From positions 310,001 through 374,000 of the forward strand of contig NZ_ML660166.1 in the NCBI RefSeq assembly GCF_007004725.1: a DNA stretch of 64,000 bases, given 5' to 3'. The notes beneath the pieces were generated by a model. That model saw only the letters and a program-made list of their open reading frames with translations. It did not search any database and was not told the DNA's origin. The first letter of the stretch is position 1, and every line of letters begins with the position of its first letter. Made by a program: the position numbers and the translations under genes. Below, one piece after another: positions 1 through 64,000 of the stretch. The DNA is from Aliikangiella coralliicola. GTDB lineage: Bacteria > Pseudomonadota > Gammaproteobacteria > Enterobacterales > Kangiellaceae.

Positions 1-1033
1 ATTCCAGACACCCAATACCGGCTGTCGTACAGCCTTCTTTGACCCAACTCTTAACATCCTCAGGTGAATAAACTTCGTGCAACTGCCACACGGGGCACAC
101 ATCAGGGTTTCCCGGATCACTCAGTCTTACCCGAGCCGGATCGGTCTGCATTCGTTTAATCTTATTTTCAATGGATTCAGGCTCTTCACGCATTTCTATA
201 ATATTTTTATAAGACTTCGACATTTTCTGTCCATCGAGTCCAGGCATTTTAGAAACGGGTGTTAATAGCGCCTGAGGTTCAGGCAATATGATTTTTCCGC
301 CACCTTCCAGGTAACCGTTAAGTCGTTCCTTATCACCCAAAGAAATACTTGAGTGTCCTTCAACAAGTGCGCGTGCTTTTGCTAGCGACTCTTCATTTCC
401 TTCCTGCACAAAATCACGTCGTAAGTTATTGTATAACTTGGCATTCTTTTTACCGAGCTTTTTTACAGCAGCTTCGGCTTTTTCTTCAAAACCGGCTTCT
501 TTACCATAAAAGTGGTTGAATCTGCGGGCGATTTCTCGCGACATTTCAACATGTGGAACCTGATCTTGGCCAACAGGCACACTGCCAGCTTTATAAAGTA
601 AAATATCAGCTGTTTGTAATAACGGGTATCCTAAAAAACCGTAGGTACTTAGATCTTTTTCGGTGAGCTTTTCTTGTTGCTCTTTGTAGGTAGGCACTCG
701 CTCAAGCCAACTTAACGGCGTTAGCATCGACAAAAGTAAGTGTAATTCCGCGTGCTCAGGCACTTTAGACTGGACAAACAGCGTCGCCGAACCTGGGTTA
801 ATTCCTGCAGCCAGCCAGTCAACAACCATATCCCAGACAGAATTTTCAATAATTTGAGGATTATCGTAATGAGTTGTCAATACATGCCAGTCAGCGACAA
901 AAAAGAAACATTCGTGCTCATGTTGTAATTTCGTCCAATTTTTAAGAACACCATGATAATGCCCCAAATGCAGACGACCTGACGCACGCATTCCCGATAA
1001 AACGCGCTGATTCTGAAGGCCCAGACCGCTCAA
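1..1033 (-). CDS. trpS: Tryptophanyl-tRNA synthetase, C-terminus beyond window
   Basis: Charges tRNA-Trp with tryptophan in the cytoplasm. The minus-strand translation carries the class I signature near the N-terminus (GRLHLGHYHG, the HIGH-type motif), followed by VADWHVLTTHY, and the KMSKS loop (GQKMSKSYKN) further on, with TDPARVRLSDPG after it. This matches the longer bacterial TrpS type. The reading frame runs off the left edge, so the C-terminus is missing. I chose TTG at 1033 because a GGGGAA Shine-Dalgarno lies about 6 bases upstream and the resulting N-terminus (QNQRVLSGMR) matches the family. The ATG 20 bases further upstream runs into a stop. The gene is divergent from the Phe attenuator and pheA fusion. 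Confidence 0.93.
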   Translation of the reverse strand, partial: MSGLGLQNQRVLSGMRASGRLHLGHYHGVLKNWTKLQHEHECFFFVADWHVLTTHYDNPQIIENSVWDMVVDWLAAGINPGSATLFVQSKVPEHAELHLLLSMLTPLSWLERVPTYKEQQEKLTEKDLSTYGFLGYPLLQTADILLYKAGSVPVGQDQVPHVEMSREIARRFNHFYGKEAGFEEKAEAAVKKLGKKNAKLYNNLRRDFVQEGNEESLAKARALVEGHSSISLGDKERLNGYLEGGGKIILPEPQALLTPVSKMPGLDGQKMSKSYKNIIEMREEPESIENKIKRMQTDPARVRLSDPGNPDVCPVWQLHEVYSPEDVKSWVKEGCTTAGIGCLE

Positions 1034-1333
1034 ACTGCTTTCCCCATTCTCTAATCTTTAAAATACGAACGCAGCATTATACCGAAGCTTACTATAAATG
1101 GTTAATACAAATTGAATTCTGGCGGTGATTAGCACAAAAATTCTTCAGGTTGTAACCAGAGTGCGGATAGACGAACAATATTCGCTTATTGATTATCTAT
1201 ATGACATCTATGAAGTCCATGACCCCTTTTAAACTTGAGCCCTGCTATCAGATGGAAAATACCAGATTTGCAAAGCTTTTAATAACCAATCGGCATTTGA
1301 CCCTTCAGGTCCATCCCAGTTATTTTTCACTTT
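1034..1333. other. Intergenic region, trpS / pheL divergent promoters
   Basis: This 300-base stretch must hold the trpS promoter (minus strand) and the promoter of the pheL-pheA transcript (plus strand). I cannot point to convincing -35/-10 pairs by eye. A long open frame starting at TTG 1189 crosses it and the leader region, but I do not believe it is a gene (see rejected items). Confidence 0.5.
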
Positions 1334-1411
1334 ATGAAGCAGGCACAACACAGCAAATATTTCTTTTTTATGTTTTTCCATTCTCATGGGGAAGTTTTCT
1401 GTTGTTCATAG
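1334..1411 (+). CDS. pheL: Phe-rich leader peptide of the pheA attenuator
   Basis: A 25-codon frame with six Phe codons, five of them in the run FFFMFF at residues 10-15. It is read in a different frame from the long overlapping open frame. It resembles the E. coli pheA and pheST leader peptides in size and Phe clustering. The stop codon (1409-1411) lies just past hairpin segment 2 and before segment 3, where an attenuator needs it. A ribosome stalled at the Phe codons (1361-1378) would cover segment 1, while a ribosome finishing at the stop would cover segment 2. The ribosome-binding site is weak, which is the main doubt. Confidence 0.75.
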   Translation: MKQAQHSKYFFFMFFHSHGEVFCCS

Positions 1412-1437
1412 GCCACTTGATTAACTAAAAACCTCCC
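1374..1437 (+). promoter_or_regulatory. Attenuator: 1:2 pause hairpin and 2:3 antiterminator
   Basis: Segment 1 (1374-1381, TTTTCCAT) pairs with 1386-1393 (ATGGGGAA) around a TCTC loop: 8 pairs including two G-U. Segment 2 (1389-1398) can instead pair with segment 3 (1428-1437) with a single mismatch, forming an antiterminator that excludes the terminator. The Phe codons overlap segment 1. The predicted behaviour is that low charged tRNA-Phe stalls the ribosome, frees segment 2 to hold segment 3, and lets transcription enter the pheA fusion. The pairing is read from the sequence; the behaviour is inferred from E. coli pheA. Confidence 0.75.
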
Positions 1438-1455
1438 TGACGGGAGGTTTTTTTT
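1427..1455 (+). terminator. Attenuator terminator hairpin (segments 3:4)
   Basis: AAAAACCTCCC (1427-1437), loop TGAC, GGGAGGTTTTT (1442-1452), continuing into eight Ts. It is a strong Rho-independent terminator 115 bases upstream of the pheA fusion start, with no complete gene before it other than the leader peptide. Confidence 0.85.
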
Positions 1456-1570
1456 AGCCCTTTTATAATGTAATCAGACAATCTATTATGAGTTTGACGC
1501 AAAACCGGGTTAACCAGGAATAGTTCGTTCAATAAGATATAAAACAGTCACAACATCTGAGGAATCCTCT

Positions 1571-3664
1571 ATGACGGAATCGAAATCGTCTCAGTCAGAA
1601 CCACCAGTCATGCCACTGAGTGATATTCGTGAAGAAATCAGTCAGCTAGACAATAGTTTGCTGACGTTATTTGCCAGAAGACGCGAACTGAGTCTGGCGG
1701 TCGCGGTGAATAAACAGTCGAGCCTTAAACCGATCCGGGATCAGCAGAGAGAACAGGAATTACTCGAATACCTGGTAGATGAAGGAAGTAAACTGGGGCT
1801 AGATTCACACTATGTGACACGACTATTCCACGCGATTATAGAAGACTCACTAGCAGTCCAACGAAAATACCTGCAATCTCAGTCTAATCCGAACACTAAA
1901 CCGCAATTAATTACCACCATCGCGATGTTAGGTGGCGAAGGTTCTTATTCTTACCTTGCAGCTGCTAAACACTTTAGTAACAGCAACAATACGTATCATG
2001 GCTGCTCGACATTTGATAAAGTTTTAAAGTCAGTTGAGCAAGGAAAAGTTGACTATGGGGTTATTCCCATCGAAAACACAACATCGGGTGGAATTACGGA
2101 AGTCTATGATTTGTTGTTAGAATCTAATCTGTCGGTCATAGGTGAAGTCAAGTATCCGATAAATCACTGCCTGGTCGCTTCTCAGCACACTCAATTAAGC
2201 GACATCACCAAAATTCACGCTCATCCAGAAGCCAATAAACAGTGCAACAAAAATCTGCCTAAAATCTCTAGTGCAGAAATAAGCTTAGTATCTAGCACAG
2301 CAGAGGCATTACAACTTGCGAAGCAAGACACGACGGGCCAGGTTGCGGCTATTGCTAGCCAAAAGTCGGCAGAACAGTACGGACTTCACGTACTTGCGAC
2401 TGATATTGCTAATCTGAAAGATAATACAACTCGATTTTTAGTCCTGGCTCGCGAAACCCAAAATGTGTCGCCGCAGGTTACCTGCAAAACCTCTATTGCT
2501 ATTTCAACCGGGCAAAAACCAGGTTCACTGGCAGAGGTTCTGCTGGTGTTTCGCGACGCCAACATACCGCTCACCAAGTTAGAATCCCGACCAATAGCAG
2601 GTAAACCCTGGGAGCAAATGTTTTACATCGACTTACAGGGGAATATTGAAGACAAAGCAGTTGAACAGGCGATTCAGGATACTTCTCGGCTCTGTCGATT
2701 CTTGAAGGTGCTAGGCAGTTATGCCACCGAAGATGTTAATGCCACCAAGGTATCTCCCGAAGCCTTGAGTCGAACCAAGGTGAACGCATTGCAAGCACAA
2801 GATAATTTAAATCAACAGATTACTGAGGAAAAGAATCAGACCGAAGTAACAGCTGAAAACATGGGCGCTGCTCGCAAAAGCTACCACCTGGCCAGTCGAG
2901 ATCATAAGTCAGAAGATACCATCATTGAGGTCAAGGGCGTCAAAATCGGCGGTGATGAATTTACCGTTATTGGCGGCCCCTGCTCAGTAGAGTCTCCCGA
3001 GCAAATAAGCGCATGCGCGAAGCTTGCCAACGAAACCGGAGTCTCCATTTTACGGGGTGGTTGCTTCAAACCACGTACTTCACCTTATAGCTTTCAGGGA
3101 CTTGGTTTTGAAGGATTAGAATTACTGCAACAAGCAGGCAGCCAATTCAATCTGCCTGTTATTACTGAAGTAATGGACACTGAAGATGTTCGCAAAGTCG
3201 TCGAGCGAGCTGATATGCTCCAGATCGGTGCGCGCAATATGCAAAACTTTGCCTTGCTTAAAGCTGTCGGGCAAGTTAATCGTCCAGTCATGCTTAAACG
3301 CGGCTTAATGGCTTCAATTGAAGAATTATTAAACGCCGCTGAATATATTCTTGCTCAAGGGAATATGCAGGTATTTCTCTGCGAACGAGGTATAAGAACC
3401 TTTGAAACGGCGACCCGTAACACCCTCGACTTAAGTGCAGTACCATTGCTGAAGCAAAAAACACATTTGCCGATTATCGTTGACCCTTCTCATGCCGTTG
3501 GTAAACGAGAATTAGTCTTGCCGATGGCAAAAGCAGCAAAGGCCGTTGGCGCACACGGGGTAATGGTTGAGTTTCATCCAGACCCCGATAACGCGCTTAG
3601 CGATGGGCCTCAGGCCCTGCCACCAACGCAATTTGCGCAATTGATGCACGAACTGCATTCTTAG
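1571..3664 (+). CDS. pheA: Fused chorismate mutase / prephenate dehydratase / DAHP synthase
   Basis: 697 residues with three catalytic modules. Residues 15-100 are an AroQ chorismate mutase. All active-site positions of the E. coli P-protein are present at a constant +9 offset (R20, R37, K48, D57, E61, Q97). Residues 115-295 are prephenate dehydratase (IPIENTTSG near 165, TRF at 287-289). Residues 305-385 are an ACT domain with GSL 318-320 and ESRP 338-341, the Phe-binding motifs. After a linker, 451-697 is a type I-beta DAHP synthase whose metal ligands C471, H641, E667 and D678 have the same spacing as in Thermotoga. It would make DAHP, prephenate and phenylpyruvate, probably with Phe feedback through ACT. 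GAGGA lies 7 bases before the ATG. It is controlled by the upstream attenuator. Confidence 0.95.
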
Positions 3665-3676
3665 TTTTTAGATCGG

Positions 3677-3710
3677 GGATACAGCGGCCTATCTGGTTCG
3701 CTGTATCCTT
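3677..3710 (+). terminator. Hairpin after the pheA fusion
   Basis: Perfect 10-base inverted repeat, GGATACAGCG (3677-3686) and CGCTGTATCC (3699-3708), loop 12. It sits 12 bases after the stop codon. The T-tract is poor, so termination efficiency is uncertain. Confidence 0.5.
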
Positions 3711-3889
3711 AAGCATCATCAGTATAAGTTCCTACTTACTTATAGCTGAATCACTATAAATCGCGATAAAAATAACAATTTCGCACCAAATCGATCTATA
3801 CCAATCGGGTTTGCCTTCTGCTAGACTCCCCAGCCTTAAGCAAATCCTTTGTTAACCGCAATTAAGCGAATAAAAACCGACTTTCAAAC

Positions 3890-4396
3890 ATGAGTAAAAA
3901 ACAACCCGCATCAGCAACTAAAAACTTGCTTCAAGTCTCATTGGCCCCTTTCTGGAAAAGACTTGCGGCCTGGATTTACGACCTGCTTGGCGGCCTGGCA
4001 GTTTTTATTCTCGCGTTGTCTGTTGGACTGTTGATTGCCTACCTGGTGACTTTACCATGGGCAGAAAATGGCGCTGCAGTCTCCAGTGCTTTAAGCAATA
4101 ATCCACTTTGGTTAATCTACATTCTCGCATGTGTTCAATATTATTATGTTTGGTGTTGGGTTAAGGGCGGACAGACTGTCGGCATGCGAGCCTGGAATTT
4201 AAAAATTTGTCGACCAAATGGCGAGCATTTAAGTTGGAAAGAAGCCTATATTCGCTCAATCGCATCAATTGGTGGACTAGGTACTTTATGGTGTTTGATC
4301 GACAAGGAGAAACGCGGTTTACAGGACTTAAGCTGCGACAGCCGAGTCATAGTGCTGCCCAAAGGTTATGGGAAAGAACAAAAACCTTTGATATAA
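3890..4396 (+). CDS. RDD family inner-membrane protein
   Basis: 168 residues. The opening WKRLAAWIYDLLGG is the R..D..D-type first helix that defines RDD proteins. Two hydrophobic segments follow (about 30-55 and 80-100), then the typical GQTVGMRAWNLKI linker and a final amphipathic stretch with LIDKEKRGLQDLSCDSRVI. RDD proteins are small integral membrane proteins, some linked to ion transport, and mostly without defined substrates. It stands alone between the pheA fusion and an HD-GYP gene, so context gives no further hint. Confidence 0.85.
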   Translation: MSKKQPASATKNLLQVSLAPFWKRLAAWIYDLLGGLAVFILALSVGLLIAYLVTLPWAENGAAVSSALSNNPLWLIYILACVQYYYVWCWVKGGQTVGMRAWNLKICRPNGEHLSWKEAYIRSIASIGGLGTLWCLIDKEKRGLQDLSCDSRVIVLPKGYGKEQKPLI

Positions 4397-4722
4397 AATA
4401 TTAGCGCCCCACCAACCATCTGTTCCAAATCTTAATCGCCTCGCTAATCATCTGAAACGAGTAGTACGATGCCGCAATCCACATTGTTGCGCATCACGAC
4501 TTACCAATCACATCGAAAACTCATTCAACAGAATGCAATGCACAGTTTGATACATTTTATTAGCAATTAAGGTTTTCATCTGTAAAAAATAGAGGTATCT
4601 TAAATCTCGTGGCATTTTCAAATTCATGAGTTGTTCCCAATCATGAAATCTTTAAATGGTATTTAATTCGTTTGATTCTCTCAATCGAGCAGCTTAAACA
4701 CCGCTTCAGATAGTAGTTTTAA
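4397..4722. other. Intergenic region, no gene seen
   Basis: 326 bases between the RDD gene and the HD-GYP gene. I see no RNA gene, repeat or clear terminator. A 27-codon minus-strand frame (about 4402-4485) looks vaguely membrane-like but is too short to call. The promoter of the HD-GYP gene is presumably in the AT-rich right half. Confidence 0.5.
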
Positions 4723-5961
4723 ATGGCCGGACAGTATAAATATTTAAAAAAGATTAAAGTAAAAACTCAAAACTTGCATCTAGGCATGTACATTAGTGAA
4801 TTAGATAAAGCGTGGAGCGAATCCGCATTTTTATTTCAAGGCTTTCCAATTGAAACAGAGGAAGACCTTCAGGCAGTAAGAAATGAATGTGAATGGGTTT
4901 ACGTCGATTTTCCTACTCGTGAGGATTACCATGTTTACTTAATGACCATCAGCAATGCCAAAATCAAATCTAATCATGTCCCACTCCGTCCGAAAAATGA
5001 ACTAAGCTACGAGCTGCCAAAAGCAAATAACCACTATAAAAATTCGACCACAATGGTAAAAACCATCATGCATGACATTATGCATGATGAAGATTTCGAA
5101 TTAGCACCAGTGAAGCAAGCAGTTGAAGATTGTATCGATAGTATATTAAGTAATCAGGACGCCTTGCTATTGCTCAGCAACATTAAAAATGCCGACGAAT
5201 ATACTGCAGAACATTGTTTACGGGTGGCAATCATGGCTATCGCTTTTGGGAAATATTTAGGTTTGTCACAAGACGAACTAGGCTATATCGGCGTTGGCGC
5301 TATGCTCCATGACGTCGGTAAAATGCGTATTCCAAACGAAATACTGAACAAACCAGGAAAGCTGACCCGCGAAGAATATCGAATCATGCAGAAGCATTCT
5401 GAGGAAGGCTATAAAATATTACAGCAAAAGCCTCTGCTGTCTAAAATTGCCATTGATATCGCCTATTCACACCACGAAAGAATCGATGGAAAGGGCTATC
5501 CCCGTAAACTTGACTCATCCCAAATTTCCTATTTTACAAAAATTGTATCTATCATTGATACCTATGATGCGATCACAAGTGAGCGGGTTTACTCAGCTGC
5601 AAAAGCGCCGGCGGTCGCATTTAAAATATTACAGGAAAATACCTCAGCCCAGTTCGATGAAGAATTAACTTACAAGTTTGTAGAGTGGATGGGAATTTAT
5701 CCCGTGGGCTCATTAGTTGAAATGCGAACGGGAGAAGTAGGCATTGTGACTAAAGTGTACCCGGAGCAAAAACTCAAACCGCGTGTACTATTAGTCACTG
5801 ATGAAGAAAAATGCTCTGGTTATGAGAAAGTTGTTAATCTTAGCAAGATGGCGGTCCATTCTAATGGAGAACTTTACCAGATAAAAAAAGTACATCCTAA
5901 TGGCGCATTCGGCATACAATTAGATAAATATGTTAAAGAAGGCTTAGTTCTACAGCACTAA
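4723..5961 (+). CDS. DUF3391 / HD-GYP cyclic-di-GMP phosphodiesterase
   Basis: 412 residues. The N-terminal ~65 residues (VKTQNLHLGMYISELDKAW) are the DUF3391 domain that commonly precedes HD-GYP. The HD-GYP domain spans about 140-320. Metal-site elements are all present: the EH at 163-164, HDVGK at 196-200, HH at 250-251, and the GYP signature HHERIDGKGYP at 250-260, then DTYDAITSERVY near 279-290. HD-GYP enzymes hydrolyse cyclic-di-GMP, lowering biofilm and raising motility signals. The C-terminal ~90 residues include a small beta-rich segment (PVGSLVEMRTGEVGIVTKV), usual for this subfamily. Monocistronic. Confidence 0.92.
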   Translation: MAGQYKYLKKIKVKTQNLHLGMYISELDKAWSESAFLFQGFPIETEEDLQAVRNECEWVYVDFPTREDYHVYLMTISNAKIKSNHVPLRPKNELSYELPKANNHYKNSTTMVKTIMHDIMHDEDFELAPVKQAVEDCIDSILSNQDALLLLSNIKNADEYTAEHCLRVAIMAIAFGKYLGLSQDELGYIGVGAMLHDVGKMRIPNEILNKPGKLTREEYRIMQKHSEEGYKILQQKPLLSKIAIDIAYSHHERIDGKGYPRKLDSSQISYFTKIVSIIDTYDAITSERVYSAAKAPAVAFKILQENTSAQFDEELTYKFVEWMGIYPVGSLVEMRTGEVGIVTKVYPEQKLKPRVLLVTDEEKCSGYEKVVNLSKMAVHSNGELYQIKKVHPNGAFGIQLDKYVKEGLVLQH

Positions 5962-6174
5962 CATTTCGACATCAATAGCGTTGCATGTTGAAAAGAATGT
6001 CTAAATACTGACTTCTTGACTCTTAATTTCTTAGTGCTTAAAACGACGCATTGAGATAAGCACAAAACTTAATAGTTCGAATATCAACCGTGATAGAAAA
6101 TTTACAAAGATAATTAAATTAAACAATATTCAGCTTTCAATAGTTCGCTGACTTTATGCAGGAAATCATTTGAT

Positions 6175-7509
6175 ATGAAAAAAATAAACGCTTTTTCCAC
6201 AGGGCTTAAACCAGTGTTAATGGTGCTCTTTTTTAGTTACTTTCAAAACGCAGTTGCTTCTTCAATTTCTCTTGAAAATGTAACCAAAGACGTTACCTTT
6301 CTAGCCGATGATAAATTAGGCGGTAGAGCAACTGATACTGCTGGAATTGAGCTAGCTGCAGATTACATTTCACAAAGATTCAATCAAATAGGATTGCAAT
6401 CTCTATCAGGCGATAAAAACTTCAAGCAAACTTTCAACTTATTTCTGATCAAACCAGACGATTCGAAAATATCACTGAATGGCTCGTCTATCGCTAATGA
6501 CAAGGCGATGATATTAACCAGTCATGAATCCCTTAAATGGTCAGAAAAAAGTAATGTTAAAACATTCGTTATTTCCGCTGAAGATAATTTTAGAAAGCGA
6601 ATTTTTGAAATCAACCAACAAAAAGACAATGTATTGGTTCTCGTTGACGAGTCTCACGCAGAAATTTTTAACCGTTTTCGTAATCACTTTGGCAATGGAT
6701 TGAACAAATTTAAAATTAACCAGGGTCCGTCAGCTGTCGCAATACTAACCAAGCTTTCTAAACTCGACAGTTTCTCTATTTCGGCAAAATCAAATATCAG
6801 TACACGCTCTTTAAGTAATGTTGTTGGGATACTTCCAGGTAAGAAAAATAAAGAAGAAATGATTTTATTTTCTGCACACTATGATCATCTCGGAACGGTA
6901 GAAGATCAAAAAGGTGATAACATTTATAATGGCGCTGACGATGATGCCTCAGGTACCGCTGCCGTTATTAACTTGGCGGAATATTTTACTAAACAAAAGA
7001 ATAATCAAAGAACTCTCATGTTTGTTGCTTTTACTGCGGAAGAAATTGGCGGTTTTGGCTCAAAATATTTTTCACAGCAGCTCAATGCAGACAAAGTACT
7101 CGCTATGATTAATATTGAAATGATCGGTAAGCCTTCCAAATTCGGCGCCGGAGAATTTTGGATGACAGGATACGAACGCTCAAACCTCGCTGAGATACTG
7201 GATAAAAACCTGAAACGAATTAACAAAAAAGTTTATCCAGATCCCTACCCCCAGCAACAACTTTTTTATCGCTCAGATAACGCGACTTTAGCAAGGCTAG
7301 GCGTTCCCGCCCATAGTTTTTCTAGCTCACAAATAGACAAAGATCATTATTACCATAAAGTTACTGATGAAGTAAAAACGTTGGATTTAAAATCAATGCA
7401 TGCAATTATAGAATCGCTAGCAAACGGCGTAGAGAGCTTAGTGGATGGTACCGATACACCAACTAGAGTGGATACTAGCCAGGTTAATAAACAAGGCAGT
7501 TTCTTTTAA
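6175..7509 (+). CDS. Secreted M28-family zinc aminopeptidase-like protein
   Basis: 444 residues with an N-terminal signal peptide (hydrophobic 12-24, cut near VASS). The M28 core starts near 210. Metal and catalytic positions visible are AHYDH (H235), NGADDDASG (D255), TAEE (E289/E290), NIEMIG (E315) and the H-rich DKDHYYHKVTDEV (H391/H394). Family members are exported metallopeptidases that remove N-terminal residues from peptides. The fourth ligand, normally Asp in NxDMIG, is Glu here, a variant seen in some M28 proteins. An AGGA site precedes the ATG. It stands alone and probably serves peptide nutrition. Confidence 0.88.
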   Translation: MKKINAFSTGLKPVLMVLFFSYFQNAVASSISLENVTKDVTFLADDKLGGRATDTAGIELAADYISQRFNQIGLQSLSGDKNFKQTFNLFLIKPDDSKISLNGSSIANDKAMILTSHESLKWSEKSNVKTFVISAEDNFRKRIFEINQQKDNVLVLVDESHAEIFNRFRNHFGNGLNKFKINQGPSAVAILTKLSKLDSFSISAKSNISTRSLSNVVGILPGKKNKEEMILFSAHYDHLGTVEDQKGDNIYNGADDDASGTAAVINLAEYFTKQKNNQRTLMFVAFTAEEIGGFGSKYFSQQLNADKVLAMINIEMIGKPSKFGAGEFWMTGYERSNLAEILDKNLKRINKKVYPDPYPQQQLFYRSDNATLARLGVPAHSFSSSQIDKDHYYHKVTDEVKTLDLKSMHAIIESLANGVESLVDGTDTPTRVDTSQVNKQGSFF

Positions 7510-7620
7510 TTGGTTATTGATAAATTAATGAAATAGCGCGCATATACTATTTCTGAAATAATTTAATATAGATTAAATTAATTTAGTTTCGCCAAGCAAA
7601 CAACCAGGTAAATTCTAATA

Positions 7621-8967
7621 ATGGAAATTTCAGAAGAACTGCTTGCAGTACTGTCTTGCCCTCAGTCGGCATTGCCTTTGACGCTTAAAGATAAGCAACT
7701 GGTAACAGTCGATGAGCAAATTCACTATCCAATTATTAATCAAATTCCCTGGTTGTTGCGTAATCCACTTCATTCGATGGTTGACTGGAGTGTTAAGTTG
7801 AACCATTTCAATCAAGTGCTCTCTGATGAAATAAGACAACTCAACAATGAAATAAAAAAAGCGCCGAAGCCAACGCTAGCAAGATTGCAGCTTTTATTAA
7901 AAGGAAAACAAGCGTTCCAACAATCTGTTTCCCATTTAGTTTCGCCAATATTAAAAGCCAAAGTATCGAGTAAGCCGGTATACGATGCACTAAGTGATAG
8001 AGCACCACACACCCAAAACCTGTTAAGCTATGAGTCCAATCTTTATCGTGATTGGGTTTGGGGAGAAGAGGAAAACCAGATAACTGCAGATATTCTTTTA
8101 GAACACACAAAAGATATTTCGACGGATAGTCTTCTTGTTCTCGGTGCAGGCTCCTGCAGACTAGCCTATGATCTCCACCAGGCCATTGCGCCAAAAATGA
8201 CAGTGGCCAATGATATTAATCCGTTACTTTTATTTGCTGCACATCAACTTTTTTCCGGTCGTTCTCTTCCAATTTATGAATTTCCCGTTCATCCTCGAAA
8301 TGCACAATCGGTTGCTATCGAACATAAAATATCACCGCTAAAATCCTGGCCTGATAATTTTTATATGCTATTTAGCGATGCAGCGACACCTGCACTAAAA
8401 AAATCTGCTTTTGAGCTTGTAGTCACTCCATGGTTAATTGATATACAGCCTTTCGAACTTGTCACTTTTATGCGTGCAATTAACCATTACTTGCCAATTG
8501 GTGCACACTGGTTAAACTTTGGTAGCTTGGTCTTTAATCAAAAACGCGATAGTTTTTGTTACGCTATTGATGAAGTCAAGGAAATGGCTGCTCAAGCCGG
8601 CTTTGAGATCGCGGACATAACCGAGCATGAAATTCCCTATTTAAAATCTCCTTACTCTGCCGGCTATCGAGTAGAACGAGTCTGGTGTTGGAGAGCAGTT
8701 AAAACACAAGAAGTTAAGGCACAAACAAACCTGCAGAATTTACCCGACTGGATTGTTGATATCTCTAAAACAATCCCGTTAACCCGTGAGATTAAATCTT
8801 TCTCGTTTAACCATTCGCTGTATGCTGAACTAACCGCGTTAATCGACGGTAAAAAATCTATCCATCAAATTGCGAAAAAAGTCGCGCGAGAAAAATCAAT
8901 GGATGAAAACGAAGCTATTTCAATGGTAAAAAATTTCTACTTGAAAATTGTTCAGCAATCACTCTAG
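7621..8967 (+). CDS. Trm112-like / N2227-type methyltransferase / PqqD-like fusion
   Basis: 448 residues in three parts. Residues 1-48 resemble a Trm112/YcaR-like domain (LLAVLSCPQSALPL...YPIINQIPWLL) with only one of the usual cysteines. Residues 140-360 are a SAM methyltransferase: motif I LVLGAGSCRLAYDL at 172-185, NDIN at 197-200, then VVTPWLIDI at 267-275 and WLNFGSLVF near 297-305. These last motifs match the carnosine N-methyltransferase (N2227) pattern. Residues 395-448 resemble a PqqD fold (LTALIDGKKSIHQIAKKV). The substrate is unknown; the PqqD-like tail hints at peptide binding. No precursor gene is next to it. Confidence 0.7.
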   Translation: MEISEELLAVLSCPQSALPLTLKDKQLVTVDEQIHYPIINQIPWLLRNPLHSMVDWSVKLNHFNQVLSDEIRQLNNEIKKAPKPTLARLQLLLKGKQAFQQSVSHLVSPILKAKVSSKPVYDALSDRAPHTQNLLSYESNLYRDWVWGEEENQITADILLEHTKDISTDSLLVLGAGSCRLAYDLHQAIAPKMTVANDINPLLLFAAHQLFSGRSLPIYEFPVHPRNAQSVAIEHKISPLKSWPDNFYMLFSDAATPALKKSAFELVVTPWLIDIQPFELVTFMRAINHYLPIGAHWLNFGSLVFNQKRDSFCYAIDEVKEMAAQAGFEIADITEHEIPYLKSPYSAGYRVERVWCWRAVKTQEVKAQTNLQNLPDWIVDISKTIPLTREIKSFSFNHSLYAELTALIDGKKSIHQIAKKVAREKSMDENEAISMVKNFYLKIVQQSL

Positions 8968-9119
8968 GCCGCTTTATTTATCGCGTAGCGAATGAAGAAA
9001 TTTCGCACCCAAAAATCTCAAAAGGAAATATTTTAAAGAGGCATAATTCCATGCCTCAAAACTACCTTTTCCTCAGACATAGTCTACTATTAATCTAAAG
9101 AATCTAAATTAATTGAGTT

Positions 9120-10133
9120 ATGTCGGAACAAATTCAAGAGACAATCAAAGAGTCAGGACACATTTCGCGCCAGGCCATGGCTTGGTTAAGAGATTTACAG
9201 CTGCCTGCTGATCCAGTCTGCTACCATGTTGCCTACGAGCTTTTCCATCGCCCTAACCCAGAAATGAAACAACGAGTGGCTCAATTGCATGGGACGCCCG
9301 ATGAAATGTATGAAGGTTTCCAACAGATCTACCAAGACTTTATTACCTCAAAGCAAGAAAATAACCTGCGCCAGTTTTCGAGAAAAATTGATAACTTGGC
9401 GAATAGAACTCTTTTTAACGTCTCTGATACTCAAATTCACCTTAAAGCCTACTCGGGAACCTTAGAAGAAATACAACCGTTGTTGGAAGCTACCTCAGGT
9501 GACGCCAAAATAAATGTTATTTCTCTGCTGATCAATGAGACTGAAAAAGTCCACCGTCATGCTGAATCGTTAGAGGACAAATTGAAATTAGCGACAGAGG
9601 AAATAAAAGCATTGCAGGAAGAGCACCTGCAATTTAAAGATAAAGTAAATCGCGATCCACTGACTCAAGTGCTTAACCGCTCAGGACTTCAAGAAGCTTT
9701 CGAAAATCTTGCCGATGAAGACAACTGCTATCCAATGGCAGTCTTGTTAGCAGACATCGACCATTTTAAAGCATTTAATGATGAGCATGGACACCTGATA
9801 GGGGATAATGTTTTAAAACTGGTTTCAGCGACACTGAAAAAATATATTAAGAGAAGCGATATCCTGGCTAGATTCGGTGGCGAAGAATTTCTGTTGCTGT
9901 TGCCACATACGGAAAAAGAAAACGGTGCGGTAGTAGCAGAGTCACTGCGCAAAAGAATCGAAAAACTAACAGTAAAAAAGAAAGGCAGCGACGAATATTT
10001 GCGACGCATCACAATCTCGATTGGCGTTTCAGATATTCAACAAGAGCAATCTCTAACCGACGGAATTGATAGAGCAGACAAAGCACTCTATCGTTCGAAA
10101 AACAATGGAAGAAATTGCGTTAATATTGTTTAA
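9120..10133 (+). CDS. GGDEF diguanylate cyclase
   Basis: 337 residues. The N-terminal 150 residues are helical and match the soluble sensor region of a common marine GGDEF family (AWLRDLQLPADPVCYHVAYEL). A coiled coil (145-175) leads to a GGDEF domain at 178-335 with DPLTQVLNRSG and the active-site GGEEF at 253-257. It makes cyclic-di-GMP from two GTP. The inhibitory RxxD site reads KRSD at 244-247, so product inhibition may be weak. No membrane segments, so cytoplasmic. It sits between unrelated genes. Confidence 0.92.
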   Translation: MSEQIQETIKESGHISRQAMAWLRDLQLPADPVCYHVAYELFHRPNPEMKQRVAQLHGTPDEMYEGFQQIYQDFITSKQENNLRQFSRKIDNLANRTLFNVSDTQIHLKAYSGTLEEIQPLLEATSGDAKINVISLLINETEKVHRHAESLEDKLKLATEEIKALQEEHLQFKDKVNRDPLTQVLNRSGLQEAFENLADEDNCYPMAVLLADIDHFKAFNDEHGHLIGDNVLKLVSATLKKYIKRSDILARFGGEEFLLLLPHTEKENGAVVAESLRKRIEKLTVKKKGSDEYLRRITISIGVSDIQQEQSLTDGIDRADKALYRSKNNGRNCVNIV

Positions 10134-10172
10134 TATTTCTTAGTATTTCTGTTTTAGCTTGAACCTACAAAC

Positions 10173-11174
10173 CTAAATTTGCGTTGCAAACTTTACTCGA
10201 TACTCCTTCGGGCTTAGCGAAGTCATTTTTTGAAAAACTCGACGAAACGCGCTTAAGTCATCGTAACCGACTTTACCAATGATTTGCTCAAGATTAAGAT
10301 CTGTTGTTTCTAAATAACGCTTAGCGGCCTCAACTCGTATTTGCTGCAAATAAGTTGCGGGGGTTTCCCCTACGGCTTTTTTAAAGCGCCTGATAAAGTT
10401 ACGTTTACTCATCGTACTTTGATTCGACATATCATCAAGATGAATATTATTGGCGAGATTTTTTTGGATCCAGTCCTGACATTTTGCAATAACATTATCA
10501 TTGTGATTAACAACGCTTGGCAAATTCATAAACGGAAGTTGAGATGCGCGATTAATATCAAGCAACATTACTTTTGAAATACCGCTGGCTATTTGCTGAC
10601 CAGCCAGTTTTTCGATCACCTTCAAGCATAAATCTAAGTATGAGGTCGATGCACCTGCCGTCCAAATTCCATTCTGCTCCACGACTAATTTGTCCATGAC
10701 TAACTCAACATCAGGATATTTTTTTGCAAATAAAGACTTTAAAAACCAGCTGGTTGTGGCTTGAATACCATCCAGCAAACCGCTGCTCGCCAGCGTAAAA
10801 GTAGCAGAGCAATAGCCACCGACCATCCCCCCTTCATGATGAATTCGACGTATATGCTGGTAACAGCTTTGTTGCCCTCTGATATACCTGTTTAACCCAT
10901 TTGGGTTTCCGTAACTATAAGCTCCAATCAATAAAAACTCACAATCACTCAGTTGACTGAGCTTCTGTTTAGGGTGGAACGCGACGCCATTTTTCAGCGT
11001 CACCGGTTCACCAGATTGAGAAACCAATGAAACATCGAACAAGGGTTCGGTTTGATTGTCGCTTATATGTTGCCAAACGGCATTTGCAACATTAAACATA
11101 TCCATCGGGCCCGTGACACTACTGGCCACAATATCATCACTGACCAATATCGAAATCTTTTTCATAGTACTCAC
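10173..11174 (-). CDS. GlxA-family AraC transcriptional regulator
   Basis: 333 residues. The N-terminal ~190 residues form a DJ-1/PfpI-like domain (ISILVSDDIVASSVTGPMD), with the nucleophile-elbow region reading GGYCSATFTLASSGLLDG. Residues 230-330 are an AraC helix-turn-helix pair (STMSKRNFIRRFKKAVGETPATYLQQIRVEAAKRYLE...GYDDLSAFRRVFQK). GlxA regulators sense small metabolites and control amine or amino-acid catabolic genes. The frame opens at GTG 11174, but ATG 11165 (MKKISILVSDD) is the likelier start. The target is unknown; the divergent neighbour is a small membrane protein. Confidence 0.9.
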   Translation of the reverse strand: MSTMKKISILVSDDIVASSVTGPMDMFNVANAVWQHISDNQTEPLFDVSLVSQSGEPVTLKNGVAFHPKQKLSQLSDCEFLLIGAYSYGNPNGLNRYIRGQQSCYQHIRRIHHEGGMVGGYCSATFTLASSGLLDGIQATTSWFLKSLFAKKYPDVELVMDKLVVEQNGIWTAGASTSYLDLCLKVIEKLAGQQIASGISKVMLLDINRASQLPFMNLPSVVNHNDNVIAKCQDWIQKNLANNIHLDDMSNQSTMSKRNFIRRFKKAVGETPATYLQQIRVEAAKRYLETTDLNLEQIIGKVGYDDLSAFRRVFQKMTSLSPKEYRVKFATQI

Positions 11175-11293
11175 GCTTTTGTTAAATTGTCACTTATAGC
11201 ACCATTTAAGTCAATAACGCCACTTTTGTCAAGAAATCGTGGGGAGTAACATAGATAACACTTAGTTACTTCTTAATGAACGGAGAAAAAGAC

Positions 11294-11557
11294 GTGACCA
11301 CTTTCAGCGCAAAAATTATCTGGACCATCGCAACTTTCAAGTTATTTGCCCTACTTTATTTGGGTGCAACCTCTGAAATGAGCTTCTTAAGTTATTTTGT
11401 CATTATTCCATTGCTGTTGCTTGAAACACTGGCTCTAGCAGGATTTATCTATGAATTGACAAGTAATTCGAAACAAAATGGAACGGCAGGACGCCTTATT
11501 GAATTGTCAGCTCAAGGATCGATTGAAGGTTATAATAATTCGGAAAAAGCGGCATAA
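11294..11557 (+). CDS. Small membrane protein, function unknown
   Basis: 87 residues from GTG 11294. I prefer this to the in-frame ATG at 11276 because GGAG lies 8 bases before the GTG. Two hydrophobic segments are visible (IIWTIATFKLFALLYLG and SYFVIIPLLLLETLALAGFIY), then a polar tail. I do not recognise the family. It is divergent from the GlxA-type regulator and could be its target, but nothing in the sequence proves this. Confidence 0.6.
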   Translation: MTTFSAKIIWTIATFKLFALLYLGATSEMSFLSYFVIIPLLLLETLALAGFIYELTSNSKQNGTAGRLIELSAQGSIEGYNNSEKAA

Positions 11558-11655
11558 CAGGGCGTTATATTAGCCAGATATGACTTCGAGTTCTGGGCAG
11601 CGATTTAGATACTTATTGTTGTAAAAGAATTTAGTAAATGAGAAAAATTGGATAC

Positions 11656-11690
11656 CAATAAAAAAGGGTGCTATCAAAGCACCCTTTTCC
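11656..11690 (-). terminator. Terminator of the rpsP-rimM-trmD-rplS operon
   Basis: AAAAGGGTGCT (11662-11672) and AGCACCCTTTT (11678-11688) form an 11-base stem with a five-base loop. On the minus strand it is followed by a T-run. It lies just after the rplS stop. Confidence 0.85.
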
Positions 11691-11703
11691 ATCAAAAAAT
11701 CGA

Positions 11704-12060
11704 TTACTTTTTAGTATCCAACTTTTCTTTAATTCGCGCTGACTTACCACTACGCTCACGTAGATAGTAGAGCTTAGCTTGACGAACATCACCACGACGT
11801 TTAACAGTAATACTGTCAACAAGTGGGCTGTAAGTCTGGAAAACACGCTCTACACCTTCGCCATAAGAAATTTTTCTTACAGTGAAAGCAGAATTTAGAC
11901 CACGGTTTTTAACCGCAATAACGACGCCTTCAAATGCCTGTAAACGCTCGCGTTCACCTTCTTTTACCTTCACCTGAACAACGACTGTATCACCTGGTGC
12001 AAATTCAGGGATCTCTTTACTCATTTGTTCCTGTTCCAGCTGATCAATTATCTTACTCAT
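11704..12060 (-). CDS. rplS: 50S ribosomal protein L19
   Basis: 118 residues, the usual L19 length. It contains the conserved [30 protein letters not shown] and the C-terminal [21 protein letters not shown]19 lies at the 30S-50S interface. It is the last gene of the four-gene operon rpsP-rimM-trmD-rplS, 33 bases after trmD, and is followed by a strong terminator. Confidence 0.98.
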
Positions 12061-12093
12061 TGTTCACTCCTGGGTTTTATAAAATTAAAAATC

Positions 12094-12879
12094 TCAATTT
12101 TTTTGTTCAGACTCAAATTGAGCCTGAAACATACTGAGCAATTTCTCTTCTTGCTCTGTTAACTTTTTTCGAGCTAGTAAATCAGGGCGACGCAGCCACG
12201 TTCGACCCAATCTTTGTTGTAACCGCCAAGACTCAATTACTTGGTGATTACCACTCAATAAAACTTGTGGTACTCGATTACCATCATAAACTTCAGGCCT
12301 AGTATAGTGCTGGTGATCTAACAAACCATCAGCAAATGAATCCTGCTCTGCAGATTCTTTATGACCTAATACCTCTGGCACCAAACGAGTAACCGAGTCA
12401 ATAACCGCCATAGCGGCTAACTCACCGCCACTAAGAACAAAATCTCCCAGTGACAACTCTAAATCGACATGCTTATTCAACAGTCTTTCGTCAATACCTT
12501 CATATCGACCAGCCAAGAGAATCAAATGCTCTTCCTGGCTTAATTGACTCACCATCTGATGATCAATTTTCTCTCCTTGAGGAGAGAGATAGATAACTTT
12601 TCCCGGGCGATTACCGTCTGGCTGACTAGATTGGGCAAACTCAATTGCCTTTTCCAGCGGTTCAACTTTCATCAGCATCCCCGGCCCGCCACCATAAGGT
12701 CTATCGTCAACGGTTCGATGGCGATCAGTGGTAAAGTCTCGAGGATTAATCAAATCCACGGCAACTTTGCCCTTTTTTATCGCTCTACCGACAACACCTG
12801 ATTCGGTTACCGCGGCAAACATTTCAGGAAATAAGCTAATCGCCGAAAACCTGAGTATTGGGTTAGATGTAGTCATCAT
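12094..12879 (-). CDS. trmD: tRNA (guanine-37-N1) methyltransferase
   Basis: Makes m1G37 next to the anticodon, which prevents +1 frameshifting. The trefoil-knot SPOUT motifs are clear: [48 protein letters not shown], and [19 protein letters not shown]. The frame is open from TTG 12894, but ATG 12879 or 12876 fits the family better; I list 12879 (261 residues). This start lies inside the end of rimM, so the two are translationally coupled. Confidence 0.97.
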
Positions 12880-13396
12880 CCCAATCAACTTCAATTAAGC
12901 GACCTTGGAGATCGACTCTTTTAACAACGTCCCCAAATATATAAGGGATCATTGTTTCCTTAATCTTTTTATCTTGCGCTTGCTCAGGCGGTAACTTCAC
13001 AACCATCACGTCGTTAGCACCAGTTTCAATGAGATGTGAAACCTGCCCTAAGGCTTTTCCATCAACATCAACAACTTTCAATCCTTCAAGATCACGCCAG
13101 TAAAAATCATCTTTACCAAGCGTTTTAAGTTGCGACCGTTCAATCCCAATCTCGGTACCAATCATGGCATGTGCTTGATCTCTATCGTTAACTCCTTCAA
13201 TCTGGGCAACAATAGTCTTACCTTGAGATCTGCCGCTGAGAAGCTTTACAGACTTCCAGTCTTTCCCCTGTTTAATCAACCAAGGGTTATATTTGACGAT
13301 ATTAAGCCGAGGTTCGGTATGTGAAAATACTTTAACCCAGCCTTTAACGCCATAAACCCCAGTTATTTCACCGATAATAACTGGAGATTCAAACAT
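12863..13396 (-). CDS. rimM: 16S rRNA processing protein RimM
   Basis: 177 residues. The N-terminal RimM barrel ([24 protein letters not shown]) and C-terminal PRC-like barrel ([23 protein letters not shown]...GANDVMVV) are both present. It binds S19 and helps mature the 30S head. It lies 21 bases after rpsP and overlaps trmD. Confidence 0.97.
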
Positions 13397-13417
13397 AATA
13401 ATTTCTGACTGACTAAA

Positions 13418-13663
13418 TTAAGCAGCGCTGCTTTCTTTTACCAGCTTTTTAACACGATCACTCAACTGAGCGCCTTGACCAATCCAATGATCAACACGTT
13501 CTTGGTCAACGCGAATGCGTTCTTCTTGACCAGTAGCAACCGGGTTAAAGAAACCAACACGCTCAATAAATCGACCGTCACGTGCACTACGCTTGTCGGT
13601 TACAACCATGTGGTAAAATGGACGTTTCTTTGAACCGCCGCGAGCTAAACGTATGGTTACCAT
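13418..13663 (-). CDS. rpsP: 30S ribosomal protein S16
   Basis: 81 residues, the family length. It starts [20 protein letters not shown] and contains [14 protein letters not shown], the S16 hallmark. First gene of the operon; a GAGGAATT site precedes the ATG. Confidence 0.98.
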
Positions 13664-14072
13664 GCGTTAAAATTCCTCTAAATTCTTGACCAATTACTGG
13701 GAAATCGACCGTCTGAAAAGACTTAAAATCGCCCCAGTTCACAAAGGACGCGCATTTTATCCTTATTCGCCTCATTTGGGAACCCTTTTTACGCTAAAAA
13801 GGCCGGTTAAATACGAAAAAGATAATGTAGGGATTGATTTGATTGTTAGAACTAAATAGAGAAGGGATGGATGTTATTCGCCGTAAGGCAAGCAAATGAG
13901 CTGGAAAACTCCAGTACCAGGCTCCCGGAAGAAGCCCTCAACACTTAATTGTTATAAAGTTAATACAAGCGGTTTTACCCCGGTATGAATAGCTCCCCCC
14001 AATTCCAGCTTGCCTAAATTACCTTTTTCCTGGAATAACTCCACTCCATTTGAATGAAGGAATCATCAGGGT
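13664..14072. other. Intergenic region, rpsP promoter and ffh 3' flank
   Basis: 409 bases between two genes of the same strand. It must carry the rpsP promoter and the end of the ffh transcript. I see only imperfect inverted repeats (for example ATTCCAG near 14001 with CTGGAAT near 14030), no clear terminator, and no RNA gene. Confidence 0.45.
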
Positions 14073-15446
14073 CTAACGACCCATCGGCGGCATTCCACCG
14101 CCAGGCATCATGCCTTGAAGGCCTCGCATCATTTTCATCATGCCGCCCTTGCCTTTCATTTTCTTCATCATTTTTTGCATTTGCTTAAATTGCTTTAATA
14201 AACGATTAACGGCCTGCACATCAGTACCAGAACCGTTTGCAATGCGCTTTTTGCGGGAACCTTTGATGATATCTGGGAAAGCCCTCTCTTTGCGAGTCAT
14301 TGAGTTGATAATGGCTTCCATCTGCACAGTGACTTTATCATTCATCTGATCCTTCGCTGCTTGCGGCACATTTCCCATGCCAGGGAGCTTATCCATCATA
14401 CTCGTTAATCCGCCCATACTCTTCATTTGAACGAGCTGTTCGCGAAAATCCTCAAGATCGAAACCTTGACCCTTAATTACCTTTTTCGCTAGTTTTTGCG
14501 CCTTATCCTTATCAACTTTACGCTCAACTTCTTCGATAAGAGATAACATATCACCCATACCAAGAATTCGAGATACTATTCTTTCAGGATGAAAGGGCTC
14601 TAATGCATCTAGTTTTTCACCAACCCCAATAAACTTAATCGGTTTGCCGGTTATATGTCGAATCGAGAGTGCAGCACCGCCACGGGCATCACCATCAGCT
14701 TTTGTTAATACTACACCTGTCAGGGGTAACGCTTCATCAAACGCTTTTGCAGTATTTGCTGCATCCTGTCCGGTCATACTATCAACAACAAATAGCGTTT
14801 CAACTGGATCAACGGCTTTGTGAAGAAGCTTGATTTCATCCATCATTTCTTCATCAACAGCCAATCGACCAGCAGTATCGAGAATTAACACATCTGCAAA
14901 GGCTTTTTTAGCTTCGGCGATAGCTGATTTAGCGATCTCAACCGGTTTTTGCTCAACATTACTTGGGAAAAACTGAGCACCTACTTCGCTTGCAACCTTT
15001 TCCAGCTGGTCAATCGCAGCAGGGCGGTAAACGTCTGCACTGACCACCATTACCGATTTCTTTTCTCGCTCAATTAAATAGCGGGCTAGCTTAGCCGTCG
15101 ATGTAGTTTTACCGGCCCCTTGCAGACCAGCCATCAAAACGACTGCCGGAGGCTTTGCCTTTAACTCCAGCGTTTCATTCGCCGCTCCCATCGCGGTGAT
15201 CATTTCGTCGTTAACAATTTTGATAAAAGCCTGGCCTGGAGTGAGGCTGGCCTTAACTTCACGTCCAAGCGCTCGGTACTTAATCTTAGTAATAAAATCT
15301 TTCACAACTGGAAGCGCAACATCGGCTTCCAACAAAGCCATTCGCACTTCTCGCAAGGTGGCTTTTATGTTGTCTTCAGTAATCCGGCCTTTCCCGCTGA
15401 CTTTCTTGAGAACTCGATTAAGGCGATCGCTTAAATTGTCAAACAT
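14073..15446 (-). CDS. ffh: Signal recognition particle protein Ffh
   Basis: 457 residues. N domain, then the GTPase with GLQGAGKTTS, DTAGR, TKADGDARGG, then the Met-rich M domain (about 300-457) that binds 4.5S RNA and signal sequences and ends in a Met-Gly-Pro-rich tail. It targets inner-membrane proteins to FtsY and SecYEG. It is divergent from ypjD-corB, the same neighbourhood as in E. coli. Confidence 0.98.
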   Translation of the reverse strand: MFDNLSDRLNRVLKKVSGKGRITEDNIKATLREVRMALLEADVALPVVKDFITKIKYRALGREVKASLTPGQAFIKIVNDEMITAMGAANETLELKAKPPAVVLMAGLQGAGKTTSTAKLARYLIEREKKSVMVVSADVYRPAAIDQLEKVASEVGAQFFPSNVEQKPVEIAKSAIAEAKKAFADVLILDTAGRLAVDEEMMDEIKLLHKAVDPVETLFVVDSMTGQDAANTAKAFDEALPLTGVVLTKADGDARGGAALSIRHITGKPIKFIGVGEKLDALEPFHPERIVSRILGMGDMLSLIEEVERKVDKDKAQKLAKKVIKGQGFDLEDFREQLVQMKSMGGLTSMMDKLPGMGNVPQAAKDQMNDKVTVQMEAIINSMTRKERAFPDIIKGSRKKRIANGSGTDVQAVNRLLKQFKQMQKMMKKMKGKGGMMKMMRGLQGMMPGGGMPPMGR

Positions 15447-15712
15447 TTAAATTTCCTGAAACCTGTTGGGCAAATCATTTCTATCAATGGCGGCTATTAT
15501 AGCCAGTTTCTTATTCCTCACAACAGTAATACTAATATTGAGCGTTAACAACCGGCGATATGTCAAATATTTTAGAAAATAAGGTCGTATAGCTCCATAT
15601 TCGCTTTGAGTATATTCACTTCTCTTCCCAGGGAAATTTTATCTTCATTAAAGGTTTACAGTTTTTAATTGCTAACAGATAATAAAGCCAAGCTTATCAA
15701 GGGACTAACAAA

Positions 15713-16513
15713 TTGAGTTTAGTAATTTTAGAGTCAATTGCCGTTATATTATACGTCGGGCTCTTCATCTATTCATGGCAAAAACTTTCCAAAGGGCAAA
15801 AATTAAACCCGTATATCAATATTGCGGTTTTGTTTTCCATAGCCTGTCACGGGTATGTTGCGTATTTGCACATTGATGGTGGCGAAGGCCAAAACCTGGG
15901 CTTATTTAACATTTTCTGTATGACTACCTGGTTAGCAATGTGCATGGTTGGTTGGAACTTGATAAAACACCAGGCGCAATCCTTATTAGTGGTCACCTTA
16001 CCTATCGCTGCAATTAGTATCGTTGAAGTTTCCTTATTTGCAGGCTCCTCGCCAATAGCGTTAGGGGGAAAAGCCATTAATCTTCTTCATATTTTCAGCG
16101 GCGTCGCGGCAATGAGCATATTATTGCTGGCCGCCCTTCAATCCCTACTGGTGCTTTATCTTGATAGAGGATTACGGATGCACCCGGCTAACATTCATCC
16201 ATGGTTAGGCCCGCTTCAGGGGATGGAGCGCTATCTCATTCAATTACTAACTATCGGCTTTATTTTGATGTCGATTTCACTAGCATTAGTTGCACTTATT
16301 CCGGGAGATTTAACCTCAGGTCAAACATTACACAAAGTTTTATTAACTATCGCTTCCTGGATAATATTAGCGATATTGATGTTTGGACGATATATAAAAG
16401 GCTGGCGTGGTGTTTTTGCCGCCAAATGGAGCCTACTAGGTGTATTCTTGCTGCTTTTAGGTTATTTTGGTAGTAAGCTAGTGCTTGAATTCATTCTTAG
16501 TCAACCCGTTTGA
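15713..16513 (+). CDS. ypjD: CcsA/HemX-like inner-membrane protein YpjD
   Basis: 266 residues with about eight hydrophobic segments, of the cytochrome c assembly (CcsA/HemX) superfamily. The WLGPLQGMERYLIQ region and the conserved His in NLLHIFSG fit. In E. coli ypjD lies next to ffh and the corB homologue, as here; an accessory role in CorA/CorB ion transport or haem handling has been suggested, but function is unsettled. The start is TTG, with AAGGGA 8 bases upstream. It is probably co-transcribed with the next gene (gap 41 bases). Confidence 0.85.
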   Translation: MSLVILESIAVILYVGLFIYSWQKLSKGQKLNPYINIAVLFSIACHGYVAYLHIDGGEGQNLGLFNIFCMTTWLAMCMVGWNLIKHQAQSLLVVTLPIAAISIVEVSLFAGSSPIALGGKAINLLHIFSGVAAMSILLLAALQSLLVLYLDRGLRMHPANIHPWLGPLQGMERYLIQLLTIGFILMSISLALVALIPGDLTSGQTLHKVLLTIASWIILAILMFGRYIKGWRGVFAAKWSLLGVFLLLLGYFGSKLVLEFILSQPV

Positions 16514-16554
16514 CATTTTAAAACCATCGTTATCAAAAAAGAGTCTTTACCTCA

Positions 16555-17844
16555 TTGGAAAATATCTCAACGACGACCCTCTCGCTGATTCTTGTCGCAC
16601 TCATTGTACTCTCTGGATTCTTTTCGAGTTCAGAAACAGGTATGATGTCGCTGAATCGATATCGCCTTAAAAACCTGGCTAAAAAAGGAAACAAAGGCGC
16701 ATTACTTACTCAAAAATTACTCGCCAGACCAGATCGTCTTATCGGCCTGATCCTTATTGGGAATAACTTCGTTAATATCCTTGCGGCATCAATCGCGACA
16801 GTGATTTGTGTCAGAATTTGGGGAGATTTAGGCATTGCGATAGCAACACTCGGGCTAACAATCGTTATCCTGATATTCGCAGAGGTGACGCCTAAAACCC
16901 TAGCAGCGCTGCATCCAGAAAAAATAGCCTACCCTGCGTCATTTATCCTTACACCTCTATACAAGGTCTGTTTTATATTCGTTTGGGGGTTAAATGCAGT
17001 AACCAATGGGCTTCTAAAGCTCGTCGGTGTCAATGTCGAGCACGGGCAAAATGACAACCTCAATTCGGACGAACTAAAAATAATTGTCAGTGATGCCGGG
17101 GCACTGATCCCCAAGCGGCACCAAAATATGCTTTTGAGTGTTTTAGATTTAGAAAAAGTCACCGTCGAAGATATTATGATTCCCAGAAACGAGGTAACTG
17201 GCGTAGACCTGGAATTACCAATTGATGAAGTAATCAGCCAAATGAGAAACGCCGTCCACACCCGGTTACCCGTTTATCGCGACGAAATTGATAACGTCGA
17301 AGGCTTTCTTCACTCGCGTCAAATCATTAAGCTGCTTGCATATGATGATGAAGATCTGACAAAAGAATTGATACTGGAAGCAATTACACCAGTCTATTTC
17401 ATTCCCGAAGGGACACCGCTTAACACCCAGTTGTTAAATTTCCAACGCAAAAAACTGAGAATCGGCCTGGTTGTTGATGAATATGGCGACATTTTAGGCT
17501 TGGCGACGCTGGAAGATATTCTGGAAGAGATTGTCGGAGAGTTCACCACTGATTTTGCAGATACCAGCAAAGACATTCAAAAAGAAAAAGATGGCAGTAT
17601 TATTATCGACGGCAGCGCTACCATTCGAGATATTAATCGCTCACTAGATTGGACACTACCAACCGATGGACCTAAGACCCTTAACGGATTAATTCTCGAA
17701 TATATCGAGGCTATTCCCCAGGCTGGAACCGGTATGAGGCTATCTGGCTATCCAATGGAAATCTTGCAAGTCAAATCCAATATGATCAAAAGTGTCAGAG
17801 TCTGGCCAGAGTTACATGCCGACCAGACCCTCGACATCGCTTAA
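16555..17844 (+). CDS. corB: CNNM/CBS domain transporter-like protein, CorB family
   Basis: 429 residues. Residues 1-185 are the CNNM (DUF21) membrane domain (FFSSSETGMMSLNRYRLKNLAKKG, PDRLIGLILIGNNFVNILAAS). Residues 195-325 are a CBS pair starting VEDIMIPRNEVTGVD, and 340-425 a CorC/HlyC C-terminal domain. CNNM/CorB proteins are linked to Mg2+ export. The start is TTG giving MENIS, which matches the E. coli homologue YfjD; no ATG fits. Confidence 0.92.
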   Translation: MENISTTTLSLILVALIVLSGFFSSSETGMMSLNRYRLKNLAKKGNKGALLTQKLLARPDRLIGLILIGNNFVNILAASIATVICVRIWGDLGIAIATLGLTIVILIFAEVTPKTLAALHPEKIAYPASFILTPLYKVCFIFVWGLNAVTNGLLKLVGVNVEHGQNDNLNSDELKIIVSDAGALIPKRHQNMLLSVLDLEKVTVEDIMIPRNEVTGVDLELPIDEVISQMRNAVHTRLPVYRDEIDNVEGFLHSRQIIKLLAYDDEDLTKELILEAITPVYFIPEGTPLNTQLLNFQRKKLRIGLVVDEYGDILGLATLEDILEEIVGEFTTDFADTSKDIQKEKDGSIIIDGSATIRDINRSLDWTLPTDGPKTLNGLILEYIEAIPQAGTGMRLSGYPMEILQVKSNMIKSVRVWPELHADQTLDIA

Positions 17845-18013
17845 TAAAAGCCCGTTGATTCTAATAGATCGGCCGTCTAGAAGGATTTTCTTCTAAATAG
17901 CGATTTATTCTTGATTAATTAGTTCTCAAAGGTCTATTTTAGTGGTATCTTTCTCTCTAATTGAGATGTAGTTCACAAAAAATATTTTTCAGCTCTGTCA
18001 AGGAGGAGAAGTA

Positions 18014-18289
18014 ATGGCTGACAGATTGACGGCTTTTACATTTCGCAACGGCGAAAAAACCACGAGAGAATTTGCTCGCAGCGGCAGATTTTATCATTCC
18101 GATGGAAACTGGTTTTTTAAAACTCGAGAAGGCATTAACTATGGACCTTATTCGAGTAGAACCGAGTGCAAATACGCTTATGTTGAGTTTCTGGAAGTTG
18201 TTTCCAATAAAAATGAGCTCAGCAGCTTACCTGTCGACTTTGGAGATACTGGCTCTAATTGGAAAGTACCGAAAATAAGCTTTAACTAA
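18014..18289 (+). CDS. DUF6316-like small protein
   Basis: 91 residues, soluble. The core ARSGRFYHSDGNWFFKTREGINYGPYSSRTEC resembles the DUF6316 family of small gammaproteobacterial proteins (R.RFF...G.WFF.TREG...GP). No function is known. A very strong AAGGAGGAG site precedes the ATG, so it is likely well expressed. It is closed by a strong bidirectional terminator. Confidence 0.7.
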   Translation: MADRLTAFTFRNGEKTTREFARSGRFYHSDGNWFFKTREGINYGPYSSRTECKYAYVEFLEVVSNKNELSSLPVDFGDTGSNWKVPKISFN

Positions 18290-18320
18290 GCGAAACTAGT
18301 TTTAATCCACTAATTCCATA

Positions 18321-18353
18321 AAAAAAGCGTGACTTAAAGTCACGCTTTTTTTA
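18321..18353. terminator. Bidirectional terminator
   Basis: GCGTGACT (18327-18334), loop TAA, AGTCACGC (18338-18345), flanked by A6 and T7. It lies between two convergent genes and works in both directions. Confidence 0.9.
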
Positions 18354-18393
18354 TTTCTGATTTGAAATTCAGCTCTCTAGAATGAATTCGCGA

Positions 18394-19566
18394 TTAGTAA
18401 TACAAAGACAAGAATAAGCGAACAACATTGGCATTAAAGCTATAAAATGGCTCAGTACCAGGTTCCGCAGAAACTCGAATATCTCTAAAATTATCATAAT
18501 CAAACTGGATATGATCGACATATAGATTGAAACTGAACTTATCGAAATTTTCCCAACTCTTTAACGGTTGCTCGTAAGTCACTCCTACACCAATGCTGTT
18601 GGTGGTAAAGGCGCTCATTTCTTTATCCCTGGCACGAAAGTTCTGTGCGTCGATTCTTGGGAAAAGGTCACTATAAAAATCTGCTTGATCTTGTTTGTAA
18701 CTTCGCAATTTAAATTCCAAAGTCCATTCGTCACCTATCGGGTGGGTATAACCGACTTCAGCAGTATTAGCTCCTATTCCCCAGGTATCTGAAAATTGTT
18801 TCAACTCTAACTTCAATGCTGCCCGATAAGGTAAATAGTACAATCCACGGATCGCAAACGAATCACTGGTACGAGTGTCTGGATATAATTCATCCTGAAA
18901 ACTATAACCGGTAGCAACAGACGGGTCGAGGTAACGAACTGATCGATAAGGGTTATTTAGCAATCCCTCATCAGTAATTGTTTCCCAGGATACGTTAATA
19001 AGGCTATTTTTTGTCAATATTTGCGATACACCCAAGCGAAAGTGCCGCCTGTCAGTGTCACGAGAAAACTCAGGTTCATCACGTTTTCCGACGGTATCCC
19101 AACCTTGTGAGTAACCGATATTGAGCGTTGTCAAATCGCCGAAAAAATCTTGAGAAACATTAAAGTGGGCAGATCTGGCAGAGAAATCATTTTCATCACT
19201 TTCCGTGTAATTGAAACTCATGACAGTTTTATCGCGTAAGTAATCAATACCAACGCTCTTTTCTTTTCGCTCTTCGGTATAAGCACTCGCGGTGGTTACC
19301 ACGTCAATAGAGGCGCTGCTGACATTATCAACATAGTAGTTGGCCGAAATCGACACTGTATCCTTAATCGACTTTCTAACTAAAAATGAAGGTCCCTGAA
19401 TATCGACACCGCCACCTTCAAAATAGTGGTATAACGCATCAGCCCTGTCTACAGGAAGAACTGCCGCCAATAAACTATTGCAACTTAAATTTAAGCCGAA
19501 AAATAAGCTAACAAGAACAACTTTATAAGATAGACAATGCTTGTTAATTTTTTTTATCACTCTCAT
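18394..19566 (-). CDS. DUF3570 outer-membrane beta-barrel protein
   Basis: 390 residues with a signal peptide (hydrophobic 16-35). The mature part begins DRADALYHYFEGGGVDIQGPSFLVRKSI, which is the DUF3570 start, followed by alternating beta strands (SISANYYVDNVSSASIDVVTTASAYTE) and a C-terminal aromatic residue (LFLSLYY) typical of outer-membrane barrels. I recall DUF3570 genes occurring next to DUF4266 and thioredoxin-like genes, as they do here. The role is unknown; a pore or assembly site for a redox peptide is possible. Last gene of the six-gene minus-strand arm. Confidence 0.85.
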   Translation of the reverse strand: MRVIKKINKHCLSYKVVLVSLFFGLNLSCNSLLAAVLPVDRADALYHYFEGGGVDIQGPSFLVRKSIKDTVSISANYYVDNVSSASIDVVTTASAYTEERKEKSVGIDYLRDKTVMSFNYTESDENDFSARSAHFNVSQDFFGDLTTLNIGYSQGWDTVGKRDEPEFSRDTDRRHFRLGVSQILTKNSLINVSWETITDEGLLNNPYRSVRYLDPSVATGYSFQDELYPDTRTSDSFAIRGLYYLPYRAALKLELKQFSDTWGIGANTAEVGYTHPIGDEWTLEFKLRSYKQDQADFYSDLFPRIDAQNFRARDKEMSAFTTNSIGVGVTYEQPLKSWENFDKFSFNLYVDHIQFDYDNFRDIRVSAEPGTEPFYSFNANVVRLFLSLYY

Positions 19567-19595
19567 TGAATTAATTTCACTTGATGATTTTCGGG

Positions 19596-19871
19596 CTAGT
19601 TACAGCCACAGCCTCCACCGGCACTTCCTTCTGCTCCACGAGCCGCTTCACGGGCCTGGTGGACATGATGCAGATAATTATCTGAAACGGGATTTCGTCC
19701 GAAAGCCATGATTGGATCGGCCAGATTTTGCCTTTCGTAAGGCTTAACCCAAGGTTCTAAAGAAGAGCAACCTGAAATTACCAAGGTGGTAACTAACAGG
19801 ATTGCACGAAACCAATCGGCTTTCAATTTGACTACAGTGTTTTCATATTTCACAACAAATCTCTCATGCAC
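19596..19871 (-). CDS. DUF4266 lipoprotein with Cys-rich C-terminal tail
   Basis: 91 residues. Lipobox LVISGC places the lipidated Cys near residue 35, so the mature part is only ~57 residues. It contains VKPYERQNLADPIMAF, the DUF4266 core, and ends GSAGGGCGCN. The C-G-C terminus suggests metal or haem binding or a thiol modification, but this is inference. A GGGA site precedes the ATG. It lies 29 bases before the DUF3570 gene and 33 bases after the TlpA-like gene, so the three probably act together. Confidence 0.85.
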   Translation of the reverse strand: MHERFVVKYENTVVKLKADWFRAILLVTTLVISGCSSLEPWVKPYERQNLADPIMAFGRNPVSDNYLHHVHQAREAARGAEGSAGGGCGCN

Positions 19872-19904
19872 AATCCCATTTCAATCTTTGTCTTATGACA
19901 GAAT

Positions 19905-20408
19905 TTACTCTCTCATTAACTCTTTGATTTTATTTTTATATTTTTCTTCGTCGCCGGTTTTATATCCAGCATGAACGTACCTGACATTGCCATCTCGATC
20001 AATAATCGCAGTGCTAGGCATCGCAGAAACACTATACTGTTCGCTTACTTTGCTCTTTGGGTCAAGTAATATCGGGAACTTGACTGGCGTTCCTCTTAAA
20101 TAATCAATCGCTTTTTCCGACTTTAAATCGACGTTAACGCCCAGCACGGCAAACCCGAGCGGTTCGTATTTTTTATGGATTTCATCGAGAATGGGCATTT
20201 CCTGACGGCAAGGCCCACACCAGGAAGCCCAAAAGTTCAACAATACCACCTGGCCACGAAAGTCAGACAAACGCAAATTTTCGCCGGTTAAACTTTTCAA
20301 TGTGAAATCTGGTGCCGCGACTTTGTCCGCTGCTGACAAGGTTGAGCAGGCGACTAACATCAAACCCGTTAAAAATGCCTTAAAACCAAATACTGTTCGC
20401 TTTTTCAT
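19905..20408 (-). CDS. TlpA-like periplasmic thioredoxin
   Basis: 167 residues from ATG 20408, preferred to the upstream ATG 20438 because GGAAAG lies 5-7 bases before it and it begins a normal signal peptide (MKKRTVFGFKAFLTGLMLVAC). The thioredoxin fold carries NFWASWCGPCRQEMP, with the redox pair CxxC, and the cis-Pro region SAMPSTAIID. It probably reduces or delivers to thiols of the neighbouring Cys-containing exported proteins (DUF4266 and the c-type cytochromes). Second-to-last functional group of the minus arm. Confidence 0.93.
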   Translation of the reverse strand: MKKRTVFGFKAFLTGLMLVACSTLSAADKVAAPDFTLKSLTGENLRLSDFRGQVVLLNFWASWCGPCRQEMPILDEIHKKYEPLGFAVLGVNVDLKSEKAIDYLRGTPVKFPILLDPKSKVSEQYSVSAMPSTAIIDRDGNVRYVHAGYKTGDEEKYKNKIKELMRE

Positions 20409-20459
20409 GTTACTTTCCAATTCCTCTAATAGAGCCAATCATCAAATTATAGCCGGGTG

Positions 20460-21140
20460 CTAGAAAAATATTGTGAAACCAGTTGAGATTTCTAAATCAT
20501 TTGCCGTCTTTTTGCTTCCCAACAACTCAATGTCATAAAAGTGATCTTTGAGCATGACGTGCATTGAGAACCAATCATTAAACAAGACCTGATAGCCGCC
20601 ACCAAGCATAACCGTCGAACGAGTATCTCCTGCAAAATCAGTACTTCCCAATCCTGTCAAAATATAAAATGAGCTGGTAAACGCCAAGTCTCTTCCCATA
20701 AAACCTTCGCCTGGCAAAATATTAAATCCAAGGGCAACGCTATAATGGGAATATTCTCTTTGTTCATCGGTAAGCAGTACCACGTCACCGCTTAACCGCT
20801 CAAAACTGGTTTCGCCGGCCTTAGACTCGCCATAATTCAACGATAGAAAAAAGTCTTCGGTGACATGATAGGCCGCCATAAAACTGGTAATTTCATTAGA
20901 GCCGAAATCCTCAATACTAATGACACCGTACTGCAAACCAATTTCCCAATTTTCAGTATCTATCGCATCACGATCAACTTCACGTCGCTCTACCTGCGGA
21001 TCGAACACTTTCACATTCGAAATACTTTGCTCTTCCTCCGGCTCAGAATCAGCCTCTTGGGCCAACACCAGAGAAGAGTTAATTGTAAGGGCTCCGACTA
21101 ATAGAGCCCCTAGAAAAATACGCTGAATCCTAATTTCCAT
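20460..21140 (-). CDS. Outer-membrane beta-barrel protein
   Basis: 226 residues with a signal peptide (cut near VLAQEAD). A negatively charged linker contains VKVFDPQVERREVDRD, then an eight-strand-type barrel (WEIGLQYGVISIEDFGSNEITSFMAAYHV) ending in Phe-Phe. It resembles the outer-membrane beta-barrel family first seen in myxobacteria. Its first 31 bases overlap the end of the upstream SH3-barrel gene, and the two barrels look like diverged paralogues. Function unknown. Confidence 0.75.
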   Translation of the reverse strand: MEIRIQRIFLGALLVGALTINSSLVLAQEADSEPEEEQSISNVKVFDPQVERREVDRDAIDTENWEIGLQYGVISIEDFGSNEITSFMAAYHVTEDFFLSLNYGESKAGETSFERLSGDVVLLTDEQREYSHYSVALGFNILPGEGFMGRDLAFTSSFYILTGLGSTDFAGDTRSTVMLGGGYQVLFNDWFSMHVMLKDHFYDIELLGSKKTANDLEISTGFTIFF

Positions 21141-21889
21141 TCTTCTACTTCGTCGTTATCGTTTCTACTGGTTAAAATTGTATGCGAGTTGTACTCTGCG
21201 CGAATGAAAAACTGTCGAGAAACATATATCTTCGCGCCGATACCGGCATGAACCATTTCATCTTCTCTGTCTTCAGGCAACACCAATGTCGCATTCGGTT
21301 TTACTTTAATAATACCTGTGCCAAGCTTAACGTAGGGTGAAACTCGCCACTCAGGGAAAGGTTGGTGCAAAATATTTAAATTTAAAAATTGTATATCTGA
21401 TACATTACCAAGCGCTTGAGAATAAGCAATTTCTGTCGCGATATTTTCGGTCCAGTTCCAACCTGCATGCAAGGTCATCACTGTCGCTCCACCAAAATCA
21501 CCTGCTAATACCCCAGTTTCATATCTCCGTGCGATAAATCCTTCTTGATCTGGTTTATCAATTTCGTAATTTTCACCATCGTCAGCCAAAGTCTTTTCTA
21601 ATTCATCTTCGTGAACCCAGCCTAGCCTTCCTCTTGGAGACTTCACTTTGTACCATTCAGTTTTTTTCTTTATCAATAAGATTTTTTCGCCTTTCTCGAC
21701 GATATGAAAAACCGGATAGCCTCTGCCCGGCCCAGTATGAAACTCAACAAAAGGATCGACGATTTCGACAGACTGATATTCTTCGTCTTCACTTTCGGCA
21801 CCATCGTTACTTTTCGCAACGAGCGTGCCACAGCTAATCATCAGAAAAAATATCAAAACGAGTTTGATATCTGATTTAAGTTTATTCAA
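21110..21889 (-). CDS. SH3b-domain outer-membrane beta-barrel protein
   Basis: 259 residues with a signal peptide. Residues ~38-95 are a bacterial SH3 domain (VEIVDPFVEFHTGPGRGYPVFHIVEKGEKILLI...GWVHEDEL), which usually binds peptidoglycan or peptides. The rest is a beta-barrel similar to the next gene product, also ending in Phe-Phe. It could tie an outer-membrane barrel to the cell wall. It follows the HzsA-related gene after 44 bases and overlaps the next gene by 31 bases. Confidence 0.78.
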   Translation of the reverse strand: MNKLKSDIKLVLIFFLMISCGTLVAKSNDGAESEDEEYQSVEIVDPFVEFHTGPGRGYPVFHIVEKGEKILLIKKKTEWYKVKSPRGRLGWVHEDELEKTLADDGENYEIDKPDQEGFIARRYETGVLAGDFGGATVMTLHAGWNWTENIATEIAYSQALGNVSDIQFLNLNILHQPFPEWRVSPYVKLGTGIIKVKPNATLVLPEDREDEMVHAGIGAKIYVSRQFFIRAEYNSHTILTSRNDNDEVEEWKLGFSVFF

Positions 21890-21933
21890 TTTATTTTTGG
21901 TCCCTAAATACAGTTGCTCTATTGAATACCAAA

Positions 21934-24594
21934 TTACTGGGGTACGTCAAAGGGATTATTATAGTATTGACCACCAATATCCAGCCATTCCGCGATTAAT
22001 TTAAGTTCTGCCGGACTTAACCAGCCCTGATGAGAACCTCCAGCATCAAATAGTTGGAAGAAACGTGTATTTGTCACCGCAGAGTTAACATTGAGCGCAG
22101 CAGTAACCCCAACGGTATTCATCACGGGAATCGGGTCGCCATTTGCGTCCAGGATGAGATTTCCATCTTCGTCAACTTCAAAAATAGGATTGCCATTTGC
22201 ATCAGTCGCCGGTACTAACTGATCAATTAAAGCCCCATTCACCAGTTCCTGAGCATTATCGGCAAACATCAATTCACGATAGGAAGTAACATGATCGGGT
22301 TCATCAACCGAGGGAGTTCCCACAAGTTCCAGCTGCGCAATTGGTACCTGGATCTGGTCCATTGCGTCGGTTTGACTATGACAGCTGACACAAGTGTTAT
22401 CTTGAACTAAATTTCCCATGCCATCTAATACCTGACGTGGCAAATCCCAGATCGGTTGAATAGTATCAACATAATTAATTGTAATTCGACAACGTCCGTT
22501 CCAACTCGTAACACAGCCTATTGTTGTTGGCGCAGGCGTAGTCAGATCTGCATAAGAATAGGTAAATGAAACATCTGGCGTTCTTACGGCCGGGTCAGTC
22601 CAGACATCATCAAAATTGATATTAACGGATAAATCCTGAAAACCATTTATACGGTTGTAAACCTGCGCCATAGTCTCCCCTTCATCGGCAAACAGGGTAG
22701 CAACGGTATTTGGAAATGGAGAACCTGTTGTAGGCGCGCCGGCGTTAGCAGAAGCAGCCTGAGCCTCAAGTCGACCGTGCGGTAACACACCGACATCAGT
22801 GTGGCAGCCATTACATTGTTTAACTTCTCCCGCTTTCACACTCATCCAGTTTTGATGCCTGCCACCGATTCGGCGGCCGTTAACATCTAAAACACTGATC
22901 GCGAAAGCGATATCTGCAGGTACTTTAAACATAGTGGAACCATCAGGTTCTACCGGCGCATATCCAATAATATCTTTCATCAACTGCGCCTGACTTCGAC
23001 CGAAGGCCGTGTTATCGAGGTCGACTAAATCTTCATCAGGCATCGAAACCGCTTTTACGATTCGAATAAACCGAGCAGGTCTGTCCGCAGCGTCAGCCTG
23101 GGCTGGATCGGCCATCGCAGAAATACCGAGTGGGCTGAGATCAAGACCGTCAAAATCGTAAACACTGCGAATGTGAACCACCCCAACATTTTCAGCAACC
23201 AGATCCGTATCAGCAGTGAGTGCTGTATCAACGAATACTGCAGGTAGTTCTCTCGGCCCCATCGCAACCACTTCATTGATCACCTGCCCTTCTACTGCGG
23301 TGACAATCGGCAACTGAGTTCCATCGGCAGGATTATAAATCCACACGCCGTAAAGCGGTTGCGCTTCGACAACACCGCCTTGGGCTATGGCTTCATCTGT
23401 GCAGGGAACAATAATAGGATTATTATCAGCGTCTACTGAATCGAGTCGGCAAGGAGTCCAACTCACTAACAGTCTCTGGCTACCATCGTATAACGGAAAT
23501 ACGGTCGAGAATCTTCCGCCACTAGAAGGCTCATCATCTGTGCGTACTTCAAACGGCGTTGCGCTCACCTGACCAGGGCCGGCTGCTCCTGCTGCCTGAG
23601 CTGTCGTCTGGTTAATATCAATAAAGTTTTCCCAGTCAATATAGGCTAGCTCTCCACCTAGTCGGCGGCTGGTATTGGGTTTCAAATGCACTAATATGCG
23701 GCCATCTTCCACCTGTCTTGCCGACGAGAATTCAACAGCACCACCGTCGGTACCAGTGTTATGGCTTTCCATTCCGTATAAAATTTCTAAACCGGTCCCA
23801 TCTGGGTTGACTTGATATAAATTAATCACGTCTCGACCATAATTATCCCAGCGACTAAATACAATTTTTCCGTTGGTCAAAACAGTTGGATCGGTATCAT
23901 GGCTTTGATTAAAAGTAATCTGTTTTATTTCACTACCATCATCATTCATGACATGAAGCGATAACGCCTCAACATTTCGATCTTCATCTAGCGCGGCAAA
24001 TTGAGGCTTGCCCTCATCCAATAAAACTGCCTTCGCCAATCTTTGTCTGGTGGATGCGAAAACAATTTTCCCATCTGGTAAAAAATGAGGTGCGACATCA
24101 TCACCTGCCTCGGCAGTAATATCTGATGCAATAATTCTTCTTAGTACCTGGGTCGTACGATCATATTCCCAAATATTCCATTTGGGTTGTTCATCTTCAT
24201 CAGCACCTTCAATTTCTGGAGCTCTCATCGCGAATACAAGCTTATTCCCATCGTGAGAAACGTCGACATCTCTAACATCGTATAAAGCGCCTTCTTCAAA
24301 TGCCTGAGCGGTGATATTAGTTTCTGCCGCACTTGGAGTGGCCCGGTCTCTTATAAATAATGCTGCGCCAGCATTAAATGCGATTGGTTCTCTTAAGTTT
24401 TCTTCTACAGGCGTTTCGTTATTGTTGTCATCGACTTCCACTGGCAGAGGACGTTTAATATAGGCAATTGGAAAATCAATGACGACTGGGTCAGGTTCTT
24501 GTCCTGTTTGTTGCACACTAGAGCCGCCGCCAGTACAACCGGCAAGCATTGCCATTGTTAAAATCGCCGATATACTAAAATAAGATTTTTTCAT
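21934..24594 (-). CDS. HzsA-related di-heme lipoprotein with beta-propeller
   Basis: 886 residues from ATG 24594 (GAGA site upstream), preferred to ATG 24621. Lipobox LAGC makes it a lipoprotein. Residues ~100-320 have TolB/PD40-like propeller repeats (DVDVSHDGNKLVFAMR, PHFLPDGKIVFAST, DTDPTVLTNGKIVFSRWD). The centre and C-terminus resemble hydrazine synthase alpha: VPADIAFAISVLDVNGRRI leads into heme motif CNGCH (594-598), and a second, CVSCH, is at 735-739. It lacks the wider anammox context, so it is not hydrazine synthase. It probably oxidises or carries electrons for an unknown substrate. First gene of the minus arm, divergent from the heme/DUF1501 genes. Confidence 0.78.
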   Translation of the reverse strand: MKKSYFSISAILTMAMLAGCTGGGSSVQQTGQEPDPVVIDFPIAYIKRPLPVEVDDNNNETPVEENLREPIAFNAGAALFIRDRATPSAAETNITAQAFEEGALYDVRDVDVSHDGNKLVFAMRAPEIEGADEDEQPKWNIWEYDRTTQVLRRIIASDITAEAGDDVAPHFLPDGKIVFASTRQRLAKAVLLDEGKPQFAALDEDRNVEALSLHVMNDDGSEIKQITFNQSHDTDPTVLTNGKIVFSRWDNYGRDVINLYQVNPDGTGLEILYGMESHNTGTDGGAVEFSSARQVEDGRILVHLKPNTSRRLGGELAYIDWENFIDINQTTAQAAGAAGPGQVSATPFEVRTDDEPSSGGRFSTVFPLYDGSQRLLVSWTPCRLDSVDADNNPIIVPCTDEAIAQGGVVEAQPLYGVWIYNPADGTQLPIVTAVEGQVINEVVAMGPRELPAVFVDTALTADTDLVAENVGVVHIRSVYDFDGLDLSPLGISAMADPAQADAADRPARFIRIVKAVSMPDEDLVDLDNTAFGRSQAQLMKDIIGYAPVEPDGSTMFKVPADIAFAISVLDVNGRRIGGRHQNWMSVKAGEVKQCNGCHTDVGVLPHGRLEAQAASANAGAPTTGSPFPNTVATLFADEGETMAQVYNRINGFQDLSVNINFDDVWTDPAVRTPDVSFTYSYADLTTPAPTTIGCVTSWNGRCRITINYVDTIQPIWDLPRQVLDGMGNLVQDNTCVSCHSQTDAMDQIQVPIAQLELVGTPSVDEPDHVTSYRELMFADNAQELVNGALIDQLVPATDANGNPIFEVDEDGNLILDANGDPIPVMNTVGVTAALNVNSAVTNTRFFQLFDAGGSHQGWLSPAELKLIAEWLDIGGQYYNNPFDVPQ

Positions 24595-24915
24595 TAATGA
24601 TCTCGTCGCTAAACACAGCATATTTGTTGATTAGACCTGGTTGATTAGACTAGCAAAAATTCATACGGCTCTCATTGTTATCAGCAAAGATTTTCGCACC
24701 GACAACAGCAAACAGTATGAAAGGGCTATTTCTCCCATTGAACGGTATTATCCACTATTTGCGATTTGATTTCTGTGCGAAGATTCACGGAAAAATGAAG
24801 TTGAATTGGCTAAACTATCTCGTAATGATAAAGGGGTCAATTAAGTAAAATAACGACAATATTGCCTCTTTTCCGTTCCAAACACCTACCGGTGTTCCAT
24901 AGAAAGGCACTCGTT
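24595..24915. promoter_or_regulatory. Divergent promoter region of the redox cluster
   Basis: About 320 bases separate the HzsA-related gene (minus) from the mono-heme gene (plus). It is the only sizeable gap inside the nine-gene cluster, so it should hold both promoters and any operator. I could not identify a convincing operator or -35/-10 pair by eye. Confidence 0.5.
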
Positions 24916-26139
24916 ATGACTATAGGTAACTTTACCCCCCAAAGAAGTAAGCTCACCTGTTTTATCGTCGGCATGATAACGGTTTTTTCGCTTTCTGCTA
25001 GTGCAGGCCCTCGCGAACAAGCAAAACGAATCCACGACAGGATCGCAGGCATACCACCAACAGAAGCTGTTTTAACTAGTATGCAAGCAGATATTCAATC
25101 AGGAGATGCTGTCGCGGCAGCTTACAAGGCAATGGATAATGATGCCTTTTATAGTGTTACACTCAAAAACTGGGTAACTCCCTGGACCAATGAGCCTGAA
25201 ACAGTCTTTGCACCACTAAATGATTATACCGCGACTGTTATTGGCATGATTAGAGATGATGTAGATATTAGACAAATGTTGTTTGGTGACATTATCTACA
25301 CTGGTCAATCTGCAGGTCTTCCTGCTTATTCAGCCACGAATAATGACCACTATGAACAAATGGAGTCACAAGCCCTGCCGCTTGGCACTGTGTTACAACA
25401 GGCTACGCAATCAAGCGTTACCGGTATTGAAGCGCAAGCCACCGCCGGCGTATTAACAACGCGAGCGGCGGCGAAAGCATTTTTAATTGATGGAACCAAT
25501 CGCGCAATATTTCGATTTACCTTAATCAACCATTTTTGTGGTGATCTAGAACCTCTGAAAGATATCGAACGTGCAGCAGACCGAATCAGGCAAGATGTAT
25601 CACGTAGCCCCGGTGGCGACAGCAGAATCTTTATGAACTCTTGCTACGGCTGCCATTCAGGAATGGATCCGATGATTCAATCCTTTGCTTATTATGATTA
25701 TGTTTATGACGTCGACTCAGACCCGGATGGCGAAAGCGGCCGATTAGTCTACAACGGCGAAGGCCAACTCGATGCGGAAACAGGTACTCGCGTTGTTTCC
25801 AAGTACCACAACAATAAATTTAACTTCCCTCCCGGATATGTCACTGAAGATGACAGTTGGGTTAACTATTGGCGTAAAGGTCCAAATCAGCTGATTGGTT
25901 GGGATCCAGCATTGCCCGGTAGCGGAAATGGTGCAAAATCAATGGGACAAGAACTGGCCCACAGCGAAAAGTTTGCCAGATGTCAGGTTGAAAAAGTATT
26001 CGAAAATGTTTGCTTAAGACCACCGGGAAATAGCGCCGATAGAACTCAGGTCGATACCATGATTGCTTCACTAAAAGCGAATGGCTATCAATTAAAGCGA
26101 ACTTTCGCAGAATCAGCCGTTTATTGTATGGGAGAATAA
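24916..26139 (+). CDS. Exported mono-heme cytochrome-like protein
   Basis: 407 residues from ATG 24916 (AAAGG 8 bases upstream; the frame is open from TTG 24862). The signal peptide covers about 13-31 (CFIVGMITVFSLSASAG). One heme motif, CYGCH, is at 243-247, in the context FMNSCYGCHSGMDPMIQSF. This resembles the CxxCH..MDP..F pattern of planctomycete DUF1588-type cytochromes. The region AHSEKFARCQVEKVFENVCLRPP near the C-terminus also resembles them. It is adjacent to the next gene (ATG directly after the stop), so they are co-translated. Confidence 0.75.
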   Translation: MTIGNFTPQRSKLTCFIVGMITVFSLSASAGPREQAKRIHDRIAGIPPTEAVLTSMQADIQSGDAVAAAYKAMDNDAFYSVTLKNWVTPWTNEPETVFAPLNDYTATVIGMIRDDVDIRQMLFGDIIYTGQSAGLPAYSATNNDHYEQMESQALPLGTVLQQATQSSVTGIEAQATAGVLTTRAAAKAFLIDGTNRAIFRFTLINHFCGDLEPLKDIERAADRIRQDVSRSPGGDSRIFMNSCYGCHSGMDPMIQSFAYYDYVYDVDSDPDGESGRLVYNGEGQLDAETGTRVVSKYHNNKFNFPPGYVTEDDSWVNYWRKGPNQLIGWDPALPGSGNGAKSMGQELAHSEKFARCQVEKVFENVCLRPPGNSADRTQVDTMIASLKANGYQLKRTFAESAVYCMGE

Positions 26140-28674
26140 ATGATGAATTTAAAGCAAACCTTATTCTCTCAAAAACGACAGCCGACTCAACTGATGTCCG
26201 CACTGTCAATTGTTGAAAAATTTAAGAGTAGCCAGAAAATGCTCAGACTTTCGTTTGGCGCAGCACTCATTTCAGTTTTAGCGGCATGTTCAGGCGGCGG
26301 CGCAGATGTTGAAGAGAACCCAGTAGTCGCACCGCCTCCCAGCTCAAACTATAGCGGACCACCACCTCAAACAGACGATGTACAAGCTTTTAAACTCAAT
26401 GTTTGGGATAACTTGTCTCCTTCAAATCGCTGTGGCGAATGTCATGGAAACGGCCAGGCCCCGGAATTTGTTAATTTATCTGATATTAATATCGCCTACG
26501 CTGAAGCGAATAAAATAGTTGATTTAGAACGACCATCAGAGTCCCGAATGGTATCCAAAGTGGCCGGCGGGCATAACTGTTGGTTAACTAGTGATGCGGC
26601 CTGTGCCGATACCATTACCAGCTATATCACAGCCTGGGCTGGCGACGCTGCAGGCGGCGGAACCACCATTGAACTGGTAGCTCCGACTATTCGAGATCCA
26701 GGTGATAGCCGTTCGTTTCCAGAATCTTCAGCGCTTTTTGGAACCACAGTTTATCCATTGTTGAGCCAGTACTGCGCAGGTTGTCACAACGAAAACTCTG
26801 CTAATCCTATTTCACCGTTTTTCGCAAACGATGATATCGACTCTGCTTACGCCGCGGCGAAAGCTCGAATCAATTTGGATACACCTGAAAACTCACGTTT
26901 TGTTATTCGACTGCGTAATGAATTCCATAACTGCTGGAGTGACTGCGGCGCTAACTCAACTGAGATGGAAGACGCAATTCGTTCATTTGCAAATCAAATC
27001 CCGCTCACTCAAGTTGATCCTAACTTGTTGGCCAGTAAATCTTTATTCTTGACCGATGGGATTGTTGCTAGCGGCGGTGGACGTCACGACACCAATGTTA
27101 TTGCCCTCTGGAATTTCAAAACGGGTCAAGGTGATACGGCTTTTGACACCAGTGGTATAGAACCAGCGATCAATCTCACCCTAAGTGGTAGCTACAACTG
27201 GGTCGGTGGCTGGGGTATCCAGATTATCGACGGTAAAGCGCAAGGCTCGACCAGCAATAGTAAAAAACTACATGATTTGATTACAGCAACCGGTGAATAC
27301 TCAATTGAAGCCTGGGTTGCCCCTGGTAATGTCACCCAAGAAGGTCCAGCAGGTATCGTTAGTTACTCGGCAGGAACGACAGCGAGAAACTTTACCCTTG
27401 GTCAAACGCTGTATAACTATGAATTCCTTAATCGCTCAAGCGAAACAGACGCAAATGGGGAAGCTTCATTAGCAACACCAGATGCTGACGAAATTGTACA
27501 AACGGCATTACAGCATGTTGTTGCCACTTTCTCTCCTACTGAAGGTAGAAAACTTTTTGTTAACGGAGAATTGGTCGCTCAGGAGCAAGTAGAAACCGGT
27601 GGCACGCTCAATGACTGGGATGACACTTTCGCGGTGGTCATGGGTAATGAAGTATCAAGTGACCGACTGTGGCAAGGAACTCTACGAATGGTTGCTATCC
27701 ATAATAGAACACTGACGCCAGAACAGATTGTGCAAAATTTTGATGTAGGTGTCGGTGAGAAGTTCTTCATGTTGTTCAGTATCTCTCATCTGATCAATTT
27801 GGAAGAGTCCTATGTTGTGTATGAAGTTAGCCAATGGGATAGCTATGGATACTTGTTCGACAAACCATTCTTTATCAACCTTAACGACCAGAATATTCCT
27901 GACAACATTGATATTGAAAAAATTCGTGTTGCGGTTAACGGTAAAGAAGTTAAAAACGGCCAAGCTTATAAGAATCTGAATGTTAATCTGAATACGACGG
28001 ATTACAGCACAGAAACCGGACAAACTATGTCTCGACTGGGCACGGTAATAGCATTGGAAAAAGGTCCTACAGCCGACGAGTTCTTCCTGACTTTCGAAAA
28101 AATCGGAACAGCGGAAAACGCGTTTGTTGAACCTCCGGCTCCAACGCCTGCAACACCGACAGATTTACCAGAAAGACCTGAAATTGGCATAAGAGACTTC
28201 TTTGAAATTCACGCTTCAATGTCAAAAGCGACGGGGATCAGTATGGCTCAAACAGATGTTGCACAAACCTATGAGCGTGTTAAGCAACAACTTCCAACGC
28301 TGACTGATATTGACTTCTTTACTTCAGCGCAACAGATGGGGGTTACTCAGCTAGCAATCGAATACTGTAATGCACTGGTTGAAGACAATACCGCAAGAGC
28401 AGCTTATTTTAGCGGCTTTAATTTTAGCTCGGCAGCCAATGTAGCGTTTGACTCTCAGGCAAAACGCGATCTGATTTACGACCCATTGATTACCAATATT
28501 ATGGGCAGTAATCTGTCGACACAGCCTGCAGTTGTCGATGTTAAAACAGAGTTAGGTAGCCTGACTGATACTTTAACTTCCTGTGGAGCAGGTTGTTCAG
28601 CGGACCGAACGGAAATCGTAGTAAAAGCAGTATGCGCAACCGCCTTAGGCAGCGCAGCAATGTTAGTTCAATAA
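26140..28674 (+). CDS. Di-heme LamG-domain lipoprotein
   Basis: 844 residues. Lipobox VLAAC puts the lipid Cys at 50; a shorter start at Met34 would give a normal lipoprotein signal, but the GGAG site supports 26140. Two tandem cytochrome-like units follow: CGECH 98-102 with HNCW 145-148, and CAGCH 212-216 with HNCW 263-266. Residues ~317-530 are a LamG/concanavalin-type fold (VIALWNFKTGQGDTAFDTSG, YSIEAWVAP, LFVNGELVA). The C-terminal 300 residues are not recognised and contain a Pro-Thr linker. It may bind a carbohydrate or surface ligand while passing electrons. Middle gene of the plus arm. Confidence 0.78.
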   Translation: MMNLKQTLFSQKRQPTQLMSALSIVEKFKSSQKMLRLSFGAALISVLAACSGGGADVEENPVVAPPPSSNYSGPPPQTDDVQAFKLNVWDNLSPSNRCGECHGNGQAPEFVNLSDINIAYAEANKIVDLERPSESRMVSKVAGGHNCWLTSDAACADTITSYITAWAGDAAGGGTTIELVAPTIRDPGDSRSFPESSALFGTTVYPLLSQYCAGCHNENSANPISPFFANDDIDSAYAAAKARINLDTPENSRFVIRLRNEFHNCWSDCGANSTEMEDAIRSFANQIPLTQVDPNLLASKSLFLTDGIVASGGGRHDTNVIALWNFKTGQGDTAFDTSGIEPAINLTLSGSYNWVGGWGIQIIDGKAQGSTSNSKKLHDLITATGEYSIEAWVAPGNVTQEGPAGIVSYSAGTTARNFTLGQTLYNYEFLNRSSETDANGEASLATPDADEIVQTALQHVVATFSPTEGRKLFVNGELVAQEQVETGGTLNDWDDTFAVVMGNEVSSDRLWQGTLRMVAIHNRTLTPEQIVQNFDVGVGEKFFMLFSISHLINLEESYVVYEVSQWDSYGYLFDKPFFINLNDQNIPDNIDIEKIRVAVNGKEVKNGQAYKNLNVNLNTTDYSTETGQTMSRLGTVIALEKGPTADEFFLTFEKIGTAENAFVEPPAPTPATPTDLPERPEIGIRDFFEIHASMSKATGISMAQTDVAQTYERVKQQLPTLTDIDFFTSAQQMGVTQLAIEYCNALVEDNTARAAYFSGFNFSSAANVAFDSQAKRDLIYDPLITNIMGSNLSTQPAVVDVKTELGSLTDTLTSCGAGCSADRTEIVVKAVCATALGSAAMLVQ

Positions 28675-28687
28675 CGGGAGCATGAAC

Positions 28688-30286
28688 ATGAAGAAATTGA
28701 CTAAAGAGCAACTATTAAATGCGCCCTTATTGCACAATTCGCATAAACGACCAACCACTCGTAGAGACTTTATCTCTCAAGGTTTTATGGCTGGTACTGC
28801 GAGCGTAATGGGACCTTCAATTCTGGGTCTGTTCGCCAATCCGCAAAAGGCTCACGCGACCTTGTCTCCAGATATTGAAGCACTTAAAAGTGCCTGTGGA
28901 ATTGCGGTACAGGGCGCGGGTAAAATCCCTTTTATCTGTTTTGACCTGGCCGGCGGCGCGAATGTTGCCGGCTCAAATGTGCTGATTGGCGGTCGTGGCG
29001 GCCAGCTGGACTTTATATCTTCAGCGGGTTACAGCAGACAAGGATTACCGGGAGATATGATTCCTTCGGTGATGAATCCCCAAACTGGATTATCTGACTT
29101 TATTAATTCTGATTATGGTTTGTCATTTCATACCGATAGTGCTTTTTTACGTGGAATTCAGGACAAAACCACAGCAACAACTGCTGCAAATACAAACGGT
29201 GCTGTAATACCGGCACGTTCTGACAATGACACTGGAAACAACCCACACAATCCAATGTATGGGATCAACAGAGCAGGTGCGGATGGCTCGCTACTCACTT
29301 TAATTGGATCGAGAAACAGTGATTCCGGCGGTAACTCCATGTCACCAAATAACATGATTGATCTGTCTGTTCGACCGACCAAAGTTGATCGACCGAGCGA
29401 CGTAACAGGCCTGGTTGATGTTGGCGACTTAGTCGGACTACTTAGCCAGGATGATGCTGTTTCGGTCATGGAGTCGATATACCGAATTTCAGACAATAAA
29501 ATGGACCAGGTAAATACCAATGTCAGTTCCGACGCGGTAATCAAAGAAATGGTTCGCTGCGGTTATGTTAAAAGTGCTGACCTGGCTGACAGATTTGGTG
29601 ACCCATCGACTCTCGACCCAGCGTTAGACCCTGATATTGTCGGCCCGACGGGTATCTTTACACAAGCTGAATTTGACTCAGATAGCGAATTTAGAAAAAC
29701 TGCCTCTGTCATGAAAATGGTTATTAACGGCTTTTCAGGTGCAGGAACAATCACCATGGGTGGTTATGATTATCACGGTCAAGGCCGTTCAACCGGCGAA
29801 GTGCGAGATTTCCGCGCTGGTCGTTGTATGGGAGCTTGCCTGGAGTACGCAGCGAAGGTCGGCGTTCCATTGATGATGTACGTTTTTAGTGATGGCTCAG
29901 TCAGCGCCAACGGCGTTGTTGATGACTCTGTAGAAGGTCGTGGCAAGTTTATGTGGCAGAGTGATAACTCCTCTACTGCTGGCTCATTCTTTATGGTTTA
30001 TAACCCTGACGGACGTGCAAACTTGATTGGTGCGACACCAGAAGAACAAGCCATACATCAGCAAATTGGTTACATGCGCTCTGACGGTTCGACTGAGACG
30101 GCATCTTCCCCGGCGGCTAACAACCCTAACTTGCTGGTAGAAACAATTATTCTCAACTACATGGCACTACATGGTGAGCAGAATAATTTCGCTAACCTGT
30201 TCCCTAATCATGGTCTTGGTAATTCCGCATTAATTGACAGCATGACGGCTTTCGAGCCGATTGTTAACGGAACCATTGGAAGTTAA
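28688..30286 (+). CDS. Tat-exported DUF1501-like protein
   Basis: 532 residues from ATG 28688, chosen because GGGAG is 7 bases upstream; ATG 28682 is only 2-3 bases from it. The N-terminus has a twin-arginine signal (TTRRDFISQGFMAGTASVMG). The mature part resembles DUF1501 proteins of the alkaline-phosphatase-like superfamily (FICFDLAGGANVAGSNVLIGG, NPHNPMYGINRAGADGSL, TMGGYDYHGQGRSTGEVRDFRAGRC). In planctomycetes DUF1501 genes pair with heme-containing PSCyt genes, and here it follows two heme proteins. Folded export by Tat suggests a metal cofactor. Last gene of the plus arm. Confidence 0.75.
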   Translation: MKKLTKEQLLNAPLLHNSHKRPTTRRDFISQGFMAGTASVMGPSILGLFANPQKAHATLSPDIEALKSACGIAVQGAGKIPFICFDLAGGANVAGSNVLIGGRGGQLDFISSAGYSRQGLPGDMIPSVMNPQTGLSDFINSDYGLSFHTDSAFLRGIQDKTTATTAANTNGAVIPARSDNDTGNNPHNPMYGINRAGADGSLLTLIGSRNSDSGGNSMSPNNMIDLSVRPTKVDRPSDVTGLVDVGDLVGLLSQDDAVSVMESIYRISDNKMDQVNTNVSSDAVIKEMVRCGYVKSADLADRFGDPSTLDPALDPDIVGPTGIFTQAEFDSDSEFRKTASVMKMVINGFSGAGTITMGGYDYHGQGRSTGEVRDFRAGRCMGACLEYAAKVGVPLMMYVFSDGSVSANGVVDDSVEGRGKFMWQSDNSSTAGSFFMVYNPDGRANLIGATPEEQAIHQQIGYMRSDGSTETASSPAANNPNLLVETIILNYMALHGEQNNFANLFPNHGLGNSALIDSMTAFEPIVNGTIGS

Positions 30287-30345
30287 CTTTTCAGGCGGTT
30301 AATATGGAGTCATTGAACCGCCGACCAAAAGATTAATACTCAGGA

Positions 30346-30903
30346 ATGGACTACACAGAAACTATCGATAAGGCTTTGAGCTGGTTAAGAGAACTTGAAC
30401 TGGACAAAGCCTTAACGCTTTTCTATCAATTGTTAGAAGAACACCCTAAAGACCTCGAACTAATTCAGAGAATTTATCCGCTAGAGATCAAGCGCCCAAA
30501 CTCCTCTGGCTATCAAAAAATCTGCCAGCATATTTTTTCCATTCAATCTAATAAACCAGAATTACAATCATTAATTGTTAATACCTATTGCGATTACTCG
30601 AAACTCAGACAAGAGCCGCCGCCATTAAATAAAACTCAGTTGTTTAACTTATTTATACAATTAGGCAACTCGCACTTACTCGATGAAACTGAACGCTTAA
30701 GGGATAGAATTAAAAAGGAGTTTGCCGATGACAAAATTACGCCTGAAATACTTCAATTAGGCTGCGAACAACTTATCCGTCAAAATAAATTAATTCAGGT
30801 GAGAGACGAGCTCAAATATATAATCGCTTATTATGCAGAAACAGAGTCCGGCCGTTGGGCGCTGAATATGCGCAAACAAATCGAAGCTCAAATCATTCGT
30901 TAG
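30346..30903 (+). CDS. Helical-repeat (TPR-like) protein, function unknown
   Basis: 185 residues, soluble and almost entirely helical. The opening DKALSWLRELELDKALTLFYQLLEEHPKDLELIQRIYPLE reads like a degenerate TPR unit, and the C-terminal half (ILQLGCEQLIRQNKLIQVRDELKYII) like further repeats. No catalytic motif. It is convergent with a B-box membrane protein that also has a repeat-like C-terminus; the two may be linked, but this is only suggestive. Confidence 0.6.
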   Translation: MDYTETIDKALSWLRELELDKALTLFYQLLEEHPKDLELIQRIYPLEIKRPNSSGYQKICQHIFSIQSNKPELQSLIVNTYCDYSKLRQEPPPLNKTQLFNLFIQLGNSHLLDETERLRDRIKKEFADDKITPEILQLGCEQLIRQNKLIQVRDELKYIIAYYAETESGRWALNMRKQIEAQIIR

Positions 30904-30995
30904 TTTTATCAGATTGCCGGTATTGATAAAGTTTTAGTATCGGAAAAACTGGTACTGGTAAACTTCAGACATTAATTAAAGTGCGTTATCAGAAA

Positions 30996-32387
30996 CTAAG
31001 TTTGATCTAGAAACCGTTGGTAATTTTCCGCTTGCTCCGACCAATCCTGGTCCAGACTTCGACGCATAATAATGCTCAACTTTTCGCGAGCCTCATCGGC
31101 CCGGTTGGCAAACTCTGCCAAAAGCTGTGAATGCACCAAGTATAAGCTCTCCCAGTTTTCAGGCATTTTATTGTTTTCAAGAAATGCGTCAATTAAACTT
31201 AGCGCTATTTTAAATTGACTTTTATTTTTCATTTCCCCACAGATTGCTGCAACAACTTTAGCTTTCTCAGGTATAAACTGGATAGATTTTGATTGTAGCT
31301 TTTGGTAAAAGTCAGCGGCGTGTTTTTGCTTACCCGCTTGAACTAACTGGGTAAAATAGCTTTGCGCTATTTTATCAAGAAATTGCGGTTTTTCTTGAAT
31401 GGCATAAAGCAAAATCAGTTTTTCATTCGCCTTATAGTCCAGAGAATGATTATTAATTCTGTCTAACAATATCTTTTGCGCATCTTCAAAGCGTCCTTCT
31501 TGCACAAAAATGTTGACCTCCGACATATCATCCGGTTTCAAGTCTGGCGTTATGTCGTGAAGTACCTGACGATTAATAGAAAAACTTAACTCCTGATGAT
31601 ATTGAAACACAAGATAACCCGCCATCACAAAAACAGTCACCGTCAAATATAAAATCAGCGAATTCACCAACATCGATGCTAAAAAAGACGGGGACGTCAA
31701 AGCAATTTGATATGACTCAATAGAAAGTCCAACAACGCCAAAGATTATTCCGTAAAGTAAAAAATAGGCACCACCGAAAAGTTTAATAATATAAATTACT
31801 TTCGCCGGGTTAAACATTTCCAGCATCGATTTTTCCATCATCAAAATAATAAATGAAGCAGGTGTTCCCAGTATTAAAAAAGCGCCGAGTAAAATCCCAA
31901 AAACAGGGCTAAACGCATACAACTTTGCGACCACAAGCACACATAAAACATAGGCCACCAGCAATTTTAAAAATAACGCGTCGCTTTTCAAATTAAAAAT
32001 CTGGGTCACTTTCGCCCTCACCGACTCGCCACTTGCAACCTGCTCCATAGATTTAAGCAAAAACTCAATCAGCGGCATGGTAAAAAGCAAAAATAAAATC
32101 GCACCAACTTTTCCGGTCGGTAATAATGAAAAAATAAAAGCGAAAATAATGATAAAAAGTAACGGGGCCGTCGTTAGCGGAATACTTAAAATAGCAGCAA
32201 GATTTTGCCAGAAGGGCTTAATGGTATTGGCGATACTTAATGAGCGAAGGCTGCGCCGGCATAAAACACACTTAGGGAAATAGTTTTCTTCATCTTTTGG
32301 CGTACAGGTATTACAAAAAGCAGTATCACAATTGGCACAAAACCAACTTGCTTTCTGTTTAGGATGGTACTTACAATAATCGGTCAT
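30996..32387 (-). CDS. B-box zinc-finger multi-pass membrane protein
   Basis: 463 residues. The N-terminus holds a B-box-like zinc finger: C5-x2-H8, C17-x2-C20, C25-x2-C28, then C40-x2-C43. Residues ~58-280 contain about six membrane segments (ILSIPLTTAPLLFIIIFAFIFSLL, LFLKLLVAYVLCVLVVAKLY). Residues 290-463 are a soluble helical repeat (FVQEGRFEDAQKILLDRINNH). B-box proteins are uncommon in bacteria but recur next to membrane domains such as DUF4013 or rhomboid. Function unknown; a zinc-stabilised adaptor on the cytoplasmic face is plausible. Confidence 0.7.
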   Translation of the reverse strand: MTDYCKYHPKQKASWFCANCDTAFCNTCTPKDEENYFPKCVLCRRSLRSLSIANTIKPFWQNLAAILSIPLTTAPLLFIIIFAFIFSLLPTGKVGAILFLLFTMPLIEFLLKSMEQVASGESVRAKVTQIFNLKSDALFLKLLVAYVLCVLVVAKLYAFSPVFGILLGAFLILGTPASFIILMMEKSMLEMFNPAKVIYIIKLFGGAYFLLYGIIFGVVGLSIESYQIALTSPSFLASMLVNSLILYLTVTVFVMAGYLVFQYHQELSFSINRQVLHDITPDLKPDDMSEVNIFVQEGRFEDAQKILLDRINNHSLDYKANEKLILLYAIQEKPQFLDKIAQSYFTQLVQAGKQKHAADFYQKLQSKSIQFIPEKAKVVAAICGEMKNKSQFKIALSLIDAFLENNKMPENWESLYLVHSQLLAEFANRADEAREKLSIIMRRSLDQDWSEQAENYQRFLDQT

Positions 32388-32442
32388 CTAGTCTCTGGTT
32401 GCCCTATTCCCATTAATTGGCAAAAAAATCGACAAAGCTCTA

Positions 32443-33150
32443 TCAGCTCCAGATCAACTTATCGCCACAGGTTTCTTGCATTTTTTTTAAATAAGCTTCA
32501 TGTGCTTCCAGTTCACTTGATGTCGCCGACAAAACCTTAAACTGCTGTCTATTTTCAGGCAGTCGACGAATTCCGTCTTCGTCTCTATTCGCACTCAAAT
32601 AATCTTGTTTTTGTGTAAGCGTTAAATCAGTTTGTCCCCCTGTCATTGAGAGGTAAACTTCGGCTAGAATCTCAGAGTCAAGTAGTGCGCCATGAAGATC
32701 TCGATGAGAATTATCAATAAAGTATCTTTTACATAGCGCGTCGAGGCTGTTCTTCTGCCCGGGATGCATCTGCCTGGCAAGCACTAACGTATCCAGAACA
32801 GTACAATAATCTTCTAATTGACCAAGCGGTGACGTTAAAAGTTTTAATTCATGGTTTAAGAATCCAACGTCAAACGGTGCGTTGTGAATTACCAATTCAG
32901 AATCTTTTACGTAGTTAATAAAGTCTTGAGCTATGTCCTCAAAAAATGGCTTATCTGCCAAAAATTCATTGGTAATTCCGTGGACTTCCATCGCACCATC
33001 ATCAACTTCCCGCCGAGGGTTAATGTACACGTGGAAATGGTTTCCGGTGAGTCGCCGATTGACCATTTCAACACAGCCAATTTCGATGATACGGTGTCCG
33101 CGAGTTGGCTCTAAACCGGTTGTTTCAGTATCTAGTACAATTTGCCGCAT
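32443..33150 (-). CDS. dnaQ: DNA polymerase III epsilon subunit (proofreading)
   Basis: 235 residues. DEDDh exonuclease motifs: IVLDTETTG (D7, E9), HNAPFDVGF, and HGALLDSEILAEVYL. It removes mismatched 3' ends in the replicase. The C-terminal ~50 residues would bind the alpha subunit. It is on the same strand as rnhA, 87 bases apart; in E. coli the pair is divergent. Confidence 0.97.
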   Translation of the reverse strand: MRQIVLDTETTGLEPTRGHRIIEIGCVEMVNRRLTGNHFHVYINPRREVDDGAMEVHGITNEFLADKPFFEDIAQDFINYVKDSELVIHNAPFDVGFLNHELKLLTSPLGQLEDYCTVLDTLVLARQMHPGQKNSLDALCKRYFIDNSHRDLHGALLDSEILAEVYLSMTGGQTDLTLTQKQDYLSANRDEDGIRRLPENRQQFKVLSATSSELEAHEAYLKKMQETCGDKLIWS

Positions 33151-33237
33151 ACTTTTTTAATTCCGAGTAACTATCCCAAATATTTTATTCTGACTATCAA
33201 TTTCAATTCAGTGTCACAATTAAATTTGTCAGAAGGT

Positions 33238-33678
33238 TTAAACACTGCCGAGTTCGTCAATTCCACGATTGGCCAATTGATCCGCGGTTTCATTTTCTGG
33301 ATGTCCGCTATGCCCCTTAACCCATTTCCAGGTAACCTGATGCCGCTCGTTTTGCGCATCGAGTAATTTCCATAGATCGACATTTTTTACGGGCTTTTTA
33401 GCAGAATTTTTCCATCCTCTTGTCTTCCAACCACTCATCCACTCTGTAATGCCTTTACGCACATATTGAGAATCAGTTGTCAGCACAACAACACTCGGTT
33501 TTTTTATTGCCTCCAACGCTCTGATTGCCGCCGTCAATTCCATTCGGTTGTTGGTTGTTTCTTGCTCTCCACCATAAATCTCTTTTTGATGAGAACCTGC
33601 TCGCAGAAGTGCCCCCCAACCACCGGGTCCAGGGTTACCCCGACAAGCACCATCGGTAAAAACTTCGATTTTACTCAA
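33238..33678 (-). CDS. rnhA: Ribonuclease HI
   Basis: 146 residues. The catalytic residues are in [19 protein letters not shown] (D9), [10 protein letters not shown] (E47), TTDSQYV and [15 protein letters not shown]. It degrades RNA in RNA-DNA hybrids. It lies upstream of dnaQ on the same strand. Confidence 0.97.
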
Positions 33679-33854
33679 GCCTCAATTCTCTTAAAGTCGA
33701 ATTCAAAAACCTATTATGCCAATAATCAGTCACAGCGTCGCGCCTTTTTTAATATCGACACTCGCCACAAATTGGCGGCATACTAATATAAAGAGAATAT
33801 TAATCGGAGCAGTCACAGTCTATTGATACTAAATGTTATCAGACGCTGGGTAAG

Positions 33855-34634
33855 CTAACTGTTTTTCAGATGGTTAAACCAATTTTCGACCTGAGATTTG
33901 ACACTGGGTTCTGCCAACCTCGGTGGCACGAGTTGTTTATTTCTTCTCCAGCTTGGTCTGATGGGTGTTAGTGTAGATACTTTTTTCCTGGCAATGATGA
34001 CGTAATAGCTGCAAAAAAATTCACAGACGTAATAACCTAACTTCTTCACCCAGGAATAAAAATGGCTATTTTGCAACTTGTCGTTCGTCAAACTGATATT
34101 AATCTGCGCTTCTGCTTCAAAGCCCAGCAGGCTAAACCAATCAGCAATTCGACTGCGGCTAATATCACGAATGGGGGTTTTCGGCTTTTGTCGCCACTGT
34201 TGGAAACGAAAGTTGACCCCCTGCCAGCTAAATGGATTGCGACCCACAATAATGGCAACCCCTTCAGGAATTAAAATACGCTCAACCTCACGCAAAACCT
34301 GGTGAGGGTGTGTGCTATTTTGTAAAACATTGGGTAAAACCGCGAGATCAATCGTATCTGCTGCAATAGGCAGTTCTGTATATAGGCATTGTAACGTGAC
34401 TTTCTCTTTTTGAACTTTCGGTGACTTAGCGCCAGATTCAGCAACAATGACCTGATGCTTGATGACAAGTTCCTCACCACAAAGCGATTTTGCGAGTGGC
34501 GAATAAAGCAATGCGTGATAGCCGAAGATCTGCGCCAGGTGTGGCGCCAGCTTTTCTGCAATCAATTGATGCCGATTACTACCTAATTCTTCATTTTTCA
34601 AGCTCACCGTTTTTTCCTGAAGACTGTTACTCAT
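33855..34634 (-). CDS. SAM-dependent methyltransferase, YafS-like
   Basis: 259 residues. A class I methyltransferase core: IFGYHALLYSPLAKS near the motif I position (weak), IDLAVLPNVLQNSTHPHQVLREVERILIPEGVAIIVGRNPFSW (motifs IV-V). It occupies the slot of yafS in E. coli, between gloB and rnhA, and is divergent from gloB. The substrate is unknown. The motif I glycine run is poor, so cofactor binding may be atypical. Confidence 0.8.
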   Translation of the reverse strand: MSNSLQEKTVSLKNEELGSNRHQLIAEKLAPHLAQIFGYHALLYSPLAKSLCGEELVIKHQVIVAESGAKSPKVQKEKVTLQCLYTELPIAADTIDLAVLPNVLQNSTHPHQVLREVERILIPEGVAIIVGRNPFSWQGVNFRFQQWRQKPKTPIRDISRSRIADWFSLLGFEAEAQINISLTNDKLQNSHFYSWVKKLGYYVCEFFCSYYVIIARKKVSTLTPIRPSWRRNKQLVPPRLAEPSVKSQVENWFNHLKNS

Positions 34635-34929
34635 TTAGCCAAATTTAAAGAGAATCAATAAAGCGGTCCTCTATTATGTTGATAAGCCAGTTACCGGGAT
34701 ATTGATCCAAAATTAAAATCCATGTTAAATGATAATATCTGACAGAGCATAGCTCGATAAGACGATTCTATAGATCGGCCTGTTTGAGCGAGTAAAATTT
34801 GTTATTTGGTAACTCATTACTTAATATTCTACCTATTAGTTACCCTGCAAAGTCAATATTACAAAGAACATTGATTAAGTCGTTATGACTAATAACTTAC
34901 CCATTTATTAAATATAGATCAGGTCCTCA
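34635..34929. promoter_or_regulatory. Divergent gloB / yafS-like promoter region
   Basis: 295 bases of AT-rich non-coding sequence between the divergent starts. No RNA gene or operator is recognisable by eye. Confidence 0.4.
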
Positions 34930-35712
34930 ATGATAGCCATCACTCCTATTCCCGCTTTTAATGACAACTACTTATGGCTGCTAGACAACGGCGTCGACGC
35001 AATTGTAGTGGATCCGGGTGACGCAGCGCCTGTTGATGCCTATTTAAAGAGTAATAACCTCAACCTGGCCGCCATATTAATCACTCATCACCACGGCGAT
35101 CATATCGGCGGTGTGCCTCGATTAAAACAGATGTATGGTTGTCGAACTTATGGGCCGAGTAACGATTCAGTTAATGGTTTAGATTATCGACTTGATCAGG
35201 GAGATTCGATAACAATTGAAGAACTCGGCTTATCTTTTCAGGTTATCGATGTTCCGGGACATACGCGTGGCCACATCGCTTATTTTATGCCTGAGAGCAG
35301 TCTTTGCACTAACGGCTTGTTTTGTGGCGATACATTGTTCTCTGGCGGTTGTGGACGCCTGTTTGAGGGTACTCCGCAGCAAATGTGGCAATCTATGCAG
35401 AAAATTCTCTCGTTACCGGAAAATACCAAGATTTACCCTGCCCACGAATATACCCTGTCTAATTTAAAGTTCGCGAGTGAGGTCGAGCCTCAAAATCAAC
35501 ATTTAACTCACTATATAGAGAAAGTTAAGGCGCTACGTGAATTAAACCAGCCTAGTTTGCCAAGCGAATTGTCAGTAGAGAAACAGGTTAATCCATTTCT
35601 TCGAATCAGAGAGCCAAGTGTGATTTCGAGTGCGATGCATCGGGTTAGTCGCGACACCTTAAGCGAACCAGAAGTATTCGCAGTCATTCGGCAATGGAAA
35701 GACAGTTTTTAG
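34930..35712 (+). CDS. gloB: Hydroxyacylglutathione hydrolase (glyoxalase II)
   Basis: 260 residues. The metallo-beta-lactamase motif THHHGDH is at 52-58, with DVPGHTRGH, FCGDTLFSGGCGRLFEG and PAHEYTLSNLKFA. It hydrolyses S-D-lactoylglutathione to lactate and glutathione in methylglyoxal detoxification. The C-terminal glyoxalase II helical domain (FLRIREPSV) is present. Confidence 0.97.
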   Translation: MIAITPIPAFNDNYLWLLDNGVDAIVVDPGDAAPVDAYLKSNNLNLAAILITHHHGDHIGGVPRLKQMYGCRTYGPSNDSVNGLDYRLDQGDSITIEELGLSFQVIDVPGHTRGHIAYFMPESSLCTNGLFCGDTLFSGGCGRLFEGTPQQMWQSMQKILSLPENTKIYPAHEYTLSNLKFASEVEPQNQHLTHYIEKVKALRELNQPSLPSELSVEKQVNPFLRIREPSVISSAMHRVSRDTLSEPEVFAVIRQWKDSF

Positions 35713-35978
35713 CCAAATTTTAACCAGGATTTGACATAACAGCTCAATAAAAATAACATTTGCTTCCAATAGACTAATTTGATCTAAAATCCAAAGATCC
35801 CTATAACCTGGTAAGCTAGATTATTTTCAATTAAGAATGAATCCAGGCTTCTATTAGACTTCATTTTTGGGCAACCATTTTTTTGGACAACCGATACCGT
35901 AAGTTTAAATCCAGATCAGATCAACAGACCCTAGAACAGTTTTGGTTATACAACCTTAACGCTAATAAGGAAAACCCA

Positions 35979-37601
35979 TTGAAATTAAAGTTATTGCTGT
36001 TACTCCCAGTCGTCACACTTATCGGATGCAAAACCCTTATCACCGGCAGTTCTGACCCCGCTCTTAATCTGGTCTCAAACAATCAATCGGCTGCGGCACA
36101 ACTGGCCATGCAAAAACAGCGTCAGCTCGAAGAAGAAAAAACTTTGCTCAGTGCAAAGTGTGACTCGGAAATAACTGAAATTGACCCAACCTCATTCGAT
36201 GATACCTGGGACAGAATAGCGCAGCAGCTCACCTTCGAAATCCCTGACAATCGACGTGTCAGAGCGCAAAAAAGCTGGTATTTAAAGCATCCAGAGTATA
36301 TGAAGAGGGTCACCAAGCGTGCCGCGCCTTATCTTCACTATATTGTCGAAGAAATAGAAAAAAGCGACCTACCACTTGAAATGGCCTTATTGCCCATTGT
36401 TGAAAGTGCTTTTGATCCTTTTGCCTACTCACACGGTCGAGCTTCGGGTATGTGGCAATTTATTCCAGGAACCGGTCGAAATTTCGGACTAAAACAAAAC
36501 TGGTGGTATGACGGTCGCAGAGATGTCTACCTGTCCACAAAAGCCGCGATTCGTTTTTTAAGCTATCTTAATAAACGATTTGATGGTGACTGGTTGCATG
36601 CATTAGCTGCCTATAATTCTGGAGAAGGCAATGTTAGAAAAGCTATCAGACGCAATAAGAAAAGCGGCAAACCTACCAATTTCTGGGCGCTAAAACTACC
36701 AAAAGAAACTAAAGCATATGTGCCTAAACTATTAGCATTGGCTGATATTCTTGCCAACAGAAAACCTGACGATGAACAGTGGACGCGTGTTGCCAATCTC
36801 CCCTATTTTGATCGCGTAAAAACGGAATCACAAATAGACCTCAGTCTGGCTGCTGCTATGGCGGAAATATCAATGACCGATCTATATCAACTCAATCCTG
36901 CCTTTAATCAATGGGCGACAGCGCCAAAAGGCCCTCATTATTTATTATTTCCCATTAATAAAGTCGATACTTTTAAGCGAAATTTAGCGACAATTCCAAA
37001 AGAGCAGCGTATTTCCTATAAAAAATACCAGATTAAACCTGGTGACAGCCTGATAAGCATTGCCAAAAAATTCGGTACTACCGTCGCGCTTCTCAGGGAC
37101 AATAACAATATCCGCAAAAACACAATTCGTGCCGGAAAAAGCCTGCTAATTCCTGTGGCTTCAGAAGCACGAGACAAATACCATCAAAGTGCAAGTCAGC
37201 GTTTACTAGCTCGACAAAGTAGGCAACGCAAAGGGAACAAGCTTACTGTCAAGGTAAAACGCGGTGACTCTATGTGGGATTTGTCTCGTAAGTACAAAGT
37301 CAATATCCGTAGTCTTGCGAAGTGGAATAATATGGCGCCGACTGACCCATTAAAAATCGGGCAAAAATTGGTTGTCTGGACTAAACAACCAGTTAAGGTC
37401 GCGGGGTTGTCTGCAGGAACCAATAAAACCAAGAAAATATACTATAAAGTTCGCCGAGGAGATTCACTTGCGAGAATCGCTGACAAATTTAATGTGAATT
37501 TGAATAGCGTAAAAAAATGGAACAAGAAAATGGGTAAAAAGAAATACTTGCAGCCAGGCGATTCGTTAACACTTTACGTTGATATTACGCGGCAATATTA
37601 G
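35979..37601 (+). CDS. mltD: Membrane-bound lytic murein transglycosylase D
   Basis: 540 residues from TTG 35979 (AAGGA 7 bases upstream), which begins a lipoprotein signal MKLKLLLLLPVVTLIGC; the frame is open further upstream from TTG 35883, which I reject. The family-1D transglycosylase core has LPIVESAFDPFAYSHGRASGMWQFIPGTG with the catalytic Glu in VESAFDP. Three LysM domains follow: YQIKPGDSLISIAKKFG, VKVKRGDSMWDLSRKYK and YKVRRGDSLARIADKFN. It cleaves peptidoglycan from the outer membrane side. Same neighbour (gloB) as in E. coli. Confidence 0.95.
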   Translation: MKLKLLLLLPVVTLIGCKTLITGSSDPALNLVSNNQSAAAQLAMQKQRQLEEEKTLLSAKCDSEITEIDPTSFDDTWDRIAQQLTFEIPDNRRVRAQKSWYLKHPEYMKRVTKRAAPYLHYIVEEIEKSDLPLEMALLPIVESAFDPFAYSHGRASGMWQFIPGTGRNFGLKQNWWYDGRRDVYLSTKAAIRFLSYLNKRFDGDWLHALAAYNSGEGNVRKAIRRNKKSGKPTNFWALKLPKETKAYVPKLLALADILANRKPDDEQWTRVANLPYFDRVKTESQIDLSLAAAMAEISMTDLYQLNPAFNQWATAPKGPHYLLFPINKVDTFKRNLATIPKEQRISYKKYQIKPGDSLISIAKKFGTTVALLRDNNNIRKNTIRAGKSLLIPVASEARDKYHQSASQRLLARQSRQRKGNKLTVKVKRGDSMWDLSRKYKVNIRSLAKWNNMAPTDPLKIGQKLVVWTKQPVKVAGLSAGTNKTKKIYYKVRRGDSLARIADKFNVNLNSVKKWNKKMGKKKYLQPGDSLTLYVDITRQY

Positions 37602-37654
37602 CTAATTGGCAGAATAACTCGTTCTGGTAAGACAACTAGCGAAGCAGCCATGAC

Positions 37655-37681
37655 TTGAGTGATTCGATTTGAATCACTCAA
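37655..37681 (+). terminator. Perfect hairpin after mltD
   Basis: TTGAGTGATTC (37655-37665), loop GATTT, GAATCACTCAA (37671-37681): 11 perfect pairs. It lies between convergent genes mltD and the MarR-GNAT gene. The T-run is poor, so it may act with Rho or as an mRNA end. Confidence 0.55.
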
Positions 37682-37727
37682 TGTATCTTATCTCCCCCTA
37701 ACTCTAACCGCAACAGACCTCTTTCCA

Positions 37728-38684
37728 CTAAACTCCGACTGAATACTCCATATAAATATCCGCTCGCGAATAATGAGATTGCTGAAACGGTGCTTCTTGC
37801 TCAATAAACCCCATTTTTCGATATAAATTCAACGCGGGTAATAGTTTTCTGCTTGATTCTAGATAAAGGGTCGAATAATCGGTCGCCAGGTACTGATCAA
37901 TGGCCGCTTTAGTCAGCTTTTCACCGATACCAAAGCCTTGATACTGTTCATCCACTGACATTTTGGATAACTCCAATCTACTTTTATCAGCAACGATAAG
38001 CGCAGCTGTACCGATGATTTTTCCTTCAAGCCGAGCTAACAAAACGAAGCCACCGGGCTCAATGATATTGGATTCTGGATTAGACAAAATTTCGTGGTCA
38101 ATCGCTTCCAGATAAAAGTATTTATCCAACCAGTGGCGATTTAGTCGGTAAAAATCGTCCTGATACTGAGGTTCATAATGAATCACTTCTACCTGTTTGC
38201 GCCTTTGCTGTTTCTCAACCAGTTCAACTCGTTCGACTAAAGATCGCTTAGCTAGCTCTCGCTCCAGTACTGCAATATTATCGATAAGGTTGTGACCAGC
38301 TACTTCTAAAATACGCTCCATGACGATTTTCAAGCTATCCCAAAGTGGCTGAAGCCTGTCCACCAGCTCGTAACCCTGAGGCGTTAGTGCCAGCATTCGT
38401 CTTCTTTCATCTCGACTATCTACTTCGTGATACAACCACCCGCTTTTTTCCAATTTTTTACTCATTTGGCTAATAGATGGATGGGTTTGCCCAAGTAAAT
38501 CAGCAAGTTGGGTGACAGGAAGATTGCCATTAACAGAGAGCAACTGAAGAATTGGGAAGGCACGTGCCTGCAGATCAACCCCCTTTTGTTTGTATAGTTC
38601 ATCAGTCTGGCGAAACATCAAATCGCTCAACCGCTTTAATCTTGACCCCAAGGTTAGTACACCAAAATCTTCTAATCTTTGCAT
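37728..38684 (-). CDS. MarR-type regulator fused to GNAT acetyltransferase
   Basis: 318 residues. Residues ~1-150 form a MarR winged helix (FPILQLLSVNGNLPVTQLADLLGQTHPSISQMSKKLEKSGWLYHEVDSRDERRRMLALTPQG). Residues ~165-318 are a GNAT domain with the acetyl-CoA loop MSVDEQYQGFGIGEKLTKAAI. Such fusions are widespread in bacteria, and the pairing suggests that the acetyl-transfer target or its small-molecule substrate modulates DNA binding. The substrate is unknown. A GAGG site lies 6 bases before ATG. Confidence 0.9.
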   Translation of the reverse strand: MQRLEDFGVLTLGSRLKRLSDLMFRQTDELYKQKGVDLQARAFPILQLLSVNGNLPVTQLADLLGQTHPSISQMSKKLEKSGWLYHEVDSRDERRRMLALTPQGYELVDRLQPLWDSLKIVMERILEVAGHNLIDNIAVLERELAKRSLVERVELVEKQQRRKQVEVIHYEPQYQDDFYRLNRHWLDKYFYLEAIDHEILSNPESNIIEPGGFVLLARLEGKIIGTAALIVADKSRLELSKMSVDEQYQGFGIGEKLTKAAIDQYLATDYSTLYLESSRKLLPALNLYRKMGFIEQEAPFQQSHYSRADIYMEYSVGV

Positions 38685-38817
38685 TGGTACCTCTTTTCTC
38701 CAATCAAATATCTCTATACAAGATAATATTAGGTAGCGACTTACGTAAATGCAAATTTTAGTTGAAATTTATTTAGTTTGTGATTTATTTGCCGGTATTA
38801 TTTCCCCTAAGTTCAGA

Positions 38818-40221
38818 TCATTTAAGTTGATAGAGAAATAACTTCGCCTGGCAAACAAATAGTTGGAAAGCTTCAAGCTGTTCCTGGCTGATTGGCGGCC
38901 CATTTAGACCATTATCTGCATAAATACATCCAATGGCCTTATTTTCAACAATTAGTGGCCCCCAGACGGCCTGCTGACAGCCGGTGCGCTTGGTAATTGC
39001 TCTAAGTGTCGCCCCTTGAGGTCTTAACTGGTTTTGTTGAATAATATTTCGGTTTGTCATCACTTTGCGGTGAATTTCAGGTATATCGTGGTAGCAACTA
39101 AAGTTAAAGTTCTCTTTTGTCTGGCTACCTCGTTTCTCAATTGCATGTTTTGCGACTATTCGACTTTTATCTCGATTTAATAAAGCCACTAACGCACAGC
39201 TGAAACTAGCTCCCCGATGAATCCCTTCGAGTAAGTGCTGCAAAATGACATTGATATCAACAGACTCCTGGGACAAAACAGAGAGTTCCTGAATCACATC
39301 CAACTGAAGGATTTTATCTACTTCTATTTTGATTGGAGCGGCACTCTGCACTTCAACGCTTTTTCGTGGTTGTTTTACATCCAGCTTAATACCAAACTGA
39401 GTCAAGCTTTTCTGCGTGTCTTCTGTAGCTTGAACGAGTTTATCGGTAACAATTTCCGGTGACTTTCCGGTATAGCGAGTTATCGATTTCAGATGAACTG
39501 AAATCGCGCGATTCAAGCCAGTCAGTTCACAGCTTGACGCAAAACTACTCCCTAACAGAATACTTCTCGTTGGGCTATTTTCCGCATATTTGCCTTCTAG
39601 CATTTCTCCGATCATCGGCGCTATATTCCAGGCATCACACAACCCCAAAGTTAAATCGTTAAAATAACAACCGATAATATCTTTTTCCTGACCGCCAGAT
39701 AACGGGTAAGAATCTCTTAGTTTCTGCGACAAGGAGTTAGCCGGTTCGATCGCGGAATAAACTGCAATTTCCCCTAAGCTCAGTAACAGAGCTGAAATAA
39801 AAATCTCTTCAGTACTTTTCAAACCTTGCATCTGCGCAATTTCTTTCGCCTGAATCGCCGCGTGAAAAGAGCGGGCTACCAAGGCTTGCAGGTTATTTGA
39901 ACTTCCCTGCTTCAAAAACTGTTCCATCAACAGGCAGCTCGCGCAGACTTCTCTGATGGCTTTGTGACCTAACACCATGATTGATCTGCTAACGGTTCTG
40001 ATCGAACGTCCATAGGTATTAAATTGGGCACTATTCGCGAGCTTTAAAACAGAAGCAGTTAAATTAGGATCTTTTAATATAGTTCGTGCTAGCTCAGAGG
40101 AATGTGAACTGCTGTAATCTTCGACACTGGAAAGCGCCTGAATACTGGAACTAAAGCTTGGAATTGAGGTATGTTTTAATAGCTTTAACCATGCTTCTTT
40201 GTTTTCTGGAAAATCACTCAT
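38818..40221 (-). CDS. HDOD-domain signalling protein
   Basis: 467 residues. Residues ~10-220 are an HDOD domain (LKHTSIPSFSSSIQALSSV, LKDPNLTASVLKLANSAQFNTYGRSIRTVSRSIMVLGHKAIREVC). HDOD is a degenerate HD fold without phosphohydrolase metal residues, used in regulation of motility and virulence circuits. The C-terminal ~170 residues (VIQELSVLSQESVDINVILQHLLEGIHRGASFSCALVALLNRDKSRIVAKHAI, WGPLIVENKAIGCIYADN) look like a GAF domain. Monocistronic. Confidence 0.88.
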   Translation of the reverse strand: MSDFPENKEAWLKLLKHTSIPSFSSSIQALSSVEDYSSSHSSELARTILKDPNLTASVLKLANSAQFNTYGRSIRTVSRSIMVLGHKAIREVCASCLLMEQFLKQGSSNNLQALVARSFHAAIQAKEIAQMQGLKSTEEIFISALLLSLGEIAVYSAIEPANSLSQKLRDSYPLSGGQEKDIIGCYFNDLTLGLCDAWNIAPMIGEMLEGKYAENSPTRSILLGSSFASSCELTGLNRAISVHLKSITRYTGKSPEIVTDKLVQATEDTQKSLTQFGIKLDVKQPRKSVEVQSAAPIKIEVDKILQLDVIQELSVLSQESVDINVILQHLLEGIHRGASFSCALVALLNRDKSRIVAKHAIEKRGSQTKENFNFSCYHDIPEIHRKVMTNRNIIQQNQLRPQGATLRAITKRTGCQQAVWGPLIVENKAIGCIYADNGLNGPPISQEQLEAFQLFVCQAKLFLYQLK

Positions 40222-40450
40222 TGGTTATCGGCTTAATTCATCGTAATACTAAGTATAGACGACAAGTCAAAGTGAGGATCAGTAGTGATAAATACGCCAA
40301 AATATTTAGCTCTAGCAGGTAACGAACAACTTGGAAAAATCAACGAACAATGTGCGGATAGAGATTCTCCACAGCCAATGGAGAACCTTTTCCTGACATG
40401 CCTAAACTAATTGGACTAATCTAATTCAGGCCTGTTTTATCTGATATGAA

Positions 40451-41689
40451 TTAGTTACGGAATAAAACCTGTTCGCGTTGAAACCACCAGTTACATAAAG
40501 CGAGCAGCAAGCCAGCAATAAGCGTTGTGGATGCAAAAATAACAAATAACATATCCATATCTATCGTGCCCTTAAATATTTCTTTAATCGCTAACGACAC
40601 ATTAGTAATTGGAACAGAGGCCCAGACCCAATCAAGCTTAACGCCAGGTAAAATCGATAGAATTAGTGGTAAAAACACAACTATCATAATTGGTGACATG
40701 TAGTTCTGCGCTTCTTTAAAAGTTCTAGCGTAAATTGAAACACTTAAAAGAGCAGATGCAAAAATGGCGGCTACCGGTACCAACATGCTAAACATCAGAA
40801 ATACATCTGTTATCGAAACCGTCGAAAGAGTTTCCAATACTTCTCCCGCACTTTTACTAGCCTCGGCCCCCATACTGTTAACAAACATTGGACCGAAAAT
40901 TGTCGTTACCAAAGCGAAACTTATTAAGCTTAGAAAAACAGATAGAAATGAAGTCGTAAATATTACTGCAAACTTCGCAAATACTAATTGAAACCTTGGG
41001 ACGGGCGTTAGTAACAAAGTTTCTAATGTCCCTCTTTCTTTCTCTCCAACTCCGAGATCAATGGCGGGATACATAGCACCAGATAAACCAACCAATATTA
41101 AAATATATGGTAGCAGGGCACCGAACTTTTCTCCTAAAGATTCTCTCTTGTCAGCTGTTGACTTCCTCACTAATTTTATTGGCTTCGAGAAGGCTTCACC
41201 TTGCTCCTGTGTTAACCCAATACTTTTATATCTTTTGTTAAGTTCCGCTACCTTGAGAGAATCAATCGCGTCGTTAACTCGCTTATAAATCAACGCGCTG
41301 GTGGCTGCGGAATCATTATAGCGAAACTCTATTTCACCGGATAAGCCATCATCAATATCTTTTCGAATATTCTCAGAGATAACCAAAGCGAACCTGATTT
41401 CACTATCGTTAATAAGTTCATTGACACTTTCACTTTTGTCCACATCTACCAAGCTGAACTTCAAACTTTCGTTATTCGTCAAAACTTCTTTTAATTCCGG
41501 AAAATAGTCGCCTCCAACAATGGCAAACTTCAAAGTTTCTACATTGGCTTTTTGGGCAATTTTTACCGACAATGTTGTAAACCCTAGTAAAATTATAGGC
41601 ATAATCAAAGTCGGTAAAAGAATAGTAAATATCAGCGTTTTCTTATCGCGAGTTAACTCTAACAGTTCTTTAAAATAGACTTTTAACAT
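40451..41689 (-). CDS. NatB-like ABC exporter permease
   Basis: 412 residues from ATG 41689, immediately after the ATPase stop; GGAGG sits 8 bases upstream and gives MLKVYFKELLELTRDKKTL, so I reject the upstream ATG 41713. One N-terminal membrane helix, an external loop of ~150 residues, then five or so helices (ILVGLSGAMYPAIDLGVGEKERGTLETLLLTPVPRFQL). This is the ABC-2 / NatB pattern of an Na+ or drug exporter. Co-translated with the ATPase. Confidence 0.88.
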   Translation of the reverse strand: MLKVYFKELLELTRDKKTLIFTILLPTLIMPIILLGFTTLSVKIAQKANVETLKFAIVGGDYFPELKEVLTNNESLKFSLVDVDKSESVNELINDSEIRFALVISENIRKDIDDGLSGEIEFRYNDSAATSALIYKRVNDAIDSLKVAELNKRYKSIGLTQEQGEAFSKPIKLVRKSTADKRESLGEKFGALLPYILILVGLSGAMYPAIDLGVGEKERGTLETLLLTPVPRFQLVFAKFAVIFTTSFLSVFLSLISFALVTTIFGPMFVNSMGAEASKSAGEVLETLSTVSITDVFLMFSMLVPVAAIFASALLSVSIYARTFKEAQNYMSPIMIVVFLPLILSILPGVKLDWVWASVPITNVSLAIKEIFKGTIDMDMLFVIFASTTLIAGLLLALCNWWFQREQVLFRN

Positions 41690-41690
41690 C

Positions 41691-42491
41691 TTAAGCCACC
41701 TCCTTTTCATCAACCAGCTTTACAAACACATCATATAAATTACCAGTACCACTAACCCTTCTAAAATCATCTAGAGTGCCATTAAATTGGGTTGTTCCTT
41801 CGTTGATCAAAACAACTCTGTCACATAGCTTCTCAACTTCATGCAAATGATGTGTGGAGAAAACAACAGGAACGTCACTACCTTTATACGACTCAATAAA
41901 ATCCAGGATAGTTTTCGCCGAAATGACGTCAAGACCGGTAGTCGGCTCATCAAGAACAATTACTTCAGGTTGATGAATAACTGTTCGAGCAATATTGGCT
42001 CTTTGTTTCATACCCGTTGATAGTGAGTCGGCTTTCTTATCAGCAAAACTGTGAATGTCCAACAGGTCAAATACTTTTTTGATTTCAGTTTCCAGCAAAT
42101 CTTCGTTCATACCATGTAAACGACCAAAATATTGCACGTTTTCTCTAACGGTCAAACGGTGGTATAAGCTGGTTGTTCCAGACAAAAATCCAATGCGTTT
42201 ACGCATTGCTAAGGGGTCAGCGACGACGTCATCACCATTTATGACTATCTGCCCGGAAGTCGGCTGAAGTGCAGTAGATAACATTCTTAGACTAGTTGTT
42301 TTGCCAGCGCCATTAGGCCCTAATAGCCCCAAAACCTCACCTGACTCACAACTAAAACTCACATCGACAACGGCATTAAACCAATGCCCTTGTTCTCGTC
42401 TGTCTAACATTTCCTTACTCTTTTTCTTATTTTCCTTGATTGTCTTGTTATCAAGACGAAATCGTTTCATTAAGTTTTTTACTTCGAGCAT
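41691..42491 (-). CDS. NatA-like ABC exporter ATP-binding protein
   Basis: 266 residues. Walker A GPNGAGKTTS, signature LSTGMKQRANIARTVIHQPEVIVLDEPTTGLD (signature, Walker B and D-loop), and the His switch STHHLHE. It powers export through the next gene. The first 30 residues form a basic extension (KKKSKEMLDRREQGHWFNAV) typical of NatA. The operon is divergent from the Yip1-macAB genes. Confidence 0.92.
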   Translation of the reverse strand: MLEVKNLMKRFRLDNKTIKENKKKSKEMLDRREQGHWFNAVVDVSFSCESGEVLGLLGPNGAGKTTSLRMLSTALQPTSGQIVINGDDVVADPLAMRKRIGFLSGTTSLYHRLTVRENVQYFGRLHGMNEDLLETEIKKVFDLLDIHSFADKKADSLSTGMKQRANIARTVIHQPEVIVLDEPTTGLDVISAKTILDFIESYKGSDVPVVFSTHHLHEVEKLCDRVVLINEGTTQFNGTLDDFRRVSGTGNLYDVFVKLVDEKEVA

Positions 42492-42740
42492 TAAGAATTT
42501 TCCCTTTTAGTAAATTGACTGAAAACTCATCGAGAATTTGGTTTGCTTTGAGGATAGTCGTTTATTTAGCAGATTTATTACATTTATTGTGAAATTCTTT
42601 TTTGAGTAGCTGTTTTTTAATTAAATAAACAATAAAACGGAATATTTTTTCAATTCGAACGATTATCGATGTAATAAATTCCCAATTCATCTGACTCATT
42701 ATCCAAAGTAACTCAATTTAATTTTTATAGGAAATAGAAA

Positions 42741-43484
42741 ATGACTAAATCTCCCTATGACGTCTCAGAGGAAAACCTGGCCTCAGAATCACCTAAAAGT
42801 TTAACCATTTTCACCAATATTTTTGCAGCTCCTCAAAAAGCTTACGAAGATTTGAAATATGCATACCCGGTTGCCTTCCCATTGTTAACAATAGTTTTAC
42901 TTAACATGGCATTAATTATAGCGCTCTACGCAACTATCGATTACGAATGGTTTGTAGATCACATGGTAGAAATGCAAGCTGGCGACGTGACCAAAGCAGA
43001 GCAAGACCAAATGCGTCAAGGTATGGAAATGATGTCACCGAGCATGATGGGCGGATTTGGTGCCGTCATGGCCGGCCTGGGGATTGCTGCGATTTACTGC
43101 ATTCAAGCCCTCTATTTTGTTATTGTCTCAGGAATTACTAATGATGGCTTTCAATTTAAGCAATGGCTCTCTTTCGTTTCGTGGAGTTCACTACCATCAC
43201 TTTTAGGAACCTTGGCTTCGGCTGTAGTCGTATTCACTTCGACCGATGGTCAGCTCTCCCCCGAATCTTTGAACCCGTTAAGTTTAAACGAGTTGTTCTT
43301 CGGTATGAATGCAATTGAAGGAATGGGGAATATATTGGCTACAACCGATATTACCATGTTCTGGAGCATCGCTCTGTTGACCATTGGATATTCGAAATGG
43401 ACAGGGAAAGACACAATAAAGTCGTTCATGATAGTGATTTTACCTTTTGTGCTTTATTACGGGATTCGACTTTTATTCATTTAG
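42741..43484 (+). CDS. Yip1-family multi-pass membrane protein
   Basis: 247 residues with about five membrane segments. The opening TIFTNIFAAPQKAYEDLKYAYPVAFPLLTIVLLN is the Yip1 pattern found in gammaproteobacteria before efflux operons. A Met-rich external loop (MRQGMEMMSPSMMGG) follows. Function unknown. It lies 68 bases before the MacA-like gene, so is probably in that operon. Confidence 0.75.
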   Translation: MTKSPYDVSEENLASESPKSLTIFTNIFAAPQKAYEDLKYAYPVAFPLLTIVLLNMALIIALYATIDYEWFVDHMVEMQAGDVTKAEQDQMRQGMEMMSPSMMGGFGAVMAGLGIAAIYCIQALYFVIVSGITNDGFQFKQWLSFVSWSSLPSLLGTLASAVVVFTSTDGQLSPESLNPLSLNELFFGMNAIEGMGNILATTDITMFWSIALLTIGYSKWTGKDTIKSFMIVILPFVLYYGIRLLFI

Positions 43485-43552
43485 CTTAATTAAAAATGAG
43501 TTAATTAATTAGGTTCTAAAGCGATTCAATAGAGAGATTTAGGAAAGCAAGT

Positions 43553-44725
43553 ATGAAAAAAGCATTAGTCTTTACTTTAATGGCTGCATTAGTTGTCGGT
43601 ATACCTTTAACCAAAAAATACTTTAAAAGTGAAACATTGAAAGAAGTAGAAATAGAGCAGGTAACCATGCAAACCATCAAGGCGTCGATACTTGCATCGG
43701 GCCAATTAAAGCACGAAGAAGAAGTGAAACTTTCCGCCGAGGTAATCGGAAAGGTCAGCAAACTTTATGTTGAGGAAGGCCAAAAAGTTTCAAAAGGACA
43801 ATTAGTTTTAAAAATCGATGATCAAACTTACGTTGCCGCTGTTGAACAGCAACAAGCGGCAGTAGATCAACAACGTGTCGCTATCGAACGCCAAAAAATG
43901 GTCGTAGAAAATTTAGCAAGACAATGGAAACGTAAAACAAAATTGTTTGAACAAAAACTGCTGGACACAGATGCATACGATGCGATAACTCATCAATATA
44001 GTGTTGCTAAAATCGATTTAAAAGCCGGCTATGAGCAATTAAAACAAGTTGAAGCAAGATTAGAGCAATCCAAAGATCAGCTCTCAAAAACTAAAGTTGT
44101 ATCCCCTATCGATGGAACTATCACTTCCCTGGATATCAAAGAAGGTGAAACCGCGATTTCAGGTACAACGAATATTGTTGGTTCTTCTCTGATGACCATC
44201 GCCGATCCTCAAAGTATGTTAGCGGAAATTAACGTTGATGAAGCCGATATTGCTAATATCAATGTTGGACAAAAAGCGGAAATTATCGCGATCGCATTTT
44301 CTGATACGCCTCTTTCAGGAACAGTTGAGTCAATTGCTTCAAGCGCTAAAGTTTCACGGGGAAGTCAGAGTTTAAGCTTTGCGGTAAAGCTCAAACTAGG
44401 AGAAAACGCTGACATTAGTTTACGTCCAGGTATGAGCTGTCGTGCGGAAGTTTTTACTCGTGGAGAACAGAACATGCTAGCTGTTCCGGTCAAAGCCATT
44501 CAAACCGAAGAAGACAATGATAAAGATTTAGTTGAAAACTTTGTGTTTGTGCTTAGTGACGGAGTCGCAAAGAAAACACAAATAAAGGCAGGCATTTCTG
44601 ATGATTCTTTTCAACAAATCCTCGAAGGGCTAGACAAAGGCGTGTCGATAATTACGGGCCCGGATAAAATTGTTCGCCACTTAAAAGATGGTGACAAAGT
44701 AGCGATAGCTGACAATGAAGCATAA
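43553..44725 (+). CDS. MacA-like periplasmic adaptor (membrane fusion) protein
   Basis: 390 residues. One N-terminal membrane helix, then a lipoyl half (VIGKVSKLYVEEGQKVSKGQLVLKIDD), an alpha-helical hairpin (about 105-185), the second lipoyl half (VVSPIDGTITSLDIKEGETA) and a beta barrel. It links an inner-membrane ABC pump to an outer-membrane exit duct. It lies just upstream of the MacB-type ATPase and permease. Confidence 0.9.
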   Translation: MKKALVFTLMAALVVGIPLTKKYFKSETLKEVEIEQVTMQTIKASILASGQLKHEEEVKLSAEVIGKVSKLYVEEGQKVSKGQLVLKIDDQTYVAAVEQQQAAVDQQRVAIERQKMVVENLARQWKRKTKLFEQKLLDTDAYDAITHQYSVAKIDLKAGYEQLKQVEARLEQSKDQLSKTKVVSPIDGTITSLDIKEGETAISGTTNIVGSSLMTIADPQSMLAEINVDEADIANINVGQKAEIIAIAFSDTPLSGTVESIASSAKVSRGSQSLSFAVKLKLGENADISLRPGMSCRAEVFTRGEQNMLAVPVKAIQTEEDNDKDLVENFVFVLSDGVAKKTQIKAGISDDSFQQILEGLDKGVSIITGPDKIVRHLKDGDKVAIADNEA

Positions 44726-44773
44726 GAATTTAACACCAGTTCTGATTGGAAAATCAATTCGAGTATTACCGCA

Positions 44774-45475
44774 ATGAGTTTAATTCAGCTTAACAACATC
44801 TGTAAATTCTACAGCATGGGTGATCAAACCGTGAAAGCGCTCGATCATATTAATCTGACCATCAAACAAAATGACTACGTCGCGTTTATCGGTTCTTCAG
44901 GCTCAGGTAAGTCGACCATGATGAATATTTTGGGATGCCTGGATCAGCCAACTGAAGGAGAATATTTACTCAATGATAAAAATGTTTCGCTGTTAAGTCA
45001 GAACGAGTTAGCCGATATTCGTAACCAGGAAATAGGCTTTATTTTTCAAAGCTTCAATTTACTTCCTCGAGCAGATGCCCTTCACAATGTTATGCTGCCA
45101 CTAGTTTATAAGGGAGTTTCTCTCGAAAAAAGAAAAAAGCTCGCAACGCAAGCACTTGAAAAAGTCAATTTATCTGACCGCATGGACCATATTCCCAGTC
45201 AGTTATCCGGCGGGCAAAGGCAAAGAGTCGCAATCGCACGCGCGCTGGTAACTAGTCCATCAATTTTGCTAGCCGATGAACCAACGGGAAATCTAGACTC
45301 GCAAACAACTCGCGATATCATGCAACTCTTCGACGAACTTCACCAAGAAGGTCAAACAATCATCATGGTTACCCACGAAGACGAGATCGCAGAACACTGC
45401 CATCGAGTGATTCGCCTTAGTGATGGTCAAATCATTGAAGACTACGTCAATGAAAAGGAGGTAGCTCTTGTTTAG
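44774..45475 (+). CDS. MacB-type ABC exporter ATP-binding protein
   Basis: 233 residues. Walker [11 protein letters not shown]-loop [24 protein letters not shown], signature [15 protein letters not shown], Walker [13 protein letters not shown] and the switch His in [12 protein letters not shown]. It belongs to the LolD/MacB branch. Its stop overlaps the permease start by 8 bases. Confidence 0.94.
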
Positions 45476-46697
45476 TTTAATTGAAAGTTTCCGCAGCGCT
45501 ATCCTCTCGGTTAAAGCCCACGGATTCAGAAGCTTCCTCACAACCTTAGGAATTATCATTGGTGTGAGTTCAACAATTGCAGTTGTCTCAGTGATTCAAG
45601 GACTAAGCCATTCGATCAATCAACAGTTTGAGGGGTTTGGCTCTAACTCTATTTCCATTCGTTCTTTCACTCCGAGAGAAGAAAGAATGAAAGGTAAAAT
45701 CGCGAGAATTTCAGCAAACGATGTCGAAATGATTCGCCGACATTCTGAAGGTGTAGAATTTATCACACCGACCTTGAGCTCGACAATCGGCGGAACGAGC
45801 CCGGTTAAATACAAAGGAAACCAGGCTTTCGCGCAAATAGCTGGAACAACTTATACCTATCAAGATGTTCAAAACATTGACATCAAATATGGTCGATTTT
45901 TGTCTTACAGTGATAATCAGACTCGGCGAAAAGTTATCGTGATCGGTGAAAAGCTGCGGGAAGATTTATCCTTGCCGAATAACCCCGTTGGTAGCTTTGT
46001 TAATTTTGCAGGAGAATGGTTGAAAGTAATAGGACTGGCGGAGCCTAGGGGATCTTTTTTTGGTTTTAGCCAGGATAACTTCGCTATCTTGCCCTACAAC
46101 ACAATGCGAGGTTTAAATGGAAATCTTTTAGAACCCGATATTTTTGTGCAACTTCAATTAAAAAATGTCGATGACCTTGATCAAATTAAGGCCAAACTGA
46201 GAACGATCTTAAGAAAACAGCATCATTTAGAACCAGATGAAGATGACGATTTTAAGATAGAAACCCCAGAGCAGCTAACTTCTGGTATTTCTCAGCTTAT
46301 CAGTACCATGACCGTCGTTCTCGGTGGAATTGTCAGCATATCTCTCATTGTTGGTGGAATTGGTATTATGAACATCATGCTCGTTTCGGTAACAGAAAGA
46401 ACTCGTGAAATAGGTATTTGCAAAGCGATTGGGGCTAAAAGGCACCATATATTACTTCAGTTTCTTATTGAAGCGGTGGTTTTATCTCTACTTGGCGGAA
46501 TTATCGGCATTGTGCTCGGATACGGGCTAGGAATGCTGGCCGCAGCTGCGATTCCTAACTTTCCCGCTGCAAATGTTCCATTATGGGCAGTCGGGATAGC
46601 GTTCGGATTTTCAGCTTTTGTCGGAATTCTATTTGGGATATTACCGGCGGCTAAAGCCGCTAATCTAGATCCAATAGACGCTCTAAGATACGAATAG
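45468..46697 (+). CDS. MacB/FtsX-like ABC exporter permease
   Basis: 409 residues. One helix near 20-45 ([26 protein letters not shown]), a periplasmic domain of ~230 residues, then three helices near 275-400 with [37 protein letters not shown]. This is the four-helix MacB topology with ATPase and permease split into two genes. The start is TTG 45468; GGAGG lies 7 bases upstream, inside the ATPase gene. Confidence 0.92.
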
Positions 46698-47170
46698 ACA
46701 ACGGCAAATCAGTCATTTGATGCTAAAAACCCGTTTTCGATTAATCCATGAGCAGATTGAATCACTCAGGGCGTTAAAATTATTTTAACTCACCTTATTG
46801 TCAGGATAAAAATAATCAAAAGATTCTACGCTCAATGTATGTTGTCAAAATATCTGCAATAACAACAGACAATAGACGGACTGAAGGATTAGAAAGTGCG
46901 AGTATTCTTAAGAGATATCGATGCGAGTTAACATAACAAAACCGCAAAGGTAGCTTTAATCCCATTGCTCAGTGGCGATGACTCATGAGACGGTTATCTC
47001 AGCTAATGCAGTAGCCAACTCTAAGTCACTATACTAAAAAACAAAATGAACCTATTAGAAGAAGAAAATATCTTTAGCTGGTGAAAGTTTTTTTAACATT
47101 CAATTGCTAAAAATTCGTGCAATATCTGAAAATAACTATTAAACCGGATTACAGTATAAATTTCAGAAGC
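46698..47170. other. Intergenic region, no gene seen
   Basis: About 470 bases between the macB permease and the convergent TonB operon terminator. Stop codons are frequent in all frames, and I see no RNA gene, repeat or obvious terminator for macB. It is AT-rich. Confidence 0.5.
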
Positions 47171-47200
47171 AAAAAAAAACTGGCCAAAGCCAGTTTTTTA
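47171..47200 (-). terminator. Terminator of the TonB2 operon
   Basis: AAAAACTGGC (47175-47184), loop CAAA, GCCAGTTTTT (47189-47198), with A9 on one side and T6 on the other. On the minus strand it gives a strong T-run directly after the TPR gene. It could also stop plus-strand transcripts. Confidence 0.9.
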
Positions 47201-47216
47201 GTTTAAAAACAAAATA

Positions 47217-48512
47217 TTAACACTTTTTATGTTTTTTTCTATCCTTAGCAAAACTAGTCCATTGAATCGAACGCTTTCGGTAGTTTTTATACTTAGAAGC
47301 TCGGTCAAACACTGCAAAAGCGCTATCACAACGACCCATATTAACTAGTGCAACGCCTTTACCGAAAATAGCTCTACCAGCGTCATCTAAACCACCTTTC
47401 TGCAAGGCTTTGTCATACGCAGTAACAGCAGATCCCCAGTTTTCTAAATCACCGTAAAGTTCAGCTTGTCTTAAAAAGCTTTCTCCGTCTTTAGCAATTT
47501 CGGCAGTCTTACCATACGCCACAATCGCCTTTTTAAGCTCGTTACTAACGTGATAATTCGTCGCAACAGCTTTCCAGTTCTTCTCTTCAGGCTTAACAAC
47601 ACCTTTCTTCAAACCTTCTTCCATAATTTGAGCGGCTCGATAAGGAATTTGCTCGAAGCTAAATAGCTGAGACATAAATTTATAGTCAGTCTCTGTCTCA
47701 AAATTACCTTTCAAATAAAACATCTCCATAATCGCTAGAGACTCTTTTGTTTTATCTAACTGCATGTAAATTTGCGACAATTGACGCCAAAAACTCTTCT
47801 CTGTCGGAAAATACTCAACCATTTTCTTCAACATATTGGCAGAACCAATAACGTCTTTAAGTTCCCAATGAAGCGCTAACAACAACTGAAAATAGCTTTT
47901 CTTAGGCGCTTTTTCTGTTTGGGTTGCAAAATATGCAGGACAAAGTGCATCTTTTGTTCGGCCAATATCAGGATCTGCATACATAGCTGAGAGTAAATAA
48001 TAAGCGTTAGCTTTGTCGACATTCGACTTTTTCATCCATTCTTCCATTAATTTAACGCCTTCCTTTTTCTCACCAATGGAATACATCAAACCAGCAACAT
48101 TTTCTCTGATTTGTTGAACTCTATCGTGGGGCAGATTGTTCTCTCCGAATCTTAGTGCGTTTTTGAAATAAGGAAGAGAATCAAGCTGTTTACCTTGCTG
48201 AGCTACAGCGTAGGCAAGCTGGATGTTAACAGTCGCTTTTATATAATCGCTTTTAGCCGATGCAGCCAATTTCTTCAAAATCTCTATCCCTTCAGGATAG
48301 TTACCTTCAGCCATTTTCTCCTGGGCTCGAGTAATACGCTTATGCGTTCTTTCGTCGATACCACGGATTGGTGGTTGAGGTGTTTTTAAATTTTTGTTGA
48401 CGAGCGGCTTACAAACTTTAGTCAGAGACGTGCTGGGAACTTCTGCCGCGTTAACGACAGAAAAACTCGCAGACATCCCTAATAAAGCACCTACTACAAT
48501 AAATTTTTTCAT
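47217..48512 (-). CDS. TPR-repeat periplasmic protein of the TonB2 operon
   Basis: 431 residues with a signal peptide (MKKFIVVGALLGMSASFSVVNA). The rest is helical repeat with TPR features (RAQEKMAEGNYPEGIEILKKLAASAKSDYIKATVNIQLAYAVAQQ, AVTAYDKALQKGGLDDAGRAIFGKGVALVNMGRCDSAFAVFD). Such TPR proteins accompany TtpC-type TonB2 clusters and may couple the complex to receptors. It lies 14 bases after the TonB gene. Confidence 0.85.
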   Translation of the reverse strand: MKKFIVVGALLGMSASFSVVNAAEVPSTSLTKVCKPLVNKNLKTPQPPIRGIDERTHKRITRAQEKMAEGNYPEGIEILKKLAASAKSDYIKATVNIQLAYAVAQQGKQLDSLPYFKNALRFGENNLPHDRVQQIRENVAGLMYSIGEKKEGVKLMEEWMKKSNVDKANAYYLLSAMYADPDIGRTKDALCPAYFATQTEKAPKKSYFQLLLALHWELKDVIGSANMLKKMVEYFPTEKSFWRQLSQIYMQLDKTKESLAIMEMFYLKGNFETETDYKFMSQLFSFEQIPYRAAQIMEEGLKKGVVKPEEKNWKAVATNYHVSNELKKAIVAYGKTAEIAKDGESFLRQAELYGDLENWGSAVTAYDKALQKGGLDDAGRAIFGKGVALVNMGRCDSAFAVFDRASKYKNYRKRSIQWTSFAKDRKKHKKC

Positions 48513-48526
48513 ATCGGATAAACCTT

Positions 48527-49147
48527 CTATTCGCCCAACTTGAATTCCATGGTATAGCGCATATTTGGTTGCTCAATCGCCTTTCCATCAACTACCTTAG
48601 GCTTAAATTTCCATTTGTAGATTGCTTTTCGAGCATCTCTTTCAAATACGCGTTTAGGCTTAGCATCAAGAACCTCGACATCTTTAGGTGTACCATCTGG
48701 CGCAACGGTAAACTGGAATCGAACCCAACCCTCTATACCTTCCATTGCAGCTTTACGTGGGTATCTTGGCTCAATTACCACCATAGGAATTGCATCACCA
48801 TCACCCATACCTTGTGTGCCGGCAACCTGGCCTAAATATGTATCTCCACTTACACCAACTTGTAACTTCGCCATTTTAATATTCATGTTTTGTGGCGTTG
48901 GCTTCTGCACTTTAGCAATTTTTTGCTTTTGTGGCGGAGGCGGATTCTTTGGTGGTGGTGGCTTCTTCGGAATTCTTCGATCACGAATCTTTAATTCGTC
49001 ATCTGGCTCAACCATCGAAATCTGAATAGGCGGTGATTCACTTCTATCTGGTGGCCGAAGCTCGGCTTTAATCAGAAATGCCATCAGGACAAATAGCCCA
49101 AAAGTGACACTTCCACCTATTCCTAAACCAATAAATATTCTTTGCAT
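48527..49147 (-). CDS. TonB2-type energy transducer
   Basis: 206 residues. One N-terminal helix, a Pro-Lys spacer (PKKPPPPKNPPPPQKQK, about 60-77), then the C-terminal TonB domain with YPRKAAMEGIEGWVRFQFTVAPDGTPKDVEVLDAKP and FERDARKAIYKWKFKP. The spacer is short, as in TonB2 proteins. It transfers proton-motive energy to outer-membrane receptors. Adjacent to exbD with a 1-base gap. Confidence 0.95.
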   Translation of the reverse strand: MQRIFIGLGIGGSVTFGLFVLMAFLIKAELRPPDRSESPPIQISMVEPDDELKIRDRRIPKKPPPPKNPPPPQKQKIAKVQKPTPQNMNIKMAKLQVGVSGDTYLGQVAGTQGMGDGDAIPMVVIEPRYPRKAAMEGIEGWVRFQFTVAPDGTPKDVEVLDAKPKRVFERDARKAIYKWKFKPKVVDGKAIEQPNMRYTMEFKLGE

Positions 49148-49148
49148 A

Positions 49149-49550
49149 TTAGTTCTCCGCTGCTACTGAGATGTTTTGAACTCCCGCTTTCTTAGCTGCA
49201 TCAATTACATCAAGAAGAACGCCAGAATTTCCTCGCATATCAGCTTGGATTACCACTGTACTTTCAGGATTCTCTAAAAGCATATTCTCGATAGTGGAAC
49301 GAACAGAGTCTTTTTCTACTTTGCGCTTTTGCATATAGATCTCGCCCTGCTCAGTAATACCAACAAAAATATTTGCTTTAGGTTTCTTCACCGCAGTGGT
49401 CGCTGATGGCTTCAAAATGTCAACACCAGCTTCTTTTACAAAAGAGGTTGTAACAATAAAGAAGATCAGCATGATGAATACGATGTCTAGCATCGGAGTC
49501 ATATCAATCGCTGCTTCTTCCTCTTTTGGTTTTAAACTCTTTTTAGCCAT
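49149..49550 (-). CDS. exbD: ExbD-type biopolymer transport protein
   Basis: 133 residues. A single helix with the essential Asp (IDMTPMLDIVFIMLIFFIVTTSF), then a periplasmic domain. It forms the proton channel with ExbB. It follows the ExbB gene by 15 bases. Confidence 0.95.
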   Translation of the reverse strand: MAKKSLKPKEEEAAIDMTPMLDIVFIMLIFFIVTTSFVKEAGVDILKPSATTAVKKPKANIFVGITEQGEIYMQKRKVEKDSVRSTIENMLLENPESTVVIQADMRGNSGVLLDVIDAAKKAGVQNISVAAEN

Positions 49551-49565
49551 GAAATGATTCCTTCG

Positions 49566-50090
49566 CTATTGGTGGGGCATATGATCAGCAAGTTCTTGAG
49601 CGTGAACATTTGCTGAATACTCTAATCTGGAGCTGATAAACAGCCCAGACAGTGCCGCGACCATACCGGCCATTGTAGGAATTGTAGCCTGTGTAATCCC
49701 CGCAGCCATTAAGCGAGCATTACCAGTACCAGACAAAGCCATAATTTCAAACACGCCCACCATTCCAGTTACTGTGCCTAACAATCCAATCATTGGACAG
49801 ATTGATACGATTGTCTTAATTACCAATAAACCGGAGTGAAGCTTTTCTTTCATTTGAGAAATCCAAGCTTCTCTTATTCTGTGAGCCTGCCACGACGTGG
49901 TGTCTTTTCGAGATTCCCATTTAGCAATCAACAAACGTGATTGTCTAGGGAAGGTATGAGAAAAATACCACAAACGTTCAATGATCATTGTCCACATTAC
50001 AATTAGCGCTGCTGCGATGAACCATAACACATCTCCACCCGCTTCAAAGAAGCGGATGACTGTATCGTATAGGTCTTCGAAAAATAGCAT
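49566..50090 (-). CDS. exbB: ExbB/TolQ-type proton channel protein
   Basis: 174 residues with three helices. The conserved IVSICPMIGLLGTVTGMVGVFEIMA and AGITQATIPTMAGMVAALSGLFIS are the ExbB/TolQ core. It is the short, TtpC-partner form of ExbB. It is 4 bases from the preceding gene. Confidence 0.93.
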   Translation of the reverse strand: MLFFEDLYDTVIRFFEAGGDVLWFIAAALIVMWTMIIERLWYFSHTFPRQSRLLIAKWESRKDTTSWQAHRIREAWISQMKEKLHSGLLVIKTIVSICPMIGLLGTVTGMVGVFEIMALSGTGNARLMAAGITQATIPTMAGMVAALSGLFISSRLEYSANVHAQELADHMPHQ

Positions 50091-50094
50091 CTAA

Positions 50095-51474
50095 TTAAGC
50101 TCCTGCTTCTTCTTCATGCTGAGCAATTAAACCAGTGCTTTGCTCTTCTAGCGTGTGAATTAAGCCTTTAGAAATGCCCGATACAACACTGTGGGTAAGA
50201 ATTAGAGGTAATGCCGCAACAATTCCAAGAACAGTTGTAATCAACGCTGAAGAAATACCACCAGCCATGATCTTCGGATCACCTGTACCGTATAGCGTGA
50301 TGCTTTGGAATGTTTCGATCATACCTGTCACCGTACCAAGTAGTCCCATCAAAGGTGCTACTGCCGCGAATACCTTAATAATTGTGATACCGCGTTCAAT
50401 TCTTGGTGTTTCTTTTAAGACAGCTTCGTCGAGTTTAAGTTCGAGATTCTCAACATCGTCATCTTTATTAGCAAGGTAAACTGCCATAATACGCCCAAGC
50501 GGGTTGTTTCCTGGAGTGCTTGATTTCGCTTGTGCATTCATTTTTCCACGTAGTGAAAGTAGCGTGAATAAACGCTCAAGTACGATTAACAAGCCTATTA
50601 ATAAAACCACACCAATAGCAGTTCCTACCGGACCAGCGTAGTTTTGTACACGCTCTGGCCAAGATTCCCGCTTCACCTCTTGAGTCAAGATATTTCCACG
50701 AGAAGGATCAAGCGCCAGTGCAGCATAGCCGCTAGAGGTACTTAGATAAGGGTCAACCATACCAAGGAAACGTGGAACAGGCTGTCTGTTCAACTGCTTG
50801 ATATCTTGCTTATCGTAATCAAATACTAAGTATTCGCCGTCTGACACCAAATTAAATACACCAACTCTTGAGATAGTGCGAGGCTCGGAACGACCTTCGG
50901 TATTGATGATATCACCGGAGAACTTTACAACTTTTCCTTGCTCAGTCATTTCATTCTGCATTTCAACCCACAGGCTACGAATTTCAGGAATTTGAGGAAA
51001 TTCTTTCGCTTGGGCCAAGGTCTCCAAAAGTTCATAACGACCAGCGTACTGAGCACTTACAATTGAACGTCTAAAACGCGCTGCAGTATCACCCGCAACT
51101 TGACGAACAACACCAACCATTTCACCAAGGGTACCAGCTTTCAAATGAAGCTCATCTTCCATTTCAGAAAGTCGCTTTTCATTGGCTTCGTATTGCGCCT
51201 TAAGACGGTTCATACGATCTTCTTCTGCTTTTTTCTCAGCCAGAGCTTGATTTAGTAGGGCTCTTTGGCGATTTCGATCTCTTAAGAAAATAGCTTCTCT
51301 TTCTTTATTAACATTGGTTTGGCGAATCTTATTTTGTTTAACAAGTTTCAGAAGTTCATCTAGCGTCTGCGCAGCAGGAGGCTCAACAGCGCCAAGGTTT
51401 TTTTGTTCGGCAGCAGAAATATTAACCGCTGCTCCCGCCAAAACGGCAGCGATAAGGATATTCTTTAATTTCAT
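50095..51474 (-). CDS. TtpC-like MotA/TolQ/ExbB protein with coiled-coil N-terminus
   Basis: 459 residues. Signal peptide, a long coiled coil (about 35-125, REAIFLRDRNRQRALLNQAL), a periplasmic domain, one helix near 285-305, then the ExbB core (VAPLMGLLGTVTGMIETFQSI, MAGGISSALITTVLGIVAALPLIL). This is the TtpC architecture described for Vibrio TonB2, which requires a third ExbB-like partner. It is 1 base from the upstream DUF3450 gene. Confidence 0.93.
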   Translation of the reverse strand: MKLKNILIAAVLAGAAVNISAAEQKNLGAVEPPAAQTLDELLKLVKQNKIRQTNVNKEREAIFLRDRNRQRALLNQALAEKKAEEDRMNRLKAQYEANEKRLSEMEDELHLKAGTLGEMVGVVRQVAGDTAARFRRSIVSAQYAGRYELLETLAQAKEFPQIPEIRSLWVEMQNEMTEQGKVVKFSGDIINTEGRSEPRTISRVGVFNLVSDGEYLVFDYDKQDIKQLNRQPVPRFLGMVDPYLSTSSGYAALALDPSRGNILTQEVKRESWPERVQNYAGPVGTAIGVVLLIGLLIVLERLFTLLSLRGKMNAQAKSSTPGNNPLGRIMAVYLANKDDDVENLELKLDEAVLKETPRIERGITIIKVFAAVAPLMGLLGTVTGMIETFQSITLYGTGDPKIMAGGISSALITTVLGIVAALPLILTHSVVSGISKGLIHTLEEQSTGLIAQHEEEAGA

Positions 51475-51475
51475 T

Positions 51476-52258
51476 TTAGTTAGCCCCTTTTGCTGCTGGT
51501 ACTGGTAATTTGATAAGTTCTGGTGCAGCTTGTTTGTTTGCCATTTTTATCGCGACTTCAATCGATCTGATATATTCGTTATCCAACGCCTCGAATTGAC
51601 CACTATCGGGATTGTAGTAGCCTGCATTTTGACCATCAAGTGTGAGGTAAACTAGCAAAACACGCCCAAATCGTAAGAAGTCGACTTGTTTTTCTCCAGC
51701 GCTAGTCTGAATTTTGTCCTTATACGAATCGATCGATTCACCGTATGAAATTTCGGTTTGATAGGCTTCAAGAATTTTTCGATACTTCTCTGAGTTGGAA
51801 ATATCAGCTCGGAGCATATTGTTTTTAAGTGCTTCAACCCTGTTTTTACGCTCTTCGGCTTTAAATGGAAGGTCAAGTTGAACGAACTTGTCAAGAGAAG
51901 CGATCATTTCGTTCATCAACGGGATAACGCCTCTTTCAGTAGTATCAATCGTATCCATTTGATTTTGAATAGAAAGCATTTCTTTTTCTTGAGAGGCTAT
52001 GATGTTTTCAAGCGAGTTATTATATATTTTTAAGCTCTCAATAATTCTTAAGGTATTTTTATATTCAGCCGACAATTCGAGAGTTTTTTCAGCAAACCTG
52101 TCGACTTTTTGCTGGGACTTGGCTGAAGCAGCAGTGACCTGCTTTTCGATAGCGATAGACTGATCAACCGGGTTTGCAAAAGCACCACCCGCCAAAAATA
52201 GAGCTATCATTCCAGAAAATGCAGCTCGTGTTAGACTTATGTTATTGCGATTAAGCAT
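51476..52258 (-). CDS. DUF3450 periplasmic coiled-coil protein of the TonB2 complex
   Basis: 260 residues with a signal peptide (IALFLAGGAFANP). The body is a long coiled coil (about 40-110, LSAEYKNTLRIIESLKIYNNSLENIIAS), then a globular part with FLRFGRVLLVYLTLDGQNAGYYNPDSGQFEAL, the DUF3450 hallmark. In TonB2 clusters it precedes TtpC. First gene of the six-gene operon. Confidence 0.9.
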   Translation of the reverse strand: MLNRNNISLTRAAFSGMIALFLAGGAFANPVDQSIAIEKQVTAASAKSQQKVDRFAEKTLELSAEYKNTLRIIESLKIYNNSLENIIASQEKEMLSIQNQMDTIDTTERGVIPLMNEMIASLDKFVQLDLPFKAEERKNRVEALKNNMLRADISNSEKYRKILEAYQTEISYGESIDSYKDKIQTSAGEKQVDFLRFGRVLLVYLTLDGQNAGYYNPDSGQFEALDNEYIRSIEVAIKMANKQAAPELIKLPVPAAKGAN

Positions 52259-52934
52259 GTGACTTCCTAATTATTTTTAGGGTTGAAAATAAAAACGATA
52301 TAGCTTTTAACTTATTGATATTACGAATAAATCCGAACCATAGAAGTATTTAGTTATTATCACGGCCCAAATTATTAAAACTCGTACAGTGCGTCTGTAG
52401 TAGCCCCAAACGCACGATAACGCCGACTATAAACATAATATTTATGTGAGTCAATCGGTTATCCCTAGCTAAATCATATTTTTCGCTTATTTTTTAGGGT
52501 TTTTTAGACTCATTAATAACGCGCTAAATAATTTCAAACGTAGGATAAAAGAAATGGGGTTACCTCCCTGAATATAAATGAATTGGTTATTTCGAATAGC
52601 AGAATACTCTTTGAAAAATAAATAGGTGGAGCCTAATTTTATTACTATCAATTAAATAAAAATTAAACTAAAAATTCAGTCAGTGCTTTAAACACAATAA
52701 AAGCGAGCCTCAACTGGTCGCACCAGTAAACTAAAAGATAAACAACATCGAAGAATTATATTGTCATTTTCTAAGTTAGAACTAAATATTTTTTTATTCA
52801 AAAAATTAAACGAAATTCAATCTTTTTCGAAAACTAGTCTAGTCGATAAACTGATTTTTTGCGATTAAATCAACAATAAATTAGGTTGTGCTTTTTTCTC
52901 TAAAGATCTTGTCCAACCTTTTAAAATTTGTCAC
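52259..52934. other. Long AT-rich gap, TonB2 promoter region
   Basis: 676 bases between the TonB2 operon and the radical SAM gene, both on the minus strand. It must hold the TonB2 promoter and the end of the radical SAM transcript. I see one short perfect inverted repeat (ACTGGT 52713-52718 and ACCAGT 52722-52727). I found no RNA gene and no short precursor-peptide frame with a ribosome-binding site on either strand. Confidence 0.5.
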
Positions 52935-55517
52935 TTAACTTGCGTCGTTGACATGAGGCAATTGGCTAAAGTCTGATGTTGACTTTGCCCTGGCAATTGA
53001 AGATCTGATTTCCCAGAAAAACTGGTGAGAGTCATACTGTAGATATTGAGAATTAATATTTGCCATTCCGTCGGGATCATCAAAAACAATCTCTCCTTTC
53101 GCATAGTTAATCAGTTTTTCGGAGTTTCGAATTCCTCTAGAATTATTTGCATGAAAATAAGCTTCAAAATCATGCGAAAGTTTTGTCGAAATCGGGTAAG
53201 TAATAAACTCATCGGGCATTGCTAGTTCATTAACGAGTAACACCGTATCGAATGCACTATCTCTCAAGATGCCATATTTGCTTTCGCAAAACTTCGCGAT
53301 TTCATCGTAAAAAAAACGCCATCCTCCAGGCATTATTTTGTCAACTTCAAAATACTTTAGCGCAAATGTAATTCTCGGAAAGCGCGTGGTATTACTTTCT
53401 ACTACCTCGGCCAGCGAACTTAAAAAGTCAATCGCTTTGATATTATGATCCCACTGCAAGAAACGAAGTACGTAGCGCAATAAAGAGTAGCCATCGGCAA
53501 TAGTATAAATGCGATAGAATGTTTTCATAAATTGCAAATCGCTTTTCGAATAACTATAGGTTGAAACCAAAAAGTCATCTTTATCAATTTCTATTTGATA
53601 TTTTTGCATATATTCTGGATCTGCCATCGGACTATTCGGTAACAATTGTGTGGGATAAGCCTTTACTGAAACATCTCTTTCAAAATACCGCTGCAGATCG
53701 TTTTTAAATGCATCCACGGTTATCCCTGGCAAACCTAACATCAAATCAGTCGAAAGAGGTAACTTTAACTCAGAAAATATTTGGCTGAGTTCGTCATACT
53801 TTTCTGTTTTGATATTTTTTCTCTTGATAACTTCTAATGTCTTCACATCAGTCGTTTGAATAGAAATTACTCCCTGGCTAATAATTCCACCTTTAGTAAA
53901 TATCTTAATTATTTCAGCCAATCGCCAAGTGGTATTCTTTGTATAGTTAACGACAACCTCTTGTGGGAATTGGTATTGTCCTTTCATTTTTACAATGAAC
54001 TCTGACAACTCAATATCTCGATCGTACAATCCAAAATTTGCATCAGCAATCCAAAGAACTCTCACATTGTTTCGCGCAATCCACTCTATTTCTTGTTTCA
54101 CTCTTTCCAAGTCGAACTTGCGTATTTTTTGATTGGTTGCTGAGCCCCAGTCGCAAAAAGTACATTTAAAAGGGCATCCTCGATTCGACTCAATAATAGC
54201 TGCATCAACGTTACCACCGTACAAATCAAAATATCCTTTGTTGTAAGGAGAAGGAATTGAGTCTGGTTCTTTCAACCGATTCCGAGCCTCGGTTCTATAA
54301 ACTTGATTATTTTCCGCTTTATAATTTCGATAGGTAATTCCTGTAACATTTTTTAAATTTTCTGCGCCATAAGATATCGCTCCACTTTTATTTTTAAATA
54401 AGCACTCCAATACTTCATTAATTGTTACCTCCCCCTCTCCATGAACTGCGATATCAACCGACTTGTTTTTAATAAAAAACTCAGCACATTTTTTCTCGTA
54501 GTTAGGTGTGCTAGGACCGCCATGAATTGTCAAATTACCATTCATGTGCTGTTTTACAATTTCAGATATTTTTAGATTCGTTTCGAGCGACCACATATAG
54601 TTCGAAAAAAGCCAAACTCCATTTCCAAATTTTCTGTATGGACCATTAAGGAATTTATCTGGTGAAAGATAGGTGATAGGAACCAAACAATATTTATCTA
54701 AAAGAGCGCCATTTTTATATTCGCTAATTGCACTAAAAATCATTCCTAATGCTAATGGGTAGTGGTTCTCCATATGCGGAACAAAATAAATTGGAATTTT
54801 GCCATTGAGTTCCAACTCTTCCCAAGAAGTGACATCGGTGCTGTTAGAATAGTTAACCCGATTTCGATTGGCTGTCGGCATTGGGCTTGATTGATCATTT
54901 TGTATTGCTGTCTCGTTTTTTTCGACTAGTAACAAACCAAACGCTATCATTGAAGCGATGCTACTTCTAACTTCTTTTTCTTCAGCTGAAAAAAGTCTCT
55001 GGCTGATAATATCAGCTACTGTCTTACCGCTAGAAAAAGAAAGTAGTATTAGTGTTTCCTCTAAAGTCAGTACAACAGAATCTCTAAGCAACGAAGACCA
55101 AATTTTAAATCCTGAATCACAAATCGTTAAGGAAAAATTCATACCTAATTTCAGGATACTCACATCACTGATATTTAAATTGGTATTATCTGTTTGCAGA
55201 CTAATACCCAGGGTTTCATTTTTTTGATACTTCGATGGATGCTCTAGTAAAAGTTTACTTTGAATAAAGTGGCTAATACGTTGATAAATTTGCTCTAAAG
55301 GAATATTTGAACCAAGCCCTTTTACTAACTCGTTTGTCTGAAAAATTTTTGCTGCAACTTCTGGATGACGGCTCGAAGCAAAAAGAGACAACAGAATTAA
55401 ATCGGGAATAACGAGAGTGAGAGGATTAAGCTCGCCAGAAAGATCTGCTGCAAAAATTTGTCCATTTTTATGAAGAATCGTGACTTGGGGATTGACTTCA
55501 AATTGTTGACTATTCAC
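52935..55517 (-). CDS. Cobalamin-type radical SAM protein with PqqD-like N-terminus
   Basis: 860 residues. Residues ~1-95 and ~115-200 each look like a PqqD-type winged fold. Residues ~240-375 resemble a cobalamin-binding Rossmann domain (LTIHGGPSTPNY, VDIAVHGEGEVTINEVLECL) without the DxHxxG motif. Residues ~435-660 are a radical SAM barrel with the cluster cysteines C448, C452, C455 in NRGCPFKCTFCDWG, and LPLSTDLMLGLPGI. It would cleave SAM to a deoxyadenosyl radical. The PqqD-like domains suggest a peptide substrate. No precursor is visible. It lies 32 bases after a methyltransferase gene. Confidence 0.8.
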   Translation of the reverse strand: MNSQQFEVNPQVTILHKNGQIFAADLSGELNPLTLVIPDLILLSLFASSRHPEVAAKIFQTNELVKGLGSNIPLEQIYQRISHFIQSKLLLEHPSKYQKNETLGISLQTDNTNLNISDVSILKLGMNFSLTICDSGFKIWSSLLRDSVVLTLEETLILLSFSSGKTVADIISQRLFSAEEKEVRSSIASMIAFGLLLVEKNETAIQNDQSSPMPTANRNRVNYSNSTDVTSWEELELNGKIPIYFVPHMENHYPLALGMIFSAISEYKNGALLDKYCLVPITYLSPDKFLNGPYRKFGNGVWLFSNYMWSLETNLKISEIVKQHMNGNLTIHGGPSTPNYEKKCAEFFIKNKSVDIAVHGEGEVTINEVLECLFKNKSGAISYGAENLKNVTGITYRNYKAENNQVYRTEARNRLKEPDSIPSPYNKGYFDLYGGNVDAAIIESNRGCPFKCTFCDWGSATNQKIRKFDLERVKQEIEWIARNNVRVLWIADANFGLYDRDIELSEFIVKMKGQYQFPQEVVVNYTKNTTWRLAEIIKIFTKGGIISQGVISIQTTDVKTLEVIKRKNIKTEKYDELSQIFSELKLPLSTDLMLGLPGITVDAFKNDLQRYFERDVSVKAYPTQLLPNSPMADPEYMQKYQIEIDKDDFLVSTYSYSKSDLQFMKTFYRIYTIADGYSLLRYVLRFLQWDHNIKAIDFLSSLAEVVESNTTRFPRITFALKYFEVDKIMPGGWRFFYDEIAKFCESKYGILRDSAFDTVLLVNELAMPDEFITYPISTKLSHDFEAYFHANNSRGIRNSEKLINYAKGEIVFDDPDGMANINSQYLQYDSHQFFWEIRSSIARAKSTSDFSQLPHVNDAS

Positions 55518-55549
55518 ATCAGTTCCTCAGTAACCAGTTAAATCAATAT

Positions 55550-56491
55550 TTATTCTGGCTTAATAAATTTATAGAAGTTTCCTGCATTATGACTACCAGC
55601 TTGCAATATTTCTCCTTGCTGAACCAAATTCAACCCTTTCTCCTGGAAAACAAGGTACCAGTCAGGGTTTTCTTTGATTTTATTTGAAACTCCTAAAACA
55701 TCTTGAAGGCGCGCGAAAGCAAATATATGTTGTTGATAAATAAACCTGATTTCGTCTTTATGCTTATCTAGCTCGCCTTTGTCGGTTATAATAATTTTCT
55801 GCATAAATCCAAGAACACCAGCCAGTAGTTCGCTTTGGCTCTTAGCAAAGTTTTCATTGACTTTTTTAAATGCTTTTTTGATTTTTCTCACCATGTCTCG
55901 GTGACTGCTTCTACCTTCAAGATAAGCAGCTAAGGCAGAAAAAACACCGGCTTTTTGCAGCAGACTGTAGTCTTCTTTTTCCTGCTCCATCGTACTTAAA
56001 ATAGCCGTCGAACTTGCGTGACTAATAAAGACAAAATGCGCGCCCGGCTTTAGAAGTCGGCAGACCTGGATGGCAACCTGCTCCCAATCACAATACTCGA
56101 TTCCATACTGACTGGTAATAAGATCAAATCTATCAGACTGTAAACTTATATCTTCAACTTTGCACTCGCCGATAAAATTAACTGCTTGTAACAGCTCTTC
56201 TAAATGTGAGTATTTCGATAGTATGCTGTTTTTAGAAATCTTTGCAGCATCAACTCCAGTAATATCCATCTGCAACTGATTAGCTTGAGAATACTTTGCC
56301 GCAAGCAATGCGATCGCGCCGTTACCGGTACAGAGATCTAAAATGTGGCTCTTTGGAGAAGAAAGTAATGAGAAAGCACTCTTCCAAAGACTTGCGATTT
56401 CACCATCGTAGTTTTCCAGGAAATCCTGGGGTAATGATGTTAGGTTTCCTCCTTGCCAATAATTACTCCAATGACTCAAATTCTTATTCAT
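55550..56491 (-). CDS. SAM-dependent methyltransferase paired with the radical SAM gene
   Basis: 313 residues. Class I core with motif I ILDLCTGNGAIALLAAKYS (50-68), ITGVDAAKIS, FDLITSQYGIEYCDW (motif IV) and RLLKPGAHFVFISHAS. The C-terminal ~150 residues are helical and not recognised. First gene of a two-gene unit with the radical SAM protein; the shared operon suggests they modify the same substrate. Confidence 0.83.
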   Translation of the reverse strand: MNKNLSHWSNYWQGGNLTSLPQDFLENYDGEIASLWKSAFSLLSSPKSHILDLCTGNGAIALLAAKYSQANQLQMDITGVDAAKISKNSILSKYSHLEELLQAVNFIGECKVEDISLQSDRFDLITSQYGIEYCDWEQVAIQVCRLLKPGAHFVFISHASSTAILSTMEQEKEDYSLLQKAGVFSALAAYLEGRSSHRDMVRKIKKAFKKVNENFAKSQSELLAGVLGFMQKIIITDKGELDKHKDEIRFIYQQHIFAFARLQDVLGVSNKIKENPDWYLVFQEKGLNLVQQGEILQAGSHNAGNFYKFIKPE

Positions 56492-56604
56492 AAATGCGAG
56501 GCAACTCAGTTTTTCAGTTCGTTTAAGGGATTATAGCGCGAATTTCGACAGTCAATTCTCTTCAGAGAGAATTTTCCCTGCTGAGCTTTTTGGTTCTGAT
56601 CTTT

Positions 56605-56636
56605 AATTAAAAAAGGCGTGCACCTGGCACGCCTTT
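56605..56636 (-). terminator. Terminator of the TonB-dependent receptor gene
   Basis: GGCGTGC (56615-56621), loop ACCTG, GCACGCC (56627-56633), followed on the minus strand by a run of Ts. It separates the receptor transcript from the methyltransferase/radical SAM genes. Confidence 0.88.
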
Positions 56637-56655
56637 GTCGATAGAAACAACTATC

Positions 56656-59283
56656 TTAGAAGGACTGGGTATATCTCAAGTAAGTGATTCGCCCATATCC
56701 GTGGTAAAGTTCGAAATCGTAATCACGGCTTCCAACATCACCTTTTCCAACTGGTGGGAACTTCTCGCCAGCATTTTGAACACCAACAGTTACCTTACCA
56801 TCCCAAGCAGTGTGGTAGTTAAACTGAATGTCATGAGTTACCCAGCTAGGTACATGACCAGTTTTTGTCGTAACACCATTATTATCAGTATTAACATCAT
56901 CGTACTGATCGCCAATGTAGTTAAGGTTATAGCCAATGCTAAAGTCGCCTAACTCAACTGTGTTCGAAATAACCAAACGATCTGCTGGAACTCCAGGATC
57001 ATCAACTTGCTCACGACCATCACCAGGTGAGCCGTCACCATTCGTTACTGTAAGGCTAGAAACATGGCTCCACTGAACATTTGTCGCCATTTTGTTGCCG
57101 AACAGTTCATAGTTAAAGCGACCGTTGAAGTCAAAACCAGATACAGCTAATTCACCTTCGTTCGCAGAACCACGAACCACACTGTCAATCGCACCATTAG
57201 CTGTACGAGTAACACTTAGACCTGCAGGGATACTGTCCCCTCGGTTTTGAGCGTCAACTAGAGACTGTGCTGTAAACTGTCGGATTCTATCAGTGATAGT
57301 GATATCAAAGTAATCAAAGGTAAAGTTAAACCAATCTGTTGGCTGATAAGCGATACCAGCAGAGAATTGCTCTGACTGCTCTGAACTTAAGCTTGGGTTT
57401 GCAGTAACAGTACCGTTGATCTGCACACCAGTACAAGGCGAGATTCCTTGCACAACACAAGTTTGAGGGTCAACTACAGTATCAGCACTAAAAGAATCTT
57501 TTTGAGTCAAAATATCTAATGTCGGTGCACGGAAACCTTCACCGTAAGAAGCACGTAATGTTACTTCTTCCATCGGTTGCCATCTAACAGAAACTTTTGG
57601 AGAGAAATCACTACCATAGTCGCTGTAATCATCGTAACGACCAGCTACATTAAGCTCCAAGTCGTCAGTTAGCGGAGCTAATGCTTCGAAATAGTAAGCT
57701 GTAACATCACGTGAACCACCAGCACTATTACCTGACGAACCACCAACCTGACCAGCTTCAGATAGCGAGTCATATTGGTCAGAATAAATTTCTTCACGAT
57801 ATTCAGCACCAACAAACGCTTGTACTGTACCGCCGTCAAGCTCAAACAAATCAAATGCAGCAGATACCCACATTTCATTTTGGTCAAACTTACTGATACG
57901 AGAAGTCGTTACTCTCATTGAGTTCAAAACAGCATCGCTTGAACCATATGGGTCTGCCAAGTTGTAAGCACCGCTTTCAATCAGTTCCGCAGCAGCAGAA
58001 CGAAGCAGGAAGTTACGGCCGATATCGTTATTTCTGTTTTTGGTTCTGCGAACACCGAAATCTAATTCAACATCACCAACTAAACCAGTTGCACCAACCT
58101 GAAGGTCTTGTAAATCATTATCTACAACAGAATCACGATTACCTAGTGCATCAAAACGGTGCCACCAGTTAACTTCTTGAGGAGCTAGGCCAAGAGAAGC
58201 ATCATAAACGTTACCATTTGGGTTGGTTGGGTTGTTAGGACTAGTAGCACTTAAACGGCTAGAAAAGAAGCTCGAATCTGGTACAGGAGCATAACGACCA
58301 AATGAGCTGGTTTTAGCAACACTTGCATTTGCCCAAATTTCCCAGTCGCTATTGATTTCGTGCTTACCTTTTAACCAAAGTGAGCGGTTATCAGTACTTG
58401 CTTCGTCAGCACTAACCAATGTGAAGTCGTAAGAACAACGTGGTACGCCATTTACGTCTCGTAAGAAATAACCAGTACCAGGGAAGTTACAAGCACCTGG
58501 TATAGCAGTGTAATCACGATTATCACCACCATTAGCGTCTAAAGTAGTAAAGTTATTACCGAAGTTAGAAGCTCCTGGGTTATTCCATGGTAAGTGACGT
58601 TGGAAAATGATGTCTCGGCTATTCCAAGAAACACCACCAAGTAGGTTTGAAGTAGCACTTGAAGCGCCAAACATTACGTAACCTTCTTCTCTGTCGCCGC
58701 CATCATCAGGAATGCTTACACTTGCACTACCTAACATAATTTCAGCGCCTTCATAGTCAGAACGCGTAATGACGTTCACAACACCACCGATTGCATCAGA
58801 ACCGTATACCGCAGATGCACCGTCAGATAATACTTCGATTCGCTCGATTGCGCCTACTGGAATGTTATTCAAGTCTTGCGCTTGACCAGAAATAGGAGAC
58901 TTAGGTAAACGACGACCGTCAATCAATACTAAAGTACGGTCAGAACCGATACCACGTAATGAAAGAGTAGAAGCACCCTGTAAAGAACTACCAGATTGAG
59001 GTCTGAATGAACCAGAACTATTGAATGTTAAGTTACGTAGGAAATCAGCAGCTGAACTCTCGCCACTCATTTCAATTTGTTGTCTGTCAATGACAGTAAT
59101 TGGCAAAGAGCCTTCAACATCAGTTCGCTTGATTCGCGAACCAGTAATTGTGATTTTTTCTTCTGTAGCTTCTTCTTCCGCTGCGAAAACAGTCGGAGCT
59201 GAAAAAGCAGAAACGGTTGCGCTGGCGAATAACGCAAACTTCACCGCCGTCGCAATTGGATTGCGTTTATCTAGTGTACTCAA
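56656..59283 (-). CDS. TonB-dependent outer-membrane receptor
   Basis: 875 residues. Signal peptide (AVKFALFASATVSAFSAPTVFAAEEE), a likely TonB box in EKITITGSRIKRTDVEG, the plug domain (IEVLSDGASAVYGSDAIGGVVNVITRSDYEGAE) and a large barrel ending YLRYTQSF with the final Phe. The plug sequence fits the general TonB receptor type used for organic nutrients, not siderophore-specific ones. The start is TTG with GGGAG 8 bases upstream. It is separated from the TonB2 operon by the radical SAM unit; the two could work together. Confidence 0.95.
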   Translation of the reverse strand: MSTLDKRNPIATAVKFALFASATVSAFSAPTVFAAEEEATEEKITITGSRIKRTDVEGSLPITVIDRQQIEMSGESSAADFLRNLTFNSSGSFRPQSGSSLQGASTLSLRGIGSDRTLVLIDGRRLPKSPISGQAQDLNNIPVGAIERIEVLSDGASAVYGSDAIGGVVNVITRSDYEGAEIMLGSASVSIPDDGGDREEGYVMFGASSATSNLLGGVSWNSRDIIFQRHLPWNNPGASNFGNNFTTLDANGGDNRDYTAIPGACNFPGTGYFLRDVNGVPRCSYDFTLVSADEASTDNRSLWLKGKHEINSDWEIWANASVAKTSSFGRYAPVPDSSFFSSRLSATSPNNPTNPNGNVYDASLGLAPQEVNWWHRFDALGNRDSVVDNDLQDLQVGATGLVGDVELDFGVRRTKNRNNDIGRNFLLRSAAAELIESGAYNLADPYGSSDAVLNSMRVTTSRISKFDQNEMWVSAAFDLFELDGGTVQAFVGAEYREEIYSDQYDSLSEAGQVGGSSGNSAGGSRDVTAYYFEALAPLTDDLELNVAGRYDDYSDYGSDFSPKVSVRWQPMEEVTLRASYGEGFRAPTLDILTQKDSFSADTVVDPQTCVVQGISPCTGVQINGTVTANPSLSSEQSEQFSAGIAYQPTDWFNFTFDYFDITITDRIRQFTAQSLVDAQNRGDSIPAGLSVTRTANGAIDSVVRGSANEGELAVSGFDFNGRFNYELFGNKMATNVQWSHVSSLTVTNGDGSPGDGREQVDDPGVPADRLVISNTVELGDFSIGYNLNYIGDQYDDVNTDNNGVTTKTGHVPSWVTHDIQFNYHTAWDGKVTVGVQNAGEKFPPVGKGDVGSRDYDFELYHGYGRITYLRYTQSF

Positions 59284-59697
59284 TTTTAATTCTCCCTGGT
59301 TGTCATGGAGGTTGTTATTAAGCTTGGCTTTGGCTTCTCGTTATGCTCGAGGAGTCCAAAACCAGCCTTTTTTGGCCATACGGCCTGATCTGCCAGCTCC
59401 GATACTAACCGTTATTAATTATGTAGGTCAACTTTTTGTTACTTTTTTTATTTTGGGTAAAAAGTCTTATTTTATGCGGGCTTCAGAGGGTTTCAAGTAA
59501 GTTTCGGGGTGTTTTTTGAACAACATTTTTTTTTAAAATCGCACTTTTTTAAAGAAAAAACTGGCTATTTTCAAGTGGTTGTATTCAACAAAAATTCAAT
59601 ATATTGTCAGATTGGCAAACTACGAAGATTTTCGGAGATCCTGTTATTGAATAAAATAAAACTCAAAAATCTCCAATTAAATTTATTAAGATTATTA
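59284..59697. promoter_or_regulatory. TonB receptor upstream region
   Basis: About 410 bases before the receptor start. I see the GGGAG ribosome-binding site and a small palindrome GGCCATACGGCC near 59378, and a very AT-rich left flank (59500-59690). No operator is recognisable by eye. Confidence 0.45.
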
Positions 59698-59723
59698 ATG
59701 GCCAAAATATCCTATTTGGCCAT
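59698..59723 (-). terminator. Hairpin overlapping the pspC stop
   Basis: ATGGCCAAA (59698-59706) and TTTGGCCAT (59715-59723), loop 8. The stem covers the last codons of pspC. The following T content is weak, so it may be a processing or stability hairpin. Confidence 0.55.
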
Positions 59724-60182
59724 TTTATTAAACTCTCTCGCCAGTTCAAATTGCTTAGAAGTTACGAAAGATTCAAGCTTCTGTAATTTTTTTTCGACGT
59801 CTGAAAACTTATTTTCAACTCTGGTCAACGCATCTTTGGGTGCGGTTCCTGAACGCCAAACGTCTTTTACACTCGATCGATAGGGCTTGGACTCTGCTTT
59901 TTCGTAGTTGTTTTCGTCACGATGTCGGCGCCTTTCCCTGCCAAAACACCCTTTGTTACCTTGGCTACCGGGCTTAGGATCAAGTACAAAACACAAGACC
60001 AGGTATGCTAGAACAATTGCGCCAGACCCCAATAACAATGCAGATACTGCAATAATCCTGACAACCCAAACTTCAAATCCGAAATATTCAGCAACTCCAG
60101 CACAAACACCACATATCTTTGCCCTGTCGGGATCTTTGAACAATCTTCTCTTTTCGCCCGAGTAACCTCTATTCTCTCTCAT
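59712..60182 (-). CDS. pspC: Phage shock protein C
   Basis: 156 residues from ATG 60182, chosen over the upstream frame start because GGAG lies 8 bases upstream and it overlaps the pspB end. The PspC domain is KRRLFKDPDRAKICGVCAGVAEYFGFEVWVVRIIAVSALLLGSGAIVLAYLVL. The C-terminal ~70 residues form a basic and coiled region. PspC is an inner-membrane sensor that, with PspB, holds or releases PspA. Third structural gene of the operon. Confidence 0.9.
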   Translation of the reverse strand: MRENRGYSGEKRRLFKDPDRAKICGVCAGVAEYFGFEVWVVRIIAVSALLLGSGAIVLAYLVLCFVLDPKPGSQGNKGCFGRERRRHRDENNYEKAESKPYRSSVKDVWRSGTAPKDALTRVENKFSDVEKKLQKLESFVTSKQFELAREFNKMAK

Positions 60183-60405
60183 ATTTTTTTCTCCACTCAG
60201 GGGTTTCCTGATCAAGAATAGATTCAAGATTTTCAATTCGCTCCATCATCGAATCTGCTATTTTGGTCAGTTCCTGTAGCCGAGAATGGTCGGCTTCCGA
60301 AATACCTGATTCTTTCTGATTTTTGGAACGGTAATGCATGATAATCCAGATCGGCGCTACAATTACCATGAATAAGATCATCGGAACAAAGACTAATTCT
60401 TCCAT
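60169..60405 (-). CDS. pspB: Phage shock protein B
   Basis: 78 residues. One N-terminal helix (FVPMILFMVIVAPIWIIMHY) and a short coiled coil ending WRKKYERE, as in E. coli PspB. It partners PspC in envelope-stress sensing. Its start follows the pspA stop directly. Confidence 0.92.
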   Translation of the reverse strand: MEELVFVPMILFMVIVAPIWIIMHYRSKNQKESGISEADHSRLQELTKIADSMMERIENLESILDQETPEWRKKYERE

Positions 60406-61092
60406 CTATTTGGTCTCCTTGGTCGATTTGCTACTTTTGTTTACCCTCGATTTTAACTCTGCCAGATGGCGATCAAGTTCATCTTCTTTCTCTAAGTCAT
60501 TGATTTCATCGGCCAGATTTTTGTTTCTTCCAACGTCAAAAGACTCAACTTCTGATTCTAGTTCATCGAGCTTACGCTCAAATCTATCAAATCGAGTAAC
60601 AGCGTCTTCGGCAGAAGAATCATAAAGGCTGCGCTTAACCTTTAATCTCGAAGAAGTTGTTTTGTGCCGCATAAGCAACGCTTTTTGGCGCGCTCTGGCA
60701 TCATCGAGCTTTTCTTGTAATTGGCTGACTTCCGCCGAAAGTCTCGCCAGTTCATTTTCTACTTTATCAAGTTCTAGCTGAAGTTCATCAGCGACTTCTG
60801 TCGCTTTATTGCGCTCTAGTAAGGCAGATTTGGCTAAATCTTCGCGTCCTTTGGTAATCGCAAGTTCCGCCTTTCTCTCCCATTCCCCTGCTTCAGCTTT
60901 TAAAAATTCAATGCGTCGAGTAATGTCCTTTTTTTCAGCAATTGTTCTGGCTGATGACGTTCGCACTTCTACCAGGGTGTCTTCCATTTCCTGAACTATC
61001 AAGCGAATTAACTTTTCCGGATCTTCAGCTTTGTCCAGCAAAGCATTGATATTTGCATTGACGATATCAGCAAATCTCGAAAAAATGCCCAT
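60406..61092 (-). CDS. pspA: Phage shock protein A
   Basis: 228 residues, all coiled-coil, PspA/IM30 family (GIFSRFADIVNANINALLDKAEDPEKLIRLIVQEMEDTLVEVRTSSARTIAEKK). It binds stressed inner membrane to preserve proton-motive force and inhibits PspF when free. The family core is complete. Confidence 0.97.
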   Translation of the reverse strand: MGIFSRFADIVNANINALLDKAEDPEKLIRLIVQEMEDTLVEVRTSSARTIAEKKDITRRIEFLKAEAGEWERKAELAITKGREDLAKSALLERNKATEVADELQLELDKVENELARLSAEVSQLQEKLDDARARQKALLMRHKTTSSRLKVKRSLYDSSAEDAVTRFDRFERKLDELESEVESFDVGRNKNLADEINDLEKEDELDRHLAELKSRVNKSSKSTKETK

Positions 61093-61195
61093 TACGACTA
61101 CCTCCTGATTTTAAAATAACGACTTCAATACAATAGAGAAGCTTTAAAATAATGATAAAAAATAATAACTTGGAACGAATGTCTTTAATCAGTTC

Positions 61196-61411
61196 TTAAA
61201 AAAGAACTTCTAACCAGTCTATCTTTGTCGAAACATTTGAAACTTGAGCAAAACCAGCATTGTGTTCTAAAGAATCCTGGCCGTTAAGTTTCTCAGTCTG
61301 TCCCGCCTGGGCCAACATAATTCCCAGCAATCCAATAACGCCAATAACCACTTCCACTAATAGCTTGCTGCCTCGGCGTGAAAGTGATTTGTGTGATTTC
61401 CGTGTTAACAT
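61196..61411 (-). CDS. Small single-pass membrane protein at the head of the psp operon
   Basis: 71 residues. A basic start (MLTRKSHKSLSRRGSKL), one helix (VEVVIGVIGLLGIMLAQAG) and an outer polar tail, consistent with a small inner-membrane protein. GAGG lies 9 bases before the ATG. It sits 103 bases upstream of pspA, on the same strand, and behind the sigma-54-like promoter at 61470-61485. I do not recognise a family. It is likely co-transcribed with pspA. Confidence 0.6.
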   Translation of the reverse strand: MLTRKSHKSLSRRGSKLLVEVVIGVIGLLGIMLAQAGQTEKLNGQDSLEHNAGFAQVSNVSTKIDWLEVLF

Positions 61412-61797
61412 GACTATTGCCTCAAAAATTGGTTAACTTGGCTAATTAAGTTGATTTTCCAATGATAGTTACAGATTTTGTGCCAACTTTTAAGATAATA
61501 CTTAAGCCTTTGTATTTAATAATTATTTCCTATTTTTTACTAGCTTCATACATTCCTATGTGTGAAAATAACCTATAATTTAGTCAATTCTACCAACTGA
61601 CACGCTAAATAGATGCCATGTACCGCCAGATTAGTGCTGCTTATATACTGGTCTACTAATACATAGGTCTACTATTGCATAGTTCCATTAATATTTAGCA
61701 CTAAAAATATATTGAGCTGGTTGTGAGTGAAAAATAGTCCGGACAAAAACTAAAACACAGGCAATAAAACACTTTTTCTATTCAAGAGCAACTAAAC
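61412..61797. other. pspF/psp divergent control region
   Basis: 386 bases between the small psp-head gene (minus) and pspF (plus). It contains the sigma-54-like promoter described separately, and should hold PspF and IHF sites, neither of which I can place reliably. A second weaker match with correct GG-N10-GC spacing (TGGCATCTATTTAGC, minus strand, 61604-61618) is listed under rejected items. Confidence 0.5.
61470..61485 (-). promoter_or_regulatory. Sigma-54-like promoter of the psp operon
   Basis: On the minus strand the sequence reads TGGCACAAAATCTGTA: a perfect -24 TGGCAC, five bases, then CTGT at -12 where the consensus is TTGC. My recollection is that the E. coli pspA promoter has the same TGGCAC and a TTGT -12. 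A start about 61459 would place the small gene (start 61411) about 48 bases downstream. A PspF activator gene lies on the other strand, as expected. Confidence 0.68.
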
Positions 61798-62865
61798 ATG
61801 AATCGCGATACCGACAATCTTATAGGTGAAGCTTCAAGCTTCTTAGAAGTGCTAGAACAAGTGTCTTTGGTCGCTCCCGTTGACAAACCAGTGTTGGTGG
61901 TCGGTGAACGTGGCACGGGAAAAGAGCTGATCGCAGCAAGGCTTCACTATCTATCCAGCCGTTGGGAACAACCATTTGTAAAACTCAATTGTGCGGCCAT
62001 CAATGAAAATTTATTAGAGACTGAATTATTTGGACACGAATCCGGTGCGTTTACCGGTGCTAGCAAGCGCCACCTGGGGCGATTTGAACTTGCAGACAAA
62101 GGAAGTCTATTCCTGGATGAACTAGGCAACAGTTCACTAGCGGTGCAAGAAAAGCTCTTAAGAGTAATTGAATATGGTGAGCTAGAGCGCGTGGGCGGTA
62201 GCAAAACCATTAAAGTCGATGTGAGACTAATTGCAGCAACCAACGAAAACCTGCCTGAACTAGCACATCAGGGAAAGTTTCGCGCCGATTTACTCGACCG
62301 GCTTGCTTTCGATGTAATCACTATTCCACCTTTAAGAGCGAGACGCTCAGATATTTTGAGGTTAGCACAGCACTTTGCAATGGCAATGACCAAAGAGCTA
62401 GGCAGGGACTATTTCGCAGGTTTTAGTAAGGAAGCAGAGCAGGCTTTACTCAATTATCAATGGCCAGGCAATGTTCGAGAATTAAAAAATGTGATTGAGC
62501 GGTGCATTTATAAATCTGCGGCAGATGCAATGATAGATGACATTCAATTTGACCCTTTCGCTTCTCCTTACCGAATAAGTGGTGAAAAAACACGACTATC
62601 TAATGACGAGAAGGTCAATGAGCCCGAACAAGCCATCGTTGAAGGTAGTCAGCAGTCCGCAAACAATAATGATTCATCCAATAATTCTCTATTCAACTTT
62701 CCTATTGATCTAAAACAGTCGATAATTGATCTGGAGGTCGACATTATCAAGAACGCCCTTGAGAATGCACAGTTTAATCAGAAAAAGTGTGCAGAATTAC
62801 TCGGCTTGACTTATCATCAACTGCGTGGATATTTGAAAAAATATCAATTGCTCGAACACAAGTGA
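61798..62865 (+). CDS. pspF: Phage shock operon activator PspF
   Basis: 355 residues, sigma-54 AAA+ activator without a receiver domain. Walker A GERGTGKE (36-43), GAFTGA at 83-88 (same position as E. coli PspF), then the Walker B region FLDELGNSS, and a C-terminal Fis-type helix-turn-helix (FNQKKCAELLGLTYHQLRGYLKKY). It activates pspABC and is held off by PspA. Divergent from the psp genes. Confidence 0.95.
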   Translation: MNRDTDNLIGEASSFLEVLEQVSLVAPVDKPVLVVGERGTGKELIAARLHYLSSRWEQPFVKLNCAAINENLLETELFGHESGAFTGASKRHLGRFELADKGSLFLDELGNSSLAVQEKLLRVIEYGELERVGGSKTIKVDVRLIAATNENLPELAHQGKFRADLLDRLAFDVITIPPLRARRSDILRLAQHFAMAMTKELGRDYFAGFSKEAEQALLNYQWPGNVRELKNVIERCIYKSAADAMIDDIQFDPFASPYRISGEKTRLSNDEKVNEPEQAIVEGSQQSANNNDSSNNSLFNFPIDLKQSIIDLEVDIIKNALENAQFNQKKCAELLGLTYHQLRGYLKKYQLLEHK

Positions 62866-62941
62866 ATTCATCTGTTTGTGAATATAACTAAAACTGTGAA
62901 AGTAGTGAAATAAAGTGTCCATTAAGAGCCTATTCCCAATA

Positions 62942-64000
62942 ATGCGCTTTCTTAATATTATTGTTGTAATCAGTTTAATATCTGCTTGCCAATATCAAAA
63001 GAAGGCCAACGTGAGGGACGATGTTTTAGTGTATTGCTCCGAGGGCAGTCCGCAAACTTTTAACCCTCAGTTATCTACCTCAGGCACAACTTTCGATGCC
63101 TCTTCCAGAACGCTTTACAACCGACTTGTTGAGTTTAAGCCTGGTAGCACTCTTATTGAACCGGCTCTAGCCACTCACTGGACAATATCAGCTGACGGAA
63201 AAGAATACATTTTTGACTTGCGTACCGATGTGAAATTTCATACCACTGCAAACTTCAAACCTACACGGCCATTTAATGCCGACGATGTATTATTTAGTTT
63301 TGAACGCCAATGGCAAAAAGACCACCCATTTCATAATACTTCAAAGCTAGGATATCGTTATTTCGAATCGATGGGGATGGGCGGCCTGATTGAGAGCATT
63401 GAAAAAATAAGTTCACATAAAATTAAGTTTCGGTTAAGCCGTGCCGAAAGCCCCTTTCTTGCATCCTTAGCGATGGATTTCGCGTCGATTTTGTCAGCTG
63501 AATATGCTCAGCAGCTAGCACAACAGAACAAAGTAGAAATAATCGATAGTAAACCTGTCGGGACCGGACCTTTTCAGTTGGTCCGTTACCAGCCCGATGC
63601 CTATATTCGATACAAGGCTCACCCAGATTACTGGCAGGGAAAACAGCGGCTGAATAACCTTGTTTTTGCAATAACGCCAGACCCTTCGTTACGCTTTGCC
63701 AGGCTTGTTGCTGGCGAGTGCGACGTCATGGCGAATCCGTTACCGGTCCATATAACTTCGGCAGAACAATTTCAAAGCGCTCGGGTTATTAGCGAAGCAG
63801 GTTTAAACATTGCCTATCTTTCGATGAATACCACTAAGCCTCCATTTAACAATCACCTGGTACGTCACGCGATTAACCACGCTATCAATAAAAACTCGAT
63901 TATTAATGCCGTTTACCAAAAAACAGCAACAGAGGCCAAAAACCCGATACCTCCAAACATGTGGGCGTACAACAAGTCGATTAAAGATTTTGAGTTTTCT
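62942..64000 (+). CDS. sapA: SapA-like peptide ABC transporter substrate-binding lipoprotein, 3' end beyond window
   Basis: The reading frame runs off the right edge. From ATG 62942 the N-terminus is a lipoprotein signal (LNIIVVISLISAC). The mature part has the SBP_bac_5 features: VYCSEGSPQTFNPQL, LYNRLVEFKPGST, FDLRTDVKFHTTANFKPTRPFNADDVLFSFERQW, and PVGTGPFQLVRYQPDAYIRYKAHPDYW. In E. coli sapABCDF follows pspF, which supports this name. No strong ribosome-binding site is visible; a GTG upstream is out of frame. Confidence 0.83.
   Translation, partial: MRFLNIIVVISLISACQYQKKANVRDDVLVYCSEGSPQTFNPQLSTSGTTFDASSRTLYNRLVEFKPGSTLIEPALATHWTISADGKEYIFDLRTDVKFHTTANFKPTRPFNADDVLFSFERQWQKDHPFHNTSKLGYRYFESMGMGGLIESIEKISSHKIKFRLSRAESPFLASLAMDFASILSAEYAQQLAQQNKVEIIDSKPVGTGPFQLVRYQPDAYIRYKAHPDYWQGKQRLNNLVFAITPDPSLRFARLVAGECDVMANPLPVHITSAEQFQSARVISEAGLNIAYLSMNTTKPPFNNHLVRHAINHAINKNSIINAVYQKTATEAKNPIPPNMWAYNKSIKDFEFS

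Follow-up and report, generated by a model that had tools for sequence, protein, structure and literature searches.

A nine-gene cluster at positions 18394 to 30286 of the window, the 64,000-nucleotide stretch of Aliikangiella coralliicola DNA that was analysed, on balance probably supplies one half, made up of outer-membrane and exported proteins, of a roughly 19-gene envelope machine of the Glt type that would be driven by protons and carry a redox payload at the surface. In many families, gene order and co-occurrence link a core of the Glt kind with a constant group of exported proteins of the heme, thiol and flavin-module kinds. The nine genes would make up one arm of a machine that is conserved in many members of a single bacterial class. 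All nine are genuine genes, lie where they had been placed and are co-inherited.

Composition of the cluster

All nine open reading frames were found in the order and orientation given in a preliminary description of this DNA. The cluster sits at the Ffh-YpjD-CorC site and consists of two divergent arms, as follows.

18394..19566, minus strand: A, DUF3570 protein and predicted outer-membrane barrel of 16 strands (PF12094, 8.2e-38; AlphaFold pLDDT 83.4)
19596..19871, minus strand: B, small DUF4266 lipoprotein, C-terminal CGCN (PF14086, 6.5e-23)
19905..20438, minus strand: C, TlpA/ResA-like thioredoxin, WCGPC (PF00578, 6.3e-31)
20460..21140, minus strand: D, OMP_myx_plus outer-membrane barrel (TIGR04565, 134.9 bits, cut-off 60)
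21110..21889, minus strand: E, SH3 domain and outer-membrane barrel (PF08239, PF13505)
21934..24621, minus strand: F, di-heme lipoprotein with a PD40 beta-propeller-type repeat match and an HzsA-type middle domain (PF18582, 3.7e-15; PF07676)
24622..24861, no strand: divergent intergenic region separating the two arms (gene coordinates)
24862..26139, plus strand: G, exported mono-heme protein, PSD2/DUF1585-type (PSD2 in 16/16 family members)
26140..28674, plus strand: H, di-heme lipoprotein with a LamG (Laminin_G_3) domain (PF13385, 1.7e-20; alignment)
28682..30286, plus strand: I, 534-aa protein with twin-arginine export, outside any recognised family (alignment; chance-level Pfam matches and a Tat signal)

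Pfam and NCBIfam matches backed the labels DUF3570, DUF4266, TlpA/AhpC-TSA thioredoxin, SH3 plus outer-membrane barrel, OMP_myx_plus barrel and Laminin_G_3. For thioredoxin C, an ATG near 20408 is a more probable start codon than the listed TTG. Scanned for promoters and terminators, the divergent gap returned no sigma-70 consensus match and no terminator.

Export and cofactor motifs were read across orthologues. Signal-like N-termini, read by eye, are present on 9/9 proteins, as had been claimed, and the five CxxCH motifs are indeed spread over three proteins. The resulting 2+1+2 heme pattern is nearly invariant among full-length orthologues, with two motifs in F (81/81), one in G (89/89) and two in H (84/85); none of the nine is a multiheme cytochrome, the maximum being two CxxCH motifs per protein. 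Lipobox-type cysteines occur in the alignment of B and in the consensus sequences of F and H. B ends in CGC in 78/79 orthologues read, C carries W-CxxC in 80/81 and D ends in phenylalanine in 82/82.

The proposed kinship of F with the hydrazine synthase subunit HzsA held up, the HZS_alpha middle domain scoring 56.7 bits (cut-off 26.6) and the profile match to HzsA (5c2v) reaching 6.2e-15; models of other HZS subunits were absent from the matches listed for the nine products. Searches of the PDB returned SH3 domains and an OprF barrel for E and no convincing relative for G. Within the G family, all 16 members matched Pfam PSD2 (best 3.1e-7) and 5/16 matched PSCyt3 weakly, with the window's G just under the PSD2 gathering score.

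I is highly conserved, with a mean column identity of 75% in the alignment. It had been called a Tat-exported DUF1501-like protein; a twin-arginine motif is present at 90/95 loci, while the DUF1501 label found no support. Fifteen members gave no PF07394 match up to an E-value of 1, an hhalign comparison with one DUF1552 protein and three of the 12 DUF1501 proteins fetched was confined to the Tat segment, and a PDB profile search returned nothing beyond that segment and chance-level matches. The window's own genome contains no DUF1501 match at E 0.001. The AlphaFold model of I is poor (pLDDT 49.9), and the Foldseek matches listed for it, mostly alkaline-phosphatase-superfamily enzymes by name, were no better than E 0.2; at such E-values and with such a model, this likeness was not used.

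The AlphaFold model of A has 16 long strands by our count and no plug domain. Its Foldseek matches were outer-membrane barrels, porins and FadL among them, with query TM-scores below 0.5, and a PDB profile search gave no convincing relative. Its flavinylation-type motifs are altered in the window to SSAS and TTAS: of 73 matched DUF3570 members, 41, including the window's orthologues, lack the canonical [S/T]GA[S/T] acceptor at both sites, and 32 keep it at one. The window's cluster contains no ApbE. An initial idea of a flavin-free DUF3570 was dropped because ApbE accompanies the system and those 32 members keep a canonical site.

Inheritance of the nine genes

We examined synteny in 95 distinct loci, which are biased towards close relatives because they were chosen as best matches. 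G and H were in place at 89/89 testable loci, F at 82/83, E at 81/82, D at 79/80, thioredoxin C at 74/79, B at 24/24 and A at 22/22, and all nine genes were visible at 72/95. The cluster thus recurs beyond this strain, in strong support of the predicted co-inheritance, and because it recurs in relatives the arrangement exceeds chance. Independent distribution of the two arms, named beforehand as the outcome that would speak against a single system, was not seen at 82/83 testable best-match loci, but some more distant genomes deviate: the arms are both present but widely separated in G485 and G647, G-H-I occurs in G539 where F was not detected, and the single-contig G475 has only a fragment of F and lacks DUF3570.

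A motor operon adjoining the cluster

In many lineages, the cluster adjoins a second operon encoding a small protein (j), TPR or TPR-like proteins (k, l and t), another small protein (u), and motor genes with ApbE: a TolQ/ExbB-like protein (v), two ExbD/TolR-like proteins (w and x), an AgmX/GltG-like TonB protein (y) and ApbE (z), the last usually included. MotA_ExbB (PF01618) matched once and ExbD (PF02472) twice on L149, an order kept in relatives. For y, the AgmX/PglI domain NF033768 scored 59.6 and 70.2 bits (cut-off 40), alongside a weak TonB C-terminal match. TPR repeats were found in t and TPR-type matches in k and l, with a GltE model match (5.5e-6) below cut-off.

Core genes lay inside the fetched stretch at 38/95 loci, with three or more of j, k, l, v, w, x and y at 23/95 and ApbE at 24/95. 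All nine genes and j to y share one stretch at L103, L107, L110, L128 and L139, where some end genes are cut by the locus edge; the same stretch lacks a t or u match at L108, L127 and L138, and at L204, L205 and L206 y was placed by a separate search where the locus ends first. L139 and L110 belong to the culturable Microbulbifer okhotskensis and M. flavimaris; culturable Pleionea sediminis has both halves too, but with its core (L159) unlinked from the cluster (L133). The halves are directly contiguous in several families and have been re-joined in different orders. They are unlinked in this genome and in most Kangiellaceae fetched; here the operon, ApbE included, occupies a separate site on another contig (G000:C11).

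Co-occurrence was counted on any AgmX-like match, paralogues included, some of them paralogue-level only (30 to 37% identity; e.g., G018). Among 119 relatives, such a gene was present in 28/28 genomes with I vs 7/91 without (Fisher 5e-21, uncorrected for relatedness), and in a class-wide sample in 32/35 with I vs 30/239 without (3e-21, likewise uncorrected). In that sample, 30 of the 62 AgmX-positive genomes lack I, and 3 of the 35 genomes with I have no detected y, one being the single-contig G475. The small genomes listed for genus g5 have neither I nor an AgmX-like gene.

In a TolQ tree, the own-genome motor at C11 grouped with the linked motor of L059 (14 rows, support 91/93), apart from two own-genome paralogues. 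Some linked motors (Microbulbifer, G058) were mixed among paralogues, so the pairing of redox genes and motor may have arisen more than once. The parts also occur in other combinations. In one case of re-use, at L182, a core sits with D/E-type barrels, a thioredoxin and DUF3570 at the Ffh-YpjD-CorC site, which the cluster occupies in the window. At L179, in the same genome as a cluster, a core stands beside a different payload, a giant PKD/PA14 protein. A-, B- and C-type genes with ApbE form a stand-alone module at L060, also in the same genome as a cluster.

A proposed motor-driven redox machine and its alternatives

In the machine that we propose, v, w and x would form a proton-driven motor whose force y and the TPR proteins would relay across the periplasm to the three barrels (A, D and E). 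Reducing equivalents would be handed outward by thioredoxin C and by B, a CxC lipoprotein, and ApbE may flavinylate A on conserved serines, although the canonical motif frequently lacks its glycine. Heme proteins F, G and H, with I, would constitute a redox payload on the outer face, which the motor would position, load or drive and which would replace the gliding or spore-coat payload of a Glt-type machine. The suggestion of an envelope-spanning machine in the preliminary description is supported by a TolQ/ExbD/AgmX motor operon, usually with ApbE, that belongs to the set; an electron-transfer or oxidation role for the machine is one that we still infer. More tentatively, the ancestral Glt-type core might in many lineages be the motor of a redox machine, coupling proton-driven force to heme, flavin and thiol chemistry at the surface, with myxobacterial gliding as a later re-use.

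A secretion or assembly function is unlikely, though the likeliest of the alternatives. The motor, barrels and TPR proteins would then export G, H and I through the outer membrane or place them on it, with C, DUF4266 and ApbE only maturing the cargo through disulfides, hemes and flavin. As cargo would, the G-H-I arm can sit apart (G485, G647); H has 13 cysteines, many outside its heme motifs; and a core accompanies another payload at L179. However, in the lists shown, no scanned protein matched a secretion-system model at its curated cut-off, and the A, B, C and ApbE set stands alone at L060.

Energised uptake, with a TonB-like motor and barrels bringing in a metal or carbohydrate after its reduction, oxidation or binding (via LamG) by the redox proteins of the surface, appears improbable. 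A VIT1 iron transporter is carried by 25 DUF3570 clusters according to Meheust et al. 2021 (PMC8238504), and y has its weak TonB C-terminal match. Against this, none of the nine proteins matched a TonB-dependent receptor model, and the predicted barrel A is modelled with 16 long strands and no plug.

Quite improbable is a porin-cytochrome-type conduit for extracellular electron transfer, the main suggestion of the preliminary description. The five hemes, the outer-membrane barrel, the lipoproteins and the thiol carrier would all suit it, but no protein among the nine has more than two hemes, and a motor operon is not known to play a part in such conduits. Also in its favour, DUF3570 modules have been proposed as DsbD-fed electron-transfer systems (Meheust et al. 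2021, PMC8238504).

That cluster and motor are separate systems merely sharing species is very improbable: the unlinked halves in most Kangiellaceae fetched, AgmX-like genes that also occur alone and the joint absence of both from the listed g5 small genomes fit it, whereas it is contradicted by several families in which the two halves lie side by side and by their having been re-joined in more than one order.

Comparison with known systems

Among the papers that searches of open-licence PubMed Central listed, none brings these parts together in its title or abstract. The cluster gives context to DUF3570, DUF4266, TIGR04565 and PSD2-type proteins and to HzsA relatives. We take the Myxococcus Glt barrels to belong to OMP_myx_plus, as D does.

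F aligns with hydrazine synthase alpha (5c2v) over three parts: a propeller stretch, the middle domain, which holds the first CxxCH, and a C-terminal stretch. Its equivalog score, however, is 39.4 bits where 800 would be required. The suggested planctomycete DUF1501/PSCyt precedent, PSCyt/PSD cytochromes with partner genes as described by He et al. 2017 (PMC5615132), applies in part: G has a PSD2-type end and H carries LamG beside its hemes, but the domains here are split over separate proteins, and I matches neither DUF1501 nor DUF1552.

The flavinylation module of ApbE, DUF3570, thioredoxin and DUF4266 described by Meheust et al. 2021 (PMC8238504) is matched by the adjacent A, B and C and by z as ApbE. 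Unlike that module, ApbE here lies outside the window, the set is joined to a motor and cytochromes, and the thioredoxin model named there, PF13899, is not among the matches of C.

The closest comparison for the motor is the Glt/Agl core of non-gliding Gammaproteobacteria, together with the Myxococcus gliding and Nfs spore machines, as set out by Luciano et al. 2011 (PMC3169522). Both have a TolQ-like protein, two ExbD/TolR-like proteins and a protein with an AgmX/PglI C-terminal domain in one region, together with TPR-type proteins and an extra gene; y is no full-length GltG equivalog (34.9 and 49.1 bits vs 650). The core here differs in being linked to a Tat-exported protein and to proteins of the five-heme, thiol and flavin-module kinds, and the main text of that paper does not contain the word "cytochrome". 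The same text reports the gliding-motor core in non-gliding Gammaproteobacteria and leaves its function open, a question that the link described here makes testable in cultured isolates. If the proposal is correct, motors of this class would gain a new role, acting on a redox complex at the cell surface.

The nine-gene cluster and its conservation

The nine open reading frames lie where the preliminary description had placed them (18394..30286), in two divergent arms, and family searches gave the following assignments.

A, minus strand: DUF3570 barrel protein
B, minus strand: DUF4266 lipoprotein
C, minus strand: TlpA-type thioredoxin
D, minus strand: OMP_myx_plus barrel
E, minus strand: SH3 plus barrel protein
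F, minus strand: HzsA-type di-heme lipoprotein
G, plus strand: mono-heme PSD2/DUF1585-type protein (weak but consistent, 16 of 16 members)
H, plus strand: di-heme LamG lipoprotein
I, plus strand: twin-arginine (Tat) exported protein

The earlier labeling of I as DUF1501-like is unsupported, because the Pfam matches of its 15 members are at chance level (best E 0.039), beyond which there is only the Tat signal. Heme motifs are nearly constant among orthologues, with two in F (81/81), one in G (89/89), and two in H (84/85), and B ends in CGC at its C-terminus in 78 of 79.

Among 119 relatives, a sample drawn by the search tool, 28 carry I and 31 carry F at E ≤0.001, the latter comprising the 28 I-positive genomes plus G055 (fragments) and G085 and G104 (marginal matches). 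Regions were fetched for 26 of the 28, leaving out the genome under study, whose region is the window itself, and G006. All nine genes were present in unchanged order in 24 of these 26; loci L046 and L053 end at contig edges, and F of L039, like I of L058, appears fragmented. Scanning a single genome from each species yielded at least 553 relatives of I, and the titles of the best 80 of these loci are Gammaproteobacteria groups or plain Proteobacteria. I occurred in 7 of 349 genomes of a phylum-level sample, every one of the same class, and in 35 of 274 genomes of a class-level sample.

Merging the 26 and 80 regions minus 11 duplicates gave 95 distinct loci, which are best matches and hence tilted to close relatives. 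All nine genes matched in 72 of this best-match set, and the co-occurrence that the preliminary description proposed to seek in other genomes extends beyond the strain. Counting only loci long enough, presence was 89/89 for H and G, 82/83 for F, 81/82 for E, 79/80 for D, 74/79 for C, 24/24 for B, and 22/22 for A. L122, a contig of a metagenome-assembled genome (MAG), is the locus in which the minus arm is absent. Thioredoxin C is missing from its usual place in L109, L113, L120, L122, and L134, and a thioredoxin lies on the plus side, 3′ of I, in L099, L112, L114, and L125. One MAG record titled Klebsiella pneumoniae (L124), probably a wrong label, has the cluster and an ApbE, as in Alteromonadales-type loci. 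The listed genomes of genus g5 (2.3–2.9 Mb, same family) are without I and F, and seven of them retain a strong DUF3570 match.

A probable motor operon accompanies the cluster

An ApbE search of the relatives revealed ApbE genes adjoining the cluster in several genomes, and tracing them uncovered a second operon, j-k-l-t-u-v-w-x-y, usually including z. It encodes small proteins (j, u), TPR or TPR-like proteins (k, l, t), a MotA/TolQ/ExbB protein (v), ExbD/TolR proteins (w, x), a TonB-like protein with an AgmX/PglI domain (y), and ApbE (z). The operon lies 3′ of I in, for example, L086, L103, L107, L108, L110, L127, L128, L138, and L139, the loci of this type including Sedimenticola, Steroidobacteraceae, and Microbulbifer records. 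Genes j-k-l follow A in L042, L043, L045, and L049, the operon directly abuts A in L059, and L204, L205, and L206 run F-E-D-C-B-A-ApbE-j-k-l onward, opposite to G-H-I. In the genome under study, it lies off the window's contig, at G000:C11 (L149, L169). Core genes fall inside the fetched stretch in 38 of 95 loci; at least three of the genes j, k, l, v, w, x, and y do so in 23, and ApbE in 24. These counts are lower bounds since most fetched loci stop near A. The 24 linked ApbE proteins share 42 to 56% identity with that of C11, and those of L060, L061, and L166 only ~28%. A thioredoxin-like extra gene precedes the core operon in the genome under study (L169, 7153–7530) and in L170, L171, and L178.

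At the genome level, y matches occurred in 28 of 28 I-positive versus 7 of 91 I-negative relatives (Fisher 5e-21, relatedness ignored) and in 32 of 35 versus 30 of 239 class-sample genomes (p-value likewise ignoring relatedness), counts that include paralogues, some at a mere 30 to 37% identity (e.g., in G018). An AgmX-like gene without I is common (30 of 62 y-positive class-sample genomes). In 12 of the 35 I-positive class-sample genomes, coordinates place I and y on the same contig, no more than 21 kb apart. Among the matches listed, with coordinates read by eye, ApbE adjoins y or lies near I in at least 25 of the 28 I-positive relatives; G054 has an unlinked ApbE of the same type, and the remaining two, G006 and G018, both 82% complete, have no such ApbE among these matches. 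A 14-row group (support 91/93) unites the C11 motor with the linked motor of L059 and excludes the two paralogues from the genome under study. Because the Microbulbifer and G058 motors group closer to paralogues in the tree, the pairing may have had more than one origin.

No y match was found in three of the 35 I-positive class-sample genomes (G445, G507, G475). G475, assembled as a single contig, carries G-H-I and part of F (L198), with no DUF3570 or AgmX-like match in the genome, and looks like a case of a decaying copy. Surroundings were viewed in 13 class-sample genomes, picked partly for oddness, and F stands with G-H-I in nine; the order differs in G574, and G507 ends at a contig edge. 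In G485 and G647, a long distance separates G-H-I from the group formed by F, A, and y, and in G539, G-H-I is present with no F match found.

Candidate flavin sites and a proposed mechanism

ApbE flavinylates DUF3570 elsewhere at [S/T]GA[S/T] motifs, according to PMC8238504. At the two sites, A of the window reads SSAS and TTAS. Among the 73 of 76 family members that fit a pattern requiring both serines, canonical motifs occur at the first site in 27, the second in 5, and either in 32; of the other three, two end before the motif, and L107 has SSAS at both sites. Both serines are also invariant in a 16-row alignment (A4) independent of the pattern. AlphaFold models A (pLDDT 83.4) as a barrel with 16 long strands. 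The two sites share one stretch where the third strand ends, and strand alternation predicts that this stretch faces outside.

Two other loci of the genome under study carry flavinylation modules. L061 (G000:C6, 7287–16569) combines an FnIII/PSD4/PSCyt3 cytochrome of 1653 aa and a DUF1552 protein with a thioredoxin, a DUF3570 protein with two SGAS motifs, and ApbE. Here PSCyt-type proteins and the flavinylation module are paired for a second time. At L060 (G000:C10, 6253–9296), a thioredoxin-DUF4266-DUF3570-ApbE module stands alone and has its TGAS motif intact.

Alongside the observed gene content, order, co-occurrence, families, and heme and thiol motifs, we propose a mechanism in which v, w, and x would be proton-driven, and y and the TPR proteins would pass force to barrels D, E, and A. 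Thioredoxin C and the CxC lipoprotein B would carry reduction outward, flavin would sit on A, and F, G, and H would form, with I, a heme payload at the surface.

Re-use of the core and comparison with Glt systems

A second Glt-type core in the genome under study (L179; G000:C12, 1778–18828) comes with three barrels and a PKD/PA14 protein of 1681 aa that resembles F at its start. Because this F-like protein has no heme motif, hemes seem to belong to the payload and not to the chassis. In G061, L182 (1800–14712) combines a Glt-type core, barrels, and a thioredoxin with a divergent DUF3570, and occupies the Ffh-YpjD-CorC site that the nine-gene cluster holds in the window's genus. The genome under study has a third TolQ/ExbD/ExbD/AgmX set (L180; G000:C8, 12431–15034).

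None of the open-licence papers listed by the literature searches connects a Glt-type core to a redox payload in its title or abstract. Since the GltG equivalog score was not reached, the operon is described here as working like a Glt core and as a probable relative of it, with k, l, and t as candidate counterparts of GltC, GltD, and GltE. Luciano et al. 2011 (PMC3169522) described a 'core complex' in Gammaproteobacteria, to which those authors assigned no function, and the operon fits this complex.
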